A stretch of DNA of 64,000 bases, taken from assembly GCF_900141885.1 (NCBI RefSeq), contig NZ_FQYY01000003.1, forward strand, positions 1 through 64,000, given 5' to 3'. Shown here in pieces: positions 1 through 64,000 of this stretch (position 1 is its first letter; every line of letters starts with the position of its first letter). Origin of the DNA: Mesonia phycicola. GTDB lineage: Bacteria > Bacteroidota > Bacteroidia > Flavobacteriales > Flavobacteriaceae. Both the position numbers and the translations under genes were made by a program. The notes below the pieces were generated by a model. That model made no database searches. It was not told the origin of the DNA and was given only the letters and a program-made list of their open reading frames with translations.

Positions 1-1443
1 TAATGTTACTCCAGCAGGGTTGTTTACTTCTAAATAATCTACATCAAAACCTTCTCCCGTTAAAGTTTGCGCTGTAGTTCCTGTAAATTGAAGTTCTCCA
101 TCTGTAATTAAGATAGTACCGTGATTATCAAAATCTCCATTTACATCTAAATCAAATCCACTATTAAAAGTAATTTGAGCTCCACTTTCAATAATGAAAT
201 TATCTACTTCTGCTGAAGAAGAATATACAGGAAAAAAATCTGCATCTCCAGAAACTGAAATACTAGCAGTACCATCATTAGGAGGTACAGCATCACACCA
301 GTTAGCCGCATTGGTAGGATCTGTATCTGCACCACCAATCCAAATGTATTCATTTGGATCATTAGCTTGACCATAAGTAGCAGTTAAATCTATAGTTAAA
401 ATAGAATCACCACCTTGAGTCTCCCGCATTCTAATTTCTATTTGGCTATTGGCATCTAAATAACCATCCCAAACATCTAGAGTTGCCACACGGTTATCCC
501 AAGTAGTTTTTTGATATACCGTTACCCCATCTACAATCACCTCAATAGCATCATCATGTCTTAAAATATCTAAATTATAATAACCACAATCAAAACCTTC
601 TCTTCTGTAAACATAAGAGTGTCTGTCATCTGAAATTCCTGTAGTACCAACATAGCCATCAGTTAAAGAAGTAGGACCACTAGCATCAGTAGGATTATCG
701 CTATCAGCCCAAAGGTCTTCCGTATTAAAAGAAACCCCTTTATGATTATAAGAACCGTAATAAGTGTCAAAATTAGCGCCATCATAAACCCCTACCTTCC
801 ATTCAAAATTACCAAAAGAAGTATCTTCTGGAGGTGTAGTTGGGCCAGCAGGAATATTCTCAAAAAGCATTCTACCATAAGATTGGCCTGCACGTTCAGA
901 CCAAATAAATATTATTTCAGAATCTCCATCTAAAGAACCAGACCAAACATTAGCACTAACTGAACAACATCCTGTATTACTCCAGACTAATGTCCCGTCA
1001 ATATAAAGTTTAGCTGCATCATCATTTCCATTTTCACCTGAAGCCCCCTCTATACTAATTTGATAGTCTGTAGCAACAGGAAAACCTTTTCTTTTGTAGA
1101 CTACATTATATGTATCATTACCTGACATTGGACACCCTTGATAAGTTAAAGCTGTACTTGGGTTAGACGAAGTATTAAAACTGTCTGAAGAATCAAAGCT
1201 AATACCACTTGTACCGTAACCTGCATCTATATAATACCCCTGGTAATTAGAGATGGTATCAAATGTTGAGGAGTTATAATCATTAGTACTAGATGAATAA
1301 TCATATGTATGAGCTATCCATTCATTATTCCCAAAATCATTTTGACTATACGTACTACTACTAGTAGGTAAACATTGTGCTATTGAGTTATAACTTAATA
1401 GAAAAAAAAACAAACTAGATAAAAAAAAGTAATTTTTCTTCAT
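1..1443 (-). CDS. Large secreted surface protein, 5' part only
   Basis: The frame is open from an ATG at 1443 to the left edge, giving 481 residues with no stop, so the gene continues outside the window. The N-terminus is a signal peptide (MKKNYFFLSSLFFFLLSYNS, cleaved near IAQC). Two related blocks of about 150 residues follow. Each begins with a FGNxEWxxxxYD-type motif and contains a Y.V.YRR/KGF strand, a DGT/DGV..W motif and a final I.F/I.W/R.R.E strand, resembling PA14-like or carbohydrate-binding jelly rolls. After about residue 385 comes an IWIGG...NW segment and repeated beta strands, as in flavobacterial type IX secretion substrates or adhesins. The gene starts 2 bp after a small PID-CTERM-like protein, so the two are probably co-transcribed. 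Its exact ligand is unknown. The C-terminus, where a sorting domain would lie, is not visible. Confidence 0.8.
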   Translation of the reverse strand, partial: MKKNYFFLSSLFFFLLSYNSIAQCLPTSSSTYSQNDFGNNEWIAHTYDYSSSTNDYNSSTFDTISNYQGYYIDAGYGTSGISFDSSDSFNTSSNPSTALTYQGCPMSGNDTYNVVYKRKGFPVATDYQISIEGASGENGNDDAAKLYIDGTLVWSNTGCCSVSANVWSGSLDGDSEIIFIWSERAGQSYGRMLFENIPAGPTTPPEDTSFGNFEWKVGVYDGANFDTYYGSYNHKGVSFNTEDLWADSDNPTDASGPTSLTDGYVGTTGISDDRHSYVYRREGFDCGYYNLDILRHDDAIEVIVDGVTVYQKTTWDNRVATLDVWDGYLDANSQIEIRMRETQGGDSILTIDLTATYGQANDPNEYIWIGGADTDPTNAANWCDAVPPNDGTASISVSGDADFFPVYSSSAEVDNFIIESGAQITFNSGFDLDVNGDFDNHGTILITDGELQFTGTTAQTLTGEGFDVDYLEVNNPAGVTL

Positions 1444-1445
1444 AA

Positions 1446-1640
1446 CTACTTCTTAATTTTTTTCACCCCATATACACCTCCGGCTAAAAAACCTAAACAA
1501 ACTAATGCATCAATAGGTGCCGCTGGAGTTTCATCATCTACATCATCTCCAAAACCTGGAAGCTGAGCAAATGCAGAAAATGAGCAAGAAAACAATAGTA
1601 TTGTGAATACTAAACTCATTTTTAAATAATTTTTTTTCAT
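1446..1640 (-). CDS. Small PID-CTERM-like surface/anchored protein
   Basis: A 64-residue protein starting at the ATG at 1640; the frame extends 12 bases upstream only to a GTG. It has an N-terminal signal peptide ending near FSAFAQ and a short acidic linker (GFGDDVDDETP). It closes with PAAPIDALVCLGFLAGGVYG and a basic tail, VKKIKK. The PID motif, hydrophobic helix and basic end form the tripartite layout of the PID-CTERM sorting tail seen in many short flavobacterial proteins. Nearly the whole mature protein is the tail, so its function is not evident. It lies 2 bp upstream of the large secreted protein at 1-1443, probably in one transcript. Confidence 0.75.
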   Translation of the reverse strand: MKKNYLKMSLVFTILLFSCSFSAFAQLPGFGDDVDDETPAAPIDALVCLGFLAGGVYGVKKIKK

Positions 1641-1840
1641 AACAATAATCACTTAAATATTTAAAAAAGTAAAAAACAATGTTTGAATTTCTAGCTTTCA
1701 CAAACCAGTACTTTCAAGGTTTTTACGATACAAATCTATTTGGAAAAAAAATAAAGGGGAAAAAATTGAAGCTAAAAATATAATAATTAACAATATCAAT
1801 GTATATCGTCTATTAAATAGGTATTTCACCGAGTTTAGCA

Positions 1841-1870
1841 AAAAAAAGGCCGCAAAATGCGACCCTTTTT
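1841..1870 (-). terminator. Rho-independent terminator of ppiD
   Basis: On the minus strand a run of A pairs with a run of T around GG/CC and CGCA/TGCG arms with an AAA-type loop, and the 3' side is T-rich. It begins about 30 bp past the ppiD stop and would end the coaX-to-ppiD direction transcripts before the small surface-protein operon. Confidence 0.75.
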
Positions 1871-1901
1871 ATATAAAAATTTAAAAATTTTATGCCAATT
1901 T

Positions 1902-3977
1902 CTAGTAGAAATCTGCTCTATTATCTTCTATTTCTGCAGAGCTTTTTAATGCTTCATTTACTCTATTTAATGCATTAGCTGATCTAGATTTGCTTTCTCT
2001 TTCTGCAAAAGTTCTATAAGAGTTAAGTGGAGTAACTTCGTTTTTCTTAACTAACTCTACTAAATAAACTCCTTTTTTTCCAGCAATAGGATCTGTAACT
2101 TTTCCTGGCTCTAAGCTAAAAGCTGCACCTACAACTTCTGGCTCACTAGTAGCTCCTGGTAATGTAGGGTTACTTAAACTTACCGCACTTGCAGATTGAA
2201 TAGAAACGTTTTCACTAGAAGCTACATCTGCCATACTTTTTCCAGCAATTTTCTTCTTTATAATTTCTGCTTGTTTCTCTGCTCTTAATATTGGTGTAAC
2301 TACTGGTGATGCATCTTCTGCAGATTGTACACCTTTACCTTTTCTAGATACTAACTTTACTACCACATAACCAGAATTTAAATCAAATCTTTTTGTAGCA
2401 CCTACTTTAGTATCCTCATTAAACGTCCATTGTACAATAGATCTTTGGTTACCTAATGCAGAATTAATATTTTCTTGCATTGCCTTGATGTTATTTACTG
2501 TTTTTACATCGTAGTTTCCTTCTTTGGCAATAGCATCAAAATCTGCATCTTTAGATTTCATTTCAAAACTTGTAGTCTCTGTATATAAGTTACTAGAGGT
2601 AGTTTCTGAAGCAACAATTTCTTTTGCAATAGTAGCTAACTGAACAGCTTTTTGAAAATTGTTAGCCTCTTCAATCATTACAATATGAAACCCTATTTGA
2701 TTTTCAATTAACTCTACATCACCTTTTTCATTATTGTAAGCAAAATCTTTTACTTCTGGTGTTAAACGAGCGTTAGTGTAACGATTCCACCCTAAATCTC
2801 CTCCTTTGTCTTTAGAGCTTACATCATCTGAAAATTCTGGAGCAAGTTCATCAAACTTAGCTGTATCTGCATTTACTGCAATTAATAGACTATCTGCTAA
2901 TGCTTTTGCTTGCTCTTTTGTTTTAGTGTAATTTCCTTGGTCTATTGCAGAACCTTGGTAAGAAACTAAAATTCTTCTTAGTTTAACAGAATCTGCAATT
3001 TGCTTAACTCCTGTAACCTTAGTATACTTCCAGAAATCATTTTCTTTATACGGACCAAAGTTTTCTCCTTCATTTAAGTTAAAAATTTGATCTGCGTTAG
3101 TAGATGGCAATGCAGATTTAAACTTAAATGTACCGTCATAAGGCATATCTGAATTTTGAGCTACAAACGACTCGTTATTTTCTGCCTCATTAAACTGTGC
3201 TATTATCTCGGTAATCTCTTCTTTAGCTGCATTATCGTCTTCTAATGAAGGTTTTTCTTCAAAATAAACATATTTGATAGCTGTATTTGCTTCTTGCTCA
3301 AAACGAGATTTGTGTTTATTAACGTATTCTTTAATTTCTTCTTTAGAAACTTCTACGTTATCTACAGAAGTATAAGGTACTAATACAAATTTTAAGTCTA
3401 CGCTTTCGTTTTGCATTAAATATGCTTGCTCACCTTCTACTAATGTTGCTCCAACTCCAGCTCTAATCATATTATAATAAATTTGATTTTTTGCTTGAAG
3501 CTCAATTTGCTTTTCCATTAACTTCCACTGCTCATAAGCTTGTGGTGAAGTTACTTTTAAATTAGCTACGTACTCTTCTAAAACAGCTACATCAAATAAA
3601 CCTGCCTCGTTAGTAAAGTTTGGGTTACCTGCATAAACTTGTTTAAGCATGTTGTTAAACTGCTCATCTCCAACTTTAATTCCTGTTTTTTCAATTTGCT
3701 CTTCTAATAAAGATTCTTGCAAGGTTAAATCCCATACTTCATTTACAGCTTGTGTACTAGTAACATTTCTACGGTTACGTTGAAAGTTTTCTACTTTTCT
3801 AGCAAAAGTTTCTCTATCTACATCTTCTCCGTTAATGGTAGCAATTGTATTTTGATTTTTTGCCCCCGTAAAACCTCCGCTTTTAAACAAATCTGCCAAA
3901 ACAAATGAGAATAAGGCTAGAGCTATTATTATAATTAAGAAAAAAGAACGCTGTCTAATTTTATTTAATACTGCCAT
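1902..3977 (-). CDS. ppiD: Peptidylprolyl isomerase, PpiD/SurA type
   Basis: A periplasmic folding factor anchored by one N-terminal membrane helix (about residues 11-29, FFLIIIIALALFSFVLADLF). A SurA/PpiD-type helical chaperone domain follows (about 40-220). A parvulin (PPIC) domain starts near VKLRRILVSYQG (about 335) and runs through GGDLGW and GFHIVMIEE (about 435). A second, less conserved C-terminal half includes PGATSEPEVVGAAFSLEPGK, resembling a degenerate rotamase repeat. The length of 691 residues is normal for flavobacterial PpiD-like proteins. It is separated by 85 bp from the CNNM/CBS gene upstream and followed by a terminator. Envelope neighbours (lptC, TPR protein) fit a role in outer-membrane protein folding. 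Confidence 0.88.
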   Translation of the reverse strand: MAVLNKIRQRSFFLIIIIALALFSFVLADLFKSGGFTGAKNQNTIATINGEDVDRETFARKVENFQRNRRNVTSTQAVNEVWDLTLQESLLEEQIEKTGIKVGDEQFNNMLKQVYAGNPNFTNEAGLFDVAVLEEYVANLKVTSPQAYEQWKLMEKQIELQAKNQIYYNMIRAGVGATLVEGEQAYLMQNESVDLKFVLVPYTSVDNVEVSKEEIKEYVNKHKSRFEQEANTAIKYVYFEEKPSLEDDNAAKEEITEIIAQFNEAENNESFVAQNSDMPYDGTFKFKSALPSTNADQIFNLNEGENFGPYKENDFWKYTKVTGVKQIADSVKLRRILVSYQGSAIDQGNYTKTKEQAKALADSLLIAVNADTAKFDELAPEFSDDVSSKDKGGDLGWNRYTNARLTPEVKDFAYNNEKGDVELIENQIGFHIVMIEEANNFQKAVQLATIAKEIVASETTSSNLYTETTSFEMKSKDADFDAIAKEGNYDVKTVNNIKAMQENINSALGNQRSIVQWTFNEDTKVGATKRFDLNSGYVVVKLVSRKGKGVQSAEDASPVVTPILRAEKQAEIIKKKIAGKSMADVASSENVSIQSASAVSLSNPTLPGATSEPEVVGAAFSLEPGKVTDPIAGKKGVYLVELVKKNEVTPLNSYRTFAERESKSRSANALNRVNEALKSSAEIEDNRADFY

Positions 3978-4062
3978 TTTATGTGATTTTTAACTCAATA
4001 GTGGGCGAAAATAAGATATTTATGTATATTATAAAATATATATTACTTAAAAAGTAAATGTT

Positions 4063-5352
4063 TTAATCTTCTTGCAATATCTCTAACTCTACCAACTCTA
4101 TTTTGGTGTTAGAAACTTCTACAATTGTGATTCTAAATTGTTCTATATAAACAGTACCGCCTTGCTCTGGAATTTCTTCTGTATGATTAACAATCCAGCC
4201 TCCTAAGGTTTCATAATTCTCTTCTTCTGGTAAGTTTAATTTGTAGGTTTCATTAATATAATCTACCTCCATTCTGGCAGAAAACTTATATTTATTTTCT
4301 GAGAATTGCTCTTCTATAAGAACTACAGAGTCATGCTCATCTTCAATTTCACCAAACAGCTCTTCTACAATATCTTCTACTGTTAACATACCGCTAGTAC
4401 CCCCATACTCATCAATTACCACGGCTATACTTTTTCTTTTTTTTATTAAAACGTTTAAAACATCTTTTACCAGCATTGTTTCAGGAATATACAATACCGA
4501 CATTAAAACAGATTGAAGATCTTTTGGGTTTTTAAAAAGCTCAAAACTATGTATATAACCTATAATATCATCGTTAGTTTCTCTATATACTAAGATTTTT
4601 GAGAGCCCGGTTTCTGTGAAAATCTTGGTTAAATTTTTTGGTGATTCTGATATATCTACCGAAATAATTTCATTTCTAGGTATCATTACTTCACGAGTTT
4701 TAACTTCTGAAAACTCTAAAGCATTTTTAAAAATTTGTATCTCAGAGTCTACCTCATCATCATCTTCTGCCGTTTCCATTTGCTCTGTAATATAATTACC
4801 TAACTCTACCTTGCTAAAAGCCAATTGCACTTCATCTCCATCGGTTTTAAAGAATAATTTTAAAACTAAGTCTGAAATCCAAATAACAAAAGAAGAAATA
4901 AATGTGAAAAAGATGTAGAAAAAATACGCAGGCAATGCAAAAAGCTTAAGCATAGAGTTTGCATAAATTTGAAAAAACACCTTCGGAAGAAATTCTGCGG
5001 TAAATAATATTACAATCGTAGAAATTAATGTTTGTGTAATTATTAAACCATCAGTAATCCAATAATTAAAAAAAGCTGTGTCAAAAGGCCCCATTTGAGA
5101 GAGCCAATTTACCAGTAAATCTCCCATATAAAAACCATAGATAACCAAAGCTATATTATTACCCACTAACATTGTGGCAATAAACTTAGAAGGCTTTTTG
5201 GTTAATCTATCTAATATTTTAGCTAGAAAACCATCTTGCTTCTTTTCTATTTCTATATGAATTTTATTAGAAGAAACGTAAGCAATCTCCATACCTGAAA
5301 AAAATGCAGATAATATTAGAGAGCTTATAATAATTATTATTTCTGTATGCAT
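4063..5352 (-). CDS. Hemolysin-family CNNM/CBS/CorC membrane protein
   Basis: 429 residues. A DUF21/CNNM membrane region with about four hydrophobic segments covers residues 1-150. A tandem CBS pair spans about 205-330; it begins REVMIPR and includes VVIDEYGGTSGMLTVEDIVE, the typical second CBS motif. A CorC_HlyC domain ends the protein (about 345-425). The family is linked to divalent cation efflux or homeostasis. The flavobacterial gliding protein GldE belongs to the same family, but the gldE context (gldD beside it) is not seen, so I do not use that name. The start ATG shares one base with the stop of the upstream small gene (TAATG), indicating translational coupling. Confidence 0.85.
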   Translation of the reverse strand: MHTEIIIIISSLILSAFFSGMEIAYVSSNKIHIEIEKKQDGFLAKILDRLTKKPSKFIATMLVGNNIALVIYGFYMGDLLVNWLSQMGPFDTAFFNYWITDGLIITQTLISTIVILFTAEFLPKVFFQIYANSMLKLFALPAYFFYIFFTFISSFVIWISDLVLKLFFKTDGDEVQLAFSKVELGNYITEQMETAEDDDEVDSEIQIFKNALEFSEVKTREVMIPRNEIISVDISESPKNLTKIFTETGLSKILVYRETNDDIIGYIHSFELFKNPKDLQSVLMSVLYIPETMLVKDVLNVLIKKRKSIAVVIDEYGGTSGMLTVEDIVEELFGEIEDEHDSVVLIEEQFSENKYKFSARMEVDYINETYKLNLPEEENYETLGGWIVNHTEEIPEQGGTVYIEQFRITIVEVSNTKIELVELEILQED

Positions 5353-5543
5353 TAGCCGTTATTGCGATCTTCTATTTTTTTTCTAAACCTGCGTTTAAAG
5401 AAAAACATAAATACAGCTACTGCGCCTAAAAATAGGCATAAATAAGATCTATCTGAAGACTCTCCCCATACGCGGTAGGCTTCAAACAAAAACAGTACTG
5501 CAAATACTAAATAAGCGTATTCAAAATATTTAAAAAACTTCAT
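5352..5543 (-). CDS. Small two-helix membrane protein
   Basis: 63 residues with two hydrophobic segments (YAYLVFAVLFLFEAYRVW and YLCLFLGAVAVFMFFF), ending in a strongly basic tail, KRRFRKKIEDRNNG. It overlaps by one base both the lptC stop upstream and the CNNM/CBS start downstream, so it is a real and tightly coupled gene. Small proteins of this kind sit between lptC and the hemolysin-family gene in related flavobacteria. No function is known to me. Confidence 0.8.
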   Translation of the reverse strand: MKFFKYFEYAYLVFAVLFLFEAYRVWGESSDRSYLCLFLGAVAVFMFFFKRRFRKKIEDRNNG

Positions 5544-6109
5544 TATTTTTTAGATTCGTCTAGGTATTGCACTCCCACATTTGAGCGTGAAATGAATTTA
5601 TCAAAATTTTCGTTAGCATCAAAACCTTCTCCATCATTTAATGCTCCATTATTCATCTTTATATTGTATTTCTTATCAGAAAAAAGCCAACTTCTTGCTT
5701 GGTCCCAATATAATTGCTCTGCGTTTAAAACAGTAGTATCACTAGTAACTATTTTTACATTTCCGCGCAAATCAATTAAATCTGTTTGGCTATACACAAT
5801 ACCATAATCTGCCACTATCGTAGTTTTTTCTTGTTTTTCGTTAAAAAAATCTACTTCTACCCCATTAGGAAACTCTCTATAAGCAAACTGTTGGTTTGTA
5901 AAATCTAGCATTTTAGGGCTTCTTAAATTAGCCTTTACTTTACCGCTATCTGTGTAAAAAAGATTTACATTTTCTCCTACTGTTTGTGGCGTAGGATGAT
6001 CTCCATCAAACTTTCTTGCCTCTGATAGTCCGTTTTGACATGAAAAAAGCATTGTCACTAATAAAATAGCGACAATGCTTTTTAAAATATGATGATATGT
6101 TACACTCAT
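5543..6109 (-). CDS. lptC: LPS export ABC transporter periplasmic protein LptC
   Basis: 188 residues with a lipoprotein signal ending in the lipobox LFSC (Cys24). The body has the beta-jellyroll pattern of LptC: LFYTDSGKVKANLRSPKMLDF, GVEVDFF, TTIVADYGIVYSQTDLIDLR, GNVKIVTSDTTVLNAEQLYW. It would bridge LPS from the inner-membrane LptBFG transporter to LptA. In Bacteroidota LptC is often predicted as a lipoprotein rather than single-pass protein, which is what is seen here. It follows the TPR gene by 10 bp and overlaps the next small gene by one base. Confidence 0.85.
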   Translation of the reverse strand: MSVTYHHILKSIVAILLVTMLFSCQNGLSEARKFDGDHPTPQTVGENVNLFYTDSGKVKANLRSPKMLDFTNQQFAYREFPNGVEVDFFNEKQEKTTIVADYGIVYSQTDLIDLRGNVKIVTSDTTVLNAEQLYWDQARSWLFSDKKYNIKMNNGALNDGEGFDANENFDKFISRSNVGVQYLDESKK

Positions 6110-6119
6110 AAAGTATTTA

Positions 6120-7493
6120 CTAATTAGCAGGAACTCTTACGCTCTCACCAATCCAACAACTAAATGATATAGAGTCTCCTGGTTTGTAATCTGATGTAAA
6201 TATATCTTGTTTTTGCGGAGCAGTACCTCTATAAGAAGCTGCTGTTTGGTTTGCATTAGATTTTAATGACGGATCTACTTTACCTGCTCTATCTGCGTAC
6301 TCTGCAGCTAACCAATAAACGGCTCTCTTTTCAAAAGATGTTTCACCACAGTTATTTGCACTTCCTGCATACATTGCTGCAATTTTTAAGTAAGCAATCC
6401 CTAATGATGGCTGAAACTTTAATGCTTTTCTGTAAAAACTTCTTGCATTAGAGAAACTTCCTTTTGCTTTATATTTATTAGCAATAGTGTAATATACTTT
6501 TGCTTTTGCTAAAGGCTCACTTTCTAACTCTGCAGATTGATTATAGTATTCTAAAGCTTTAGAAGAGTTACCATCTTTATCTGCTAACTGACCTAAGTAA
6601 AATGCTGTTTTTGCTGATGGCTCTGCAGTATGTAAAGCTTCTACCAATTGGAAAAATAACGGATCGTCACACTCTTTAGCAGAAAGTCTTCTTGCAGCTC
6701 TTTTTAACCATTCTGTATCTGTTTTCTTCTCTTCAAAATCTTTTTGGAACAATGGAACAAGGTTTTCACAATCTGCTTTCTCCCCTAACATACCATTAAT
6801 GGCTCCTTTAATTTTCATAAAGTTAGTTAAGTATATTTCAGAATTACCTAAAACTCTTTTTTCATTAGAAGTTAATTCTTCTCCAGCTTCTTGCTTCTCA
6901 ATTAACTTTTCTGCCTCTTCTGCACGAATTACTTCTTGACTTTCTATCTTCTGAATTAACTCATCGTATTTAGTAAATACGTCTTGAAGATCTTTTTTAC
7001 CGTCTTCTTGTAAATCTACTAATACATTAAAGTATGCATATAATGCTTTTGGGTTATTAAAAGATTCTTTATCTATTTCCCAAGCTTTATCAAAAGCAGC
7101 GTATTGCTCTTCTTTACTTCCTAATTTGTTATCAAACATTGTTTGAGCAATATCTGAATACACTCCTCCTTTTGGAGTTTTTTCAGGGAAATTCTCTAAT
7201 CTTAGCTCATAATTTTTAATTAAATCTTGAGCGTATTGCTTTTTTAAAGCCTCATTATCTTTAGCATCAAGTATTAATTGAGTATACATACGCTTACCAT
7301 ATTGATAAACTGCTAAATTAATTTTAGGGCAATTTTCTATAAGAACTTTATATTCTGGCAATGCAGATTTATAATCCTTAATTTTAGCACTCTGAGAAAA
7401 TAAATTTAAAGTTGTATTACAGTCTACTTCTTGAGCATTTAAGCCGAAGCTAAAAAAAACAGCAACTAGTAAAGCTAACAATTTGGTTTTCAT
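6120..7493 (-). CDS. Secreted tetratricopeptide-repeat protein
   Basis: 457 residues with a signal peptide (MKTKLLALLVAVFFSFGLNA, cleaved near AQE). TPR-like helical pairs are clearest at about 290-380 (TAFYLGQLADKDGNSSKALE, YYTIANKYKAKGSFSNARSF, IAYLKIAAMYAGSANNCGET). A long charged helical stretch lies at about 160-230. It is likely a periplasmic scaffold or assembly factor. It precedes lptC by 10 bp in the order common to flavobacteria, which suggests an envelope role; this is inference. Confidence 0.8.
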   Translation of the reverse strand: MKTKLLALLVAVFFSFGLNAQEVDCNTTLNLFSQSAKIKDYKSALPEYKVLIENCPKINLAVYQYGKRMYTQLILDAKDNEALKKQYAQDLIKNYELRLENFPEKTPKGGVYSDIAQTMFDNKLGSKEEQYAAFDKAWEIDKESFNNPKALYAYFNVLVDLQEDGKKDLQDVFTKYDELIQKIESQEVIRAEEAEKLIEKQEAGEELTSNEKRVLGNSEIYLTNFMKIKGAINGMLGEKADCENLVPLFQKDFEEKKTDTEWLKRAARRLSAKECDDPLFFQLVEALHTAEPSAKTAFYLGQLADKDGNSSKALEYYNQSAELESEPLAKAKVYYTIANKYKAKGSFSNARSFYRKALKFQPSLGIAYLKIAAMYAGSANNCGETSFEKRAVYWLAAEYADRAGKVDPSLKSNANQTAASYRGTAPQKQDIFTSDYKPGDSISFSCWIGESVRVPAN

Positions 7494-7546
7494 AGTTGAT
7501 TTATTATATAAATATTAATTAATTTTTAATTTGAATGGCTTGCTGG

Positions 7547-7554
7547 CAAACTTA
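7547..7554 (-). promoter_or_regulatory. Candidate -7 box for the TPR-lptC-ppiD operon
   Basis: On the minus strand the sequence is TAAGTTTG, a match to the Bacteroidota TAnnTTTG box, about 54 bp ahead of the TPR gene start. No correctly spaced -33 TTG is seen, so the call is weak. Confidence 0.35.
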
Positions 7555-7694
7555 TAGAAAAACTACCAAAGTCTTATTATAGGCACTTTTAATTTGTACG
7601 CACATATTATACTCTATACCAAAACGTGTGCCAAACCCCAGAAACACACTACAACACAAATGCATTGCAACTAATAGTTAGGCTACATATCTAG

Positions 7695-8426
7695 CTATTT
7701 ATTAAATTCTAGAATTTGATTTAACCCCTCTATTAAAAAATTTGAGGAGGCAAATATGCTATTTTTTACGTTCTTAGACAAAACTTGACTATCGCCACCA
7801 GTTAAAATAATTGTTAAATCTTCATAAACATCTTTATACTCTTCAATAAAACCGTCTATTTCTAACGATGTTGCTTTTAATACGCCAATTTGCATACATT
7901 GTTGTGTATTCTTTCCTAAAATTTTATTTTCAATATCCATATTAAGCTCCACCAAAGGTAATTTGCCCGTATATTGATGCATTGCCTTTGCTCTCATTTT
8001 TATCCCTGGAGATATTGCTCCACCTAAATACTCTTTGGTTTTGTTTAAAAAATCATACGTTATACAAGTACCAGCGTCTATTACTAACACATTTTTATTT
8101 GGGAAATTATATGCTGCACTCGCCACAAGCGCTATTCTATCTATCCCTAAAGTATTTGGTGTTAAATATCGATTAGAAAAGAAAACAGGAGTTGCGGAAG
8201 TAAGCTTGATAAAACAGGTTTTTTGCTGAAGAATTTTTTCCCAAGTTAGCGGATGTTCTTGCACACTTGATAGTATAGAATGACTAATTTTTGGGTAAGT
8301 TTTAAAAAAATAATTAATTTTTTTTTCAAATAGATTTTGTTCCATAGAATCTACTTCGATTAGCTTATCATTTTGAAAAACAGCAACCTTAACTAAGGTA
8401 TTCCCTATATCTACAATTAAATTCAT
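7695..8426 (-). CDS. coaX: Type III pantothenate kinase
   Basis: Catalyses ATP-dependent phosphorylation of pantothenate, the first step of CoA synthesis, in the cytoplasm. The start is the ATG at 8426 giving MNLIVDIGNTLVKVAVF, which carries the family's DxGNT phosphate motif at the N-terminus; the frame runs 29 codons further upstream but would run up to the tRNA. Other motifs are LGIDRIALVASA (about residue 90) and VLVIDAGTCITYDF (about 110-125), with an LTGGDS motif near the C-terminus. 243 residues is normal. It is the first gene of the block ending at ppiD, and a TAnnTTTG-type box lies 18 bp upstream. Confidence 0.92.
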   Translation of the reverse strand: MNLIVDIGNTLVKVAVFQNDKLIEVDSMEQNLFEKKINYFFKTYPKISHSILSSVQEHPLTWEKILQQKTCFIKLTSATPVFFSNRYLTPNTLGIDRIALVASAAYNFPNKNVLVIDAGTCITYDFLNKTKEYLGGAISPGIKMRAKAMHQYTGKLPLVELNMDIENKILGKNTQQCMQIGVLKATSLEIDGFIEEYKDVYEDLTIILTGGDSQVLSKNVKNSIFASSNFLIEGLNQILEFNK

Positions 8427-8443
8427 TCTTCTATTTTGTTTTT

Positions 8444-8451
8444 CAAATATA
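8444..8451 (-). promoter_or_regulatory. Candidate -7 box of coaX
   Basis: TATATTTG on the minus strand, 18 bp ahead of the coaX ATG, matches TAnnTTTG. A -33 TTG at the usual spacing is not found. Confidence 0.4.
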
Positions 8452-8476
8452 CATAAAAACATTTTTTTTGCTTTTT

Positions 8477-8510
8477 TTGTTGTGAGATTGTAAGAAAGAA
8501 TATATATTTG
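8477..8510 (+). promoter_or_regulatory. Promoter of tRNA-Phe
   Basis: A TTG at 8480-8482 (inside TTTGTTG) and TATATTTG at 8503-8510 are separated by 20 bp, matching the Bacteroidota TTG / TAnnTTTG promoter. The predicted transcript would start near 8515, about 10 bp before the tRNA. Confidence 0.7.
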
Positions 8511-8526
8511 CAACCGCTAACGCGAT

Positions 8527-8602
8527 GGTGCCTTAGCTCAGTTGGTAGAGCAAAGGACTGAAAATCCTTGTGTCCCTGGTTCGATTCCTGGAGGCACCAC
8601 CA
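8527..8602 (+). tRNA. tRNA-Phe (GAA)
   Basis: A complete 76-nt cloverleaf. The acceptor stem is GGTGCCT/AGGCACC, the D-loop contains AGCTCAGTTGGTAGAGC, and the anticodon stem AAGGA/TCCTT holds the loop CTGAAAA with anticodon GAA. The T arm contains GGTTCGATTCC. Discriminator A is at 8599 and CCA (8600-8602) is encoded. The last 15 nt (8588-8602) are repeated at 28864-28878, marking the gene as the insertion site of the element to its right. The tRNA remains intact. Confidence 0.97.
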
Positions 8603-8638
8603 TAAAAACCTCAACTTTTAGTTGAGGTTTTTTGTTTT
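8588..8638 (+). repeat. attL: tRNA 3' end plus terminator
   Basis: 37 bp (8588-8624) match 28864-28900 exactly, then one mismatch (A at 8625 against G at 28901), then 13 further identical bases. It contains the last 15 nt of tRNA-Phe with CCA and a hairpin (CCTCAAC...GTTGAGG) followed by a T-run. Confidence 0.93.
8605..8638 (+). terminator. tRNA-Phe terminator
   Basis: The stem AACCTCAAC/GTTGAGGTT with a TTTTA-type loop and a following T-run lies directly after the tRNA. It is inside the att repeat, so it was supplied by the element on integration. Confidence 0.85.
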
Positions 8639-8702
8639 AAGCCTCATTACACTTGACTTTCGAAGGTTTTTTACAAATATTTAATATTAGCTTTTTTCAA
8701 TT

Positions 8703-8725
8703 AGGGTGCAACATAGGGTGCAACA
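8703..8725 (+). repeat. Left paired arm-type sites
   Basis: Two copies of AGGGTGCAACA at 8703-8713 and 8715-8725, a 12-bp period. A similar pair (AGGGTGTTACA) lies at 28714-28736 inside the right end, in the same orientation. Position and pairing suggest integrase or excisionase arm-binding sites. Confidence 0.65.
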
Positions 8726-8726
8726 A

Positions 8727-8755
8727 AAAAACCGTTACTAAAAGCAACGGTTTTT
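8727..8755 (-). terminator. Terminator after the DUF6266-like gene
   Basis: The stem AAAAACCGTT/AACGGTTTTT with a 9-nt loop lies 22 bp past the stop at 8778. On the minus strand it ends in a T-run and would end transcription of the element's leftmost gene. Confidence 0.75.
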
Positions 8756-8777
8756 GAAAAATGTATACCTAAATATT

Positions 8778-9419
8778 CTAAGCAGCCGTACCTGATCCTA
8801 AATATACACTATTTGATACTTTTGTTCCATCTGCTGAAATAAAAGCCATAAACATCTCTACAGTATCTCCCGCATATGTTGCAGGAATTTGAACGATTTG
8901 TGAGCCTACGGTTCTCTCTGCACCTTCTAATACGTACATTGACTCTTTTTTAGCTGGATTATAAACTAAAACCATAACTTTGTCTGTAGTTGCAGCATTT
9001 CCTTCATTCGAGTTATCATCCCAAATAAATGTCACTTGCTCTGGTGTGGCAAGATTTGTATCAGGATTTAAAGCTCCTGAAAGTCCCCCTCTACTTAATA
9101 AAGCATCTGCATATTGTACTTCAAAGTTTGGTGCAATACCCGTAACCGCATTATTCAATACATAAGACATAGCAGCATTAAATTCTGTTTTCTTTACCGC
9201 ATAGGCTCTGTAACCTTTTTTTATGAATGGTTGGTTAGGCTGTAAAAACTCTAATGTAACCGTAAATTTATTTCTTTGGTTTACCTGACCTTCTGTTCTT
9301 GGATTGGCTACACTAGAAGGCTTAATTCTTAAATAATCAATACCTTTCCAGTTACCTCCAATTACGTTACCCACTTTACCGGATAACCCTCCTAAAATTC
9401 CTTGACTAATCTTTCCCAT
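8778..9419 (-). CDS. DUF6266-like family protein
   Basis: 213 residues without a signal peptide or membrane segment. The N-terminus MGKISQGILGGLSGKVGNVI followed by GGNWKGIDYLR and RTEGQVNQRNKF matches what I recall of the DUF6266 family, frequent in Bacteroidota mobile elements. The C-terminal half is beta-rich (VTFIWDDNSNEG, DKVMVLVYNPAKKE, FISADGTKVSNSVYLG) and looks like an Ig-like or FN3-like fold. No function is known. It is the last gene before the left end of the element, with its own terminator. Confidence 0.75.
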   Translation of the reverse strand: MGKISQGILGGLSGKVGNVIGGNWKGIDYLRIKPSSVANPRTEGQVNQRNKFTVTLEFLQPNQPFIKKGYRAYAVKKTEFNAAMSYVLNNAVTGIAPNFEVQYADALLSRGGLSGALNPDTNLATPEQVTFIWDDNSNEGNAATTDKVMVLVYNPAKKESMYVLEGAERTVGSQIVQIPATYAGDTVEMFMAFISADGTKVSNSVYLGSGTAA

Positions 9420-9807
9420 TTTATATACAATTTTAAATTAATACTTAACCTGTTCGGACTTGGTACGGAGAAAAAACGGCTTAGACTTTAATTTTACATT
9501 GTAAATTTCAGGATAAATAAAGCTTAAAAGAGAATTTTGAAGGGATTGGCAGCTTATTTCAGCCTTAGTCAAAAACTTCCGCAGAAAACTTGGAACATTC
9601 TCTTCAATTATTTTTTTTCAGCTAAAAAATATGCCTTTGTTATTGGCAGCGTTGGATTGCTGTCAAGGTTTTTCTGAAAAAATAGCCCGCAGGATTTTTG
9701 GAAAAAGCAATTGCTTAAAATTGCTATTTATTCCGAAAACCCGTAGGGCTTGACCTTTATAGCAAATTGCGGTTGGCTTTAAGTAAGCTGCCTATATTTG
9801 CCATATT
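9420..9807. other. Non-coding gap between two element genes
   Basis: 388 bp with no plausible ORF. It holds several short inverted motifs, for example the palindrome AGCAATTGCT, but no clear promoter match. Confidence 0.6.
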
Positions 9808-10089
9808 TTATAGCTTATTCTTTTCTAATTTTTCATCGATTTCTGTTTGTTTATAATAAACTCTACTACCTAAACCATAAGATTTTAATTTCCCTGATTT
9901 AGACCAATTCCACAAAGTAGTTAAACTTACCTTTAAGTATTCTGCAGTTTCATTTCTTGTTAGAAAACTTTCTTCTTCAGCTTTAGAGTTTTCTAAATAG
10001 CTAGTTAGTTTGGGAAGTAGCTTTTCAGCTATCTTTTCTGTTAACTCTTCTACGGTCAATTCGTTAATTATAATTTTTCTTTCTTCCAT
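9808..10089 (-). CDS. Excisionase-like HTH protein
   Basis: 93 residues. The N-terminal half is an amphipathic helix region (ELTEKIAEKLLPKLTSYLEN). The C-terminal half is a helix-turn-helix of the MerR/excisionase type (FLTRNETAEYLKVSLTTLWN, WSKSGKLKSYGLGSRVYYKQ). It closely resembles the HTH protein at 25476-25772 in layout. Proteins of this sort act as excision or transcription factors in Bacteroidota integrative elements. It stands alone ahead of the long non-coding region. Confidence 0.8.
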   Translation of the reverse strand: MEERKIIINELTVEELTEKIAEKLLPKLTSYLENSKAEEESFLTRNETAEYLKVSLTTLWNWSKSGKLKSYGLGSRVYYKQTEIDEKLEKNKL

Positions 10090-10969
10090 TGTTTTGTGTT
10101 TAATTAGATAATCTAAAATTAATTTTTCGGCAGGTAATCTAAAAGGCGCGAGCCGTCTGCGAGTTTAACAACGGGTGTGCTGGCTTTTGGTATGTAATAC
10201 CGCCAGTGCTATGTTGTAGACACGTGTTTGGCGCTGTAATTGGTTCGGAGGGAAAATAAAGGGCTGTTTTATTAATGTCTTACATATTATTGATAACGAA
10301 CCCTTTTTAAAAATATTCAGAATTTTAGTCAATAACTAATTTTAAAACAGCTCTTTTGTGCGGTTTGCAATAAGGCATTTTTTTTTATGACCAACGGAAA
10401 TAAAATAAATAAGCTTTATGCAAATATGGATGTTCCAATTACTGTGACAAACTATACCGCCCGTTGTTATCGCAGGCTCGCACATCAATTAGTAGCGGTT
10501 GCACCCAATAAAACATACTTGCGTAGCAAAACTTTATGGGTTTGGGTGCAAGAGTAGCTACGGGTGCTGTAGGAATGTCGTGTGTGAAATAATACAAATG
10601 AATAGCTTTTGAAGCCTGAGGATGGAAGGCGTAAAAAGCGTATGAATGGTAGGTGCAAGAGATTAGGAATTAATAGATTTTAGGCTCGGAGAAATTTATT
10701 AATTAATCTACGTATTCATTAGACCTAAATGCACTTGCAGCTATGTAGTATGAAACAAAACAGAATGACGAAAGCTCTCCTTATTACCTGCCACGAATTT
10801 GCGTTGGGAAAAGCAAGTGCAGGATGAAATGGATTGTAGTACAACGAAAAGAAATGAAGGACTGCTCTTGCTGTGCGTTGCTGGAAGTGGGTGATTGTAG
10901 TAAGTGAGGGACGAGCAAACGAAAAGAACCTACTGGAAGCAAATGGCTGTACGGTGGGAAATTTTCAAA
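10090..10969. other. 880-bp non-coding region with inverted repeats; possible transfer or control region
   Basis: No ORF above about 60 codons with a start. By eye it is more GC-rich than the flanks. Visible structures: CTGGC..GGTAT/ATACC..GCCAG at about 10178-10208; the motifs GCGAGCC..TGCGA..AACAACGGG near 10148-10176 and an inverted relative near 10459-10483; and a perfect 9-bp inverted repeat TTGCACCCA (10499-10507)/TGGGTGCAA (10543-10551) enclosing ATAAA/TTTAT. From about 10600 to 10960 the plus strand is markedly purine-rich. These traits fit a decayed gene region, an oriT or a structured RNA; none can be chosen from sequence alone. Confidence 0.5.
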
Positions 10970-11314
10970 TCAGAACGGCATTGTATCAATATGCAATTTA
11001 TTATTAGTTTCTTTGATTTCAAATGATACACGATCATAAGTATGGACCTCATCGTAAAAATTGTAGTAAACAATATTTTCATCATTTACCCACTTATATT
11101 TTTCTATTTTTAAGGTTAAGTTACCTTCTTTATTTTTGTGTGCACAGTAAAGAAAACTTTTAAAACAGCTGTAAAAACGAGATTTATTTGGAGAACTAAC
11201 TTCTACATTATTTGACAATAAGTAAGGTATAAAAGCAGCAGAATTATTGTGAATACAACAATTAATTAAAGCTTTTTTTATTTGTTGAATTGTAAATGTT
11301 TTTTTCGTGTACAT
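10970..11314 (-). CDS. Hypothetical protein
   Basis: 114 residues, no signal peptide and no recognised domain. The first 50 residues look helical (FTIQQIKKALINCCIHNN) and the rest beta-rich (LTLKIEKYKWVNDENIVYYN). It starts 4 bp after the stop of the secreted protein at 11319, so it is the last gene of the helicase operon. Confidence 0.65.
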   Translation of the reverse strand: MYTKKTFTIQQIKKALINCCIHNNSAAFIPYLLSNNVEVSSPNKSRFYSCFKSFLYCAHKNKEGNLTLKIEKYKWVNDENIVYYNFYDEVHTYDRVSFEIKETNNKLHIDTMPF

Positions 11315-11318
11315 ACTG

Positions 11319-11894
11319 TTAATAGTTAATGACCTTTAATTTGATCAGCTTATCTTGATTTATTTGATATAATATTTGTTCTCCAGTTTTAGATGAACCA
11401 TCTGGTTGGGTAATTATTAGTTTCTTTTTTCTATTTATTCTTTGAATACGTAAATAATCCCATTCTTTTTGATGTTCAAATTTTTGAGATTTGAGGTTAA
11501 ATAAATAGTATTTAAAATAACAAGATTGCCCACATTCGATTGGAACAGTAAAATCAATTGCTCCATCCATATTATAATCATAAAAGGTTAAAACTATTTG
11601 CCCTAAACCAATATTATCTTTAAAGTTATAGAGAGTTTGAATTTCGTTATTCATTTTTAAAATATGAAGTTCGGCAATACCTCCATAATAACCAAGGTTT
11701 GAAGAATAACTTAGTTGATTATCCCAAACAGAATTAAAGGAAAAACCCTGAATCTTTTGGATTTCTGATTTGGTAAAAGTGAGGGTCGTTGTAAGCTCGT
11801 TATCCATTACTTTCCAATCTTTACTGGTAAAACTTTGACTCTTTAAGATTGTAGCTGACAGTAATAGTAATATAAAAAGTATTGTCTTTTTCAT
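11319..11894 (-). CDS. Secreted protein, possibly XAC2610-like
   Basis: 191 residues with a clear Sec signal peptide (MKKTILFILLLLSATILKSQ). It has an aspartate-rich calcium-loop-like segment (FYDYNMDGAIDF) and a pair of cysteines (ECGQSCYFKYY), then YLFNLKSQKFEHQKEW. The layout resembles small periplasmic proteins of the XAC2610 type, but I am not certain. The start overlaps the stop of the GGCT-like gene by 4 bp (ATGA), so it is translationally coupled. A secreted protein in a defence-like operon is unusual. Confidence 0.7.
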   Translation of the reverse strand: MKKTILFILLLLSATILKSQSFTSKDWKVMDNELTTTLTFTKSEIQKIQGFSFNSVWDNQLSYSSNLGYYGGIAELHILKMNNEIQTLYNFKDNIGLGQIVLTFYDYNMDGAIDFTVPIECGQSCYFKYYLFNLKSQKFEHQKEWDYLRIQRINRKKKLIITQPDGSSKTGEQILYQINQDKLIKLKVINY

Positions 11895-12457
11895 AGTTCA
11901 ATAGGATACCATTTAAGTTTTTTTTCTATTTCTTTTCGAAAATTTGTTGCGATTTGAATAGGTGTCTTTCGTATGTATTCTTCGGTTATTGTCTTAGTTA
12001 AACCATCCAATGATTTTAAATACTCTAACCTGCTTCTTGTTTTAGATTTTACCCTATCCGTTTCTTCCCAATTTGCTTTGAGATTTATCCAAATTACCAC
12101 ATTAATTTCGGGATGATTGGTCAACCATTCTTTAATATTTGCAATATACTTGAAATCGTTTGGTTTGGTTTTATTTGTGTGTTTATCATAATATCCAATT
12201 GCGCTTCTGGCAGAACCTTCCCTAACTGCGAGGTTTAATACTACTTCCTCTATAGTAGTATTTGTTGAGATGGCATAAAGCGACTGAACTAGTATTGCAT
12301 TAGGGTCTAAAACTAGGGTTAGTCTTGAATCTTGTGAAATACGCGAAAATTCCAAGGGTAGCATAGGATCATCTTTTTGCCAACCAAAAGTGGTATTGTA
12401 TTGAAGTGATTTTGGATTCCAGATTAAAGAACCCCAACCGAGGATTGCGATTTTCAT
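11891..12457 (-). CDS. GGCT-like (gamma-glutamylcyclotransferase fold) protein
   Basis: 188 residues. The N-terminus MKIAILGWGSLIWNP carries the G(Y/W)GSLIW motif of the GGCT/ChaC-like fold, which binds a gamma-glutamyl or similar amine in that glycine loop. A candidate acidic residue lies in VREGSARSAIGYYD (about residue 80), the position of the family's catalytic Glu. No signal peptide. The substrate is unknown; members outside ChaC are poorly characterised. It lies 7 bp after the end of the broken HEPN-like gene and overlaps the next gene by 4 bp. Confidence 0.65.
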   Translation of the reverse strand: MKIAILGWGSLIWNPKSLQYNTTFGWQKDDPMLPLEFSRISQDSRLTLVLDPNAILVQSLYAISTNTTIEEVVLNLAVREGSARSAIGYYDKHTNKTKPNDFKYIANIKEWLTNHPEINVVIWINLKANWEETDRVKSKTRSRLEYLKSLDGLTKTITEEYIRKTPIQIATNFRKEIEKKLKWYPIEL

Positions 12458-12615
12458 AATAAATTTATTGCTTACATAAATGGTTAAATTTTGCGCAAAA
12501 GTTTGCTCTTAAATCTTTTGTTGAAATCTTCTCATCAAATTCTGCCTCTTCTATTATAGCTTTTTATAATTCTTAATAACAACTTCTAAATCCCTTTGAA
12601 ACTGGTCACGGTAGA

Positions 12616-12813
12616 TTATTTTTCGCCATTTTTACATTCATAAGATAGAATTTTTGAAGAATTTTTCCGTATAAACCAATTATTCTTAGTTTGGGTTTCG
12701 TGAAGCAACGCGCATCGAACATATCTAAAGAACTCCTCTCCAAAGATATTCTGCTCTTTAAAAGGGCTTCGCTTAGAAAAAAACGAAATAAAAATACTGG
12801 AATTCTTTTTCAA
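12616..12813 (-). CDS. Middle fragment of the broken HEPN-like gene
   Basis: 65 codons in the next frame with only a TTG at 12813 as start, which supports its being a fragment. It carries RYVRCALLHETQTKNNW with the R-X4-H motif. The frame ends at TAA at 12616, after which homologous-looking coding continues in another frame. Confidence 0.4.
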   Translation of the reverse strand: MKKNSSIFISFFSKRSPFKEQNIFGEEFFRYVRCALLHETQTKNNWFIRKNSSKILSYECKNGEK

Positions 12814-13127
12814 TCTTTTCCCCCCATTTGTGCATAGCCATTTTCTATTTTTTTATCATACCACTTATTGTTTGACGAATTATACACCCAACCATTAATA
12901 AAGCTTTCAATCGTTTCAATAAGTGAGCATTGTAGATTGATCGCTGCAAAACCCTCCCCGTTATATTTTTCTATTTCGAGAATTGCCTGTATAGGCTCTA
13001 AATATCTTGTACGGATGCGTTCTTCAAAAAAATGGAAGGCATTACCCCAATTTTCGTTCTTTTCGGGTTTTAATATATAAGTTAACTCTTTCCAGTCATT
13101 AACTGTTAATGTTCCTGCTACTCGCAT
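12810..13127 (-). CDS. N-terminal fragment of the broken HEPN-like gene
   Basis: 105 residues from a normal ATG that overlaps the helicase stop by 10 bp. It contains FEERIRTRYLEPIQAI and GEGFAAINLQCSLIETIESF and ends at a TGA just after the G6 tract. It may still be translated but lacks the R-X4-H motif, so I expect no nuclease activity. Confidence 0.55.
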   Translation of the reverse strand: MRVAGTLTVNDWKELTYILKPEKNENWGNAFHFFEERIRTRYLEPIQAILEIEKYNGEGFAAINLQCSLIETIESFINGWVYNSSNNKWYDKKIENGYAQMGGKD

Positions 13128-15793
13128 TTTAACATTTTTTTTATAATCTGTTCAATTAAAGCATCATCCAAATATGGTGAAAAGCAGTGATAAATTTCTT
13201 CACTAGCCTCCCATTTAGAAGCATATTTGTAAATTAGAGGGAGGCTATATTTGAGACCTTTGTTATTACTAAGGTTTTCAAAGCTGTTTTTCCAAATTAA
13301 ATTACGTTCGTATTTGGAAAGTATTTCTTCTGTCCAATTGATTGCAGGGTTACCACTAAGCCCTCCCCAATCCCATTTATCTACATACTTGTCTATCAAC
13401 CTTATAGACCAAGGAAGTGCCGAGTTATAGGATAAGTTTTCCCAGCAAAAATATTGCTCATATCTATTGATAAAACTTTCACTCCAAGGTAAGAAATCCT
13501 TAGTACTTAACCTGTACCAGTTAAACTTATCTTTAAATTCCTCTATAAATTTTTCTGACCAAGGCAGATTGGGATTATCACTTAAGCCTCCAGAAAATCC
13601 ATATTCATCACCTTCCCAATCGAATTTATCGGCATTATCTCTAATAAAGTCAATAGGTAGTTTTAAGTACGTTTTATGAGATAGATAGTAAAGAGATAAA
13701 CTATTTTTCCATCTATAAACCATTTCAAGCGACCAGTTTATAGCGCTATTACTTGATAAAACTTCCCAGTTCCATCTTTCATAAAAATGCTCAATTAGTA
13801 CCTCAGACCACGGTAAAGATTGGTTGCTGCTAAGATTACTCCAGTTAAGTTTTTCTTTAAATTTTTCAATAAGATTAATTGACCAAGGTATAGCTTTATT
13901 AAAGCTTAAACCAGTATAAAATCTATTGTCAAAATTACTAGCCGAACCACTATGCCATTTCCATTTAGTTTTAAAAAAATCAATTAATTCTTCAGACCAA
14001 GGCAAAGATGTATTCGAGCTTAAAAACCCCCAAACCCATTTATCTTCAAATTCTTGAATTATCTCTAAAGACCAAGGGATGCCTTTATTACAGCTTAGAT
14101 CAACCCAGTCCCATTCATCAATAAATTCATTAATTAATTCTATGCTCCAAGGAAGATATGGATTGTTGCTTAAGGTTTTATCTATTTGTGATTTAGGACT
14201 TGACCTCCATACTAAAAAATTCTTATAACGCTTTATAAAGGTTGTTGACCAAACAACATCTTTATAACTGCTAATTACACCCCAATTCAAATAACCTTTA
14301 TTTTTTTCAATATATTCAGTATTAATCTTTATTTCTTTTGTTGGTGGGTTTTCTTTTAACTGATAAGTCTTTGTCGGTTCTAAAAAAATATATTTTTGGA
14401 ATAATTCCTTACTATTAGGGTACCATTTCCAAAGTAAATCAAAAAACAATAGGAAATTTTCCCTTGCAATCTCAATAATAAGCTTCTTATAGTAAATGTC
14501 CACATTTTCTGAATTATGCTCAAAATCTAACACATGTTGACTAACCAATACATCCCAAAGGGCCAAAGGTTGTTTTAAATAAAGACCTGCTAAGCTTTTT
14601 ACACGGCTTAAGGCTACATAGGCTTGGCCGCTGGCAAAAGTACCAGTATGGAAATCGATGATTAATTTTTCAAAGGTTAAACCTTGACTTTTATGGATGG
14701 TTATTGCCCAAGCAAGTTTTAAAGGGTATTGTCTAAACGTTCCTTTAATATCTTGTGTTATTCTTTTTTTCTCTCGATTATAAGTATAAGTTTGATTTTC
14801 CCAACTTACTGGAGTAACTTTTTCTATCCTATTATCCTCCAGTTCTATCTCTATTGCGTTTGCGCTCAAACTGTGAATTTTAGCTATACTGCCATTATAC
14901 CATCTCTTCTCCGGATCGTTTTTTATACATACTACTTGAGCACCAACTTTTAGTTCTAGATTAAAATCTGTTGGAAATTTACTTTGTTCAAAAGTTCCAT
15001 CAATATTAGCTTCATAAAAATAACTTTGTTGATTAAGTTCATTTAATTTTATGTTATTTAAGTGATTAGCTGTATTATTTCTAGTAGTAAGTGTTATCAC
15101 AAACTCTTCTTCAAGAAGGTGTTTATTGTTCTCGATTTTATGATTGAAAGTATTTACCTCTTCAGCCGTTATGGAAGCATCTCTAACTTTCTGCAAAAAG
15201 TCTATAAAGTAATCGTCCTCTTGACGGAATAGCTCGAATAGCTCTACCACTGGCAATTCGATTTTCTTAAATACGTGAGCACTAAAAAAATAGGGAGAAT
15301 CATATAGTTCCGCTATAATTTCCTTATCTCGATTACCTGCAACTACAGGCTCTAATTGAAATAAATCACCAATCATTACCAATTGTTTACCGCCGAAAGG
15401 AAGGGAGAGGTTGTTAGTGTTTTTACGTAAAGAATAATCGATAGCATCTAAAACGTCTGCTCGTACCATCGATATTTCATCAATAATAAGGGTATCCATT
15501 TTATTTAACAGATTACGTTTTGTTGAATTTGGAGGATAAATGGTTATACCCTCATCAGCATGAAGGAGCGGCCTAAAGGGAAAATTAAATAATGAATTAA
15601 TTGTAACTCCATTTGCATTTATTGCAGCAATACCTGTGGGTGCCACTACCAAGAATTCTTTATTACAAGACTGTACAATATGTTTTAAGAAAGAAGATTT
15701 ACCAGTTCCTGCTTTACCTGTTAAAAAAAATGACTGGTTTGTATTTTCTATTAGATTTAGAGCTTTTATAAATTCGTTATTTTTAAATTCCAT
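13118..15793 (-). CDS. Pif1/RecD-like helicase fused to LPWS-type repeats
   Basis: 891 residues. The N-terminal ~430 residues are an SF1B helicase: Walker A GKAGTGKS (26-33), TGIAA motif, Walker B IIDEIS (103-108), and C-terminal motifs TIHKSQGLTF (about 370) and YVALSRVKSL (about 397). From about residue 500 to 870 there are roughly 13 repeats of 25-33 residues. The consensus is LPWS..LI..F.DKW.W..LS.N, for example SLPWSEELIDFFKTKWKW and LPWSEKFIEEFKDKFNW. Such repeats occur in stand-alone bacterial proteins of unknown function; fusion to a helicase is striking. It is the first gene of the operon ending at 10970, with a 10-bp overlap to the HEPN-like gene. A DNA-sensing or processing role is inference. 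Confidence 0.85.
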   Translation of the reverse strand: MEFKNNEFIKALNLIENTNQSFFLTGKAGTGKSSFLKHIVQSCNKEFLVVAPTGIAAINANGVTINSLFNFPFRPLLHADEGITIYPPNSTKRNLLNKMDTLIIDEISMVRADVLDAIDYSLRKNTNNLSLPFGGKQLVMIGDLFQLEPVVAGNRDKEIIAELYDSPYFFSAHVFKKIELPVVELFELFRQEDDYFIDFLQKVRDASITAEEVNTFNHKIENNKHLLEEEFVITLTTRNNTANHLNNIKLNELNQQSYFYEANIDGTFEQSKFPTDFNLELKVGAQVVCIKNDPEKRWYNGSIAKIHSLSANAIEIELEDNRIEKVTPVSWENQTYTYNREKKRITQDIKGTFRQYPLKLAWAITIHKSQGLTFEKLIIDFHTGTFASGQAYVALSRVKSLAGLYLKQPLALWDVLVSQHVLDFEHNSENVDIYYKKLIIEIARENFLLFFDLLWKWYPNSKELFQKYIFLEPTKTYQLKENPPTKEIKINTEYIEKNKGYLNWGVISSYKDVVWSTTFIKRYKNFLVWRSSPKSQIDKTLSNNPYLPWSIELINEFIDEWDWVDLSCNKGIPWSLEIIQEFEDKWVWGFLSSNTSLPWSEELIDFFKTKWKWHSGSASNFDNRFYTGLSFNKAIPWSINLIEKFKEKLNWSNLSSNQSLPWSEVLIEHFYERWNWEVLSSNSAINWSLEMVYRWKNSLSLYYLSHKTYLKLPIDFIRDNADKFDWEGDEYGFSGGLSDNPNLPWSEKFIEEFKDKFNWYRLSTKDFLPWSESFINRYEQYFCWENLSYNSALPWSIRLIDKYVDKWDWGGLSGNPAINWTEEILSKYERNLIWKNSFENLSNNKGLKYSLPLIYKYASKWEASEEIYHCFSPYLDDALIEQIIKKMLKCE

Positions 15794-16028
15794 TTTTCTT
15801 TTTTACAAAAAACCAAAGGTTATCTTTTCTAAATTCGAGTATTTCACTATCGTCAAATTGAGGTAGCATTTCAGAGTATTTAATGGTTACTCGTTGGTTT
15901 TAAAGCAATATTATCTATCTATCTTAATCTTTTAATTATTTCTACTGTAGTAGCTTTTTTACCCATATTATCATTTTATTTACCAACTTACCTATAAAAA
16001 TTATAAATATTTACAGCATTAACAAACA

Positions 16029-18881
16029 CTAATTATCCATTCCATTAATAAAAGTTTCTACGAAGTCTATTATTTTTTTTAATAAGCGATCGCCTATTTC
16101 CTTTCGGTGTAAAACAGAAGGTTTTTCACCATTTAAGAGGTTTAATAGCTCGTCTCTAAGTGGTTCTCTTTCTGCGAAAAGATAATCTTCGATTAGTCTT
16201 TGCGTTTTTTCTTTATCTAGATTTTCTTCTTCAACTAATTTATTAAAAGCTTTTTGCTGCTCTTTTGACCAGAAGTTTTCAAATTCTTGTGGAATTTCTT
16301 CTGTGTCTTTAACTAATGGTAGGTTTTCTTCAATAAACTTTTCTATTAATTCTCGCTTACTTCTAAGATTAGTTTCTCCAGCAATTAAATCTACTACTTC
16401 TTTTTTCTTCTTTTGTTTCTCTGATTCTTTAGTTTCTTTTAAATCTGCTAAAAGTTTTAAAATATAGGTTACATTAATTTCATCTCTATGAATTAGCTCT
16501 AATTCAAAATCTACATCTTCTAATACAGAAACTTTTTCTTTGCTATGGTCTGTTTTAACTTTATCGTGAAGATCTAAGTATTTGCTTTTATAATCTTCAA
16601 ATTGCTGTGCATCCATCGCTAAATCTTCCCAATCAAAATCGGCAAAAGAATTCATCGTATTTTTAAGACGCATTACTTCTCTGAAAGCTTTTATAAATTC
16701 TAACTCATCTTCTTCACTTACTAAATCATCTACACTTTTAACTGTTGGAGTTACTTTTAAAAGATTAATAAAGGCTTCATTAAATTTCTTTATATAATCT
16801 TCATAAGGCTTCATAATAATCACTTCAATAGCTTCTTTATTGCTAAAAAGTGTAATTGCCTCATCTGTTGCTTTTTTAAGGTTTCTAAAAACAACTATTT
16901 CTCCTTGTGATTTTTGTTCATTTACAATTCTATTTGTTCTTGAATAGGCTTGTATTAAACCGTGATAGCGTAAGTTTTTATCTACATAAAGCGTATTTAA
17001 TGCCGGACTATCAAACCCTGTAAGAAACATATTTACTACAATAAGTATATCTATTTTTCTTTCTTTTACCTTTTTAGAAATATCGTTGTAATAATTGTAA
17101 AATGATTGACTGTCTTTTGTTGAGAAATTAGAACCAAACATTTTGTTATAATCGCCGATATAACTTTCTAACTTATCTCTTTTGTGTTGATGTAAACCAT
17201 ATAAGACAGGACTTTCTTCTACTACCGAAACTTCTTCCGGAATAAAACCATTAGCATCTGCATCCTCTTCATTTGCTACATAACTAAATATTGTTGCTAT
17301 CTTTAAATTATGCTTTCCTTCTTCTTTTTTCTGCTTGAATAAATCGTAATATTTTAATAAAACATCTGTACTACTTACACATAACATTCCTGTAAATTCT
17401 CTGCTATGTGTTTTTCTATTATGGTTAGCAATGATGTAATCTACAATTTTGTTAATACGCTCTGTAGATTCCATTAACTCTTTACGGTCTATATCTTCTA
17501 CCTCAACATCTATTTCTGTCGCACTATTTTTTTGTTTGAATTTACCAACATATTCTACCGCAAATTTGAGTACATTTTCATCTTTAATAGCATCTGTAAT
17601 TACATATTTATGTAAACAATTACCGAATAAATCTTTTGTAGTTCTTTTACCTAATTCATTTTTAGCTGCGTTATCTGCAAATATTGGTGTACCTGTGAAA
17701 CCAAACATTTGATGATTATGAAAGAAGTTTTTTATTCTGTTATGCGTATCTCCAAATTGGCTACGGTGGCACTCATCAAAAATGAACACCATACGTTCAT
17801 CCTGTAAGTTTTGCATTTTTTGCAAATAGCGTTTTTTGCTAATTGCCGTGTTTAACTTTTGAATAGTGGTTACAATTAACTTTGTATCATCTTCAAATTG
17901 TTTTACTAATGCTTTTGTATTATCTGTACCATCAATACTACCTTTAGAAAACGAATTAAATTCTTTAGTAGTTTGGTAATCTAAATCTTTTCTATCTACT
18001 ACAAATACTACTTTCTTAACCTGTGGCATTTGCATTATGATTTGGCTTGCTTTAAAGGAAGTTAAAGTTTTTCCAGAACCAGTAGTGTGCCATATATAGC
18101 CATTATGCGTACTATTTTTAACTTTATCTATCATTGCTTCTACTGCATAGAATTGATAAGGTCTAAGTACCATTAGTATTTTATGGGTTTCATTTAGTAC
18201 TATGTATTTACAAATCATTTTAGAGATATGGCAAGGCTCTAAAAAATCGCTTGTAAACCCATTAAGAATATTGGTTAGCCTTTTATTATTTTTATCTGAC
18301 CAATAGAATGTTTGTTTAAATGATTGATGTCTATTATTAGCGTAGTATTTTGTATTTACACCATTACTAATGATGAAGATTTGAACATATTGATATAAAG
18401 CAGAATTACTGCCAAACGAATGCCTTTGGTAACGGTTTACTTGGTTAAAGGCTTCTTTCATCTCTAAGCCTCTACGTTTTAATTCTATTTGGACTAATGG
18501 CAAACCGTTTACTAATAAAGTTACATCATATCTGTTTTTATAACTTCCTTCAATGGTGACTTGATGTGTAACTTGGTATTCATTTTGGCACCAATGCTCT
18601 GTATTAAGAAACTCAAAATAGAGATTATCGCCGTTATCTCTAATGATATGTTGTTTTTCTCTTAGGGTTTTAGCTTTCTCGAATACCGAACCTTTACTAA
18701 GTATATTTAAAACTCGTGCAAACTCATCTTTAGAAAATGTAATATTATTATGCTTTTCTAACTGTGATTTTAGATTTAAAACTAAAGCTTCTTCATTAGG
18801 AATTACCACTTTAGTATAACCTAAACCTTTTAATTGTTCTACTAACTTATTTTCTAATACTTGTTCTGATTGAGTACTCAT
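16029..18881 (-). CDS. hsdR: Type I restriction enzyme, subunit R
   Basis: 950 residues. The nuclease domain is N-terminal, with RYDVTLLVNGLPLVQIELKR supplying the D...ExK catalytic pattern. The SF2 translocase follows: Walker A HTTGSGKT (about 265), DECHRSQFG (DEAD-box, about 370), FGFTGTP (motif III), TGFDSPALNTLYVDK and QAYSRTNR (motif VI). The C-terminal helical region joins it to the HsdM2S methylase. It cuts unmodified DNA after ATP-driven translocation. It lies 3 bp after the Abi_2 gene, so the restriction subunit is expressed together with the abortive-infection protein. All key motifs look intact. Confidence 0.95.
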   Translation of the reverse strand: MSTQSEQVLENKLVEQLKGLGYTKVVIPNEEALVLNLKSQLEKHNNITFSKDEFARVLNILSKGSVFEKAKTLREKQHIIRDNGDNLYFEFLNTEHWCQNEYQVTHQVTIEGSYKNRYDVTLLVNGLPLVQIELKRRGLEMKEAFNQVNRYQRHSFGSNSALYQYVQIFIISNGVNTKYYANNRHQSFKQTFYWSDKNNKRLTNILNGFTSDFLEPCHISKMICKYIVLNETHKILMVLRPYQFYAVEAMIDKVKNSTHNGYIWHTTGSGKTLTSFKASQIIMQMPQVKKVVFVVDRKDLDYQTTKEFNSFSKGSIDGTDNTKALVKQFEDDTKLIVTTIQKLNTAISKKRYLQKMQNLQDERMVFIFDECHRSQFGDTHNRIKNFFHNHQMFGFTGTPIFADNAAKNELGKRTTKDLFGNCLHKYVITDAIKDENVLKFAVEYVGKFKQKNSATEIDVEVEDIDRKELMESTERINKIVDYIIANHNRKTHSREFTGMLCVSSTDVLLKYYDLFKQKKEEGKHNLKIATIFSYVANEEDADANGFIPEEVSVVEESPVLYGLHQHKRDKLESYIGDYNKMFGSNFSTKDSQSFYNYYNDISKKVKERKIDILIVVNMFLTGFDSPALNTLYVDKNLRYHGLIQAYSRTNRIVNEQKSQGEIVVFRNLKKATDEAITLFSNKEAIEVIIMKPYEDYIKKFNEAFINLLKVTPTVKSVDDLVSEEDELEFIKAFREVMRLKNTMNSFADFDWEDLAMDAQQFEDYKSKYLDLHDKVKTDHSKEKVSVLEDVDFELELIHRDEINVTYILKLLADLKETKESEKQKKKKEVVDLIAGETNLRSKRELIEKFIEENLPLVKDTEEIPQEFENFWSKEQQKAFNKLVEEENLDKEKTQRLIEDYLFAEREPLRDELLNLLNGEKPSVLHRKEIGDRLLKKIIDFVETFINGMDN

Positions 18882-18884
18882 ATA

Positions 18885-19796
18885 TTATTTCCAAAGTGGT
18901 TCTTCTTGCCAATGTGGTTTCATACCCAAAGCTCCTGGGTCCACATTGGGGTATTTATTAAAAAGTTCATTTAGGCGTATTGAAAAATCATTATCTGGTT
19001 TAATAGTATTTACTAAATATCTCATTAAACACATATGGATGTATAAGCGCTGAAACTCGTGTTGCTTAGGTACATTTTCTTTTTCTAAAATCCAAGGGTT
19101 TGGTGGTTTGGGTAACAGTTTAACCGTACCCGGTAAATTTCTATTCCATAGTCTAGAATGATGTGCGCAAAAATTTCTTATTACCGCAATTGATTGTAAC
19201 CAACTTGGTAAATACGTATGGTTTACTGCTCCAAACTCTTCTGCTATAATATCTTTAGCTTTTAAAGTGTGCTTTAGATTACCATATAATTTTGACAAAG
19301 CACCAAAACTGGTATGTTCTAAAGATTTCCAAGCAGGAGGAAAACGTTTATCGTCTTTATGTTTTTTAAAATGATTTTTTAAAGTTATATCTTTAGAACG
19401 TTCCACCTCTTCTTGCAGATTAGCTAATGTCTTGACTAAAGCTCTACTATCATTAAACAATTCAAAGTTTTGAAACCACCAAGGATCAACCTCGTGCGAT
19501 AAATGGTAGATAAGTTTAGTACGTAAGCTGATTTCTATTTTTTCAATGACATCAAAAAGAAGTAAACGTAATTCTGCATCAAAATTATAAAGTGCAATTA
19601 CATCACTAAACCTACTGTTAGGTTTGAAGATATGATTTTCTTTATCTGCTTGCATTACATACCAATATTCCCCTAAACGATAGTAACTTATATTTGCTAA
19701 ATAGCGTTCTGCGAGTTTAGAATTTGGAATATACAAACCTCGCTCTTGAAGCTGTTTAACTTGCTCTGTAAGTGTAAATGCTTTTTTGCTAAACAT
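18885..19796 (-). CDS. Abi_2 family (AbiD/AbiF-like) HEPN protein
   Basis: 303 residues. The N-terminus (FTLTEQVKQLQERGLYI..ERYLANISYYRLGEYW) and IEKIEISLRTKLIYHLS are typical of Abi_2. The C-terminal motif VIRNFCAHHSRLWNR carries R-X4-H, the HEPN ribonuclease active site. Related AbiD/F proteins of lactococcal plasmids block phage growth. The gene lies between hsdS and hsdR, 3 bp from hsdR. A 171-bp gap upstream holds a TAnnTTTG box and a strong hairpin, so it may have its own promoter and RNA control. Confidence 0.9.
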   Translation of the reverse strand: MFSKKAFTLTEQVKQLQERGLYIPNSKLAERYLANISYYRLGEYWYVMQADKENHIFKPNSRFSDVIALYNFDAELRLLLFDVIEKIEISLRTKLIYHLSHEVDPWWFQNFELFNDSRALVKTLANLQEEVERSKDITLKNHFKKHKDDKRFPPAWKSLEHTSFGALSKLYGNLKHTLKAKDIIAEEFGAVNHTYLPSWLQSIAVIRNFCAHHSRLWNRNLPGTVKLLPKPPNPWILEKENVPKQHEFQRLYIHMCLMRYLVNTIKPDNDFSIRLNELFNKYPNVDPGALGMKPHWQEEPLWK

Positions 19797-19895
19797 AAGA
19801 AGTAGGCATTAGACTTAGCAAAAACAGAAAGGTATATAAAGCAAAAGACACACCCTGGTACGCTGATCTAACGGGTAGCGTGGTGTGTACTGTTA
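19797..19895 (-). ncRNA. Candidate leader or small RNA ahead of Abi_2
   Basis: On the minus strand ACACACC-ACGCT (19888-19877) pairs with AGCGT (19864-19860) and GGTGTGT (19854-19848), with a 5-nt one-sided bulge and a 12-nt loop, followed by TCTTTTGCTTT. A perfect TACTTTTG box (19906-19899) lies about 10 bp upstream. This is 5' of an HEPN Abi gene, where I recall conserved structured RNAs having been reported. It could be a separate RNA, an attenuator or only a 5' leader. Confidence 0.45.
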
Positions 19896-19898
19896 CTG

Positions 19899-19906
19899 CA
19901 AAAGTA
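19899..19906 (-). promoter_or_regulatory. Candidate -7 box for the Abi_2-hsdR unit
   Basis: TACTTTTG on the minus strand matches TAnnTTTG exactly. No TTG is found at the -33 spacing. Transcription would begin near 19893, just before the hairpin. Confidence 0.5.
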
Positions 19907-19967
19907 CAATATAATTGCCATATTTTACCCCATTTTACCATAAATTACCGTTTTTTAACATTTATTA

Positions 19968-21161
19968 TTAAACAAACATCTGTTGCAACAAGCCTTTTTT
20001 ATACCCCTTTGTCTGTTCAATTTTTGTATTGACTAATTCTATATTTTTATCTATGGCTGATAAGAAATTAGCGATTTTGATTTGTTCTTTTAGTGAAGGA
20101 ATAAGTTTTTTGAATTTTATAAATTCATGGTAATGCACTCTTTTTTTCTCTTCCAGAGTTCCAGTAGCCATTTTATTATAATACTGAATCATATTATAAG
20201 AAGTTAAGTAATAATCAAAGAAATTGGCGCTTCCCTTTTCATTACAGTAGAAAATATTATAATACTTTGATACGTTTATCATAATATCTCCTTTAAACCT
20301 CTTTAAAGCTCCAAATCTTAAATTCATTGGATTAAATGCAAAATCATTTTTATACATAACTTTATAAGCATCTTTTGTATCACCTACTAAAAACTCTCGT
20401 TCGTATCTTTTACTTTTTGGAATAACACCATCCTCAATAGTTAAACTGTATAGAGGATAGTTTTCTAATCCCTTTTCTTTTCTTTCTACAAAATAATATC
20501 CTAGCTTCTTTTCTTCCCACTCCGGAAACGCTTTACCATCATCATCTTTGAACCGTATTTCTTGTTTAAAGATTTTTTGGGTAATGCCTTTTTTGTATTG
20601 CTCTAGCAGTTCTTTTTTCTTTTCTAAGTTTTGAATACGATTATCTACCGCTGAAAGGAAATCGGCTATTTTTTGTTGTTCGGGAAGGGGTGGAAAATTT
20701 ACACTTATTTTTTTCACAATTTTAGCTGATAAATTTCCTTGACCTCCTTGTAAATAGGTATTTACGATTGATGTTTTTTTATAGGATAACCTCTGATATA
20801 AGAAATTTTTATTTTCTTCTGTTCTAATACAAAGAATGGCTTGATTTATAGCTCCGGCAATCTTAGAAATTGAAACATCACCGCTATTAGCACCGTATAA
20901 TGCATATAATATATCGCCTTCTTCTACTAATTTGGCTGAAGAGCTTTTTAAAGCATCTTCATTGATATATTTATCAACTTTAGAATCGAAAATATTACCA
21001 GAACCTATAAAAGGTATACTACCAGTATAAAAATTTTTATTAGAACTTGTTGGTGTACCACCAGAAAAAAACTTACAGATTTTTTCTAATTTAATTTTTT
21101 CCCATTCTCCTTCAAACTCCGAAAACCTTAATTTAGGTACAAGTTGTTTTTCTTTCTGCAT
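19968..21161 (-). CDS. hsdS: Type I restriction-modification specificity subunit S
   Basis: 397 residues with two target-recognition domains and two conserved spacer helices. TRD1 begins LRFSEFEGEWEKIKLEKI; the central conserved region is PPLPEQQKIADFLSAVDNRI. TRD2 starts near PEWEEKKLGYYFVERKEKG and ends with SLKEQIKIANFLSAIDKNI and a helical tail. It determines the DNA target of both methylation and cleavage. It lies 1 bp after hsdM. Both TRDs look complete. Confidence 0.95.
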   Translation of the reverse strand: MQKEKQLVPKLRFSEFEGEWEKIKLEKICKFFSGGTPTSSNKNFYTGSIPFIGSGNIFDSKVDKYINEDALKSSSAKLVEEGDILYALYGANSGDVSISKIAGAINQAILCIRTEENKNFLYQRLSYKKTSIVNTYLQGGQGNLSAKIVKKISVNFPPLPEQQKIADFLSAVDNRIQNLEKKKELLEQYKKGITQKIFKQEIRFKDDDGKAFPEWEEKKLGYYFVERKEKGLENYPLYSLTIEDGVIPKSKRYEREFLVGDTKDAYKVMYKNDFAFNPMNLRFGALKRFKGDIMINVSKYYNIFYCNEKGSANFFDYYLTSYNMIQYYNKMATGTLEEKKRVHYHEFIKFKKLIPSLKEQIKIANFLSAIDKNIELVNTKIEQTKGYKKGLLQQMFV

Positions 21162-21162
21162 C

Positions 21163-22782
21163 TTAAAACGGGGTTTTGATGTTTAACTCTTGGCAAAAAG
21201 AAGTGATGGTTGCTTTGTTATCTTGCAATTCGCTGTTTAAACTTTCAATTTCATTGGCTACCGCATTTATATCTACCGGCTCTTCTTCTTCAAAAGTATC
21301 TACATAACGCGGTATATTTAAATTATAGTCGTTTTCAGCTACTTCATCTAAACTCGCTACATAACTATATTTATCTTCGGTTTTGCGTTCTCGATATGTA
21401 GTAACTATTTTATCAATGTTTTCTGGCGTTAAAACATTTTGCGTTTTTACTTTATCATAATGTTCACTAGCATCGATAAATAAAATATCATCAGGATTTT
21501 CTCGACATTTTTTAAACACCATAATACAAGTAGGAATACTTGTCCCGTAAAAGATATTAGCCGGTAAACCGATAACGGCATCTAAAAAGTTTTTTTCTTT
21601 AATAAGGTATTCTCTAATATAACCTTCTGCGCTTCCTCTAAATAAAGCGCCGTGTGGTAATACTAAAGCCATTGTGCCATTTTCTGCTAGTTGATGAACC
21701 ATATGTTGTACAAAGGCGTAATCTGCTTTGCTTTTAGGTGCGAGCTTCCCGTATTGGCTAAAACGGTCGTCACTCATAAAAAGCTGATTAGCACTCCACT
21801 TTGCTGAAAATGGAGGGTTTGCTACAATTGCCTCAAAACGTTCATCGATATGCTGCGGATATTCTAAGGTATCTTCTTGCTTAATATCGAATTTACGATA
21901 ATGCACCCCGTGCAAAATCATATTCATACGTGCTAAGTTGTAAGTGGTTCTATTAAGTTCTTGCCCATAAAAATCATTTACTTCTTTTACCTCTTTGGCT
22001 ACTCGTAACAATAAAGAACCACTACCACAAGTAGGATCGTATACCGATTTTAATTTGGTTTTACCTGTAGTTACTAATTTTGCCAACACAATACTTACTT
22101 CTTGTGGGGTATAAAATTCACCCGCTTTTTTACCGGCACCACTAGCAAACTTTCCAATCAAATATTCATAAGCATCGCCTAAAACATCGAGTTCTGTTTG
22201 TTCTAATTTAAAGTCAATTTTATTTAAGTGCCCTAAAACTTTAGCTATAATCTCATTACGAGCAGATGGGTTTTTACCTAGCTTAGTTGAGTTTAAATCT
22301 AAATCTTCAAAAAGATTATCAAAATCTTCCTCACTTTCTGTACCCATTGTAGAGTTTTGCACATTGTTGAGAATGGTTTGCAAATCTTCTAAAATAAAGT
22401 TACTCTGTGTTTGGTAATCTTCATCGGGATCTGCTGCTTGTGCTACTTCTTCTAAACTAACCTCCTTATGATTTCCTCTTTTAGCTACCGCACTAAATAA
22501 TTCTGAAGGTTTTAGAAAATAACCTAATTTAATTAGCGCTTCTTCTTTAATGGCTTCTAAGTATGCTTTCCCATTTTCGGTTTCTTCTTCAATATCTGTA
22601 TAGCTAATGCCATCTGGTTTTAAAATGGTGTCTGCATAGATTTCCATTTTTTCAGAAAGGTATTTATAGAAAATAAAGCCTAAAATATAGTCTCTAAATT
22701 CATCGGCATTCATTTTACCTCTTAAGGTGTTGGCTATATTCCAGAGTTGCTGCTCTAATTGTTTTTTATGGTCTTCGGACAT
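21163..22782 (-). CDS. hsdM: Type I restriction-modification methylase subunit M
   Basis: 539 residues. The N-terminal helical HsdM domain is LWNIANTLRGKMNADEFRDY. The adenine methylase has SAM motif I DPTCGSGSLLL (about 245) and catalytic motif IV NPPF in IVANPPFSAKW (about 322), so it makes N6-methyladenine. It is first in the operon hsdM-hsdS-abi-hsdR. An imperfect palindrome (22805-22821) lies 22 bp ahead of the start. Confidence 0.96.
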   Translation of the reverse strand: MSEDHKKQLEQQLWNIANTLRGKMNADEFRDYILGFIFYKYLSEKMEIYADTILKPDGISYTDIEEETENGKAYLEAIKEEALIKLGYFLKPSELFSAVAKRGNHKEVSLEEVAQAADPDEDYQTQSNFILEDLQTILNNVQNSTMGTESEEDFDNLFEDLDLNSTKLGKNPSARNEIIAKVLGHLNKIDFKLEQTELDVLGDAYEYLIGKFASGAGKKAGEFYTPQEVSIVLAKLVTTGKTKLKSVYDPTCGSGSLLLRVAKEVKEVNDFYGQELNRTTYNLARMNMILHGVHYRKFDIKQEDTLEYPQHIDERFEAIVANPPFSAKWSANQLFMSDDRFSQYGKLAPKSKADYAFVQHMVHQLAENGTMALVLPHGALFRGSAEGYIREYLIKEKNFLDAVIGLPANIFYGTSIPTCIMVFKKCRENPDDILFIDASEHYDKVKTQNVLTPENIDKIVTTYRERKTEDKYSYVASLDEVAENDYNLNIPRYVDTFEEEEPVDINAVANEIESLNSELQDNKATITSFCQELNIKTPF

Positions 22783-22804
22783 TTAAATAAGGCTTGGCTG
22801 TTTT

Positions 22805-22821
22805 GTTCACTTTAAGCGAAC
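22805..22821. promoter_or_regulatory. Candidate operator ahead of hsdM
   Basis: GTTCACTTTAAGCGAAC is a 17-bp imperfect palindrome (GTTC...GAAC with CTT/AAG inside), 22 bp upstream of the hsdM ATG. A half-like match (GTTCGCTTTA) sits at about 25829, ahead of the HTH gene at 25772. A local HTH protein could bind both; this is inference. Confidence 0.4.
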
Positions 22822-22937
22822 ATAGATATTTTTCTTAATAAAAGCCTAAATATAGAAAAAGTCTAGCTTACCAAGTAAATTATCATTGGATTTCTACTTA
22901 AATATTGCTCTGCAAAACTTACAATCTTTGCAAACTG

Positions 22938-25181
22938 TTATTTTAGTTTTTTGTACATCCCGTTTTTAATTTTATCTAAATACTTGAAGGTTTTTAATTT
23001 AGACAAATAGAGGTCTGCTGTACGTTCCTTTATACTAAAACTAACCGCAATGGCAACTGCTTTTTTTCGTTGAAATTTAGCAGGAAGTGCATCATAAAAT
23101 CGTTGCATTACCTCATCTGTTACACTTCCATTTTTAGGTAATTCTTTAAAAATAAAAATAGAATGCTCTTGATATACTTTTATTAGTGCCAGTGCTATTT
23201 CAAAATCTTCGTCTGAACAAGTGTAGGTCGTCTCTATTTCTCCATTCTCATAATAACGTAGTACTGTAAGTATCATTGCTATTCGATACACTATAAGCCC
23301 TAAGCGTTTTGCCGTACTCGATAAATCTTCACTTACAAAAGTAGCTACGGTATATAAGCATTCTCTCCCGTAATCGTTTAATAAGGTCCATTGCTTATCT
23401 GTTAGCTTAAAGGTAATATCTGCATGATGTTTGTAATACTCGATAAACTCTAGCACTTGATTGCTTAATTTATCAAAATGCTCAGTAAGGTTTACACCGT
23501 TATTTGTTTCTGCAGCATCTATCCAAACCACTTCTGATTTGAACGTGTAAAATAAAAACCTACTGAATAGGCCATCTTCTGCCGAAGCTATAAGGTTTTG
23601 CACTTGGCCGGGAGTACCCGCTAAAGCAACAGATAATTTAGGACGTTTAAGTTCTACCCATTCTTTATTGGTTTTTCTACTGTAGGAAATTGGTTCGTGA
23701 TGAAAAGCTTTGCGTAATAAGTCTGAATAACCACCCCAATCTTGTTTAAGCACGTTACCCATAGAGTCTGCTTCTGTTTCGCAAAAAATACCTTTTTCTC
23801 CCCCCTCTTTTAATTGCTGAATCACTCGTGCACTACTGTTATTTGCAGGAATATAAAGCACTTTGAATGGCGGTTCTTCTGGTTGCGGGATTTGAGAAAC
23901 ATCATTTTTCTTATTAGAAGCCAATTTTTTATATTCTGCTAATTCAATTTGATATTGCTTATAAGCAGCTTGGCTTTCTTTTACTAATTTATCGTGGTAC
24001 TTCTCCCCTAAATCTTTAGCATAAGTTAAGGCTCCTTTACCGCTAGCTGCCGGAGCAATGATAAAGCTAAATAGGTTAGCAAAATGTGTTTTGCCGCGAT
24101 AGCCGCCTGAAATAACCTCTATGCACCCACTTAATACCGTTAAACCTCCTGTGAAAAACACATCTCGCTCTCTTCTATCTGTAAATGCTTTGCAGCCTTC
24201 TTTGAGGATATGCGGTAGTTTAGGAAATATCTCATCGGGTAAATAAGGCATTGAAAACAATAATTCTTCTTTTGAAACAGTTTTATTTACCTCTTGTTTA
24301 GTATTTGCAAGAGTTGCAATGTTTGCAAAGCTTGCAAACTCAAATGCGTTGTGTTTATAGGCACTTTTTACACATCTTCTATTTTCTTTTTGAGGAAGGT
24401 CAAAATTTTGTAGAGAATATTCTAAGGTATCTGCCTCATTCACCCCCCAACGATTGGCATTGCAAGCAAACGAGTGAATAAAGTTATTGCGGTTGCCATT
24501 TTGATAGGTTTGTACCTTCTCTGTAAACTCTTTGCATTTGTCGAGAATTTCAAAACTTGTTAAGTGCGTATAAGTACGGGCATTAGTTGTTTTAATCTCA
24601 GATTGACTTTCTGACACCTCTTCTACATCTACTTGAAAAATCTCTGAATTTTTATTGATGTAGATATCGGGATCTGATGATATAAAGCATAAACGCGTAT
24701 AATCTTTATTTTTTAAATCTAGTTGTACCTCTAAAGCTTTCTCATAATAATCAACTACTTGTTGGTACGCGATGCTATGGTATTCTAGTTCTGAACTTAC
24801 TCGCACAATAATTTTTAAACCTAAGCCACTAGGGCTTATAAAACTTGCATAGGTGTAAGGTGCTAAATGTGTTTTGTAATTCAGAATTTCTAATTGTTGT
24901 TTAGTAACCTTATCAATATCTAAGATTAGCATTTTGGAATATTGATTAATAAATTCTTTTTTACGATTTTCTTTAAATGTCCCGCTTGTGGTAAAAGCTG
25001 GAAGTTTATTTTTTAGACGATCGTATGTTTTTTCATCTCCTTCAGCAAGATAGGTTCTCATTTCTTCGATTTGCTCCTTTAGACCTTCTAACTTTATGCC
25101 TTTAAGAATTTCAGCTATATCTGTGTCTTTTATTTTTTCTGTATAGTTTCTATATACAGATATTAATGTATCGTTTTTCAT
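22938..25181 (-). CDS. VirE N-terminal / DUF3987 primase-helicase-like protein
   Basis: 747 residues. The N-terminal part (about 65-200) resembles the BT4734/VirE-N primase-like domain, with LILDIDKVT, SPSGLGLKIIVR and DYTRLCFISSDPDIY. The C-terminal DUF3987 ATPase part begins near EEIFPKLPHI and has Walker A APAASGKG (about 380), then FCETEADSMGNVLKQDWGGY and SVALAGTPGQ. In Bacteroidota mobile elements this pair of domains is usual next to the integrase and HTH genes and is thought to act in element DNA replication or maintenance. It overlaps the stop of the HTH gene upstream by 4 bp. Confidence 0.88.
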   Translation of the reverse strand: MKNDTLISVYRNYTEKIKDTDIAEILKGIKLEGLKEQIEEMRTYLAEGDEKTYDRLKNKLPAFTTSGTFKENRKKEFINQYSKMLILDIDKVTKQQLEILNYKTHLAPYTYASFISPSGLGLKIIVRVSSELEYHSIAYQQVVDYYEKALEVQLDLKNKDYTRLCFISSDPDIYINKNSEIFQVDVEEVSESQSEIKTTNARTYTHLTSFEILDKCKEFTEKVQTYQNGNRNNFIHSFACNANRWGVNEADTLEYSLQNFDLPQKENRRCVKSAYKHNAFEFASFANIATLANTKQEVNKTVSKEELLFSMPYLPDEIFPKLPHILKEGCKAFTDRRERDVFFTGGLTVLSGCIEVISGGYRGKTHFANLFSFIIAPAASGKGALTYAKDLGEKYHDKLVKESQAAYKQYQIELAEYKKLASNKKNDVSQIPQPEEPPFKVLYIPANNSSARVIQQLKEGGEKGIFCETEADSMGNVLKQDWGGYSDLLRKAFHHEPISYSRKTNKEWVELKRPKLSVALAGTPGQVQNLIASAEDGLFSRFLFYTFKSEVVWIDAAETNNGVNLTEHFDKLSNQVLEFIEYYKHHADITFKLTDKQWTLLNDYGRECLYTVATFVSEDLSSTAKRLGLIVYRIAMILTVLRYYENGEIETTYTCSDEDFEIALALIKVYQEHSIFIFKELPKNGSVTDEVMQRFYDALPAKFQRKKAVAIAVSFSIKERTADLYLSKLKTFKYLDKIKNGMYKKLK

Positions 25182-25471
25182 TGTGTACGGCTTTTAAGTG
25201 AAACTTGGTGGTAGTGGTTATCTAGGAAAGTTTGTATATCGTGCATACGGTAGAATATTTTGCTTCCGATTTGAGAATAACTGATTTGATTGTCGTCTCT
25301 CCATCTCTGCAAGGTTCTGGCACTGATATTGAAAATTTGAAGTAAGTCTGCATTATCGAGAATGATATGCTTTGGATCTTGCTGCAAGGTATTTTGCAGT
25401 TTACTAACGGTAGCTTCTAATCTTTGTATAATTTGCTGCCATTCTTGAATAGATAAATTTTTAGCACTCAT
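25178..25471 (-). CDS. Small HTH protein
   Basis: 97 residues from the ATG at 25471 (MSAKNLSIQEWQQ), which follows the upstream stop by 4 bp with a purine-rich lead; an alternative ATG at 25492 overlaps that gene. The C-terminal region is an excisionase-type HTH (LLQIFNISARTLQRWRDDNQ then IGSKIFYRMHDIQTFLD), preceded by a short coiled coil. Overlap with the DUF3987 gene (ATGA) shows coupling. It likely regulates or assists excision and replication of the element. Confidence 0.82.
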   Translation of the reverse strand: MSAKNLSIQEWQQIIQRLEATVSKLQNTLQQDPKHIILDNADLLQIFNISARTLQRWRDDNQISYSQIGSKIFYRMHDIQTFLDNHYHQVSLKSRTQ

Positions 25472-25475
25472 CTTC

Positions 25476-25772
25476 TTACTTTTTAGAATCATTGATTTGT
25501 ACTAAGGCTTCATCTAGTTCAGCTCTTTTATACCTGATTAGGTTACCTAAGCGATAGGGATTGAGAATTCCTTTTTTATTCCAATCTGATAAAGTGATTA
25601 CCGAGATTTTTAGAATCTCTGCGGCTTCTTTTCTAGTAACATATTCTGAAGGTGTTACTGGTTGGAAATTTTGAGCTAATAATTTCAGCTCTTCTCTTAC
25701 ATCATTTAAGATGCTTTCTTTTAATTCTTCCGGAGTGATCCCGTGAATTTGGGTAATGGTACTTGCTGCCAT
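25476..25772 (-). CDS. Small HTH / excisionase-like protein
   Basis: 98 residues from the ATG at 25772; the frame extends upstream only to a TTG. An N-terminal helix (PEELKESILNDVREELKLLA) precedes an HTH (YVTRKEAAEILKISVITLSD then GNLIRYKRAELDEALV). The plan is the same as in the 93-residue HTH at 9808-10089. It is the first gene of the HTH-HTH-DUF3987 unit. Confidence 0.85.
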   Translation of the reverse strand: MAASTITQIHGITPEELKESILNDVREELKLLAQNFQPVTPSEYVTRKEAAEILKISVITLSDWNKKGILNPYRLGNLIRYKRAELDEALVQINDSKK

Positions 25773-25860
25773 AATGTTATGTATTAAAATTATACACAAC
25801 AAATTTTGACAATTGATTGTAAGGCTAAGTTCGCTTTACATACGAGCTTATTCTCTATTT

Positions 25861-25895
25861 TGTACGGGTTTATTCTTTTTGTTCGGGAATTATTC
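25861..25895 (+). repeat. Two imperfect copies of TGTwCGGG..TATTC
   Basis: TGTACGGGTTTATTC (25861-25875) and TGTTCGGGAATTATTC (25880-25895) lie in tandem upstream of the HTH gene. They may be operator or iteron-like sites. Confidence 0.4.
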
Positions 25896-27350
25896 GGAAA
25901 TGAATTTTTCTATCAATTTATCTACTTTACTTTCGTGAATCATACCACTAGAAAGCTTTTTATCTGATGCTATTTTAGCATCAAATCTTTGGTTTAAATA
26001 ATTTATATAATCTCTCAATGTTAAACTATAAACAAAAATTTTATCTTTCACCTCTTGCACTGAAAAAATAGCACTGACTTTAGCTTGGAAACCTCTTATT
26101 GATTTACCATTACCATCAATGGCACTCAATTCTTTTAAAGAATTGAGAAACCAATTTTCAGCTTCTAACGATTTAAATATTTTTTCATTGAATTTAGGTA
26201 TTGATTTTTTTAATACAGTATTTTCTTTATCTGGTTTAATTTGATCATCCTTATGTTGATTCGGTAAATTTTCATATTTAGGAACAACAGTAGTTTTCTT
26301 CCTAACCGTATATGAATTAAAGTTCTTTAAAACTGTGTTTTCTTCTTTTAATTTATATTCTAAGAACTCTATTTTTTTATTAATAGATTGCCTGAATATA
26401 ATTTCATTATCTGAAATGAATTGTTGATAATTAATTTTTTCTTCATTGTATATAAAAAAACGATAGGTATTAATATTAACTAAAGTACCTATTTCATTTT
26501 TAATAAAATCTAGTTTAGTACCATCTAAATGTTTTACTTGATATTGATTAAATCTGTCAGCAAAGCGATCTAAATAAACCGCAGAAGGACAATCTAACCA
26601 ATAAAAATTATCTTTCGCAGAGCTATAATAGAGTTCTTTTATTAAAATTTTTATTTCTTTCTCTGCTTTTTCATAAACTTTCCCTTTTTTCTCTAATACT
26701 TTTTTTGCTTCTAGTAATTTTTCTTTTTCATAGAATAAGGAAGTTTTCTTTAATTTCAATAACAGCTCCTCTAATTCCTGGTAAGCTTTAATTTTTAATA
26801 CTATTTCTTCGACTAATAAAGTAGATTCTGTGTTTTTATCTATTTCTGTATTCTTATCATTAAATTTTATACTGTTCTTTATTCTAGTTCTCTTAGCCTG
26901 AAGGTATACTTTCTTTTTTTCTAATGTTTGCTTAAAAAACTTATTATCTCTTGTAAAGGAATAATAGTTTATTTCATTAAATAACCAGCGATTTTCAAAG
27001 GTTTTCTCTAAATCTGTTAATTCATCTTGTATAAAATCTAATTCATTTGCATCAATATATTCTTGTAGATAATCATTAAGCCTTGATTGATAATGATGCT
27101 TATAAACCTGTAAAGGACAATCATAAAAAAAGAAATTATCTTTTACTGAATTTTTATATAAGTCTACTAAAAGTTGTTCTATATGGATTGAATCTCCTGT
27201 ATATTTTGAGTCAAAATACATCTCTTCAGGAATATAAGATTCATCTCCACTTTCTTTCTTTCTAGCAATTAAGTCGCCTTCTGCTTGAACCCACTTTCTA
27301 AACTTTTTTATTTCATCGCAAATTTCTTCTGCTAAATCAATTGAATTCAT
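25890..27350 (-). CDS. Hypothetical protein with an internal duplication
   Basis: 486 residues, highly charged and helical, no signal peptide. Two units resemble each other. Unit 1 (about 65-155) has KDNFFFYDCPLQVYKHHYQS, RLNDYLQEY, LDFIQDEL and FTRDNKFFKQTLEKKKVYL. Unit 2 (about 235-335) has KDNFYWLDCPSAVYLDRFAD, RFNQYQVKH, LDFIKNEIG and FISDNEIIFRQSINKKIEFL. The last 100 residues differ (LEAENWFLNSLKELSAIDG). No known family is recognised. It is between the integrase and the HTH genes, a place typical for element maintenance functions; nothing more can be said. Confidence 0.75.
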   Translation of the reverse strand: MNSIDLAEEICDEIKKFRKWVQAEGDLIARKKESGDESYIPEEMYFDSKYTGDSIHIEQLLVDLYKNSVKDNFFFYDCPLQVYKHHYQSRLNDYLQEYIDANELDFIQDELTDLEKTFENRWLFNEINYYSFTRDNKFFKQTLEKKKVYLQAKRTRIKNSIKFNDKNTEIDKNTESTLLVEEIVLKIKAYQELEELLLKLKKTSLFYEKEKLLEAKKVLEKKGKVYEKAEKEIKILIKELYYSSAKDNFYWLDCPSAVYLDRFADRFNQYQVKHLDGTKLDFIKNEIGTLVNINTYRFFIYNEEKINYQQFISDNEIIFRQSINKKIEFLEYKLKEENTVLKNFNSYTVRKKTTVVPKYENLPNQHKDDQIKPDKENTVLKKSIPKFNEKIFKSLEAENWFLNSLKELSAIDGNGKSIRGFQAKVSAIFSVQEVKDKIFVYSLTLRDYINYLNQRFDAKIASDKKLSSGMIHESKVDKLIEKFISE

Positions 27351-27366
27351 TCTATTGGCTGCTTAA

Positions 27367-28680
27367 TTAAATATTGAAAAAGCCATTTTGAGCTATATGA
27401 GAGGCTCTTTCTTCATCTTTGATTCTAATATACTTATAAAATTCTTTTTCTGTGGTATGACCGGTAAAAAGCATTATATCATATACGTTCATTCCTGCTT
27501 TATATTTATTGGTAGCAAAACTACGTCTTGCCGTATGAGATTTGATTAAATTATAACGATTCTCTTTTATAGAATGAAATTTACCGCCTTTAGTATATTC
27601 TACTTTAATTTCTCTATTTAAAGAATCTAATTCTAACATCTGGCCAATTTGCTTAATATAATCGTTCAAATCTTTATCCGGTATTCTTTTAGGTGGTTTG
27701 CCTTCATGGCGCGAGTTCATAATATGCCACATTTCTTTAGTAATTGGACACAAGACTTTACGACCTCTTTTTCTGTTTTTCTTTTGAATTATTTTAAAAT
27801 AACTAACTCCGTTTAAAACCTCTATTTCATCTTCTTTAAAACTATTATAATCGCTAACCCTCTGCCCTGTATAACAACCCATTAAGAATATATCGCGAGC
27901 GTGTGAAAGTTTTGGGTACTTAGTTAAGTCTTTATCGTAGAAGGCTTGTATTTCTTCTTCTGTAAGGTAAATTTCTGTTGTTATTTCTTTTACTGCCTTG
28001 AAAGCTTTACTTCTAAAGCGTTGGTTTTGTGAATAACCTTCGCTTACTGCATAATTAAGAAATGTCTTTATTGTTTTTATATGCTTTCCAATGGTGTTTA
28101 GACTATACTCCTTTGCTTCCATATATTTCTGAAACTTCGCATAGAAAGTCATATTAAAACTATCGAAAGTTAAAACTGTACGATAATATTTCTCATAGCC
28201 TAAAAGGTGTTTTTTAGCTTGTTTATAAGCCCTCAATGTTACATTTGCTATTCTTCCTTCTTTTTCGTTTAAAAATTGGTCTACGACTTCAAAAAAGGCT
28301 AAATACTGAACATTAGGATCTTCATTTACTTTCCCTGTAATTATATCTAACTGATGCTTTAATTCTTTAGGTGTGATATGCGGGTTTTCTGCAAACACTT
28401 TATTAAAGCGTTCGGTAAATTCATCTTCTAATTTTCTGATTTCTGAATTAACCTCATCTTTATTTTTGATGTTAGCTTTGTTCTTAACTCTTCCCTTATC
28501 GAATATCCAATCATTATAGCAAGATTTGTAGCCGGTAGAATACTTTAAACGTTTACCCCTCCCATAAGAGAAAAAAAGATAAATTAAATATTGTTTAGAT
28601 TTTTCGGCTTCTAATTGATGTAACGGTTTATTAAATCCAAAGCGAATTGTACCTTTGGACCTTTCTATCTGGCTGCTCAT
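27367..28680 (-). CDS. Tyrosine recombinase (integrase) of the island
   Basis: 437 residues. It has an N-terminal arm-binding region, a SAM-like core-binding domain (about 115-215) and a C-terminal catalytic domain. The catalytic set is visible: first Arg in GCYTGQRVSDY, HxxR in HTARRSFATN, the second His in FTGHTTEKEF, and the Tyr nucleophile in FYKYIR near the end. It recombines the attachment site at the tRNA-Phe 3' end. It sits 183 bp from the right direct repeat and is read inward. It appears intact. Confidence 0.95.
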   Translation of the reverse strand: MSSQIERSKGTIRFGFNKPLHQLEAEKSKQYLIYLFFSYGRGKRLKYSTGYKSCYNDWIFDKGRVKNKANIKNKDEVNSEIRKLEDEFTERFNKVFAENPHITPKELKHQLDIITGKVNEDPNVQYLAFFEVVDQFLNEKEGRIANVTLRAYKQAKKHLLGYEKYYRTVLTFDSFNMTFYAKFQKYMEAKEYSLNTIGKHIKTIKTFLNYAVSEGYSQNQRFRSKAFKAVKEITTEIYLTEEEIQAFYDKDLTKYPKLSHARDIFLMGCYTGQRVSDYNSFKEDEIEVLNGVSYFKIIQKKNRKRGRKVLCPITKEMWHIMNSRHEGKPPKRIPDKDLNDYIKQIGQMLELDSLNREIKVEYTKGGKFHSIKENRYNLIKSHTARRSFATNKYKAGMNVYDIMLFTGHTTEKEFYKYIRIKDEERASHIAQNGFFNI

Positions 28681-28713
28681 AAGAATATTACATTTATATA
28701 AATATACGAAAAA

Positions 28714-28736
28714 AGGGTGTTACATAGGGTGTTACA
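28714..28736 (+). repeat. Right paired arm-type sites
   Basis: Two copies of AGGGTGTTACA at 28714-28724 and 28726-28736 with 12-bp period, same orientation and spacing as the pair at 8703-8725, differing only at two central bases. They lie between the integrase start and attR. Confidence 0.65.
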
Positions 28737-28789
28737 TCAACTTTATTTATATAAAATTGCAGATAATTAACACTAACTTAAAAAACAAC

Positions 28790-28814
28790 AAAACCCTTAC
28801 AAATAAAGGGTTTT
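28790..28814 (-). terminator. Bidirectional terminator near the right end
   Basis: The stem AAAACCCTT/AAGGGTTTT with a 7-nt loop and T-rich flank. On the minus strand it could stop host transcripts before they reach the integrase. Confidence 0.6.
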
Positions 28815-28863
28815 GAATGGTTTTATTAGTATTTGTTATATTTTAATATAGTGCTGAAACGTG

Positions 28864-28914
28864 CTGGAGGCACCACCATAAAAACCTCAACTTTTAGTTG
28901 GGGTTTTTTGTTTT
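28864..28914 (+). repeat. attR
   Basis: Copy of the left repeat: 37 identical bp, G at 28901 instead of A, then 13 identical bp. It holds the last 15 nt of the tRNA and the terminator hairpin. The change forms a G-T wobble, so the hairpin still folds. Confidence 0.93.
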
Positions 28915-29029
28915 TATATACTTTCAATATTCTGTCTACCTTAAATTTTAGCTTGTATTTTTTGTACCATCTACCAAATAGTATACAAGATGAGAAAATT
29001 TGTATAACAACTTAAAGTACTTTACCCTA

Positions 29030-29037
29030 TAATTTTG
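29030..29037 (+). promoter_or_regulatory. Candidate -7 box of the SDR gene
   Basis: TAATTTTG matches TAnnTTTG, 28 bp ahead of the ATG. A TTTG at 28999-29002 is upstream but at a longer spacing than usual. Confidence 0.4.
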
Positions 29038-29065
29038 CCTTGTTAATTAGAAATAAAATGCAATA

Positions 29066-30016
29066 ATGAAGGCAAATCAATTTGGTAAAGAAGGTTGGAC
29101 ACCCAACAGAATTAAAGACCTTAAGGGTAAAACATTTGTTATCACAGGTACTACCAGCGGAACAGGTTTTGAAGCAGCAAAAATATTGCTATCAAAAGGC
29201 GCAAAAGTTGTAATACTTAATAGAAACCCTAAAAAAGCAGAAGATACCATTAAAACTTTAAAGCAAGAACTAGGAAACCATATAGACGTTCTAGCTATAA
29301 AAATGGATTTGGCTATACAGGCTTCTATTAAAAAAGCCACTGAAGAAGTTTTAAAAACAGTCTCTCAAATAGATGCGCTTATTTGCAACGCAGCAATTGC
29401 TCAAGTACCTAAACAAACATTAACAGAGGATGGATGGGAAAGCCAAATGGGAACGAATTACTACGGAAATTTTACGCTTCAAGCCCTATTGTTTCCACTT
29501 ATTGAGAAATCTAAAGGACGAATTGTAACTGTAGGAAGTTTGGGATATGATATGGGAATTAAAACCATCAAATTTGATGATTTGAATTGGGACAAAGATT
29601 ACACACCTAATAACGCATATAGCCAAAGTAAGTTAGCTCAAATTATGTCTATTTACGAATTACAAGACAGATTAAAATTAGCGGGGAAAACAGAAGTTAA
29701 AGCATACGCTTGTCATCCTGGCTCTTCAAGAACCAACTTGATAAATACAAGCGGTAGCTTTATAATGAAATTCATCTTTAATCTAATGAAATTATCGCCA
29801 CTCACACAATCGGCTGAAAAAGGTGCTTATCCGCAATTAATGTGTGCTACAGAACCAAATTTAGATCAAAAAGAATTTTATGGTCCAACTGGTAGAAATT
29901 TCTGGACTGGCCCTGTTGGTGCGCACAAACTAGAACCACACGCTAAAGATAAAATGGTAGCTAAAAGGCTATGGCGACTTTCAGAAAAAGAAACTGGTGT
30001 AAAGTGGAATATATAA
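29066..30016 (+). CDS. Short-chain dehydrogenase/reductase
   Basis: 316 residues, Rossmann fold. Nucleotide motif TGTTSGTGFEAAK (about 28-40), NAAIA (about 107), catalytic Ser in VTVGSLG (about 155), and YSQSK (about 191-195) with Tyr and Lys. The layout resembles the protochlorophyllide-reductase/WWOX-like SDR branch. The substrate is unknown. It leads a plus-strand cluster with a metallo-hydrolase, an AraC regulator and a membrane protein. Confidence 0.9.
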   Translation: MKANQFGKEGWTPNRIKDLKGKTFVITGTTSGTGFEAAKILLSKGAKVVILNRNPKKAEDTIKTLKQELGNHIDVLAIKMDLAIQASIKKATEEVLKTVSQIDALICNAAIAQVPKQTLTEDGWESQMGTNYYGNFTLQALLFPLIEKSKGRIVTVGSLGYDMGIKTIKFDDLNWDKDYTPNNAYSQSKLAQIMSIYELQDRLKLAGKTEVKAYACHPGSSRTNLINTSGSFIMKFIFNLMKLSPLTQSAEKGAYPQLMCATEPNLDQKEFYGPTGRNFWTGPVGAHKLEPHAKDKMVAKRLWRLSEKETGVKWNI

Positions 30017-30036
30017 TATCTTTATTTAAAAAAATA

Positions 30037-31122
30037 ATGACAGTATTACTAATTATCTTAATAATTATTGGTGTTGCAACACTCCTATTTTTAAATACAG
30101 AACGATTTGGGAAACATCCATCTGGAGAACGTTTATTAAAAATAGAACAATCTCCAAATTATAAAAACGGGCGCTTTCAGAATTTAAACCACACACCAAT
30201 GCTTACAGAAGGTGTTGGGTATAGTAAAGTATTGTATCAATTTCTTTTTTCATCAAAACCAAAAGAACCATCCATTAAAATACCTTCTATTAAAACTGAT
30301 TTAAAAAATCTAAAACCTGATGAAAATGTATTAATTTGGATGGGACATTCATCATATTTTATACAATTAGACGGTAAAACAATATTAGTAGATCCTGTAT
30401 TATCTGGTAATGCTTCTCCTTTATCGTTTACCACCAAAGCTTATAATGGCACAAATATTTACACAACAGATGATATTCCTAAAATAGATTATCTTTTTTT
30501 ATCTCACGATCACTGGGATCATATGGATTACAAAACACTTAAAAAATTAAAACCAAAAATTAAAACTGTAATTACAGGTTTAGGTAACGGTGCACATTTA
30601 GAACATTGGGGATTTAATCAAAATATAATTTTAGAAGGAGATTGGTATGATAATTTTTCTTTTGATGATGAGTTTGAAGTACACATTACACCAGCAAGAC
30701 ACTTTTCTGGAAGAGGTTTTACAAGTGCAAAAACACTTTGGGCTTCTTTTGTATTAAAAACACCTACTAAAACTATTTTTATTGGTGGTGATAGTGGATA
30801 TGATTCTCATTTTAAAGAAATTGGAAATAAATTTGGCCCTTTTGATTTGGTTATTCTTGAAAACGGACAGTATGATAACAATTGGAAACATATTCATATG
30901 CTACCTGGAGAACAACTAAAGGCTGCAAATGATTTAAATACAACCACAATTTTACCTGTACATGCAGGAAAATTTACGTTAGCCAATCATAATTGGGATG
31001 AACCGTTTATAAACATTTCAAACAAAAAAACAGAAACCGATATAAAAATTATTACACCAATGATTGGTGTATCTGTAAACTTAAAAGATAGCTTACAACA
31101 ATTTAAAAATTGGTGGAATTAA
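30037..31122 (+). CDS. Metallo-beta-lactamase fold hydrolase, NAPE-PLD/UlaG-like
   Basis: 361 residues from the ATG at 30037 (MTVLLIILIIIGVATLLFLN), chosen because it starts the N-terminal membrane helix; the frame extends 22 codons upstream into the SDR gene. The metal site is LSHDHWDHMDY (about 158), with His in ITPARHFSGRG, Asp in GGDSGYDS, and a last His in LPVHAGKF. Proteins of this type act on phospholipid-like or lactone substrates. It is probably anchored to the inner membrane. It begins 20 bp after the SDR gene. Confidence 0.88.
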   Translation: MTVLLIILIIIGVATLLFLNTERFGKHPSGERLLKIEQSPNYKNGRFQNLNHTPMLTEGVGYSKVLYQFLFSSKPKEPSIKIPSIKTDLKNLKPDENVLIWMGHSSYFIQLDGKTILVDPVLSGNASPLSFTTKAYNGTNIYTTDDIPKIDYLFLSHDHWDHMDYKTLKKLKPKIKTVITGLGNGAHLEHWGFNQNIILEGDWYDNFSFDDEFEVHITPARHFSGRGFTSAKTLWASFVLKTPTKTIFIGGDSGYDSHFKEIGNKFGPFDLVILENGQYDNNWKHIHMLPGEQLKAANDLNTTTILPVHAGKFTLANHNWDEPFINISNKKTETDIKIITPMIGVSVNLKDSLQQFKNWWN

Positions 31123-31133
31123 AATAATATAGA

Positions 31134-32045
31134 ATGCAACATTTTAAAACATTATCGTCTTTCTTAGAGTATTTAGAATTACCTCGACCAGAACACCCTA
31201 TGTTTAGTGTTTTCAACTCTAAGGAAGAAGGATTTTTGCCTTGCCCTAGAGAAAGTTCTCCTCCAATCACAAACGATTGCTACTCTATTAGCTTTAAAAA
31301 ATTTGTAAAAGGAGATTTAAATTATGGAAGAACAAAATACGATTTTACCAATGGTGTATTAATATTTATTGCCCCAAGACAAGTGCTTCAATGGGATAGT
31401 AGTTTCGTGTTTGAACAGAAAGGTTTTTCCATAAATTTTCATGAAGATTTTTTAAAAGGAACCGAATTAGCACATCAAATTAAAAAATACGGTTTCTTTT
31501 CTTATACCGTAAATGAAGCATTACATCTTTCGCCAAAAGAAGAAAAACAAATAGAATCAATCGTTGAAAATATTGAAATTGAATATCAAAACAATCAAGA
31601 TGAATTTAGCAAAGAGATTATTATTTCTCAACTAAATACCTTATTAAAATACGCCAATCGTTTTTACGAAAGACAGTTTTTAAACAGAAAAGAAATCTCT
31701 AACAATTTGCTAGACCAATTTAATCAATATCTAACCCAATATTTTGAATCTGGACAATTGCAAGAAAAAGGTATACCAAGTATAGAGCAAATAGCAACTA
31801 GAATGCAAGTCTCCCAGCGTTACCTAAGTGACACCTTAAAAAAAGAAACTGGCAAAACGACTACTGAACATTTGCAATTACACTTAATAGATGAAGCAAA
31901 AAATATATTATTACAACCTAATAAAAGTATATCTGAAATAGCTTACGAGTTAGGATTTGAATATCCACCCTATTTCTCAAGGTTATTTAAAAAGAAAGAA
32001 GGTATAAGTCCAACCGAATACAGAGAAAAATATAAATTGAATTAA
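31134..32045 (+). CDS. AraC family transcriptional regulator
   Basis: 303 residues. The N-terminal half is a cupin-like effector domain. The C-terminus has two HTH motifs, IEQIATRMQVSQRYLSDTLK and ISEIAYELGFEYPPYFSRLF, followed by KKKEGISPTEYREKY. It follows the metallo-hydrolase by 11 bp and likely controls this cluster. Confidence 0.92.
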   Translation: MQHFKTLSSFLEYLELPRPEHPMFSVFNSKEEGFLPCPRESSPPITNDCYSISFKKFVKGDLNYGRTKYDFTNGVLIFIAPRQVLQWDSSFVFEQKGFSINFHEDFLKGTELAHQIKKYGFFSYTVNEALHLSPKEEKQIESIVENIEIEYQNNQDEFSKEIIISQLNTLLKYANRFYERQFLNRKEISNNLLDQFNQYLTQYFESGQLQEKGIPSIEQIATRMQVSQRYLSDTLKKETGKTTTEHLQLHLIDEAKNILLQPNKSISEIAYELGFEYPPYFSRLFKKKEGISPTEYREKYKLN

Positions 32046-32047
32046 TT

Positions 32048-32563
32048 ATGGATATATTAAAAACAGCTACAGATTGGGCAAAATCTGAACTATTCTCGAC
32101 TCCGTTTTTTATACTATTCGGAATCGTATTTGCAGTTGCAAGCCTTGGATTTTGGCAACTTGGGAAAACAGATATAGCAAGAGCATACATAATTCCTACT
32201 TTGGTAGCAGGCGTTCTACTAGTAACTATTGGTCTTGGATTGTTTTTTACCAATAAATCAAGGATTACACGATTTGAAACTGCTTACAATAAAGATGCCT
32301 CTGTATTCGTAGAATCGGAAATCACTCGTGCCGAAGCAACTCTGAAAGAATATAATACAATCGTTTTTAAGGCTATTCCGATTATAATCATTGTAGCAGC
32401 CTTGTCAATTATTTTTATCAATACACCAACTTGGCGTGCAATTAGTATCACAACCATTGCTATGATGATTGTTATTTTATTAATAGATGGCACTGCACAC
32501 GCCAGAATTGAAGCTTATTATAAAGAATTAAAATTAGTGGATATTAATAATGAACCTTTATAG
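32048..32563 (+). CDS. Four-helix membrane protein, unknown function
   Basis: 171 residues with hydrophobic segments at about 20-37, 49-65, 107-124 and 129-148, and a short charged loop between pairs (SRITRFETAYNKDASVFVES). It begins 2 bp after the AraC gene stop. It overlaps the end of pncA on the other strand by 6 bp. No family is recognised. Confidence 0.75.
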   Translation: MDILKTATDWAKSELFSTPFFILFGIVFAVASLGFWQLGKTDIARAYIIPTLVAGVLLVTIGLGLFFTNKSRITRFETAYNKDASVFVESEITRAEATLKEYNTIVFKAIPIIIIVAALSIIFINTPTWRAISITTIAMMIVILLIDGTAHARIEAYYKELKLVDINNEPL

Positions 32564-33163
32564 ATTATTAGACTGAATTATTTTTCCACCTAAATCTAAG
32601 ATTACTTTTTTAATTTTTTCATATTCTTCTACGTCTAATGGCTTAGAAGCATCTTCTATTAAGTAAGAAGTAAATCCTTCTGCAATAGCATCTTTTAGAG
32701 TGTAATACACACAAATATCTGTAGCAAGACCACAAAAATAAACCTCGCTTACTCCTTTTTCTTTTAAATAACCCGATAGACCTGTAGATTTTAGATGTGC
32801 ATTATCATAAAAGCCACTATAACTATCTATTCTAGGGTTGGTGCCTTTTCTAAAAATGGCTTCAATTTTAGCCGTATTTAAATCTTTATGAAAATCTGCG
32901 CCTTTACTATCTTGTACACAATGTGCCGGCCATAAAACTTGAGTTATACCTTCTACTTGTATGGTATCAAACTCTTCTTTCCCCAAATGATTATTGGCAA
33001 AACTTATGTGGTTTTCTGGATGCCAATCTTGCGTAGCTACAATTAAATCAAACTTAGATTGTATACTATTTATAACTGGCACTATTTCATCTCCTTTTGG
33101 CACTGCTAATTTTCCTCCAGGCATAAAATCGTTTTGCACATCTACCAATACTAGAGCTTTCAT
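32558..33163 (-). CDS. pncA: Nicotinamidase/pyrazinamidase
   Basis: 201 residues. Converts nicotinamide to nicotinate. Catalytic Asp in LVDVQNDFMPGG, metal ligands in ATQDWHPENHISF, Lys in CVQDSKGADFHKDL, and nucleophile Cys in FCGLATDICVYYT. It follows pncB by 5 bp, so the product feeds the next enzyme in NAD salvage. Confidence 0.95.
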   Translation of the reverse strand: MKALVLVDVQNDFMPGGKLAVPKGDEIVPVINSIQSKFDLIVATQDWHPENHISFANNHLGKEEFDTIQVEGITQVLWPAHCVQDSKGADFHKDLNTAKIEAIFRKGTNPRIDSYSGFYDNAHLKSTGLSGYLKEKGVSEVYFCGLATDICVYYTLKDAIAEGFTSYLIEDASKPLDVEEYEKIKKVILDLGGKIIQSNNL

Positions 33164-33168
33164 AGGTT

Positions 33169-34572
33169 TTAATTTTTATGACTATCAATTAATAAATCAC
33201 GTTCCTTTTTTAGAGCATCACTAATTCCTATTTTGTAAATATGCGGATTATCAAAACGTTTATATTCAAATGGTAATAACAATAATCTTTCTTTACTAAA
33301 ACTAGCTATTTGCTCTAATGACGGACTATCATTTAACTTTTCTCCATTTTGCATTACTACTTGTAGTAGAGCTTCTTTTTTAAATTTTTCAATATTTAAG
33401 GTTTTGTATGGCTCGTAAGGATGATTCATCATTTCTATCTCTTTTTCTTCTATCATTGCAATCACATCTGAACCTGCAAAAAATCCATTTTTATCGTAAT
33501 TTCTATATACTTGTTTACGATGCGGAATGGTGGTTTTTGTTAAACTTTCTGAAATTTTAATTCTTGGTTTCCCAGAAGAAAAAGCTAACTTATATACTCC
33601 ATCTAGTGCTCCGTCAGGTTTCCCTATCACCAGATTAGTACCTACTCCATAAATGTCTATTGGCGCATCTTGTTCTTGTAAGCTTCTAATAACATACTCA
33701 TCTAACTGATTAGAGGCTGCTATTTTTACATAATCTAAACCTGCATCATCTAAAAGTTTCCTGCTTTCTTTGGCAAAATAGGCTAAATCTCCACTATCTA
33801 ATCTAATTGCTAGTAAACACTGACCTTTTTGCTCCATTTCTTTAGCCACGGTAATAGCGTTTGGTATTCCACTTTTTAAAGTATCATAAGTATCTACTAG
33901 CAATACGCAATTTGTGGGTCTATGAGTAGCAAAATCTCGAAAAGCTTCTAATTCACTATCATAGCTTTGTATGTAAGAATGTGCCATTGTTCCAGATATA
34001 GATATATTAAAATCTTTACCAGCAACTACATTGCTTGTACCATTAAAACCACCTATTACCGATGCTTTTGTTGCGTAATAACCTCCTGGACCTTGCGCCC
34101 TTCTGAGTCCGAAATCTAATAAGGTTTTTTCTTTTGCTACTAATCTAATTCTACTTGCCTTAGTAGCTATTAAAGTTTGAAAATTTAAGGTGTTTAAAAG
34201 AATAGTTTCTATAAGCTGCGCTTCAATGATATTAGCTTCTACTTGAAGTATTGGTGCTGTAGAAAATATTACTTCTCCTTCTCTACAAGCTCTAATAGAA
34301 CCTTTAAATTTAAAATTCTGTAGATAATCTAAAAACGAATCATCAAAATTTTGAGTTTTTAAGTAATCTATATCTTCTTTACTAAATGATAAATTCTCTA
34401 AAAGCTCTAAAAATTCATTTAGACCAGCAAAAATTGCATAACCGCCTTTAAACGGAATTCTTCTAAAATAATAATCAAATACGGCTGTTTCTTGCGTTTT
34501 ACCTTTTAAAAAATAGACTTGAGCCATACTTAGTTGGTAAAGATCTGTGTAGGCAAGAGTGAAGTTATTCAT
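33169..34572 (-). CDS. pncB: Nicotinate phosphoribosyltransferase
   Basis: 467 residues. Makes nicotinate mononucleotide from nicotinate and PRPP. Recognised by the start YTDLYQLSMAQVYF, the central DFGLRRAQGPGGYYATKAS with the His/Arg loop region, GTMAHSYIQSYD, IRLDSGDLAYFAK (phosphoribosyl site) and GVGTNLV. In an operon with pncA. Confidence 0.95.
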   Translation of the reverse strand: MNNFTLAYTDLYQLSMAQVYFLKGKTQETAVFDYYFRRIPFKGGYAIFAGLNEFLELLENLSFSKEDIDYLKTQNFDDSFLDYLQNFKFKGSIRACREGEVIFSTAPILQVEANIIEAQLIETILLNTLNFQTLIATKASRIRLVAKEKTLLDFGLRRAQGPGGYYATKASVIGGFNGTSNVVAGKDFNISISGTMAHSYIQSYDSELEAFRDFATHRPTNCVLLVDTYDTLKSGIPNAITVAKEMEQKGQCLLAIRLDSGDLAYFAKESRKLLDDAGLDYVKIAASNQLDEYVIRSLQEQDAPIDIYGVGTNLVIGKPDGALDGVYKLAFSSGKPRIKISESLTKTTIPHRKQVYRNYDKNGFFAGSDVIAMIEEKEIEMMNHPYEPYKTLNIEKFKKEALLQVVMQNGEKLNDSPSLEQIASFSKERLLLLPFEYKRFDNPHIYKIGISDALKKERDLLIDSHKN

Positions 34573-34647
34573 AGCTATAAACTTTTTACAAAATTAGCTA
34601 ATGAAATTTTAGCAATGCGATTAAAATATGCTAAAAATGAATTAAAA

Positions 34648-34681
34648 AAAACCTCCAACTTCTGTTGAAATCGGAGGTTTT
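34648..34681 (-). terminator. Terminator after the 121-residue gene
   Basis: The stem AAAACCTCC/GGAGGTTTT with a run of T on the minus strand, 20 bp past the stop. Confidence 0.75.
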
Positions 34682-34700
34682 ATATTCTAGAAGTAATCTA

Positions 34701-35066
34701 TTATTTAATTACTCTAACTTCTGTATTAATGTCATGTGGCTGACCGTTCACAAACTTACTAAAATAGGTAAGCTCTTTTCCTTCAAAATTATTTAAATTT
34801 CTTCCTAACTCTTGTTCTGCTTCTTTTAATGAATAAGATATTACTTTGATGTCATTGTAAAAAGAGTCTTCATTTTCTTTTTTTATACCTACCTCAATAG
34901 TTCTTGTGGTTTCATTATACTTAGCATACTTCGCTTTTAACGTATGCCTAATAATTTCTACAAACTCATCAGATAACTGATGACAACTTTTACAATTTTC
35001 TAAATATTGCTTTACTAAAGTTTTTAAACTTGTCTTGATCTCATACTCTGTTAAATAAGCTGTCAT
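34701..35066 (-). CDS. Hypothetical cytoplasmic protein
   Basis: 121 residues, no signal peptide or membrane helix. Helical N-terminus (EYEIKTSLKTLVKQYLENCK), then a beta hairpin (TRTIEVGIKKENED) and helix. A CKSCH string occurs but heme attachment is not expected without export. It is a stand-alone gene with its own terminator. No family recognised. Confidence 0.7.
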   Translation of the reverse strand: MTAYLTEYEIKTSLKTLVKQYLENCKSCHQLSDEFVEIIRHTLKAKYAKYNETTRTIEVGIKKENEDSFYNDIKVISYSLKEAEQELGRNLNNFEGKELTYFSKFVNGQPHDINTEVRVIK

Positions 35067-35464
35067 TACAATTGTGTTTTAGTTATAGGGTAAAAGTATG
35101 AACTATTTTAATTCACTAAAACGATTTCGTAAATTTTTAACGCTTTAAGTAAAAGTTTTATTAATGTCTAATTTTTGAGCCTTTTAAACTTATATAAGTT
35201 TAAAATAAAGCTGTACAAATTGCGAATATTAAAACACAAAATATTGAAAATTAACACTTTCTATCTTAAAAAAACAAATTAACTGATAGCCCAACTAATA
35301 AATTAGAGCCTTTACAAAGATAAAAACTGGATAAAAACATAGTGAAAAGCGGTAAAAAATTTACATTAAATTAACTTCTGTAGATTTTAGTAAAATTCTT
35401 CTGTGGAAAAAATTCACGCCACAAAATGCACTCAAATTTTTAAGTATTTATAACTAACAAAAAA
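35067..35464. other. Non-coding gap with a 24-bp perfect palindrome
   Basis: No ORF. The palindrome at 35182-35205 has the half-site TTTTAAACTTAT followed by its exact inverse. No TAnnTTTG box fits the flanking genes clearly. The gap separates the hypothetical gene from the end of the sugar locus. Confidence 0.55.
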
Positions 35465-35489
35465 AGCCTCTATTAAGTAAATAGAGGCT
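35465..35489 (-). terminator. Terminator ending the sugar-utilisation locus
   Basis: The stem AGCCTCTATT/AATAGAGGCT with a 5-nt loop and a T7 tail on the minus strand, 26 bp beyond the GH97 stop. Confidence 0.85.
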
Positions 35490-35514
35490 ACCATAAGCAA
35501 ACGTGAAATATTTT

Positions 35515-37605
35515 TTATTTCTTCAAAATAGACATTGCTAAGCCACCACCCTCTGCAAGATGAGCTTTTATCACTGTACTTTTAGTAACTTCTAACTCTT
35601 CAATTTGATAAGCCGAAGGGTTTTTAGCAAAATTAGCTTCTGCTTCATCTTTATAGATTATAGCTTTATAAGTGCTATTTTCTTCTAGAAAATCTAACGA
35701 AATTTCTAAGTCTCTTGCTTCTTCATTAGTTACACTACCTAAAAACCAGTTATCACTATTACGGTCTTTTCTAGCTATGGTTACATAGTCTCCTATCTCT
35801 GCGTTAATAACTTTAGTTGTTTCCCAGTCTACCGCTACTTCTTTTATAAACTGAAAAGCATCTTCATATTTGGCATAATTTTCTGGTAAATCTGCCGCCA
35901 TTTGCATTGGACTGTACAAAATAACGTATAGCGCCAATTGATTGGCTAGGGTAGATTGTATAGCTTGACCTTCTCTGTATTTACTCAAATCTATTTGAAA
36001 AATACCTGGAGTATAATCTACAGGACCTCCTAAAATTCTTGTAAAGGGTAAAATAGTGGTGTGTGATGGCGGATTTTCATTAGCCCAACCATTAAACTCC
36101 ATACCTCGTACGCCTTCACGCGTCATAAAATTAGGATAAGTTCTTCTTAAACCAGTAGCTTTTATTGGCTCGTGGGCATCTATAGCTAATTTGTGTTTGG
36201 CTGCTACATCAATAACTTTTTGGTGATGACGCACCATATACTGTCCGTGATGAAATTCTCCTTTTGGAACAATACCTCCTGCATAACCAGTTTTAATGGC
36301 ATGGATACCTAAATCTTCATAAAACTGATAGGCTTTTTCCATACGATTTTCATAGTTGTTAGCGTCTCCAGATGTTTCGTGATGACCAATAATTTCTAAT
36401 CCGTTTTCTTTTGCTGTAGAAACCACTTTATTTATATCAAAATCATCATATGTAGTAACAAAGTCAAAAAAACCAATGGTATCTTGTGCTCCCCAATACT
36501 CCCAACCGGTATTCCAACCTTCAATTAATAAGCCTTTTATTTCGTGTTTTTTATTAAAATTGATATACTTCATAGCATTTTTTGTAGTTGCGCCATGTGT
36601 AGTATATTTTCCTTCTGCATCTTTTCTACCCCACGTACTTAGACCTAAGTGCATTTCCCACCAAATGCCTGTATACTTTATAGGTTTAGCATAATCTGCT
36701 ACATCTTGTAATTTATTAGGCTCGTTAAGGTTTAAAATAAGGTAATTAGTCACTAAATCTTTAGCTTCTTCATTAATCATAATAGTTCTCCAAGGAGAAA
36801 CAAAAGGTGTTTGTGTTCTTACTTTATCTCCATTTTCCCAAGGGACTAACTCTGCATTAAAGGTGTGATTTTCTGTTAAACCAAGTGTCATCCCAGCATA
36901 ATCTGTAAGGTTAGCTTCGTGTATACTTACATACAAACCTGTGTTGGTTTGCATAGTAATTGGTGTATTTACCGAATGAAAATTAGTGATATTTCTATCA
37001 TGACGTTGTGCATAACCCGCTTTTTCTGCATCTATTTCAGATAGTTTAGTTTCAGAATAATTATATTCATAACTATCATAATCACCAGGAATCCACCAAG
37101 ATTTATGATCTGCAGTTAACTTAAATTGAGTAATTTCATCTAAGATTACCACTTCTCCTTTTAAATTTTCTTGTTCAGGAATATCGTACCTAAAACCTAC
37201 TCCATCATTAAAAACTCTAAAAACTACATTTAATTTTCTTGAATTTTTAAGTGTATCTTCTAAGCTTAATTTTAGTTCTTTGTGTTGATCTTTTATTATG
37301 CGTTGCTCGCCCCATGGTTGTTCCCACTCTGTATTTACTTCTTCTATTTGAGAGCTGGTAATTTTAAAACCACTTACTAAATCGGTTTGATTTTTAAATT
37401 TCAATCCTAAATAAGAAGTATCAATCACCGTTACTTTATTTTTAAGAACAGTGTAAAACGGACTTCCTTCTTTATCTACTCCAAGATGAACTTCTAAGTC
37501 TCCATTAGGCGAGGTTATTGAAGTTTGTATTTTAGTTTCTTCTTTTTCTTTAGCACACCCTGTTAATAACAAAATGACACTCAAGCAACTTAATATATTT
37601 TTCAC
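35515..37605 (-). CDS. GH97 glycoside hydrolase, SusB-like
   Basis: 696 residues, lipoprotein signal with Cys17 (LLLTGC). N-terminal beta-sandwich (GDLEVHLGVDKEGSPFYTV) and TIM barrel with GLLIEGWNTGWEYWG, IKTGYAGG, IDAHEPIKATGLRRTYPN, RGMEFNG and ILGGPVDYTPG. The Glu residues in DAHEP and RGMEF fit the base and acid of the inverting alpha-glucosidase branch. The retaining branch would carry an Asp in place of the GYAG region. It starts at GTG sharing one base with the transporter stop (TAGTG). Its alpha specificity is odd in a locus whose other enzymes act on beta-glucan. Confidence 0.88.
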   Translation of the reverse strand: MKNILSCLSVILLLTGCAKEKEETKIQTSITSPNGDLEVHLGVDKEGSPFYTVLKNKVTVIDTSYLGLKFKNQTDLVSGFKITSSQIEEVNTEWEQPWGEQRIIKDQHKELKLSLEDTLKNSRKLNVVFRVFNDGVGFRYDIPEQENLKGEVVILDEITQFKLTADHKSWWIPGDYDSYEYNYSETKLSEIDAEKAGYAQRHDRNITNFHSVNTPITMQTNTGLYVSIHEANLTDYAGMTLGLTENHTFNAELVPWENGDKVRTQTPFVSPWRTIMINEEAKDLVTNYLILNLNEPNKLQDVADYAKPIKYTGIWWEMHLGLSTWGRKDAEGKYTTHGATTKNAMKYINFNKKHEIKGLLIEGWNTGWEYWGAQDTIGFFDFVTTYDDFDINKVVSTAKENGLEIIGHHETSGDANNYENRMEKAYQFYEDLGIHAIKTGYAGGIVPKGEFHHGQYMVRHHQKVIDVAAKHKLAIDAHEPIKATGLRRTYPNFMTREGVRGMEFNGWANENPPSHTTILPFTRILGGPVDYTPGIFQIDLSKYREGQAIQSTLANQLALYVILYSPMQMAADLPENYAKYEDAFQFIKEVAVDWETTKVINAEIGDYVTIARKDRNSDNWFLGSVTNEEARDLEISLDFLEENSTYKAIIYKDEAEANFAKNPSAYQIEELEVTKSTVIKAHLAEGGGLAMSILKK

Positions 37606-39008
37606 TATTTATTTTTTTTAGTCCAAAGTTCACGTACATCTTTAAGATCACGCCCTTTTGTTTCTGGTACAAATTTCCACACAAAAAGAGACATTAAAAC
37701 GCAACTAACCCCGTATACCCAATATGGGAAGGTACCGTTGCTCATTTCAAAAATGGCACTTTCTTTATCCATCATAATCGGGAAGGTTTGAGAAACCAAG
37801 TAGTTAAATAACCACTGTGCTGCAACAGCAATACCCATAGCAAGACCTCTTACTCTATCTGGAAAAATTTCTGATAACAATACCCAAGTTACCGGCCCCC
37901 AAGTCATTGCAAAACCTGCTATAAATAATAATATCCCTGCTACTGCTAATAAACTAAATTGCTGGGTGTAAATATCATAAGTAAGCATTGCTAAAGCGGT
38001 TGCCATAATAAAACCTCCCAAAATAAGTAAAGGTTTTCTTCCCCATTTATCTACCGTAAAAATGGCAATAATGGTAAAACTAAAGTTAACTACAGCTATT
38101 AATATGTTTTGAAAAATAGCGCTTTCTGCAGTATTTCCTAAAGCCTGAAATATAGAAGACCCATAATACATAATGGCATTGATACCTGTTAATTGCTGAA
38201 AAATAGAAAGCATTACTCCAACAAAAACCGCAAAACCAATTCCTTTTAAAGCGCTCCAGTTACCACTCTCTTTCTTCTCTAAAGAGTTTTCTATTTCTAC
38301 TGCTTTAATATTTGCTACGTCTTCTTTATAACCTAACCTTTGTAAAGATTTTATAGCGTTTGTTTGGTCTCCCTTAATTACATACCATCTTGGAGATTCT
38401 GGTACAAAAAAGAGTAATAAGAAAAATAATATAGCAGGAATTAATTCTAACCCAAACATATATCTCCATCCGTAATTTACATTCCAGGTATTTAAGGCTT
38501 CTTCGGTAACATCGGCGGTTATCATAGAAGAAGCTAAGTGATTACCTACCCAATAATTTACAAAGAATACTACTAAAAAACCAGTTACAATAGCCATTTG
38601 GTTAAGAGAAACCATTGCTCCGCGTTTTTCTTTAGGTGATACTTCTGAAATATACATTGGTGAAAGCATAGAGGCTAAACCAATACCTACACCACCTACA
38701 ATTCTGTATATTGCTAAGCCAAAAAGGGAGTCTGCTAATGCACTACCCAATGCAGAAATTGAAAATAGAAAAGCCGCTATTAATAAAGATTTTTTTCTTC
38801 CTAAAGATTCTGCTAATACTCCAGCACCAAGACCACCAAATATACAACCTATTAAAGCTGAACCTACTGCCCAACCTTGCTCTGCTGTAGAGAAGTTGAA
38901 ATAATCTTTAAAAAAGAGTTGTGCTCCATTTATTACTCCTGTATCATAACCAAATAAAAACCCTCCTAAAGTAGAGATAATGATAGGTAATATTAACTTT
39001 TTATTCAT
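37605..39008 (-). CDS. Sugar porter family MFS transporter
   Basis: 467 residues with 12 predicted membrane helices. Family signatures are GYDTGVINGA, ESLGRKKSLL, PESPRWYVIKG, QQLTGINAIMYYG, WGRKPLL and VPETKGRDL. It probably takes monosaccharide (glucose) released in the periplasm into the cytoplasm by proton symport. It lies between the GH3 gene (88-bp gap) and GH97 (1-bp overlap). Confidence 0.93.
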   Translation of the reverse strand: MNKKLILPIIISTLGGFLFGYDTGVINGAQLFFKDYFNFSTAEQGWAVGSALIGCIFGGLGAGVLAESLGRKKSLLIAAFLFSISALGSALADSLFGLAIYRIVGGVGIGLASMLSPMYISEVSPKEKRGAMVSLNQMAIVTGFLVVFFVNYWVGNHLASSMITADVTEEALNTWNVNYGWRYMFGLELIPAILFFLLLFFVPESPRWYVIKGDQTNAIKSLQRLGYKEDVANIKAVEIENSLEKKESGNWSALKGIGFAVFVGVMLSIFQQLTGINAIMYYGSSIFQALGNTAESAIFQNILIAVVNFSFTIIAIFTVDKWGRKPLLILGGFIMATALAMLTYDIYTQQFSLLAVAGILLFIAGFAMTWGPVTWVLLSEIFPDRVRGLAMGIAVAAQWLFNYLVSQTFPIMMDKESAIFEMSNGTFPYWVYGVSCVLMSLFVWKFVPETKGRDLKDVRELWTKKNK

Positions 39009-39096
39009 AATCTGTGTGTATGTGTGTAAAGAAATTTAACCCATAAATATAAGTGTTAAACTTCTTTTTTAATTCTACATAAGTTAAATTTATAAC

Positions 39097-41409
39097 TTAC
39101 TCGTTTAGTGTAAACCTAAGTTGTTGACTATTATCACTAGAACTTGTACCTACAAATACATCAAATTCACCAGGTTCTGCTACGTGCTCTAAATTGCTAT
39201 TGTAAAATTTTAAATCTTCTGCAGTAATAGTAAATGTTACTGTTTTAGATTCTCCTTTTTTAATGGCAATTTTATTAAAACCTATTAGTTGTTTTTTAGG
39301 CGGAGTAATGCTTCTTACTTTATCGTGAATATATAGTTGCACTACTTCTTCTCCATCATAATCGCCTATATTAGTTACAGTAGTACTTACGGTTACAGAG
39401 CCTTCCATATTCATTTCTTCAGAAGAAATTTTGGTATTACTATATTTAAAATCAGTATAACTTAATCCGTATCCAAAAGGAAAAAGAGGAGAATTATCTA
39501 CATCTATATATTCAGATTTAAACTTCTCAAAACCTTCTTGTAAACCTGGTCTTCCTGTATTTTTCATAGAATAATATACAGGAACTTGCCCTACGTTTCT
39601 TGGCCAAGAAGCAGTTATTTTTCCTGAAGGGTTATAATCTCCAAAAACTACATCTGCAATAGCATTACCTGCCTCTACTCCAGGATGCCATACTTGAAGA
39701 ATATCTATAGGAAGTTCTGCTTCTTCAGAAATATTTAATGGTCTACCACTCATTAATACCAACACCATTGGTTTTCCTGTTTTAGCTAATTCTCTAATTA
39801 AAACTTTTTGGCTTTCTGGTAAAAGTAAATTTGTTCTACTTGCGGCTTCTCCACTCATTTCTGAAGCTTCACCTACCACTGCTACAATTACATCTGCTTT
39901 TTTTGCAACTTCTAAAGCTTGTCCTAAGAGTTCTTCTGGAGATTCTTCACTAATTTCAATTTTAGGTCCAAATACATTTACATTTTTTGCCAGTTGTTTA
40001 TCGTTAGAAATATTAGCCCCTTTTGCATAAGTGATTTTTGCTTTTTTAGCTACGTTTTGAAAACCTTCTAATACGGTAATAGAATTTTTAAAATCTCCTG
40101 TTGGTGCCCAAGTACCTGGCATATTTGCCTGATCTTTAGCTAACGGACCTATTAATGCTATTTTTGTTTTTTTATCTAACGGAAGTATTTGTTGGTCTTT
40201 TTTAAGTAACACGAAAGAATGTGCTGCTGCTTTTCTTGCAATGGCTCTATTTTCTTTAGTAAGAATATCTTTTTTAGCTCTTTTCTTATCTAAGTATTTA
40301 TAAGGATCTTCAAATAGGCCTAATTTATACTTTGCTTCTAAAATTCTTCTTGCAGCGGTGGTAATTTCTTCTTCTGTAACTTTGCCTTCGTCTAAAGATT
40401 TTTTTAGAGTAGTTACAAAACCTTCTCCTACCATATCCATATCTAAACCTGCTTTAAGAGATTGAGCAGATACTGCTTGTAAATCACCTAAACCGTGAGC
40501 AATCATCTCGTTTACAGATGTATAATCTGAAACTACAAAACCATCAAACTTCCAACGGTCTCTAAGTAAATCTGTTAGCAACCACTTGTTTCCTGTAGCA
40601 GGAATCCCATCTACATCATTAAAAGAACTCATTACACTTGCTACACCAGCATCAATTGCAGCTTTGTAAGGTGGTAAATATTGATTAAACATTTTTACGT
40701 GACTCATATCTACCGTATTGTAATCTCTGCCCGCTTCTGGCGCTCCATATAATGCAAAATGCTTTACTGTTGCAATCATAGTGTTGGTTTGTGTAAGATC
40801 ATCACCTTGGTAACCCTCTACCACAGCTTTTGCAATTTGAGAACCTAAATAAGCATCTTCTCCTGCACCTTCTGCAACTCTACCCCAACGCGGATCACGA
40901 GAAATGTCTACCATAGGAGAGAAATTCCAATTAATTCCGTCTGCTGTTGCTTCTTTTGCTGCTACTTGTGCTCCTTGCTTAATTAAATTCATATCCCAAC
41001 TTGCTGCAGTACCTAATGGAATTGGGAAAGTTGTTTTATAACCGTGAATTACATCTGAACCTATAAGTAAGGGAATACCTAATCTAGTATCGTTTACTGC
41101 GTACTCTTGTGCAATTCTAATTTTTTCTGGACCAGAAACTCCAAATAGACCACCTACTTGCCCATCTTTTATTTTCTGTTGCACATTATCACTCACTACA
41201 GCACCTGTAGCTACACCTCCACCTGGAGTAAGTAAGTTAAGTTGCCCTATTTTTTCTTCAATTGTCATTTTCTCTAAAAGAGAATTGACTTTTTTGTCCA
41301 TTTCTTCTTTATTAATTTTTGGACCTGTGTATGGGTTTTCTTTTTGCTGAGCAGATAGCGAAAAGCTGAATATACTTAATGCTATAACTGCAATTGATTT
41401 TTTAAACAT
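39097..41409 (-). CDS. bglX: GH3 beta-glucosidase
   Basis: 770 residues with signal peptide MFKKSIAVIALSIFSFSLSA. GH3 N-domain with KHFALYGAPEAGRDYN and nucleophile Asp in GFVVSDYTSV; the C-domain has VGEASEMSGEAASR with the acid/base region; an FN3-like domain ends the protein (STTVTNIGDYDGEEVVQLYI). In the periplasm it would split oligoglucosides from the endo enzymes into glucose. The start is 26 bp after the GH144-type gene. Confidence 0.93.
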   Translation of the reverse strand: MFKKSIAVIALSIFSFSLSAQQKENPYTGPKINKEEMDKKVNSLLEKMTIEEKIGQLNLLTPGGGVATGAVVSDNVQQKIKDGQVGGLFGVSGPEKIRIAQEYAVNDTRLGIPLLIGSDVIHGYKTTFPIPLGTAASWDMNLIKQGAQVAAKEATADGINWNFSPMVDISRDPRWGRVAEGAGEDAYLGSQIAKAVVEGYQGDDLTQTNTMIATVKHFALYGAPEAGRDYNTVDMSHVKMFNQYLPPYKAAIDAGVASVMSSFNDVDGIPATGNKWLLTDLLRDRWKFDGFVVSDYTSVNEMIAHGLGDLQAVSAQSLKAGLDMDMVGEGFVTTLKKSLDEGKVTEEEITTAARRILEAKYKLGLFEDPYKYLDKKRAKKDILTKENRAIARKAAAHSFVLLKKDQQILPLDKKTKIALIGPLAKDQANMPGTWAPTGDFKNSITVLEGFQNVAKKAKITYAKGANISNDKQLAKNVNVFGPKIEISEESPEELLGQALEVAKKADVIVAVVGEASEMSGEAASRTNLLLPESQKVLIRELAKTGKPMVLVLMSGRPLNISEEAELPIDILQVWHPGVEAGNAIADVVFGDYNPSGKITASWPRNVGQVPVYYSMKNTGRPGLQEGFEKFKSEYIDVDNSPLFPFGYGLSYTDFKYSNTKISSEEMNMEGSVTVSTTVTNIGDYDGEEVVQLYIHDKVRSITPPKKQLIGFNKIAIKKGESKTVTFTITAEDLKFYNSNLEHVAEPGEFDVFVGTSSSDNSQQLRFTLNE

Positions 41410-41435
41410 GTGAGTAGGTTTTATTAAGTAGTTTT

Positions 41436-42836
41436 TTATTTTTTGTAAGAAAATCCTAGTTTATCAAGACCTTTTTGTACTTCTGGAGCTTGCATAAATA
41501 AATCCCAAATAAGTCCTGTTCTATAATTTTCTATCATTACTATCATTGGGCCCTGATCTATTGCTAGATATTTTTTTGCTGACCATTTACCATAATCTAA
41601 ACTAAATGCATCATAAAATCCAGCAGGCCCCCAAGTAAGTTCATTTAAATCTGTGTAATAATAACGTATGGCTCTCATAGATTCTTTAGGAGTATAAGGT
41701 AAAGAGCTTACTGCTGCTGTTGGCGAAACTACCCCACGATCTTCATCTGGAGAATGAGCAGCATAACCAAGTGTCCCATAATTACTTCTTGTATAACTAG
41801 CTGTGATACCCCAAGAATTTTTACTATAGGTTTTCGAGTTGTTTGGATTTTCTTGACAATATTCGTAGTTAATTTTAGAGTGATTTACATTTAAATCCCA
41901 ATAATTAGCGTATTTATCTTCTAAACCTTTTGGATTTAAGCCTAAGTAAGAATAATGTGCCCAAAATAACGGTCCGCCTTTATCCCCTACGGTATTATGT
42001 TTTAAGATTAAAGGAATACCGTAAGCTTTTTCGTCTGTAGTGATGTTACCGCTACGTGCCCAACCTTCGTGATAAACTTCTGGTTTGATACTGTGGTTTG
42101 GCGATGAAGCTGCCATTACATAAGTAACTAAACACTCATTATAACCTTCAATCATAAAATTTTTCTCAAACTTATAATCTGGTGACCAATGCCAAAATAT
42201 TCCGTTTTTATTGTTGGTATACCAACTCCATTCAATAGTATTCCACAGATTGTCAAACTTTTTGGCTACTGCTTTTTCTTTTTCGTTACCGTTTTTTAGA
42301 TACTCTCTAACCACAATAAATCCTTGTGCTAAAAAAGAAGTTTCTACAATATCGCCTCCGTTATCTTGGCTATCAGATCCAAATTTTTGAGTATTACCCG
42401 TTTCTCCATTAATCCAATGTGGCCAAGCCCCGTGATAACGAGGTGTGTTTTCTAAGAAATTGGCAATTTTTTCTAAACGATTTACAGCTTCTTCACGATT
42501 GATGAAATTTCTTTCCATCCCAACAACAATACCCATTAATCCAAAGCCAGAACCTCCCGTAGTTACAATATTTGCATCGTTTTTTGGATACTCTCCATCT
42601 GGATGGTAACGTTCTCTACCTAAACCAGAATTAGGTTCAGCAAAATCCCAGAAATATTTTAAGGTCTGTTGCTGTACCATATCAAGCAGTTCCTCATCAC
42701 TTAATTTAGTTGAATCTGTTTTTATATTGGGAGTTTCTTTTTCTGTAGTATTAGAAGAATTGTTCCCTTTTTCTTTACAAGAGAAAAAGCAAATTGATGT
42801 ACATATTACTATTAATGTTAAGCTTAGTTTTTTCAT
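41436..42836 (-). CDS. GH144-type (glucoamylase-like family) endo-glucanase, copy 1
   Basis: 466 residues, lipoprotein Cys20 (FFSC). Matches the Glycoamylase-type domain: LKYFWDFAEPNSGLGRERYH, TTGGSGFGLMGIVVG, HGAWPHWING, GGDIVETSFLAQG, GYNECLVTYV, GPLFWAHYSYLGLNP, SPTAAVSSLPYTP and AIDQGPMIVMIENYRTGLIW. The CAZy family GH144 was founded on endo-beta-1,2-glucanase (Chitinophaga). Close paralogue of the gene at 43567, separated by an esterase. Probably surface-anchored or periplasmic. Confidence 0.85.
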   Translation of the reverse strand: MKKLSLTLIVICTSICFFSCKEKGNNSSNTTEKETPNIKTDSTKLSDEELLDMVQQQTLKYFWDFAEPNSGLGRERYHPDGEYPKNDANIVTTGGSGFGLMGIVVGMERNFINREEAVNRLEKIANFLENTPRYHGAWPHWINGETGNTQKFGSDSQDNGGDIVETSFLAQGFIVVREYLKNGNEKEKAVAKKFDNLWNTIEWSWYTNNKNGIFWHWSPDYKFEKNFMIEGYNECLVTYVMAASSPNHSIKPEVYHEGWARSGNITTDEKAYGIPLILKHNTVGDKGGPLFWAHYSYLGLNPKGLEDKYANYWDLNVNHSKINYEYCQENPNNSKTYSKNSWGITASYTRSNYGTLGYAAHSPDEDRGVVSPTAAVSSLPYTPKESMRAIRYYYTDLNELTWGPAGFYDAFSLDYGKWSAKKYLAIDQGPMIVMIENYRTGLIWDLFMQAPEVQKGLDKLGFSYKK

Positions 42837-42843
42837 GTGAATT

Positions 42844-43557
42844 TTATTGCTTTTGATTTAACAACCATTTGTAAAACTCTGGATTGTTGTAGGTTTCTGT
42901 CCAACTATTATGATTTGCGTATGGGTAAACCGTATATTTTACATTTTTGTTACCAACTTGCTGAAGTGCCATTACCATTTTATTACTATTTTCTGGTAGT
43001 ACCACATCATCTAAAGCGCCGTGAAAAATCCAGATAGGCATATTTTTTAAATGCATTGCATTTCTGTAAATAGGTCTATAAATTGCTCCGCAAACAGGAG
43101 CCATAGCAGCAAAAAGTTCTGGGTATTCACCTCCTACAGCCCAAGTACCATAGCCACCCATACTTAATCCTGTTAAATAAACCCTACTGGCCTCAACTCG
43201 ATAAGTTTTAATGATTGATTTCACTAATGCAGCGACTTGGTGGGGTTGCCAGTAGGTGTTATTTGGGCATTGTGGTGCTACTATTAAAGCATCTATGGAG
43301 TTTCCTTGTTCTATATAATTTAAAGGCCCGTGTACTTTTACTTTATTTACATCTGTACCTCTTTCTCCTGCACCATGTAAAAAAACAATAAGCGGGTAGT
43401 TTTTTTTAGAATCGTTATAACCTTCAGGTTTATACAGTAAATAATCTAAATCTACTGGCATTAAAACCTCTTTTTTATATTGATTTGTTTCAATTTGTGA
43501 AAATGAAGCATTGAATACAAAAGCAAATAATAGTAGCAATATTGATTTTTGTTTCAT
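42844..43557 (-). CDS. Secreted alpha/beta-hydrolase esterase
   Basis: 237 residues with signal peptide (MKQKSILLLLFAFVFNASFS). Oxyanion region VFLHGAGERGTD, nucleophile Ser in GLSMGGYG, Asp in HGALDDVV and His in YANHNSW. Family: carboxylesterase/PHB depolymerase-like. Placed between the two GH144-type genes (7 and 9 bp gaps), so it likely removes acyl groups from the same glycan. Confidence 0.88.
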   Translation of the reverse strand: MKQKSILLLLFAFVFNASFSQIETNQYKKEVLMPVDLDYLLYKPEGYNDSKKNYPLIVFLHGAGERGTDVNKVKVHGPLNYIEQGNSIDALIVAPQCPNNTYWQPHQVAALVKSIIKTYRVEASRVYLTGLSMGGYGTWAVGGEYPELFAAMAPVCGAIYRPIYRNAMHLKNMPIWIFHGALDDVVLPENSNKMVMALQQVGNKNVKYTVYPYANHNSWTETYNNPEFYKWLLNQKQ

Positions 43558-43566
43558 TTTAATAAA

Positions 43567-44937
43567 TTAATAGTTAAAACCCAGACTGTCTAGTCCATCT
43601 TGAATTTCTGGTGCTTGCATAAACAAGTTCCAAATTAAACCTGTTCTATAATTTTCTATCATAACAATCATTGGGCCTTGGTCTATTGCTAAGTAGCTAT
43701 TTGCAGACCAATTACCGCCTTGTAAGCTAAAAGCATCATAAAAACCAGCTTCTCCCCAAGTTAAATCATTATAATTTTCATAAAAATTATGCATTGCCGC
43801 TAAAGATTCTTGTGGTGTATATGGTATAGAGCTTACTGCTGCTGTGGGTGAAATTACACCACGGTCGTTAGTTGGTGAATGTGCTGTGTAACCAATAGAG
43901 CCATCTGCCTCTTTCGTATAACTTGCAGTTAAACCCCAAAAATTTTCTCCATAACCAGTATACCCATAAGGGTTTTCTACACAATAATTGTAGTTAATTA
44001 AGGTATGGTTTTTATTTAGTTGCCAATAGTTTGCATATTGATCTGTAAGATTAGTAGGGTTTAAGCCTAAATAAGAATAATGTGCCCAAAAAAGAGGACC
44101 ACCATATTGCTCGTGACCATTATGTTTTAAAATTAATGGTAGATCATACTTTGTATTTGCGGAAGTAATATTTCCGTTTCTAGCCCAACCTTCATGATAA
44201 ACCTCTGTATCTATTCCATAATCTGGAGAAGAAGCTGCAAGTACATAGGTAATTAAACATTCGTTATAACCTTCTAAAGGAAAATTCATTTGCCAATTAT
44301 AGATTGGTGACCAATGCCAATACAAAACATTTTGATTATTTGTATACCAATTCCACTCTATGCCTTTCCAAAGATTATCAAATTTTTGAGCTACTGCTTT
44401 TTCTTCTAAAGTTCCGTTTTTTAAATACTCTCTTACCACAATCATTCCTTGTGCTAGAAAAGAAGTTTCTACTAAATCACCACCATCATCAAACGCACTA
44501 AAAGGTTCTGCTTGCCCTGTTTCTCCATTAACCCAATGTGACCAAGCACCGTGAAAACGGTCTGAATTTTCTAGAAAAGTAGCTATATTATTTAAACGCT
44601 GTACTGCTTCATCTCTAGATATAAAGCCTCTTTCTATACCTACAATTATTGCCATTAACCCAAAACCAGAGCCTCCCGTTGTTATTGTTGCAGAGTTGTT
44701 GCCCGTTGGATAATAACGTTCTCTAGCTAATTGTGAATTTGGCTCTGCATACTCCCAAAAATATTTTAAAGTAGTGCTTTGTACAGCATCTAATAATTCT
44801 TCATCTGTTACAGGTTCTATTTTGGGTTCATCTTCTCCTAAATAAGGGTCTTCATAACTATAATCGTTATTGTCTGAACACGCTAAAAAAAATACTACGC
44901 TAAAAATAAGTAATATGGCAACCTGTATTTTTTTCAT
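43567..44937 (-). CDS. GH144-type endo-glucanase, copy 2
   Basis: 456 residues, lipoprotein Cys20 (FLAC). Carries every motif of copy 1 (YFWEYAEPNSQLARERYYP, TTGGSGFGLMAIIVGIERGF, HGAWSHWVNGETG, GPLFWAHYSYLGLNPTNL). By eye well over half of the positions match. It is the first enzyme after the LamG lipoprotein, with a 146-bp gap holding a hairpin. Confidence 0.86.
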   Translation of the reverse strand: MKKIQVAILLIFSVVFFLACSDNNDYSYEDPYLGEDEPKIEPVTDEELLDAVQSTTLKYFWEYAEPNSQLARERYYPTGNNSATITTGGSGFGLMAIIVGIERGFISRDEAVQRLNNIATFLENSDRFHGAWSHWVNGETGQAEPFSAFDDGGDLVETSFLAQGMIVVREYLKNGTLEEKAVAQKFDNLWKGIEWNWYTNNQNVLYWHWSPIYNWQMNFPLEGYNECLITYVLAASSPDYGIDTEVYHEGWARNGNITSANTKYDLPLILKHNGHEQYGGPLFWAHYSYLGLNPTNLTDQYANYWQLNKNHTLINYNYCVENPYGYTGYGENFWGLTASYTKEADGSIGYTAHSPTNDRGVISPTAAVSSIPYTPQESLAAMHNFYENYNDLTWGEAGFYDAFSLQGGNWSANSYLAIDQGPMIVMIENYRTGLIWNLFMQAPEIQDGLDSLGFNY

Positions 44938-44988
44938 AATAATTTTAAGTTATTTGTACCTTATTTAAAGTAAAATATTTTCCAATCG

Positions 44989-45054
44989 TTTAATGAGTCC
45001 CTAAGACTTATATTAAATCATATTTATCATAGGGACTGTAGCTAACTCATTAAA
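44989..45054 (-). promoter_or_regulatory. Intercistronic hairpin in the sugar locus
   Basis: TTTAATGAGT (44989-44998) pairs with ACTCATTAAA (45045-45054), and inside it CCCTA (44999-45003) pairs with TAGGG (45030-45034). A bulge lies on one side, and there is no long T-run. It sits between the lipoprotein gene and copy 2 of the glucanase. Confidence 0.55.
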
Positions 45055-45083
45055 TAATTAAGAATGATAAACAGCAATGGTTT

Positions 45084-46181
45084 TTATTCTTCTGTATACT
45101 CCATTACGTTCATAATATCATCTTCTGTCAATTCTTTAGTAAAGAATCTTAAATCATCTATATAACTAGAATCTGATAGGTGCCCCCACCCTGCAAATCT
45201 TGGTGCTCCAGACATAATTGAGAAAAATTCTGTACCACTCCAACTCATAGGAGTTGCTAAGGTTGCAGTGTTAACTAAGGCCCCATTAATATATATTTTA
45301 GTTTCTGTTGCAGAAATAGTAAAGGCAATGTGCGCCCATTCTCCCGCAGCAGGATCTACAGTACCTCCATCATTCCAAGATTCTGCATCTCCAGTACCAA
45401 CATTTAATTTTATTACTTGTAAACTACCTGATGCTTCTCTAAATAACCTAAACCCACTTGTTCTTAATATTTGTGCATCTGGATTTTCTGTGTCTTCTGG
45501 TCCTGCAACTAAGATACCTGCACGGTCTGGCACTGCATTTACCTTATACCAAAAGGTTGCGCTAAAATTTTCTGAAGTTAACCCATCTACTGGAGCTGTT
45601 AGATAAGAATCTGTATTTCCGGCATAAGCATTAGAACCTACTTTAGCTTCACCAGCGTAGCCTGGCTGTCCCACTACTGTAATTTCTGTATTACTAATAA
45701 ACTCGGTATAATTACCATTAAAATTCATGTAAAAAGCCTCTTCATCGAATTGTGGTAAATAATCTACAGTAGATTTGCTAAAACTTACAGTGTCTGTAGT
45801 GATATTTCCTACGATATCTGTAGCTTGTACTGTTAAGGTATAATCTCCGTCACCAAGCTCATAAGCTATTTCTTTAGGTACAATTCTATAATCTGTAAAC
45901 TCATTATAATATTCTATTTCTTCACCATTTAAACTGACAGAAATTTCTACAACTTCAATATCATCAATAACTTCAAAAGCTATATCTAACATGGTAGTTT
46001 CTGCTGTAGTTTGAAAGCTCATTCCATCACTTGGAGAAGTAATTTCTACCACTGGAGCAGATTCATCTGTTCCTGGATCAACACTAGTAATATCATCTAT
46101 ACTTTCTTGCTGGCAAGCGATTGTTGCAACAACAACTAATGAAAGTATGCTAATTTTTTTGAATATATTTTTTTTCAACAT
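45084..46181 (-). CDS. LamG-domain surface lipoprotein (SusE/F-like position)
   Basis: 365 residues, lipoprotein Cys23 (VVATIAC). Ig-like/cadherin-like domain at about 40-135 (PVVEITSPSDGMSFQ ... DGDYTLTVQATDIVGN). LamG/concanavalin-type domain at about 150-360 (NFSATFWYKVNAVPDRAGIL, GEWAHIAFTISATETKIYIN, SSYIDDLRFFTKELTEDDI). Its place directly after SusD points to a glycan-binding protein of the outer membrane. Confidence 0.88.
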   Translation of the reverse strand: MLKKNIFKKISILSLVVVATIACQQESIDDITSVDPGTDESAPVVEITSPSDGMSFQTTAETTMLDIAFEVIDDIEVVEISVSLNGEEIEYYNEFTDYRIVPKEIAYELGDGDYTLTVQATDIVGNITTDTVSFSKSTVDYLPQFDEEAFYMNFNGNYTEFISNTEITVVGQPGYAGEAKVGSNAYAGNTDSYLTAPVDGLTSENFSATFWYKVNAVPDRAGILVAGPEDTENPDAQILRTSGFRLFREASGSLQVIKLNVGTGDAESWNDGGTVDPAAGEWAHIAFTISATETKIYINGALVNTATLATPMSWSGTEFFSIMSGAPRFAGWGHLSDSSYIDDLRFFTKELTEDDIMNVMEYTEE

Positions 46182-46196
46182 CGTCTTACTTTTTAA

Positions 46197-47720
46197 TTAA
46201 TCATTAGTTAATGGTAATGCATCTACTTGTTCTTGTGGATAAGGTAAATATTCTGAATTTGCCGTAAATGTTCTTCCGTCGTAACTTAGTTCACTGTAGT
46301 TATTCAATCTAATCATATCATAATATCTAATACCCCATTCCATAGCAAGTTCTGCAAATTTTTCATCCATCACGTCTTCTGCTGTAACGCCAGATAAATC
46401 TGCAAGACCTGCACGAGATCTAACCTGATTAACTGCTTGAGTTGCACTTCCTGCAGTTGGCGTAGCACCTCTTGCTACTGCTTCTGCGTACATAAGTAGT
46501 ACTTCTGCATACCTTGTGATAATAAAGTTTTTTCCTGCTCCGTACACATTTTGTCCCTCTGGAAGTTGATCTGATGGTAAATAATGTTTACCACTTGAAA
46601 ATAGTGCTCTTTCAAAATCGCTAATTTCATCACCACTAGCTGTAATATTAGAGACATAATCTGGAAGGTTTGTATAGCCTTCATCATTTAATTCTCCTAT
46701 ACCTCTTTCTGTAAATAAAACACTAGTTTCTAAACGAACAGTTTCATTACGATCTAGCATAAATTTTATAAATTTTTTACTAGGCTCATAAAAACCCCAT
46801 CCTGCAGATGCATCATCTCTAGATGGTATCCAATTTTGAGGTCCAAATGGCGCATATTCATTATAAAACGTACCTCCTACATCTGTACCAAGTTCATCAA
46901 ACTGAAGCTCTAATAATGACTCATCACTAAGTTCTCCTGGTGTTTTAAACAATTGGTAAAAATCTGGATATAAAGAAAATCTTCCGCTGTTTATTATTTC
47001 TCCCGTTGCATCTGCTACACCTTGATAATTTTCTAATTCTAGATTAGCCATTGCTTTTAACGCGTAAGCTGTATAACTAGTTACTCCTCCAGGATAATCT
47101 GTACGTTCGTTTGGTCTCAAATTTGGTAATAACGGAATTGCTTCATCCATTTCAGCAATAATAAATGCCATTACCTCTTCTTTAGAAGAAACTCCGTTAG
47201 CTTCAATTTCTTCAAACGGATTGTTGGTTTGATAAATAAATACATCTCCCCAAGTTCTAGCAACATTTAAGTGCAACCAAGCACGTAAAACTTTAATCTC
47301 TGCAATGTACTGCTGTGCGCGGGTAATATCATCACCCTCCATAAACTCTTTATAAAGTTCTAATTGGTTTATAGCAGTGTTTAAAGTAATAATGTCTGAA
47401 TAATGTAAATTCCATAAAGAATTATACATCCAATAACTATTATTATAAATAAAATTATCTGTATCTGCATAAGCTTGTTGATCGCCTAAACCTCCTGCAT
47501 TTACATCATCACCACGAACTCCTAATAGTAAAGACTCTTCCCAACCTCTCGTTGCAAAAGCACTGTAAGCTCCAACTAGTGCCTCTCCCATTTCTGACGG
47601 GTCTGTATAATCTAAATCACCAGTATTTAATTGACCTGTTCTAGTATCAAACTCATCGCTACAAGAAAACAAACTTGCAGATAACCCGAGTACTAATAAT
47701 ATTTTATATGTTCTTTTCAT
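46197..47720 (-). CDS. susD: RagB/SusD nutrient-uptake outer-membrane lipoprotein
   Basis: 507 residues, lipoprotein Cys20 (LFSC). Typical SusD pattern: AYSAFATRGWEESLLLGVRG, AEIKVLRAWLHLNVARTWGD, YTAYALKAMANLELENYQGV, ITRYAEVLLMYAEAVARG, VNQVRSRAGL and AMEWGIRYYDMIRLNNYSE. It binds glycan at the surface and pairs with SusC 11 bp upstream. Confidence 0.95.
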   Translation of the reverse strand: MKRTYKILLVLGLSASLFSCSDEFDTRTGQLNTGDLDYTDPSEMGEALVGAYSAFATRGWEESLLLGVRGDDVNAGGLGDQQAYADTDNFIYNNSYWMYNSLWNLHYSDIITLNTAINQLELYKEFMEGDDITRAQQYIAEIKVLRAWLHLNVARTWGDVFIYQTNNPFEEIEANGVSSKEEVMAFIIAEMDEAIPLLPNLRPNERTDYPGGVTSYTAYALKAMANLELENYQGVADATGEIINSGRFSLYPDFYQLFKTPGELSDESLLELQFDELGTDVGGTFYNEYAPFGPQNWIPSRDDASAGWGFYEPSKKFIKFMLDRNETVRLETSVLFTERGIGELNDEGYTNLPDYVSNITASGDEISDFERALFSSGKHYLPSDQLPEGQNVYGAGKNFIITRYAEVLLMYAEAVARGATPTAGSATQAVNQVRSRAGLADLSGVTAEDVMDEKFAELAMEWGIRYYDMIRLNNYSELSYDGRTFTANSEYLPYPQEQVDALPLTND

Positions 47721-47731
47721 GATAATTTTTT

Positions 47732-50700
47732 TTAGATTTTAACATTTAACCCTACAGTATATACTGCTGGTATAGGATATGTTTGACGATCTACACCATC
47801 TGTAATCTCTGGAGTAAATCCATTATATTTGAAGAAAGTTAATGGTCTCTCTGCCGTAAAATTAAATCGTATTTCTGGTAATTTTGAAGAACGAATAGTA
47901 TAACCTACTTGAAAATTTTGAATTCTAAAGAAGTCTCCATCTTCTACCCAAAAATCACTTAATTGTTGATTCCAAGATTTACGTAAACCTGCAGAAGATG
48001 GGTAACTATTACTAGTACCTTCTCCATGCCATCTATTTATAGCTAAATCTGCATCCATATTAGTGTCATTAGTATAAATAATCTCTCCTCTTTTTCTATT
48101 TAAAATTTTATTACCTCCTTGACCATAAATACTTAAAGAGAAATCCCAATTTTTATAGTTTAAGTTTATATTAGCACCGTAAGTGAATTTTGGTAAGAAA
48201 GAACCTAGAAAAACTCTGTCTTCATCATCAATTACACCATCGTTGTTTTGATCTTTAAAAATTAAATCTCCTGGTTGCAAACTAGCTTCTGGGTTATTTT
48301 CTGAAAATGGACTTGCCTCTACTTGTGCGTCGTTTTGATAAACACCTACTACTTCTAACCCAAAGAAAGATTGTACCGGCTCTCCAACCATTGTTCTTTG
48401 TCTAAACTCTGCAGTACCTCCATTAATGTAACCTTGTTCGTTTATAATTTCTGTTACTTCATTTTTAATTGTCGTAAAGTTTGCTCCTACAGAATAACTA
48501 AAGTCATCTTTTATATTGTCACTCCAATTAGCAGAAAGCTCTAAACCTTGGTTACGAATAGTTCCTGCATTTTGGTTTAATACGGTATTTATTACTGGTA
48601 TAGTGATAGGCAGTATTGCATTATCTGTGTCTCTAATAAAATAATCTGCATTTAAAGAAAGCCTGTTAGCTAAAAATTCTGAATCTAAACCAAAATTAAA
48701 TTCTTCTACTAATTCCCAGTCATTGTCTGTAAATACACTAGATGAAGTATAACCCGTGTATGCTGTACCATCAAAAATAGCATATTGATTAGTTACGGTA
48801 TTAGAACCTGAACTTGCCGCAACATTATCATTACCTAATTGCCCCCAACTAGCTCTAAGCTTCAAAAAATCAATAGCCTTACTGTCTTTTAAGAAATCTT
48901 CTTTACTAAGTACCCAACCTGTTCCTACAGAAGGAAATAGACCCCAAGGATCTTTGGTAAATTTAGATGAACCATCGTAACGTAAAGTACCATATAGTAA
49001 ATACTTACTATCAAAATTATAAGCCGCTCTTCCAAAAAATGATAATCCATAAATTCTAGAAGCGTTTTCTCCAACATTTCCACTAAAAGAAGTAGGGTCT
49101 GCAAAATCTAAATATTGACTTGTATCTAAGTTTATACCTCTAATATCTCTTCCTGAAGCATAAAAAGTATTAGTAGCCTCATCTCTAAAAGAATGACCTG
49201 CCATTAAAGTTAGATTATGCTTTCCAAAACTATCGTCATACGTTAAAGTATTATCCCAGTATTGGTTTGAGTAGTTATTCTGGTCTCTAGTTATACCAGA
49301 AAAACCTTCTACATTATTACCTAAATTAAATGGAAAATCTATATAATGCCCCTCAATAGTAGAAAAATCGTGACTATAAGAAGTTTTAAATGTTAACTTA
49401 TCTTTAATGATATCTGCTTCAATATATGCGTTTGCTAAAACCTTTCTTGTTTTTAACTGATTTTTATTATACGACATGTCTGGAAAAGGATTCTGAGTAT
49501 CTCTATATCCTAAATTTTGTGCATTAGAATAAGCTATAGGTGTAGCTGCAGTATTCAAATTATCGTAAACTGGCATAATTGGTACAGCGTGGTATGCTTT
49601 AAACCAAGCTGAACTTTCTGGAGCATATTGTGTAGCATTACTAAAAATAAAACTGCTTCCCATTCTTATACCATCAGTAACATCTATATCTAATTTAGAG
49701 CGAAGATTTAATCTTTCATATTCATTCTTCATATCTAAAATACCTTCTTGCTTAAAATAATTGGCACCTACAGAATAGTTAGAATTTTCACCTCCACCAC
49801 TCACACTAATACCGTGACTTGTAATTACAGCATCTCGTAAAATTTCATCATACCAATCTGTATTTACTGCTGGTACATTTGGGTTAATTTCACTTCTTCC
49901 ATAGCGCTGCATAGCGTTTAGTATAAACTGAACATCTGCAGTAGAACCAGACTCATATGCCATAGTGGTAAACTGCTCTGCATTAGCCATTTTAAGAACA
50001 TTTTGAGCAACTTGTATACCTGTATATGTATCATATTCTATAACAGGTTTTTTGTTTTTTCTACCTTTTTTTGTTTCTATAATTACTACTCCATTAGCAG
50101 CACGCACCCCATATATAGCTGCAGAAGATGCATCTTTAAGGACGTTAATAGATTTAATATCTTTAGAATCTAAAAAATCTATATTATTATAAAATGCTCC
50201 ATCTACCACATAAAGCACACTAGAACTTCCTGCATCATAAGAACCTAGACCACGAATACGGACAGTTGGAGATGCTCCTGGAGATCCTGCAGAAACAATT
50301 TGCACACCAGAAACTTTTCCTTGTACAGATTGCATTACATTAGAGTTAGGAGTTTTCTGAATTTCCTCAGAATTTATAGTAGCAATAGACCCTGTTAAAT
50401 CTTCCCGTTTTTGCTCTCCATAACCTACTACAACCACTTCACTCAAAGATTCTAAATCTGCTTGTAATGCAACATTTAGCACCTCTTGATTTTCTACTGT
50501 AATTGTTTTTGATTGAAACCCTACATAACTAAATACAAGTACATCTCCATTTTCTATTACGATTTCGTAATTTCCATCAAAATCTGTAGTTGTACCATTG
50601 GTTTCACCATCAATAACCACATTTGCTCCCGGTAAAGGCAAACCATCATCTGCAGAGGTTACTGTACCAGTAATCGTTTTTTCTTGTGCAAAAAGCTGAA

Positions 50701-50743
50701 ATCCCATAAAAAGGAACAGCAATGCAAGTAAATTTGTTTTCAT
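47732..50743 (-). CDS. susC: SusC/RagA TonB-linked outer-membrane transporter
   Basis: 1003 residues with a signal peptide (LLALLFLFMGFQLFAQ). CarboxypepD-like domain (TITGTVTSADDGLPLPGANV to YVGFQSKTITV), plug with EVVVVGYGEQKREDLTGSIA, then the beta barrel ending in TVGLNVKI. It imports oligosaccharides with TonB energy. First gene of the locus; the regulator lies 292 bp upstream on the same strand. Confidence 0.95.
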   Translation of the reverse strand: MKTNLLALLFLFMGFQLFAQEKTITGTVTSADDGLPLPGANVVIDGETNGTTTDFDGNYEIVIENGDVLVFSYVGFQSKTITVENQEVLNVALQADLESLSEVVVVGYGEQKREDLTGSIATINSEEIQKTPNSNVMQSVQGKVSGVQIVSAGSPGASPTVRIRGLGSYDAGSSSVLYVVDGAFYNNIDFLDSKDIKSINVLKDASSAAIYGVRAANGVVIIETKKGRKNKKPVIEYDTYTGIQVAQNVLKMANAEQFTTMAYESGSTADVQFILNAMQRYGRSEINPNVPAVNTDWYDEILRDAVITSHGISVSGGGENSNYSVGANYFKQEGILDMKNEYERLNLRSKLDIDVTDGIRMGSSFIFSNATQYAPESSAWFKAYHAVPIMPVYDNLNTAATPIAYSNAQNLGYRDTQNPFPDMSYNKNQLKTRKVLANAYIEADIIKDKLTFKTSYSHDFSTIEGHYIDFPFNLGNNVEGFSGITRDQNNYSNQYWDNTLTYDDSFGKHNLTLMAGHSFRDEATNTFYASGRDIRGINLDTSQYLDFADPTSFSGNVGENASRIYGLSFFGRAAYNFDSKYLLYGTLRYDGSSKFTKDPWGLFPSVGTGWVLSKEDFLKDSKAIDFLKLRASWGQLGNDNVAASSGSNTVTNQYAIFDGTAYTGYTSSSVFTDNDWELVEEFNFGLDSEFLANRLSLNADYFIRDTDNAILPITIPVINTVLNQNAGTIRNQGLELSANWSDNIKDDFSYSVGANFTTIKNEVTEIINEQGYINGGTAEFRQRTMVGEPVQSFFGLEVVGVYQNDAQVEASPFSENNPEASLQPGDLIFKDQNNDGVIDDEDRVFLGSFLPKFTYGANINLNYKNWDFSLSIYGQGGNKILNRKRGEIIYTNDTNMDADLAINRWHGEGTSNSYPSSAGLRKSWNQQLSDFWVEDGDFFRIQNFQVGYTIRSSKLPEIRFNFTAERPLTFFKYNGFTPEITDGVDRQTYPIPAVYTVGLNVKI

Positions 50744-51035
50744 GTTGTCTAAATAGCTTTAAATGAACTTAGATTTGAATCTATCAATTCTCAGCGTTTA
50801 AATTATCAATATGTTAAAAAAACCGCCGATTAATTATCAAAAATATAAACAACATCTCTTAGATAGAACATTTACGATATAACTAAACTCATCAAAGAAA
50901 ATATTATTCACAAATAATTGATAATCATTGTTTTGTAAACTAAAATGTTGTGTTTAATTTTGACTACTTTACGTAAATGATGAGTAATTGATGTGTTTTT
51001 TGAAGCACTATTACAACGTTTTCGTTTGTTATATT

Positions 51036-53798
51036 CTAGTCAAACGATAACAAAAACTTAACTAAGTTCTCCTTTTTGTCTAAATCTAACTTCTTTCTAA
51101 GTCGATAACGATGTAACTCTACACTTCTGTAAGTGATTCCTATTAATGGTGCAATCTCTTTTGAACTAAGGTTCATTTTAAGATAAGCACAAAGTTTTAA
51201 ATCTTTGGGAGTAAGTTGCGGATAGGCTTTTTGAAGATTCTTAAAGAAATCGTCATGAACTTCATTAAAATTCTGTTCAAATAATTTCCAGTCGTCTTTA
51301 GAGTGAGATTGTTTTTCTTTAAATTTATTTAAGCGGTCGTAAAGTTTACTATGCTCTTTTTTAATTTCTTCTTTATTAATTTCTTTTTCTAACTGAATTA
51401 ATATTTCTTCTTTCTTTGCCATACTGGCGGCATAGGTAGCCAACTCTCTTCTTTTAGAGTCTAACTGTTCTTTTAACTGTTTTTTTTCTAGTTCTGCTAA
51501 ACGCTTATTATTCTCTAGTTTTTCTTGTTGTAATTTTAATTCATTTCTAAAAGAGACTTCTTTTTCAAATCTTTTTTGTTTACTGATGTATCTTTTTTTA
51601 TTGTATAAATGAACTAAGTAAAAAGCTAATATGGCTAATAAAATGTACCCAATAATTGCTTTGGTACTAAAATACCACGGAGGTAGAATTACAAAATTAT
51701 AGCTTAGAGTTTCACTTTCTTGATTACCAGATCTGTTTTTTACTAAAAGCTGATAATCGCCTTTTGGTAAGTTTTCAAAAGTTAATTGGTTTGTTTCTAT
51801 TAAATGCCAATCTTTATCATAGCCTTTCAATTTATAGTTAAATTGGTGTTGCAAATAACTTGCAGGACTTTGATTAGTAAGATAAAATTGAATGGAATTT
51901 TTTTGAAATGGAATTTCGTGAAGTGCATTAATAGTTTGCGGCTCTCCATTAATTAATAGATTAGAAATAACAGGTGCTTCATTTTTTTGTTCTTCAATAT
52001 TTGTAGCACTCATATCTACCATTAAATAACCATCATCTAAAAAAAGATAAATAGAATCTCCAACTGCTTTTGCAAAATCAAAATCTTGTACTAATTTATT
52101 CTCTGTAATTTTAGAAGATAGTTTGAGAGACTCTCCCTTAGAAATGTCTAAAATATTTACGTTTGCACCATATTTAGTGACTATAAATTTATTTTGAAAT
52201 GCCATTACATCTTCTAAAGGCATTAATTTTTCAGTTAAAATTTCATCTTTAATTACTGTATCATTTACAATATCGTATTTAAAAACATGTTTTTTGCTAG
52301 TAAGAAACACCTCATTATTAAGCTCAAAAATATGTTGTATATCTTCTTCTGGAAAAAAATTACTTTGTAAAAGCCTCTTCTCATCCATTTTAAATTGATA
52401 AACACCATTATGTGGAGAGTGTATCCAATAATTATTTTGTTTATCTAATGCTACTTCATTTACCCTAAAATTAATTTCATTAAAATGATTTAAATTCCAC
52501 TCATTATTAGCTTTTGTAAATTTTGTTAATCCAGAGTAAGTGGCTTGGATAAACTCATTGGGTTGAGGTGTTTCTATAAAACGCATCCCTCCGCTAATTC
52601 TGTTTAAAAGATTTACATTGTCTTTTTCAATAATAAAGGTTCCGTTATTATGGCCACAAATAATTTGATTATCTACTCGACTTAAATTCCAAACCTGCCC
52701 ATTAGAATTCTCTAAAAAAGTTAGCTTCCCGTTCTGTTTTTTAAACACACCATGGTTACTCCCTAAATATTCGGTATTAGGTTCTTCGTTACTTATTTCT
52801 ACGGCATATAAAGTTCCTAATCTTCCACTTTTATCGTTAAATGCATAAAGAGGAGAACTTAAATAGATACAAGCAATTCCATTATCTAGACCTAACCATA
52901 AATTACCAGATATATCTTTATACTGACTTAAAATGGTGTTATTTAGCAAGCCGTTATTGGTATTAATGGTATAAAGTAACTCTTTGCTTTCATTAAGAAT
53001 TAACAAGCCGTTATTGATGGTACCAATACAAATTTTATGATCTATAATACTTAAATTGTTTACCTCTACCCCATTAATACTTGGTGCATTTTTATCAATC
53101 CATTTAGTAAGTGTATTATTTTTATAGAAGTAAATACCGTTAAGCTGTGTACCTAACAAAAAACCGCCTTTATAAGCAACCATAGATTGGATGGTAAAGT
53201 TTTTTAAGGGTAAGCTCCAATCTTCAAATTTAAAAACTTCTTTATCTAACTTAAAAACCCCTCCGTTTTTACTAGCTAGATATATGGTTTCATCAAAATT
53301 ATATGTAAAAATTGCAGACACTTGAGGAAAACTGATCTTTTTAACCTCTTTACTAGTTTTATTAAACAGATATAAACCTTTAAAAGATTGAAAAGCAATA
53401 TAATTTTTATAGGAATAAATTTTCCAGATAGCATCATTTTCAAAAAAAACAACCTCTAACTGCTTACTAATACTTGTATAAATTAATTTATTAGTATCGT
53501 CGTGTAACCAATAGCCAAATTCTTGATAAGCACCTGTATATAATGTATCGTGAATAACCTCTGCAGACCTAATTACTAAGTTTTTGGGGAGTGCATATTT
53601 TTTCCATTCATTACCATTATATTCCAGAAGCTTATAATTATTGGCTGTATAAATAATTCCATCGGCATTTTGAGTAATATCCCAATTAGCATTTTCTCCT
53701 TGATAATCACTTTTAGAATAATTTTTGAAATAAGGAGTGGTTTGCTGAGCGTAAAAGCAAAAAGGGAGTAGAAATAAGATGAAAATTAATTGCTTCAT
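51036..53798 (-). CDS. Membrane one-component regulator (beta-propeller, Y_Y_Y, LuxR HTH)
   Basis: 920 residues. Signal peptide MKQLIFILFLLPFCFYAQ; a periplasmic propeller-like sensor (about 20-610) with DGIIYTANNYKLLEYNGNEW, ISGNLWLGLDNGIACIYL and similar blades; a Y_Y_Y domain (about 630-710); one TM helix (AIIGYILLAILAFYLVHLY). A coiled coil follows, then a C-terminal LuxR-type HTH (LTPKDLKLCAYLKMNLSSKE, EIAPLIGITYRSVELHRYRL). Unlike hybrid HTCS there is no kinase, receiver or AraC domain, so the signal must pass straight to the HTH. It likely senses glycan breakdown products and controls susC. Confidence 0.9.
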   Translation of the reverse strand: MKQLIFILFLLPFCFYAQQTTPYFKNYSKSDYQGENANWDITQNADGIIYTANNYKLLEYNGNEWKKYALPKNLVIRSAEVIHDTLYTGAYQEFGYWLHDDTNKLIYTSISKQLEVVFFENDAIWKIYSYKNYIAFQSFKGLYLFNKTSKEVKKISFPQVSAIFTYNFDETIYLASKNGGVFKLDKEVFKFEDWSLPLKNFTIQSMVAYKGGFLLGTQLNGIYFYKNNTLTKWIDKNAPSINGVEVNNLSIIDHKICIGTINNGLLILNESKELLYTINTNNGLLNNTILSQYKDISGNLWLGLDNGIACIYLSSPLYAFNDKSGRLGTLYAVEISNEEPNTEYLGSNHGVFKKQNGKLTFLENSNGQVWNLSRVDNQIICGHNNGTFIIEKDNVNLLNRISGGMRFIETPQPNEFIQATYSGLTKFTKANNEWNLNHFNEINFRVNEVALDKQNNYWIHSPHNGVYQFKMDEKRLLQSNFFPEEDIQHIFELNNEVFLTSKKHVFKYDIVNDTVIKDEILTEKLMPLEDVMAFQNKFIVTKYGANVNILDISKGESLKLSSKITENKLVQDFDFAKAVGDSIYLFLDDGYLMVDMSATNIEEQKNEAPVISNLLINGEPQTINALHEIPFQKNSIQFYLTNQSPASYLQHQFNYKLKGYDKDWHLIETNQLTFENLPKGDYQLLVKNRSGNQESETLSYNFVILPPWYFSTKAIIGYILLAILAFYLVHLYNKKRYISKQKRFEKEVSFRNELKLQQEKLENNKRLAELEKKQLKEQLDSKRRELATYAASMAKKEEILIQLEKEINKEEIKKEHSKLYDRLNKFKEKQSHSKDDWKLFEQNFNEVHDDFFKNLQKAYPQLTPKDLKLCAYLKMNLSSKEIAPLIGITYRSVELHRYRLRKKLDLDKKENLVKFLLSFD

Positions 53799-53892
53799 TA
53801 ACTAAAGTGAAATAAAAAAGAATATTTCAAATATAAATATTATCAAATTAAACATTAAAAATTGTAGAAAAAGCACTTAAACCTAAATGGTA

Positions 53893-54342
53893 TTAATTCA
53901 AATTACGCTTTTTTATAAAGAATTGTTTTAACAAACTAGAGGCTTCTTCTGCTAGTAAGCCTTCGGTAATTTTTGTTTTAGGGTGTAATTGTGCACCCAT
54001 AGCACGGTAGCCTCTTTGCTCATCTTTTGCAGCAAAAACTATCCTAGAAATTTGGCTCCAGTACAACGCACCAGCACACATTTGGCAAGGTTCTAATGTC
54101 ACATAGAGCGTGCAATTTGTTAAATATTTACCTCCCAAATAGTTTGCTGCAGCAGTAATAGCTTGCATTTCTGCATGAGCGGTAACATCATTAAGCATTT
54201 CTGTAAGATTATGCCCACGTGCAATTATTGTATTTTCGCTTACAATAATGGCCCCAACAGGTATTTCATTACGGTTATAAGCCTCTTGCGCTTCTGCAAG
54301 GGCTTTTTTCATAAAATAAGTATCGTCAAAAGGAGTTAACAT
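53893..54342 (-). CDS. tadA: tRNA-specific adenosine deaminase
   Basis: 149 residues from ATG 54342; an upstream ATG at 54363 is possible but less likely. Zinc site HAEMQAI (His with Glu proton shuttle) and PCQMCAGAL. Makes inosine at the wobble base of tRNA-Arg. The start is 37 bp from that of dxs on the other strand. Confidence 0.92.
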   Translation of the reverse strand: MLTPFDDTYFMKKALAEAQEAYNRNEIPVGAIIVSENTIIARGHNLTEMLNDVTAHAEMQAITAAANYLGGKYLTNCTLYVTLEPCQMCAGALYWSQISRIVFAAKDEQRGYRAMGAQLHPKTKITEGLLAEEASSLLKQFFIKKRNLN

Positions 54343-54346
54343 AGCC

Positions 54347-54375
54347 CAAAAATACAATTTCAAACTTTACCTTTG
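54347..54375. promoter_or_regulatory. Divergent -7 boxes between tadA and dxs
   Basis: TATTTTTG on the minus strand (54354-54347) and TACCTTTG on the plus strand (54368-54375) both match TAnnTTTG. Each ends about 5 bp before its start codon. The mRNAs would be leaderless or nearly so. No -33 TTG is visible for either. Confidence 0.45.
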
Positions 54376-54379
54376 CTAT

Positions 54380-56158
54380 ATGAAATCAAGATTATTACAA
54401 CATATAAATTCTTCACAAGATTTAAAAAAGTTAAGCAAAGAAAATTTACCAGTACTTGCTAAAGAACTTAGAGAATTTATTATTGATATAGTTTCTGCTA
54501 AAGAAGGGCATTTAGGTGCGAGTTTAGGTGTGGTAGAATTAACTATTGCTTTGCATTATTATTTTAATACTCCAGAAGACCTTTTAGTTTGGGATGTAGG
54601 GCACCAAGCTTACGGACATAAAATTTTAACAGGAAGAAGAGATGTTTTTGAAACTAACCGAAAGTTAAACGGACTTAGTGGTTTCCCGAAAAGAGAAGAG
54701 AGTGAATATGATACCTTTGGCGTTGGGCATAGCTCTACCTCTATTTCTGCAGCTTTAGGTATGGCAATAGCATCTAAATTAAACGGAAATATAACTAAAA
54801 AACATATTGCGGTAATTGGGGATGCTTCTATTGCTAGCGGAATGGCTTTTGAAGGTTTAAACCACGCTGGAGTAACCAAAGCTAATTTATGGGTGATTTT
54901 AAATGATAATGCTATTGGTATAGATCCAAGCGTTGGTGCTTTAAAAGAATACCTTTCTAAATCTAAAATTGGAGTAAAGTCTAAGCAACATAATATGATT
55001 GAAGCTTTAAATTTTCACTATTCAGGGCCAATAGACGGTCATGATTTTGAAGCTATTTTAGAAGCTTTTAAACAATTAGAAAAAGTAGAAGGTCCTAAAT
55101 TTTTACACATTATCACCAAAAAAGGAAAAGGGCTACAGCAAGCTGAAGAAAATCAAGTGGTTTATCACGCCCCAGGTAAATTTGATAAAATCACAGGTGA
55201 ATTACTTCCGAAGAATAATAAAAACCTGCCTCCTAAATTTCAAGATGTATTTGGATTAACATTGGTAGAATTAGCTAAACAAAATAAAGACATTATAGGG
55301 ATTACTCCCGCAATGCCAACTGGAAGTTCTTTAAAATTTATGATGTCTGAATTTCCCGACCGTGCTTTTGATGTAGGTATTGCAGAGCAACATGCGGTAA
55401 CTTTAGCAGCAGGAATGGCTACACAAGGTAAAATAGTTTTTTGCACTATTTACTCTACCTTTTTACAACGTGCTTATGATCAAGTAATTCATGATGTTGC
55501 TTTGCAAAATTTACCCGTCATTTTTTGTATTGATAGAGCTGGTTTGGTTGGAGAAGATGGAGCTACTCATCACGGAGTTTTTGATATTGCTTATTTACGC
55601 TCTATTCCCAATTTAATGATAGCGACTCCTGCTAATGAAGTAGAATTACGTAATCTTTTGTATACTGCATCTTTAGGTTTATCCAATCCTATTGCTATTA
55701 GATACCCTCGTGGCAGAGGTTCTATTATAAACTGGCAAAACGATTTTAAAAAAGTTGCTATAGGAAAAGGAAAACTTTTAAAAACAGGAACCAAAGTGGC
55801 TATTATCTCTATAGGTACTATTAAAACAGAAGTTGAAAAAGCAATCTCTTTACTAGATCATACAGAAAAAGTGGCGCATTACGATTTAGGTTTTATTAAA
55901 CCTTTGGATAAAAAGTTATTGACTGATATTTTTAAACAATATTCAACCATATTTACAATTGAAGACGGAGTAATTTCTGGCGGAGGAGGAGAAGCTATCG
56001 TTAGCTTTGCACAACAGCATCAATTTACTTCTACCGTGGTTAATTTAGGTATTCCAGATAAATTCATAGAGCAAGGTTCTACAGAAGAATTACGTGAAAT
56101 AGCAGGTATTTCAGCTAATAAAATAGTAGAAAAAATTCGTGAATATATATCATTATAA
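54380..56158 (+). CDS. dxs: 1-deoxy-D-xylulose-5-phosphate synthase
   Basis: 592 residues. First enzyme of the MEP isoprenoid pathway, TPP-dependent. Motifs: GHQAYGHKILTGRR, GDASIASGMAFEGLNHAGVT then LNDN for TPP/Mg, GIAEQHAVTLAAGMA with the catalytic Glu, and a transketolase C-domain. It is shorter than the E. coli protein (about 620) but normal for flavobacteria. Confidence 0.95.
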   Translation: MKSRLLQHINSSQDLKKLSKENLPVLAKELREFIIDIVSAKEGHLGASLGVVELTIALHYYFNTPEDLLVWDVGHQAYGHKILTGRRDVFETNRKLNGLSGFPKREESEYDTFGVGHSSTSISAALGMAIASKLNGNITKKHIAVIGDASIASGMAFEGLNHAGVTKANLWVILNDNAIGIDPSVGALKEYLSKSKIGVKSKQHNMIEALNFHYSGPIDGHDFEAILEAFKQLEKVEGPKFLHIITKKGKGLQQAEENQVVYHAPGKFDKITGELLPKNNKNLPPKFQDVFGLTLVELAKQNKDIIGITPAMPTGSSLKFMMSEFPDRAFDVGIAEQHAVTLAAGMATQGKIVFCTIYSTFLQRAYDQVIHDVALQNLPVIFCIDRAGLVGEDGATHHGVFDIAYLRSIPNLMIATPANEVELRNLLYTASLGLSNPIAIRYPRGRGSIINWQNDFKKVAIGKGKLLKTGTKVAIISIGTIKTEVEKAISLLDHTEKVAHYDLGFIKPLDKKLLTDIFKQYSTIFTIEDGVISGGGGEAIVSFAQQHQFTSTVVNLGIPDKFIEQGSTEELREIAGISANKIVEKIREYISL

Positions 56159-56225
56159 TCTGTATTTTAATTATAGCATTTCTTTAAGATTAACTTATTT
56201 TGGTTGACTTATCTTTAAATAAAAA

Positions 56226-57197
56226 ATGAAAGCTATAGTTATTACTGAAGCTGGCGGTCCAGAAGTTTTACAATTGCAAGAAGTAGAAAAACCTCTACCT
56301 AATGCTCAAGAAGTTTTAATTAAAGTAGAAGCTGCTGGTGTAAACCGAAGTGATATTTTAACGCGAGAACAACCAGATGCCTACGGAAGCAATACTCCTA
56401 TTACCAAAATACCAGGTTTAGAAGTTGCAGGAACTATTGTAGATCTTGGAAAAAATGTTAATCAGTTTAGCTTACAAGATAAAGTTTGTGCTTTGGTAGC
56501 AGGTAATGCTTATGCAGAATATATTTGTGTAGACCAACGCCTTTGCCTACCAATCCCTGAGAATTTAAATTTTGAAGAAGCTGCTTGTTTACCAGAGGCA
56601 ATTTTTACTATTTGGTTTAATTTATTTCAGCAAGCACAGCTTAAAAGCGGAGAAAATCTATTAGTACACGGCGGTACTAGTGGTGTGGGAGTAATGGGTT
56701 TACAAATTGCTCAAGCTTTAGGCATTACTACTTATGCAACTGCAGGATCAGAAAAAAAAATTGCATTTTTAAAAGAGATTGGAGTAACCAAAGCAATTAA
56801 TTATAAAAAAGAAGATTTTGAAATAGCCCTCAAAGAGGTACCTCTTGATGTTATTTTGGATATGGTTGGTGGTGATTACACAGATAAAAATTTAGAATTA
56901 CTACAATTAAAAGGTAGACTCGTTAATATTAATGCTATGAAATCTGCACAAGTGTCTATTAATTTATGGAAAGTTATCTCTAAAAATTTAACCATTACTG
57001 GCAGTTTATTAAAACCTCAACCAATAAAAGTTAAATCAGAAATAGGTAAAGCGATAAAAGAAAATATTTGGCCCTTGCTAACTTCTAAAAAAGTTAAACC
57101 ATACATTTATAAAATATTTCCTTTAAATGAAGCGTCTAAAGCACATCAGCTTATGGAGAGTAGTGACCATATTGGTAAAATTATTTTAAAACCCTAA
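56226..57197 (+). CDS. NAD(P)H:quinone oxidoreductase, zinc-type alcohol dehydrogenase superfamily
   Basis: 323 residues. N-terminal GroES fold (GVNRSDILTREQPDAYG). Nucleotide motif VHGGTSGVGVMGLQIAQALG (about 145-165) and GSEKKIAFLKEIGVTKAINY. No zinc cysteines are seen, consistent with the quinone oxidoreductase branch (PIG3/QOR-like). Confidence 0.92.
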   Translation: MKAIVITEAGGPEVLQLQEVEKPLPNAQEVLIKVEAAGVNRSDILTREQPDAYGSNTPITKIPGLEVAGTIVDLGKNVNQFSLQDKVCALVAGNAYAEYICVDQRLCLPIPENLNFEEAACLPEAIFTIWFNLFQQAQLKSGENLLVHGGTSGVGVMGLQIAQALGITTYATAGSEKKIAFLKEIGVTKAINYKKEDFEIALKEVPLDVILDMVGGDYTDKNLELLQLKGRLVNINAMKSAQVSINLWKVISKNLTITGSLLKPQPIKVKSEIGKAIKENIWPLLTSKKVKPYIYKIFPLNEASKAHQLMESSDHIGKIILKP

Positions 57198-58363
57198 ACA
57201 TACTTTTTAGCTACACGCTTTCTATTAATCATTACTGCAATACAAAAAAGTGCTCCCATAAAAGCCATAACTGCTCCCACTGCTTGTGGTGATGTATAGC
57301 CTAAACCTCTAGCTATTGGTATGCCTCCCAAAAAAGCTCCGATAGCATTGCCTATATTAAAACCTGCTTGCATCGCAGCAGAAGCCAACATTTCTGCTCC
57401 CTTTGCAGATTTTATCATAAGCATTTGTATAGGTGCTACTACAGAAAATGCAACCGCTCCAGTTACAAAACTCATTATTAAAGATAATAATTGATTTTCT
57501 GCTACAATCATTACAGTTAACAAACAAAGTACCATAACAAATAATAAAACCATACCTGCCTTTACAGGTGAAATTACATCTGCCAATTTACCACCAGCAA
57601 AATTACCTACCGTCATCCCTACTCCTACTCCCATTAATATAAAAGTAATACTAGACTTCTCAAAACCACTAACATCTGTTAAAAGAGGAGTTATATAACT
57701 AAACCAAGCAAAAAAACCACCAGTACCTATTGCTGTGGTTAATAGCACTAACCAAGGTTCTAAATGTAAAAAAACTTTTAAACCATCTTTAGGCTTTTCT
57801 TCTGTGTTTTTTTCTATAGATGGCATCCAAAAGATTAAAGATAAAATTGCAAGCAAGCCAATAGCTGCTACAATAATAAAGCTATACCTCCAAGAAATTG
57901 CTTGCCCCACATATGTGCCTAACGGTATACCTATAATATTAGCAAAAGTCAATCCGCTAAACATAATTGCCACTGCACTAGCTTCTTTACCTTCTTTAGC
58001 TAACTTACCAGCAACCACCGCACCTACTCCAAAAAAAGCCCCATGCGGTAAGCCAGATAATAATCTTGTAAAGAGAAAAAAGTTATAAGAAGGCACAATA
58101 ATAGATAAACCATTAAATACGGTAAACAAAACCATTAAACCTATTAGTATTTTTTTTGGCGAAAAACTTCCTGCAATAAGTACCAATAACGGAGCACCAA
58201 TAACCACCCCAAGTGCATACGAAGAAATTAAATAACCTGCTTCTGGAATAGTTACATTTAAATCTTGAGCAATATCTGGTAACAAGCCCATCATCATAAA
58301 CTCTGTCATCCCAATACCAAAACCACCTATTGCTAGTGTGATTAAACTTTTCTGTATATTCAT
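57194..58363 (-). CDS. MFS transporter, AraJ/DHA1-like
   Basis: 389 residues with 12 membrane helices. Start GIGMTEFMMMGLLPDIAQDL is typical of the AraJ/sugar efflux or drug export branch, with GAPLLVLIAGSFSPKKILIG (motif A) and LSGLPHGAFFGVGAVVAGKL. It overlaps the oxidoreductase end by 4 bp tail to tail. Substrate unknown. Confidence 0.9.
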   Translation of the reverse strand: MNIQKSLITLAIGGFGIGMTEFMMMGLLPDIAQDLNVTIPEAGYLISSYALGVVIGAPLLVLIAGSFSPKKILIGLMVLFTVFNGLSIIVPSYNFFLFTRLLSGLPHGAFFGVGAVVAGKLAKEGKEASAVAIMFSGLTFANIIGIPLGTYVGQAISWRYSFIIVAAIGLLAILSLIFWMPSIEKNTEEKPKDGLKVFLHLEPWLVLLTTAIGTGGFFAWFSYITPLLTDVSGFEKSSITFILMGVGVGMTVGNFAGGKLADVISPVKAGMVLLFVMVLCLLTVMIVAENQLLSLIMSFVTGAVAFSVVAPIQMLMIKSAKGAEMLASAAMQAGFNIGNAIGAFLGGIPIARGLGYTSPQAVGAVMAFMGALFCIAVMINRKRVAKKYV

Positions 58364-58464
58364 ATTGCTTCATTTTGAAGCTACAAATGTAATTTGAATA
58401 AATGAAACTTATAATTTCATTTATATTTAATTTTACTTACTATTAAAAACAGCTAAGTTCTTTT

Positions 58465-58836
58465 TTAAATAATATAAGGTTTTATGAGTTCTCTAATTTT
58501 TTCTTTGGTAAGAGGCTTAACTAAATAGTCTTCAATAATTGAGTATTTTTTTGCTTTTTCTTTATCTGAATACGCTATAGAAGAAGTAGTGAGGTATATT
58601 TTTGAGTTTTTAAACTTTTTTTCTTCTATATTATCTAAAAACTTCCATCCATTCATTTTAGGCATATTAATGTCTAGTAGTATTATCTCTGAAGTACAAG
58701 TGTTTTCTTTATAAAAATTAAAAGCATCTTCTCCGTTACAAAATACTTTTACAGTGATATTTGCATCTATTTTAGAAATTAGCTTTCTCATTAATAACTG
58801 ATAGATTTTATCATCATCTATAATACATATCTTCAT
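58465..58836 (-). CDS. Single-domain response regulator
   Basis: 123 residues, receiver only: acidic pocket IIDDDKIYQ, phosphoacceptor Asp in ILLDINMPKMNGWKF, Thr/Ser in LTTSS and Lys in VKPLTKE. No output domain. It follows the histidine kinase by 2 bp and must act through protein contact or as a phosphate relay. Confidence 0.93.
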   Translation of the reverse strand: MKICIIDDDKIYQLLMRKLISKIDANITVKVFCNGEDAFNFYKENTCTSEIILLDINMPKMNGWKFLDNIEEKKFKNSKIYLTTSSIAYSDKEKAKKYSIIEDYLVKPLTKEKIRELIKPYII

Positions 58837-58838
58837 AG

Positions 58839-61157
58839 CTATTTTTTAAAATAAAGCGTAAATTCTGAACCTTCTGTTAATTCACTTTTAACTTCTATTT
58901 TACCTCCCATAGATTGCATTTGATTGTTACTTACAAATAGACTTATACCTCTTGAGTTTTTAAAATCTTTAAAAGTACTATACATCCCTAAAATATCACT
59001 ATTATTAGTTTCTAGATCCATCCCTCTTCCATTATCTTCAACCTTTACAATTTTATAACTTTTATTTTCTTGATAAGTTAGCTTGATTTCAGATTTCACA
59101 TCTGGGTTAGAGAATTTAATTACATTAGATATTATATTTAGAAGTATGCTTTCAAGATAAGAAGAATTAAAACTGATTGTTGCATCTCTAGGTATTTCAT
59201 TAATAATGTAGATACGATTTACTTTTATTTCTCTTTTTAAAATATTTTCTACTTTTTTTATAAACGGAAAGAGTGGAACATTTTCTATAATACCTTCTTT
59301 ATCTTGCCTTACTCTTACCACTTCATTTAAATCACTTAAGGTTTCATCTAAAGATTTGGTTACATTTTCAAGTAAGTTAAACATTTGAAGTTCTTCTTCT
59401 TTATCGTCTATATCTTTTATTAATTCAATAATACCTTGAATATTACTGGAGTGAGCTCTTAAATTATGAGATATTATATAGGAGAAGTTTAAAAACCTTT
59501 CGTTTTGTTCTACCACCATTTGGTAGGAGTGTTGTAAATTTATTAGTATTTCTTTTTTATCTGTAATATCTAGAAGAGTACCTTTAATCTTAGCTAGTTC
59601 TCCAAAATCATTAAGATCACAGTCTACTCTTGCTAGCATGTGTTTGACTTTGTTATCTTCAGTTTTAATTCTACCTTCAAATGTAGATCCTTTTCTAGTA
59701 GAAAGAATATTTCGTAACTGTTGTTCATACTCTTCTACATCATCTTCATGTACAGAATTAGCTATTAAATTTCTAGTAAGCTGTGTGTTTTTATCAAAGC
59801 CAAAAAGCTCATACATCTCATTAGACCAAGTTATACTATCACTAGCTAAATCCCACTCCCAGTAACCTAATTTAGATAATCTAATAGCCATTTCCATTTG
59901 GCTACGTAAATCTTTTAGCTTCTTCTCAGATAGTTTCTTTTCTGTAATATCTTCAATTAATAAAATATGAGTTTTCCTGTTGTTTAGGTTTAAGGTAGAG
60001 TTAATTACTCTAACACAAATCTCTGACTTATTTTTACAAATTAAATGACCTTCAAATTTTTCATGATCAAGTATATTACTATAAACATCATGATTAGTTT
60101 TAATTAAATCTGAAAATCTAAAATTTGTTACCTCAGCAAAAGTAAATCCTGTACTATTTAAAAACTTACCATTTACTTCTATTAATTGTTCATTTTCGTC
60201 TAAATGAACTACACTTAAGCCTACTTCTTGAAAGATTGCTCTATATTTAATTTCAGAATTTAGTAGTTTTCTTGTTTGTAATCTAATATGATGCTGTAAC
60301 TGAGCAGGTTTCTTTAAAATTAAAAAGGTTAAAAACGCAAATAATAGTGCTAAGAATAAACCAAAAATCACAAATGGAGATAATATTAAATAATGGGTTT
60401 TATGATTAATATTTATTAAATATATCTCCCATCCTGCATCTTCTACTCTAAGCTTTATTGCATTATTTATATCAAAATTTTCTTGAGGCGCATTAAAAAA
60501 TTCTCTCTCTCCTGTATTAGGGTTTATTTTACTCAAGAAAGCGTGGTAACCATCTTTATTGAGTCTTCTCATTCCAGATTTTTTCAAGAAAGTATCTAAA
60601 TCTATAATTACAGCAGAAAATCCCCAAAATTGATTATCAATAAAAATGGGTAATCTACCAATAATACCTAACCCCTTTTGCTTAAAGTAAAACGGACCTG
60701 CAAAATACATTTTACCTTGTTCAATTGTATATAAAGCTTCTTTTTTAGAAATTTCATACTCTAATACATTAAGGCCCAACGCCTCATTATTTCTTTCATA
60801 CGGATAAACATAGTTAATAACACCATCTTTAGCCATCTCTACCCCATTAATATTAGGATTAGAGTTTAGAAGTTTTTTTGCTACCTCATCAAAATCTTTT
60901 GGGTTACCTTCTAAATCTATAGTTAAAGCTAAAGATAACGTCGTAACATAACTACTTTTTAAAATTTGATCTATATTATCTTCTACTCTTCTTAATTTCT
61001 GTGCTAAAGCACGTTCTTTTTCATTATTTTTTATAGTACTATCTTTTACTGCAATCAAAATAGATAAAAAAAGAATAACGCAAAAAGCAATCAATGCCAT
61101 TAATTTAGGATGATTGTAGAACCAATTATCAAAGTATTGATTATCCTTTGGTATCAT
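58839..61157 (-). CDS. CHASE-PAS sensor histidine kinase
   Basis: 772 residues. TM helix at about 17-35, a periplasmic CHASE domain (about 60-230, VYPYERNNEALGLNVLEYEI), second TM (FVIFGLFLALLFAFLTFLIL), and PAS domains (YRAIFQEVGLSVVHLDENEQ; LGYWEWDLASDSITWSNEMY). The dimerisation region carries SHNLRAHSSNIQG with phospho-His. The HATPase motifs are LLNIISNVIKFSN, EDNGRGMD and SRGISLFV. Its signal is unknown. Confidence 0.93.
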   Translation of the reverse strand: MIPKDNQYFDNWFYNHPKLMALIAFCVILFLSILIAVKDSTIKNNEKERALAQKLRRVEDNIDQILKSSYVTTLSLALTIDLEGNPKDFDEVAKKLLNSNPNINGVEMAKDGVINYVYPYERNNEALGLNVLEYEISKKEALYTIEQGKMYFAGPFYFKQKGLGIIGRLPIFIDNQFWGFSAVIIDLDTFLKKSGMRRLNKDGYHAFLSKINPNTGEREFFNAPQENFDINNAIKLRVEDAGWEIYLININHKTHYLILSPFVIFGLFLALLFAFLTFLILKKPAQLQHHIRLQTRKLLNSEIKYRAIFQEVGLSVVHLDENEQLIEVNGKFLNSTGFTFAEVTNFRFSDLIKTNHDVYSNILDHEKFEGHLICKNKSEICVRVINSTLNLNNRKTHILLIEDITEKKLSEKKLKDLRSQMEMAIRLSKLGYWEWDLASDSITWSNEMYELFGFDKNTQLTRNLIANSVHEDDVEEYEQQLRNILSTRKGSTFEGRIKTEDNKVKHMLARVDCDLNDFGELAKIKGTLLDITDKKEILINLQHSYQMVVEQNERFLNFSYIISHNLRAHSSNIQGIIELIKDIDDKEEELQMFNLLENVTKSLDETLSDLNEVVRVRQDKEGIIENVPLFPFIKKVENILKREIKVNRIYIINEIPRDATISFNSSYLESILLNIISNVIKFSNPDVKSEIKLTYQENKSYKIVKVEDNGRGMDLETNNSDILGMYSTFKDFKNSRGISLFVSNNQMQSMGGKIEVKSELTEGSEFTLYFKK

Positions 61158-61303
61158 ATGTAGTTAGGTAGTGAGGGTTATAAGTTAATAAATTTAACTA
61201 ATACTACCAATTATGCAAATAAACAGTTAAACTATTTTATTAATATAAAGGTTTCTAATATAGAAATAGTTGTTTTACCTTTAAAAATCAACAATATAAA
61301 ATT

Positions 61304-61639
61304 ATGGCTAAAAATTATTACGATCCTTCAGATTTAAGAAAATTTGGAGAAATAACAGAGTGGAGCGAAGAATTAGGTGAAAAATTTTTTGATTACTACG
61401 GAAGTGTTTTTAAAGAAGGTGCTCTTTCTGCTAGAGAAAAATCTTTAATTGCATTAGCAGTTGCACATGTGGTTAAATGCCCCTATTGCATAGATGCTTA
61501 TACTAAAGATGGTCTAGAACGAGGTATTACAAAAGAAGAAATGATGGAAGCAGTACACGCTGGCGCTGCTATAGAAAGTGGAGCAACCTTAGTACACGGT
61601 GTACAAATGATGAATAAGTATAAAAAACTATCGATGTAA
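61304..61639 (+). CDS. AhpD-like carboxymuconolactone decarboxylase family protein of the arsenosugar cluster
   Basis: 111 residues with VKCPYCIDAYTKDGLERG (CxxC with acidic partner) and AVHAGAAIESGATLVHG. This type is annotated as arsenosugar biosynthesis-associated peroxidase-like protein when next to arsS, as here (60 bp upstream). Role in the pathway not proven. Confidence 0.88.
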   Translation: MAKNYYDPSDLRKFGEITEWSEELGEKFFDYYGSVFKEGALSAREKSLIALAVAHVVKCPYCIDAYTKDGLERGITKEEMMEAVHAGAAIESGATLVHGVQMMNKYKKLSM

Positions 61640-61699
61640 GTTTTACAAAACTGAAGAGACTTAATATTCGTTATATAGTTAAGAAGCAACAAAAAATTT

Positions 61700-62755
61700 A
61701 TGAGTACAAAATCACTTTCAGCAAGAAAAAACGACTTATCAATTCCTCAAAAACAATTAGAATATTTAAATGATGGATTATTTGCTGAAGGTGAATTACC
61801 TACTTTTAAACATAAGCTAGAGCAAGAAAACAGCTTTCCGCTGCAACCAAAGCCTTTAGAAATACTGCAGATTAATTTAGGGTATATGTGCAACCAAGTT
61901 TGCTCTCATTGCCACGTAGATGCAGGGCCAGACCGTAAAGAAATTATGACCGTAGAAACCATGCAGCATTGCCTACAGGCAATTAAAACTACGGGAGCAC
62001 ATACTTTAGATTTAACTGGTGGCGCACCAGAGATGAACCCCAACTTTAGGTGGTTTGTAGAAGAAGCTTCTAAAGCTGGAATCAAAGATTTTATTGTACG
62101 CTCTAACCTTACCATTATTGTGGCCAATAAAAAATACTACGATTTACCAGAGTTTTTTAAAAAACATAATGTGCACGTAGTTTCATCTCTACCATTTTAT
62201 AAAAGAGAAAAAACCGACAAGCAGCGTGGCAAAGGCGTTTTTGACAAATCTATACAAGCCTTACAAATGTTAAATGCTGTAGGTTATGGTAAAGAAGGTA
62301 GCGGTTTAAAATTAGACTTAGTTTATAACCCTTCTGGAGCTTTTTTACCTAAAGACCAAACTGCGATGGAAAGTGATTTTAAAACTGCTTTAAAAGAAGA
62401 TTTCGATATCGAATTTAATAGTCTTTTTGCAATCACTAATTTGCCTATTAGTCGATTTTTAGAGTATTTAATAGCTTCTGATAATTATGAAGATTATATG
62501 TATGAGCTGGTAAATGCCTACAACCCTACTGCGGTACAAAATGTAATGTGCAGAAACACCCTTTCTGTTAGTTGGGACGGTTGGCTGTACGATTGTGATT
62601 TTAACCAAATGCTAGAGCTAAAAGTAAACAGCAAGGTAAAACATATTAGTAATTATAATGAAGAAGCTGTACAAAACAGAAATATAATTGTTTCTCAACA
62701 TTGTTACGGTTGCACTGCTGGTGCAGGAAGTAGTTGTCAAGGTACTGTAGCATAA
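61700..62755 (+). CDS. arsS: Arsenosugar biosynthesis radical SAM protein
   Basis: 351 residues. [4Fe-4S] motif CNQVCSHC (C-x3-C-x2-C) in LGYMCNQVCSHCHVDAG, SAM-binding LDLTGGAPEMNPNFRWFVEE, and a DUF3641 C-terminus with CYGCTAGAGSSCQG near the end. It is known to link dimethylarsenate with a 5'-deoxyadenosyl group on the path to arsenosugars. Overlaps no neighbour; the next gene begins 1 bp later. Confidence 0.94.
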   Translation: MSTKSLSARKNDLSIPQKQLEYLNDGLFAEGELPTFKHKLEQENSFPLQPKPLEILQINLGYMCNQVCSHCHVDAGPDRKEIMTVETMQHCLQAIKTTGAHTLDLTGGAPEMNPNFRWFVEEASKAGIKDFIVRSNLTIIVANKKYYDLPEFFKKHNVHVVSSLPFYKREKTDKQRGKGVFDKSIQALQMLNAVGYGKEGSGLKLDLVYNPSGAFLPKDQTAMESDFKTALKEDFDIEFNSLFAITNLPISRFLEYLIASDNYEDYMYELVNAYNPTAVQNVMCRNTLSVSWDGWLYDCDFNQMLELKVNSKVKHISNYNEEAVQNRNIIVSQHCYGCTAGAGSSCQGTVA

Positions 62756-62756
62756 T

Positions 62757-63251
62757 ATGAAACTCTTTAAAATTTTAATTCTCTTTATAAGTATTACTAG
62801 TACCGCACAAAAATCTGTGCAAGATGTGCTAGAAAAATACAATTCTCATTCTATACCTTATATTTCTGTAGAGCAACTAAAAGCTATTCAGCAAAAAGAC
62901 AGCGTAATTTTATTAGATGCTCGCGAACCCGAAGAATTTCAGGTAAGTCATTTAAAAAATGCCAAATACGTTGGATTTAAAAATTTTTCTTCAGAAGAAA
63001 TTCAGCAACAATTTCCAGATAAAAATCAACCTATTGTAGTGTATTGCTCTTTAGGCGTTCGATCAGAAAAAATTGGAGAAAAGCTTCAAAAGTTAGGTTA
63101 TAAAAATATTCAGAATTTATACGGCGGAATTTTTGAATGGACCAACAATTATTACCCTGTATACAACTCTACCAATAAAGAAACCGACACCGTACACGCA
63201 TTTAACAAAAAATGGTCTAAATGGCTTAAAAACGCTGAAAAAGTTTACTAA
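62757..63251 (+). CDS. Secreted rhodanese-domain protein
   Basis: 164 residues with signal peptide (LFKILILFISITSTAQ). Single rhodanese domain: ILLDAREPEEFQVSHLKNAK and active Cys loop YCSLGVRSEKIG. It is commonly found in the arsenosugar cluster, though a periplasmic sulfurtransferase there is not explained. Confidence 0.88.
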   Translation: MKLFKILILFISITSTAQKSVQDVLEKYNSHSIPYISVEQLKAIQQKDSVILLDAREPEEFQVSHLKNAKYVGFKNFSSEEIQQQFPDKNQPIVVYCSLGVRSEKIGEKLQKLGYKNIQNLYGGIFEWTNNYYPVYNSTNKETDTVHAFNKKWSKWLKNAEKVY

Positions 63252-63860
63252 ATGAAATCGAAAAACCTGTTAATTATATTTACTAAAAACCCAGAATTGG
63301 GTAAATGTAAAACCAGATTAGCTAAAAGTATAGGAGATATTTCTGCCTTAGAAATATATAAATATTTATTACAGCATACCGCAACAGTAACTAAAAAAAT
63401 AGAAGCTGAAAAAGAAGTTTTTTATAGCCAAGCACCTATAGAAAATGACAATTTCTCTTCTACTTATTTTTTAAAGAAAACCCAAACAGGTGCAGATTTA
63501 GGCGAAAAGATGAGTAACGCCTTTCTACAAGGTTTCTCAAACAAATATGAGAAAGTAGTGATTATAGGTAGTGATTTATATGATCTTGAAACTGCAGATA
63601 TACAAGAGGCTTTTCTTCAATTAGAAAAATTAGACTACGTAATAGGACCAGCAAAAGATGGCGGCTATTATTTATTAGGAATGAATAAATTTACGCCTGA
63701 AATTTTTCAGCAAATCAACTGGAGTACTTCTACAGTTTTAGAAGAAACCCTTCAATTATTAAAAAATAAAAAAGTAGTTTTATTACAAGAAAAAAACGAT
63801 ATAGATACCATAGAAGATATTAAACATATTAATGTCTTTCAACAATACATAAACAAATGA
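63252..63860 (+). CDS. Arsenosugar biosynthesis glycosyltransferase, TIGR04282 type
   Basis: 202 residues, GT-A-like. Nucleotide motif FTKNPELGKCKTRLAK, IIGSDLYDLETADIQEAF (metal motif) and GPAKDGGYYLLGM. Begins at the base after the rhodanese stop and overlaps the next gene by 4 bp (ATGA). Confidence 0.92.
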   Translation: MKSKNLLIIFTKNPELGKCKTRLAKSIGDISALEIYKYLLQHTATVTKKIEAEKEVFYSQAPIENDNFSSTYFLKKTQTGADLGEKMSNAFLQGFSNKYEKVVIIGSDLYDLETADIQEAFLQLEKLDYVIGPAKDGGYYLLGMNKFTPEIFQQINWSTSTVLEETLQLLKNKKVVLLQEKNDIDTIEDIKHINVFQQYINK

Positions 63861-64000
63861 GATATATAGAACAAACTGTAAAATACCTTAAAAATAAAGG
63901 TTTTGAAAACCCAGAAGTGGGTATAATTTTGGGTACTGGATTAGGTAAATTACTAAATGAAGTAAATATTATTGCTGAAGTAAGCTACAACCACATTCCT
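63857..64000 (+). CDS. Purine nucleoside phosphorylase, 5' part
   Basis: 48 codons visible, MRYIEQTVKYLKNKGFEN and VGIILGTGLGKLL, which is the phosphate-binding N-terminus of PNP. Cut by the window edge. In the arsenosugar path it could remove adenine from the 5'-deoxyadenosyl arsenical before the sugar is transferred. Confidence 0.85.
   Translation, partial: MRYIEQTVKYLKNKGFENPEVGIILGTGLGKLLNEVNIIAEVSYNHIP

Follow-up and report, generated by a model that had tools for sequence, protein, structure and literature searches.

The window analysed here, a stretch of 64,000 nucleotides from Mesonia phycicola (contig NZ_FQYY01000003.1, positions 1 to 64,000), contains a 20.3-kb island delimited by two copies of a direct repeat, the first of which begins in the 3' end of a tRNA-Phe. 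Between the copies lie genes for an integrase, hsdM, hsdS and hsdR, an Abi_2 gene, the helicase and HEPN-like genes considered below, and small genes, and the view of the region in a first-pass annotation as a restriction-carrying island is thereby borne out. The features are as follows.

8527-8602, strand not given: tRNA-Phe, its 3' end overlapped by the island end
8588-8638, no strand: 51-nt direct repeat (sequence repeat), one island end
11319-11894, minus strand: 191-aa protein with relatives near repeat genes in loci L021, L034 and L059
11891-12457, minus strand: "WGSLIW" protein, 188 aa, weak ChaC/GGCT-like match
12465-12615, minus strand: C-terminal remains of the HEPN-like gene with further frame changes, from alignment with Gelidibacter (L059)
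12616-12813, minus strand: 65-aa ORF, out of frame with the 105-aa ORF, corresponding to the centre of the HEPN-like gene, with R-X4-H at 12717-12700
12810-13127, minus strand: 105-aa ORF, corresponding to the N-terminal half of the HEPN-like gene, with a 10-nt overlap with the helicase stop
13118-15793, minus strand: intact 891-aa ORF for a Pif1-type helicase that ends in a tryptophan (LPWS) repeat domain
13121-14413, minus strand: LPWS or tryptophan-repeat solenoid with a 25-aa period and 13 unit hits, covering residues about 461-891
14519-15793, minus strand: Pif1 helicase part, residues about 1-425, from Pfam PIF1, ATPase motifs and identity to Bacteroides Pif1
16029-18881, minus strand: type I restriction subunit R (hsdR), profile matches
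18885-19796, minus strand: Abi_2 or AbiD-type protein within the restriction-modification (RM) gene row, profile matches
19968-21161, minus strand: type I specificity subunit (hsdS), Methylase_S 4.1e-29
21163-22782, minus strand: type I methylase (hsdM), N6_Mtase 4.4e-112, HsdM_N
27367-28680, minus strand: phage-type integrase, 437 aa, Phage_int_SAM_5 and Phage_integrase
28864-28914, no strand: second copy (98%) of the direct repeat, other end of the island

The match of the WGSLIW protein to ChaC (E 0.0082, 16.6 bits) is below the Pfam cut-off of 21, and relatives of this protein lie near repeat genes in L036, L049 and L059. A relative of the 191-aa protein in L020, the same locus as L034, matches the XAC2610-related family NF047539.

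A Pif1-type helicase with a tryptophan-repeat domain

The helicase-repeat protein was proposed from the first to be Pif1-like, and this identification is secure: within the intact 891-aa ORF, Pfam PIF1 covers residues 14-212 with 108.1 bits against a cut-off of 25.9, and the SF1 ATPase motifs are all found, namely Walker A at residue 26, Walker B at 102 and motif III at 142, together with the further helicase motifs FRQ (189), TIHKSQG (365) and VALSR (393). Both the PIF1 domain and these motifs are shared with bacterial Pif1, as represented by the Bacteroides enzyme (5ftc/5fhe), a solved structure with 40% identity to the helicase part among the Foldseek matches listed. Unlike Bacteroides Pif1, the window protein carries a tryptophan-repeat solenoid at its C-terminus. 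AlphaFold2 produced a poor model of the helicase part (four-row alignment, mean pLDDT 58.5), and in a structure comparison of the full-length model the matches were taken up by the Pif1 2B region. On plasmids, the best relatives of the helicase part carry TPR or HRDC annotations, and the PADLOC match of the window protein is confined to this part.

The repeat domain is strongly periodic, as 92 of 379 positions in residues 488-891 are identical at a lag of 25 compared with 26.4 +/- 4.8 in 2000 shuffles (maximum 43). A model of the 25-aa unit locates 13 units in the window protein, of which eight have E < 1e-7 and five are weak; the earlier count of about 13 LPWS repeats is thus apt if degenerate units are included, and otherwise only eight strong units remain. 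A Pfam scan of the 891-aa protein returned no match over the repeats, the same being true of the other repeat proteins scanned, and a sequence look-up in the PDB with the repeat profile gave only one chance-level lectin (E 0.47). For residues 541-890, AlphaFold2 predicts short helices, mostly two per repeat, with block pLDDT values of 70-92. PADLOC 2.0.0 (2023), applied to four repeat proteins (window, L020, L021 and L037), matched the repeat region only in L037, where the PbeB match looks like chance (E 3.6e-5, with no stretch passing alone).

Among predicted structures, Foldseek places the window model close to Gp563 of phage G (E 9.0e-12, TM 0.74 by target), while the entomopoxvirus protein W6JIY9 matches with E 6.9e-7 but with an rmsd of 18.1 over a long alignment; pithovirus and orpheovirus proteins are also among the matches. 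W6JIY9 is named as a tryptophan repeat gene family protein. This viral family, from entomopoxviruses and other large DNA viruses, may have W-rich repeats of this kind in common with the window protein, to judge by predicted structure, and the excerpts available of three reports place it solely in viruses or virus-derived insect sequences (PMC7728225, PMC6540820, PMC6669658). In contrast to the viral family, the window-type repeats are bacterial and occur on or near nucleic-acid enzymes.

A broken HEPN-like gene that shares its history with the repeats

The helicase gene had been described as overlapped by an ORF with an R-X4-H motif. The 10-nt overlap exists and belongs to the 105-aa ORF, but the motif, RCALLH at 12717-12700, sits in the separate 65-aa ORF in another frame. 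A profile built without the window aligns 12867-13112 to profile positions 7-90 and 12631-12810 to positions 95-156; as both halves match one HEPN-like profile, they are parts of a single broken gene. The window copy is therefore not an intact pair, and no more than the helicase-repeat part could still be functional in this genome. The dN/dS values of the HEPN pieces against Gelidibacter are 0.19 and 0.34. The window and L059 both have a frame change within one shared low-complexity stretch of the gene, and programmed frameshifting was considered and rejected because the window has additional frame changes further downstream, which make decay the more economical explanation; errors of sequencing in homopolymer runs may also be a source of the frame changes.

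Outside the window, R-X4-H is invariant in all seven HEPN-like relatives that form the rows of profile A6, and the R-X4-6-H signature of the HEPN superfamily is thus found in the relatives as well as in the second ORF of the window. The residue after the arginine is typically polar (N, D or H), although not strictly so, in the portion consulted of the superfamily survey (PMC3710099). In these relatives the typical polar residue is replaced by Cys, in 7/7 rows of A6 and also in L113 and L116, the exception being the distant relative L114 with His. The protein model is helical and, among the matches listed, its two best structural matches are HEPN toxins. The R-X4-H motif is shared with the HEPN RNase superfamily (HEPN-MNT toxins, RnlA), and a helical HEPN fold may be as well. 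The family departs from the superfamily in the Cys of its seven relatives, and from HEPN-MNT in that its partner is the repeat protein and not MNT. Pfam, NCBIfam and PADLOC gave no match for the members scanned, a PDB look-up by sequence with the HEPN profile returned 0 matches, and in PADLOC-DB 2.0.0 no system model fits the helicase-HEPN pair, with the HEPN pieces and two intact relatives matching 0 families.

The gene order Pif1-repeat, HEPN, WGSLIW, XAC2610-like and a 114-aa gene is common to the window and the Gelidibacter algens locus L059, and divergence between the two varies along it. For the Pif1 part dS is 1.76, near saturation, compared with 0.48 for the repeats and 0.50 for each HEPN piece; it is 1.45 for WGSLIW and saturated for the next two genes. 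Four-fold sites differ at 65/109 positions in Pif1 and at 16/91 in the repeats (p 1.5e-9). In 150-column steps, nucleotide identity is 0.68-0.76 over most of Pif1, climbs to 0.76-0.95 in the steps that run from roughly the junction of helicase and repeats to the end of HEPN, and is 0.50-0.63 just past the HEPN stop. By these sequence comparisons the common history of the repeats and the HEPN gene is more recent than that of the helicase or of the gene that follows, and their divergence, lower than that of the flanks, is as if they had been transferred as one block. This apparent joint transfer is the strongest sign that the two belong together, and suggests that they are matched.

Repeat loci in other genomes and their partners

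The repeat was found in 7/299 genomes of the family sample and 7/296 of the order sample, the own genome included in each, and a repeat-profile scan of the genomes of 84,980 species gave 41 loci, judging by their titles mostly in Bacteroidota and Proteobacteria. Pooling all searches yielded 52 loci with 803 ORFs, of which 49 are distinct after removal of L020 (its gene is that of L034), one of L046 and L050 (identical repeat gene) and L064 (lacking a repeat ORF that passes the threshold). In seven of the 52 a contig end truncates the repeat gene, so partners may be missed. Many of the repeat proteins in these loci stand alone. Others are joined to a nucleic-acid enzyme or encoded close to one: by motif, a Pif1 head is present in four of the 49 distinct loci (window, L034, L038 and L059); a DEDDh exonuclease is fused to the repeats in L021 and L045 and lies 58 and 134 nt from the repeat gene in L071 and L072; and DarT is fused to them in L024, L025, L051 and L069. 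A PLD-type protein is encoded 3 to 603 nt upstream of the repeat gene in seven loci (L035, L036, L040, L044, L048, L050 and L063) and fused to the repeats in L043; L036 and L044 were called by motif and clustering and the other six were scanned, among which L050 alone has a DnaJ match that exceeds the Pfam cut-off, the remaining five falling short of it. A protein kinase match occurs in L054, ankyrin repeats are annotated on a Salinibacter repeat protein, and seven consecutive repeat ORFs are present in the Listeria jumbo phage LPJP1.

Several of these arrangements touch known systems. The DarT proteins recall DarT-DarG, three of them having a neighbouring macro-domain gene (identified as DarG by scanning in L024, and by clustering in L025 and L069), but differ in the long repeat part that precedes DarT; the window protein, for its part, has no DarT match. 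A pAgo gene adjoins the Pif1-repeat gene in G047, DrmA and DrmB of DISARM adjoin the DEDDh-repeat gene in G274, and the PLD-DnaJ-like partner in L040 weakly matches DrmC (E 1.1e-7), whereas none of the DISARM or pAgo genes is present in the window. Tryptophan repeats are not known to be part of published DISARM or pAgo systems. A PADLOC tally of near genes (up to 3.5 kb away, a draw of 90 from 158 eligible) against far genes (at least 6.5 kb away, 50 of 50) of the same loci did not discriminate, as defence-type matches occurred in both; the tallies are per family, and the far set lies partly inside islands.

Profile A6, run against the 803 ORFs, places an HEPN-like gene in 5/49 repeat loci (window, L042, L045, L049 and L059), compared with a background of 3/395 genomes of the phylum and 3/345 of the class, own genome included. 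Because the window and L059 share one transferred block, these represent four separate cases. The HEPN ORF overlaps the repeat-gene stop or lies within 4 nt of it in four of the loci, and is 402 nt upstream of the repeat gene in L045. No Pif1 head was found on the repeat proteins of L042 and L049, that of L045 is headed by a DEDDh exonuclease, and the HEPN gene is present in just two of the four Pif1-repeat loci (window and L059); a pairing of Pif1 with HEPN is accordingly rejected, as HEPN goes with the repeat protein. The outcome that would have counted against the original proposal, homologues without any HEPN-like neighbour, was not seen, as the five loci show, but Pif1 beside HEPN is limited to the one shared block.

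In the reverse direction, HEPN searches drew 11 distinct loci (14 stretches of 3-14 kb, some overlapping, and including the doubtful relative G496), in which no repeat was found; six of 13 plasmid records with an HEPN match were examined. L114 of this set contains hsdR, L116 contains PglZ and an SNF2-type helicase, L113 an AAA_13 ATPase, and L076 and L079 have a 7-cyano-7-deazaguanine synthase annotation, L079 also a Lit-type one. In G319, HEPN-like and AIG2-like domains are combined in a single protein (for AIG2_2, E 1.3e-5 and 26.0 bits, narrowly short of the cut-off of 27), whose gene is near PglZ and SNF2 helicase genes. Judged by gene content, some repeat-free HEPN loci appear defence-like.

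A putative conflict module and its alternatives

The domain anatomy, the recurrent fusions and adjacencies, the HEPN-repeat linkage and the joint transfer of repeats and HEPN gene are observed. We interpret them, with middling confidence, as the signature of a two-part conflict module of which the window holds a decayed copy on an integrative island. The suggestion of an undescribed defence module is partly supported, but its pair is not helicase plus HEPN, the HEPN gene of the window is broken, and the roles first assigned, DNA sensing for the helicase and RNase effector for HEPN, are putative. The first part would be the repeat solenoid, an exchangeable domain for recognition or scaffolding that is either fused to a nucleic-acid enzyme (Pif1, DEDDh exonuclease, PLD-DnaJ-like protein or DarT) or encoded close to one; the second, in some lineages including this one, would be an HEPN-type RNase encoded beside it. 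From anatomy and association, the solenoid may bind an invader- or stress-derived trigger or keep the effector silent, and the head enzyme, here Pif1, would work on DNA. By analogy with known HEPN chemistry, as set out in the part consulted of PMC3710099, the HEPN protein would cleave RNA on activation and stop the cell, giving the module a presumed anti-phage role. The WGSLIW protein may be a regulator, an AIG2-like domain being fused to the HEPN-like one in G319.

Other readings were weighed. The helicase-repeat protein might serve the mobile element in replication, excision or transfer, the RM system and HEPN being separate cargo: the gene lies on a tRNA-Phe element, Pif1 is a replication-type helicase, and related DUF6266-type and XAC2610-like genes are also near the repeat genes of G047 (pAgo) and G274 (DrmAB). 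We consider this unlikely, since G274 has a DEDDh-repeat protein in the position of Pif1, Pif1 heads only those four of the 49 distinct loci, and the repeats and HEPN gene moved together without the helicase part. It is quite improbable that HEPN and WGSLIW (GGCT/AIG2-like) form a toxin-antitoxin pair with the repeat gene as a bystander; in the window, L049 and L059 the gene after HEPN is WGSLIW, and the fused protein of G319 is in keeping with such a pair, but WGSLIW did not move with HEPN between the window and L059, L036 has WGSLIW near a repeat gene without an HEPN match, and L042 has HEPN without a WGSLIW match.

Possible, if on the doubtful side, is that the repeats act as a generic adaptor for binding proteins, without a particular tie to defence, their neighbours reflecting accessory-gene clustering. 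The many stand-alone proteins, the repeats in LPJP1, the resemblance in predicted fold to proteins of phage G and giant viruses, the undiscriminating PADLOC tally and the F-box carried by one entomopoxvirus tryptophan-repeat protein, according to the excerpt of its report (PMC7728225), are all compatible with it, whereas the repeated occurrence of partners that cleave or modify nucleic acid (DarT, PLD, DEDDh and HEPN) speaks against it. That the locus is merely decaying, its function gone, would agree with an HEPN gene broken in several places but is very improbable in view of the intact 891-aa ORF, with low pairwise dN/dS values against Gelidibacter of 0.10 and 0.21.

Titles and abstract openings, with few subscription journals covered, did not tie the repeat to bacterial defence or describe a Pif1-HEPN pair; among the matches listed, "LPWS" stood for unrelated abbreviations and "tryptophan repeat" and "anti-phage" never appeared together. 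Extending the conflict-module interpretation, we tentatively propose that the solenoid could act as the common sensor or scaffold in a large, so far undescribed group of conflict systems with swappable effectors (Pif1, DEDDh, PLD-DnaJ-like, DarT and HEPN), that repeats and HEPN might travel as one specificity cassette between helicase backbones, and that viruses from jumbo phages to entomopoxviruses may use their similar repeats as decoys or as borrowed adaptors. Defence-gene discovery relies on known domains, and a Pfam-unmatched repeat on DarT, DEDDh, PLD-type and Pif1 proteins and beside HEPN would be a handle on several systems at once; if the fold is shared, it would also provide a first hypothesis for the viral tryptophan-repeat proteins.

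Island boundaries and small genes beside the repeat gene

The integrative island in the window, 20.3 kb long and located at tRNA-Phe, is bounded by 51-nt direct repeats:

window 8588-8638 and 28864-28914, direct repeats

Its type I restriction-modification row carries an Abi_2/AbiD-type gene (window 18885-19796), a family of HEPN type, between hsdR and hsdS.

An XAC2610-like gene lies close to the repeat gene in the window and three outside loci, accompanied by a 113-114 aa gene in all but L034:

L021 5579-6196
L034 11013-11600
L059 (Gelidibacter algens) 11783-12352
window 11319-11894

The frame change of the HEPN-like gene (window 12465-13127; L059 10525-11201) falls in the same low-complexity stretch in the window and in G. 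algens, which may reflect shared decay, slippage or a sequencing artefact.

Further occurrences

Seven repeat ORFs stand in tandem in jumbo phage LPJP1 (L028 3722-9712). On the HEPN-search side, an AIG2-like domain is joined to the HEPN-like domain (L116 681-1943), with PglZ and SNF2-type helicase genes nearby. An identical repeat protein occurs on contigs assigned to Proteobacteria and Nanoarchaeota (L046 and L050); one MAG is probably mis-binned.

Other partners of the repeat

Three repeat proteins of 1565-1948 aa carry DarT near the C-terminus, each adjoined by a macro-domain gene:

L024 1001-11464
L025 980-9879
L069 12842-20364

Upstream lies a large helicase-type AAA_11/AAA_12 protein; both neighbours were identified by domain scan in L024 and by clustering in L025 and L069.

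Elsewhere (L035, L036, L040, L044, L048, L050 and L063), a PLD-like protein with a DnaJ-like segment precedes the repeat gene, 3-603 nt upstream, and this pairing is a second recurrent two-gene arrangement.
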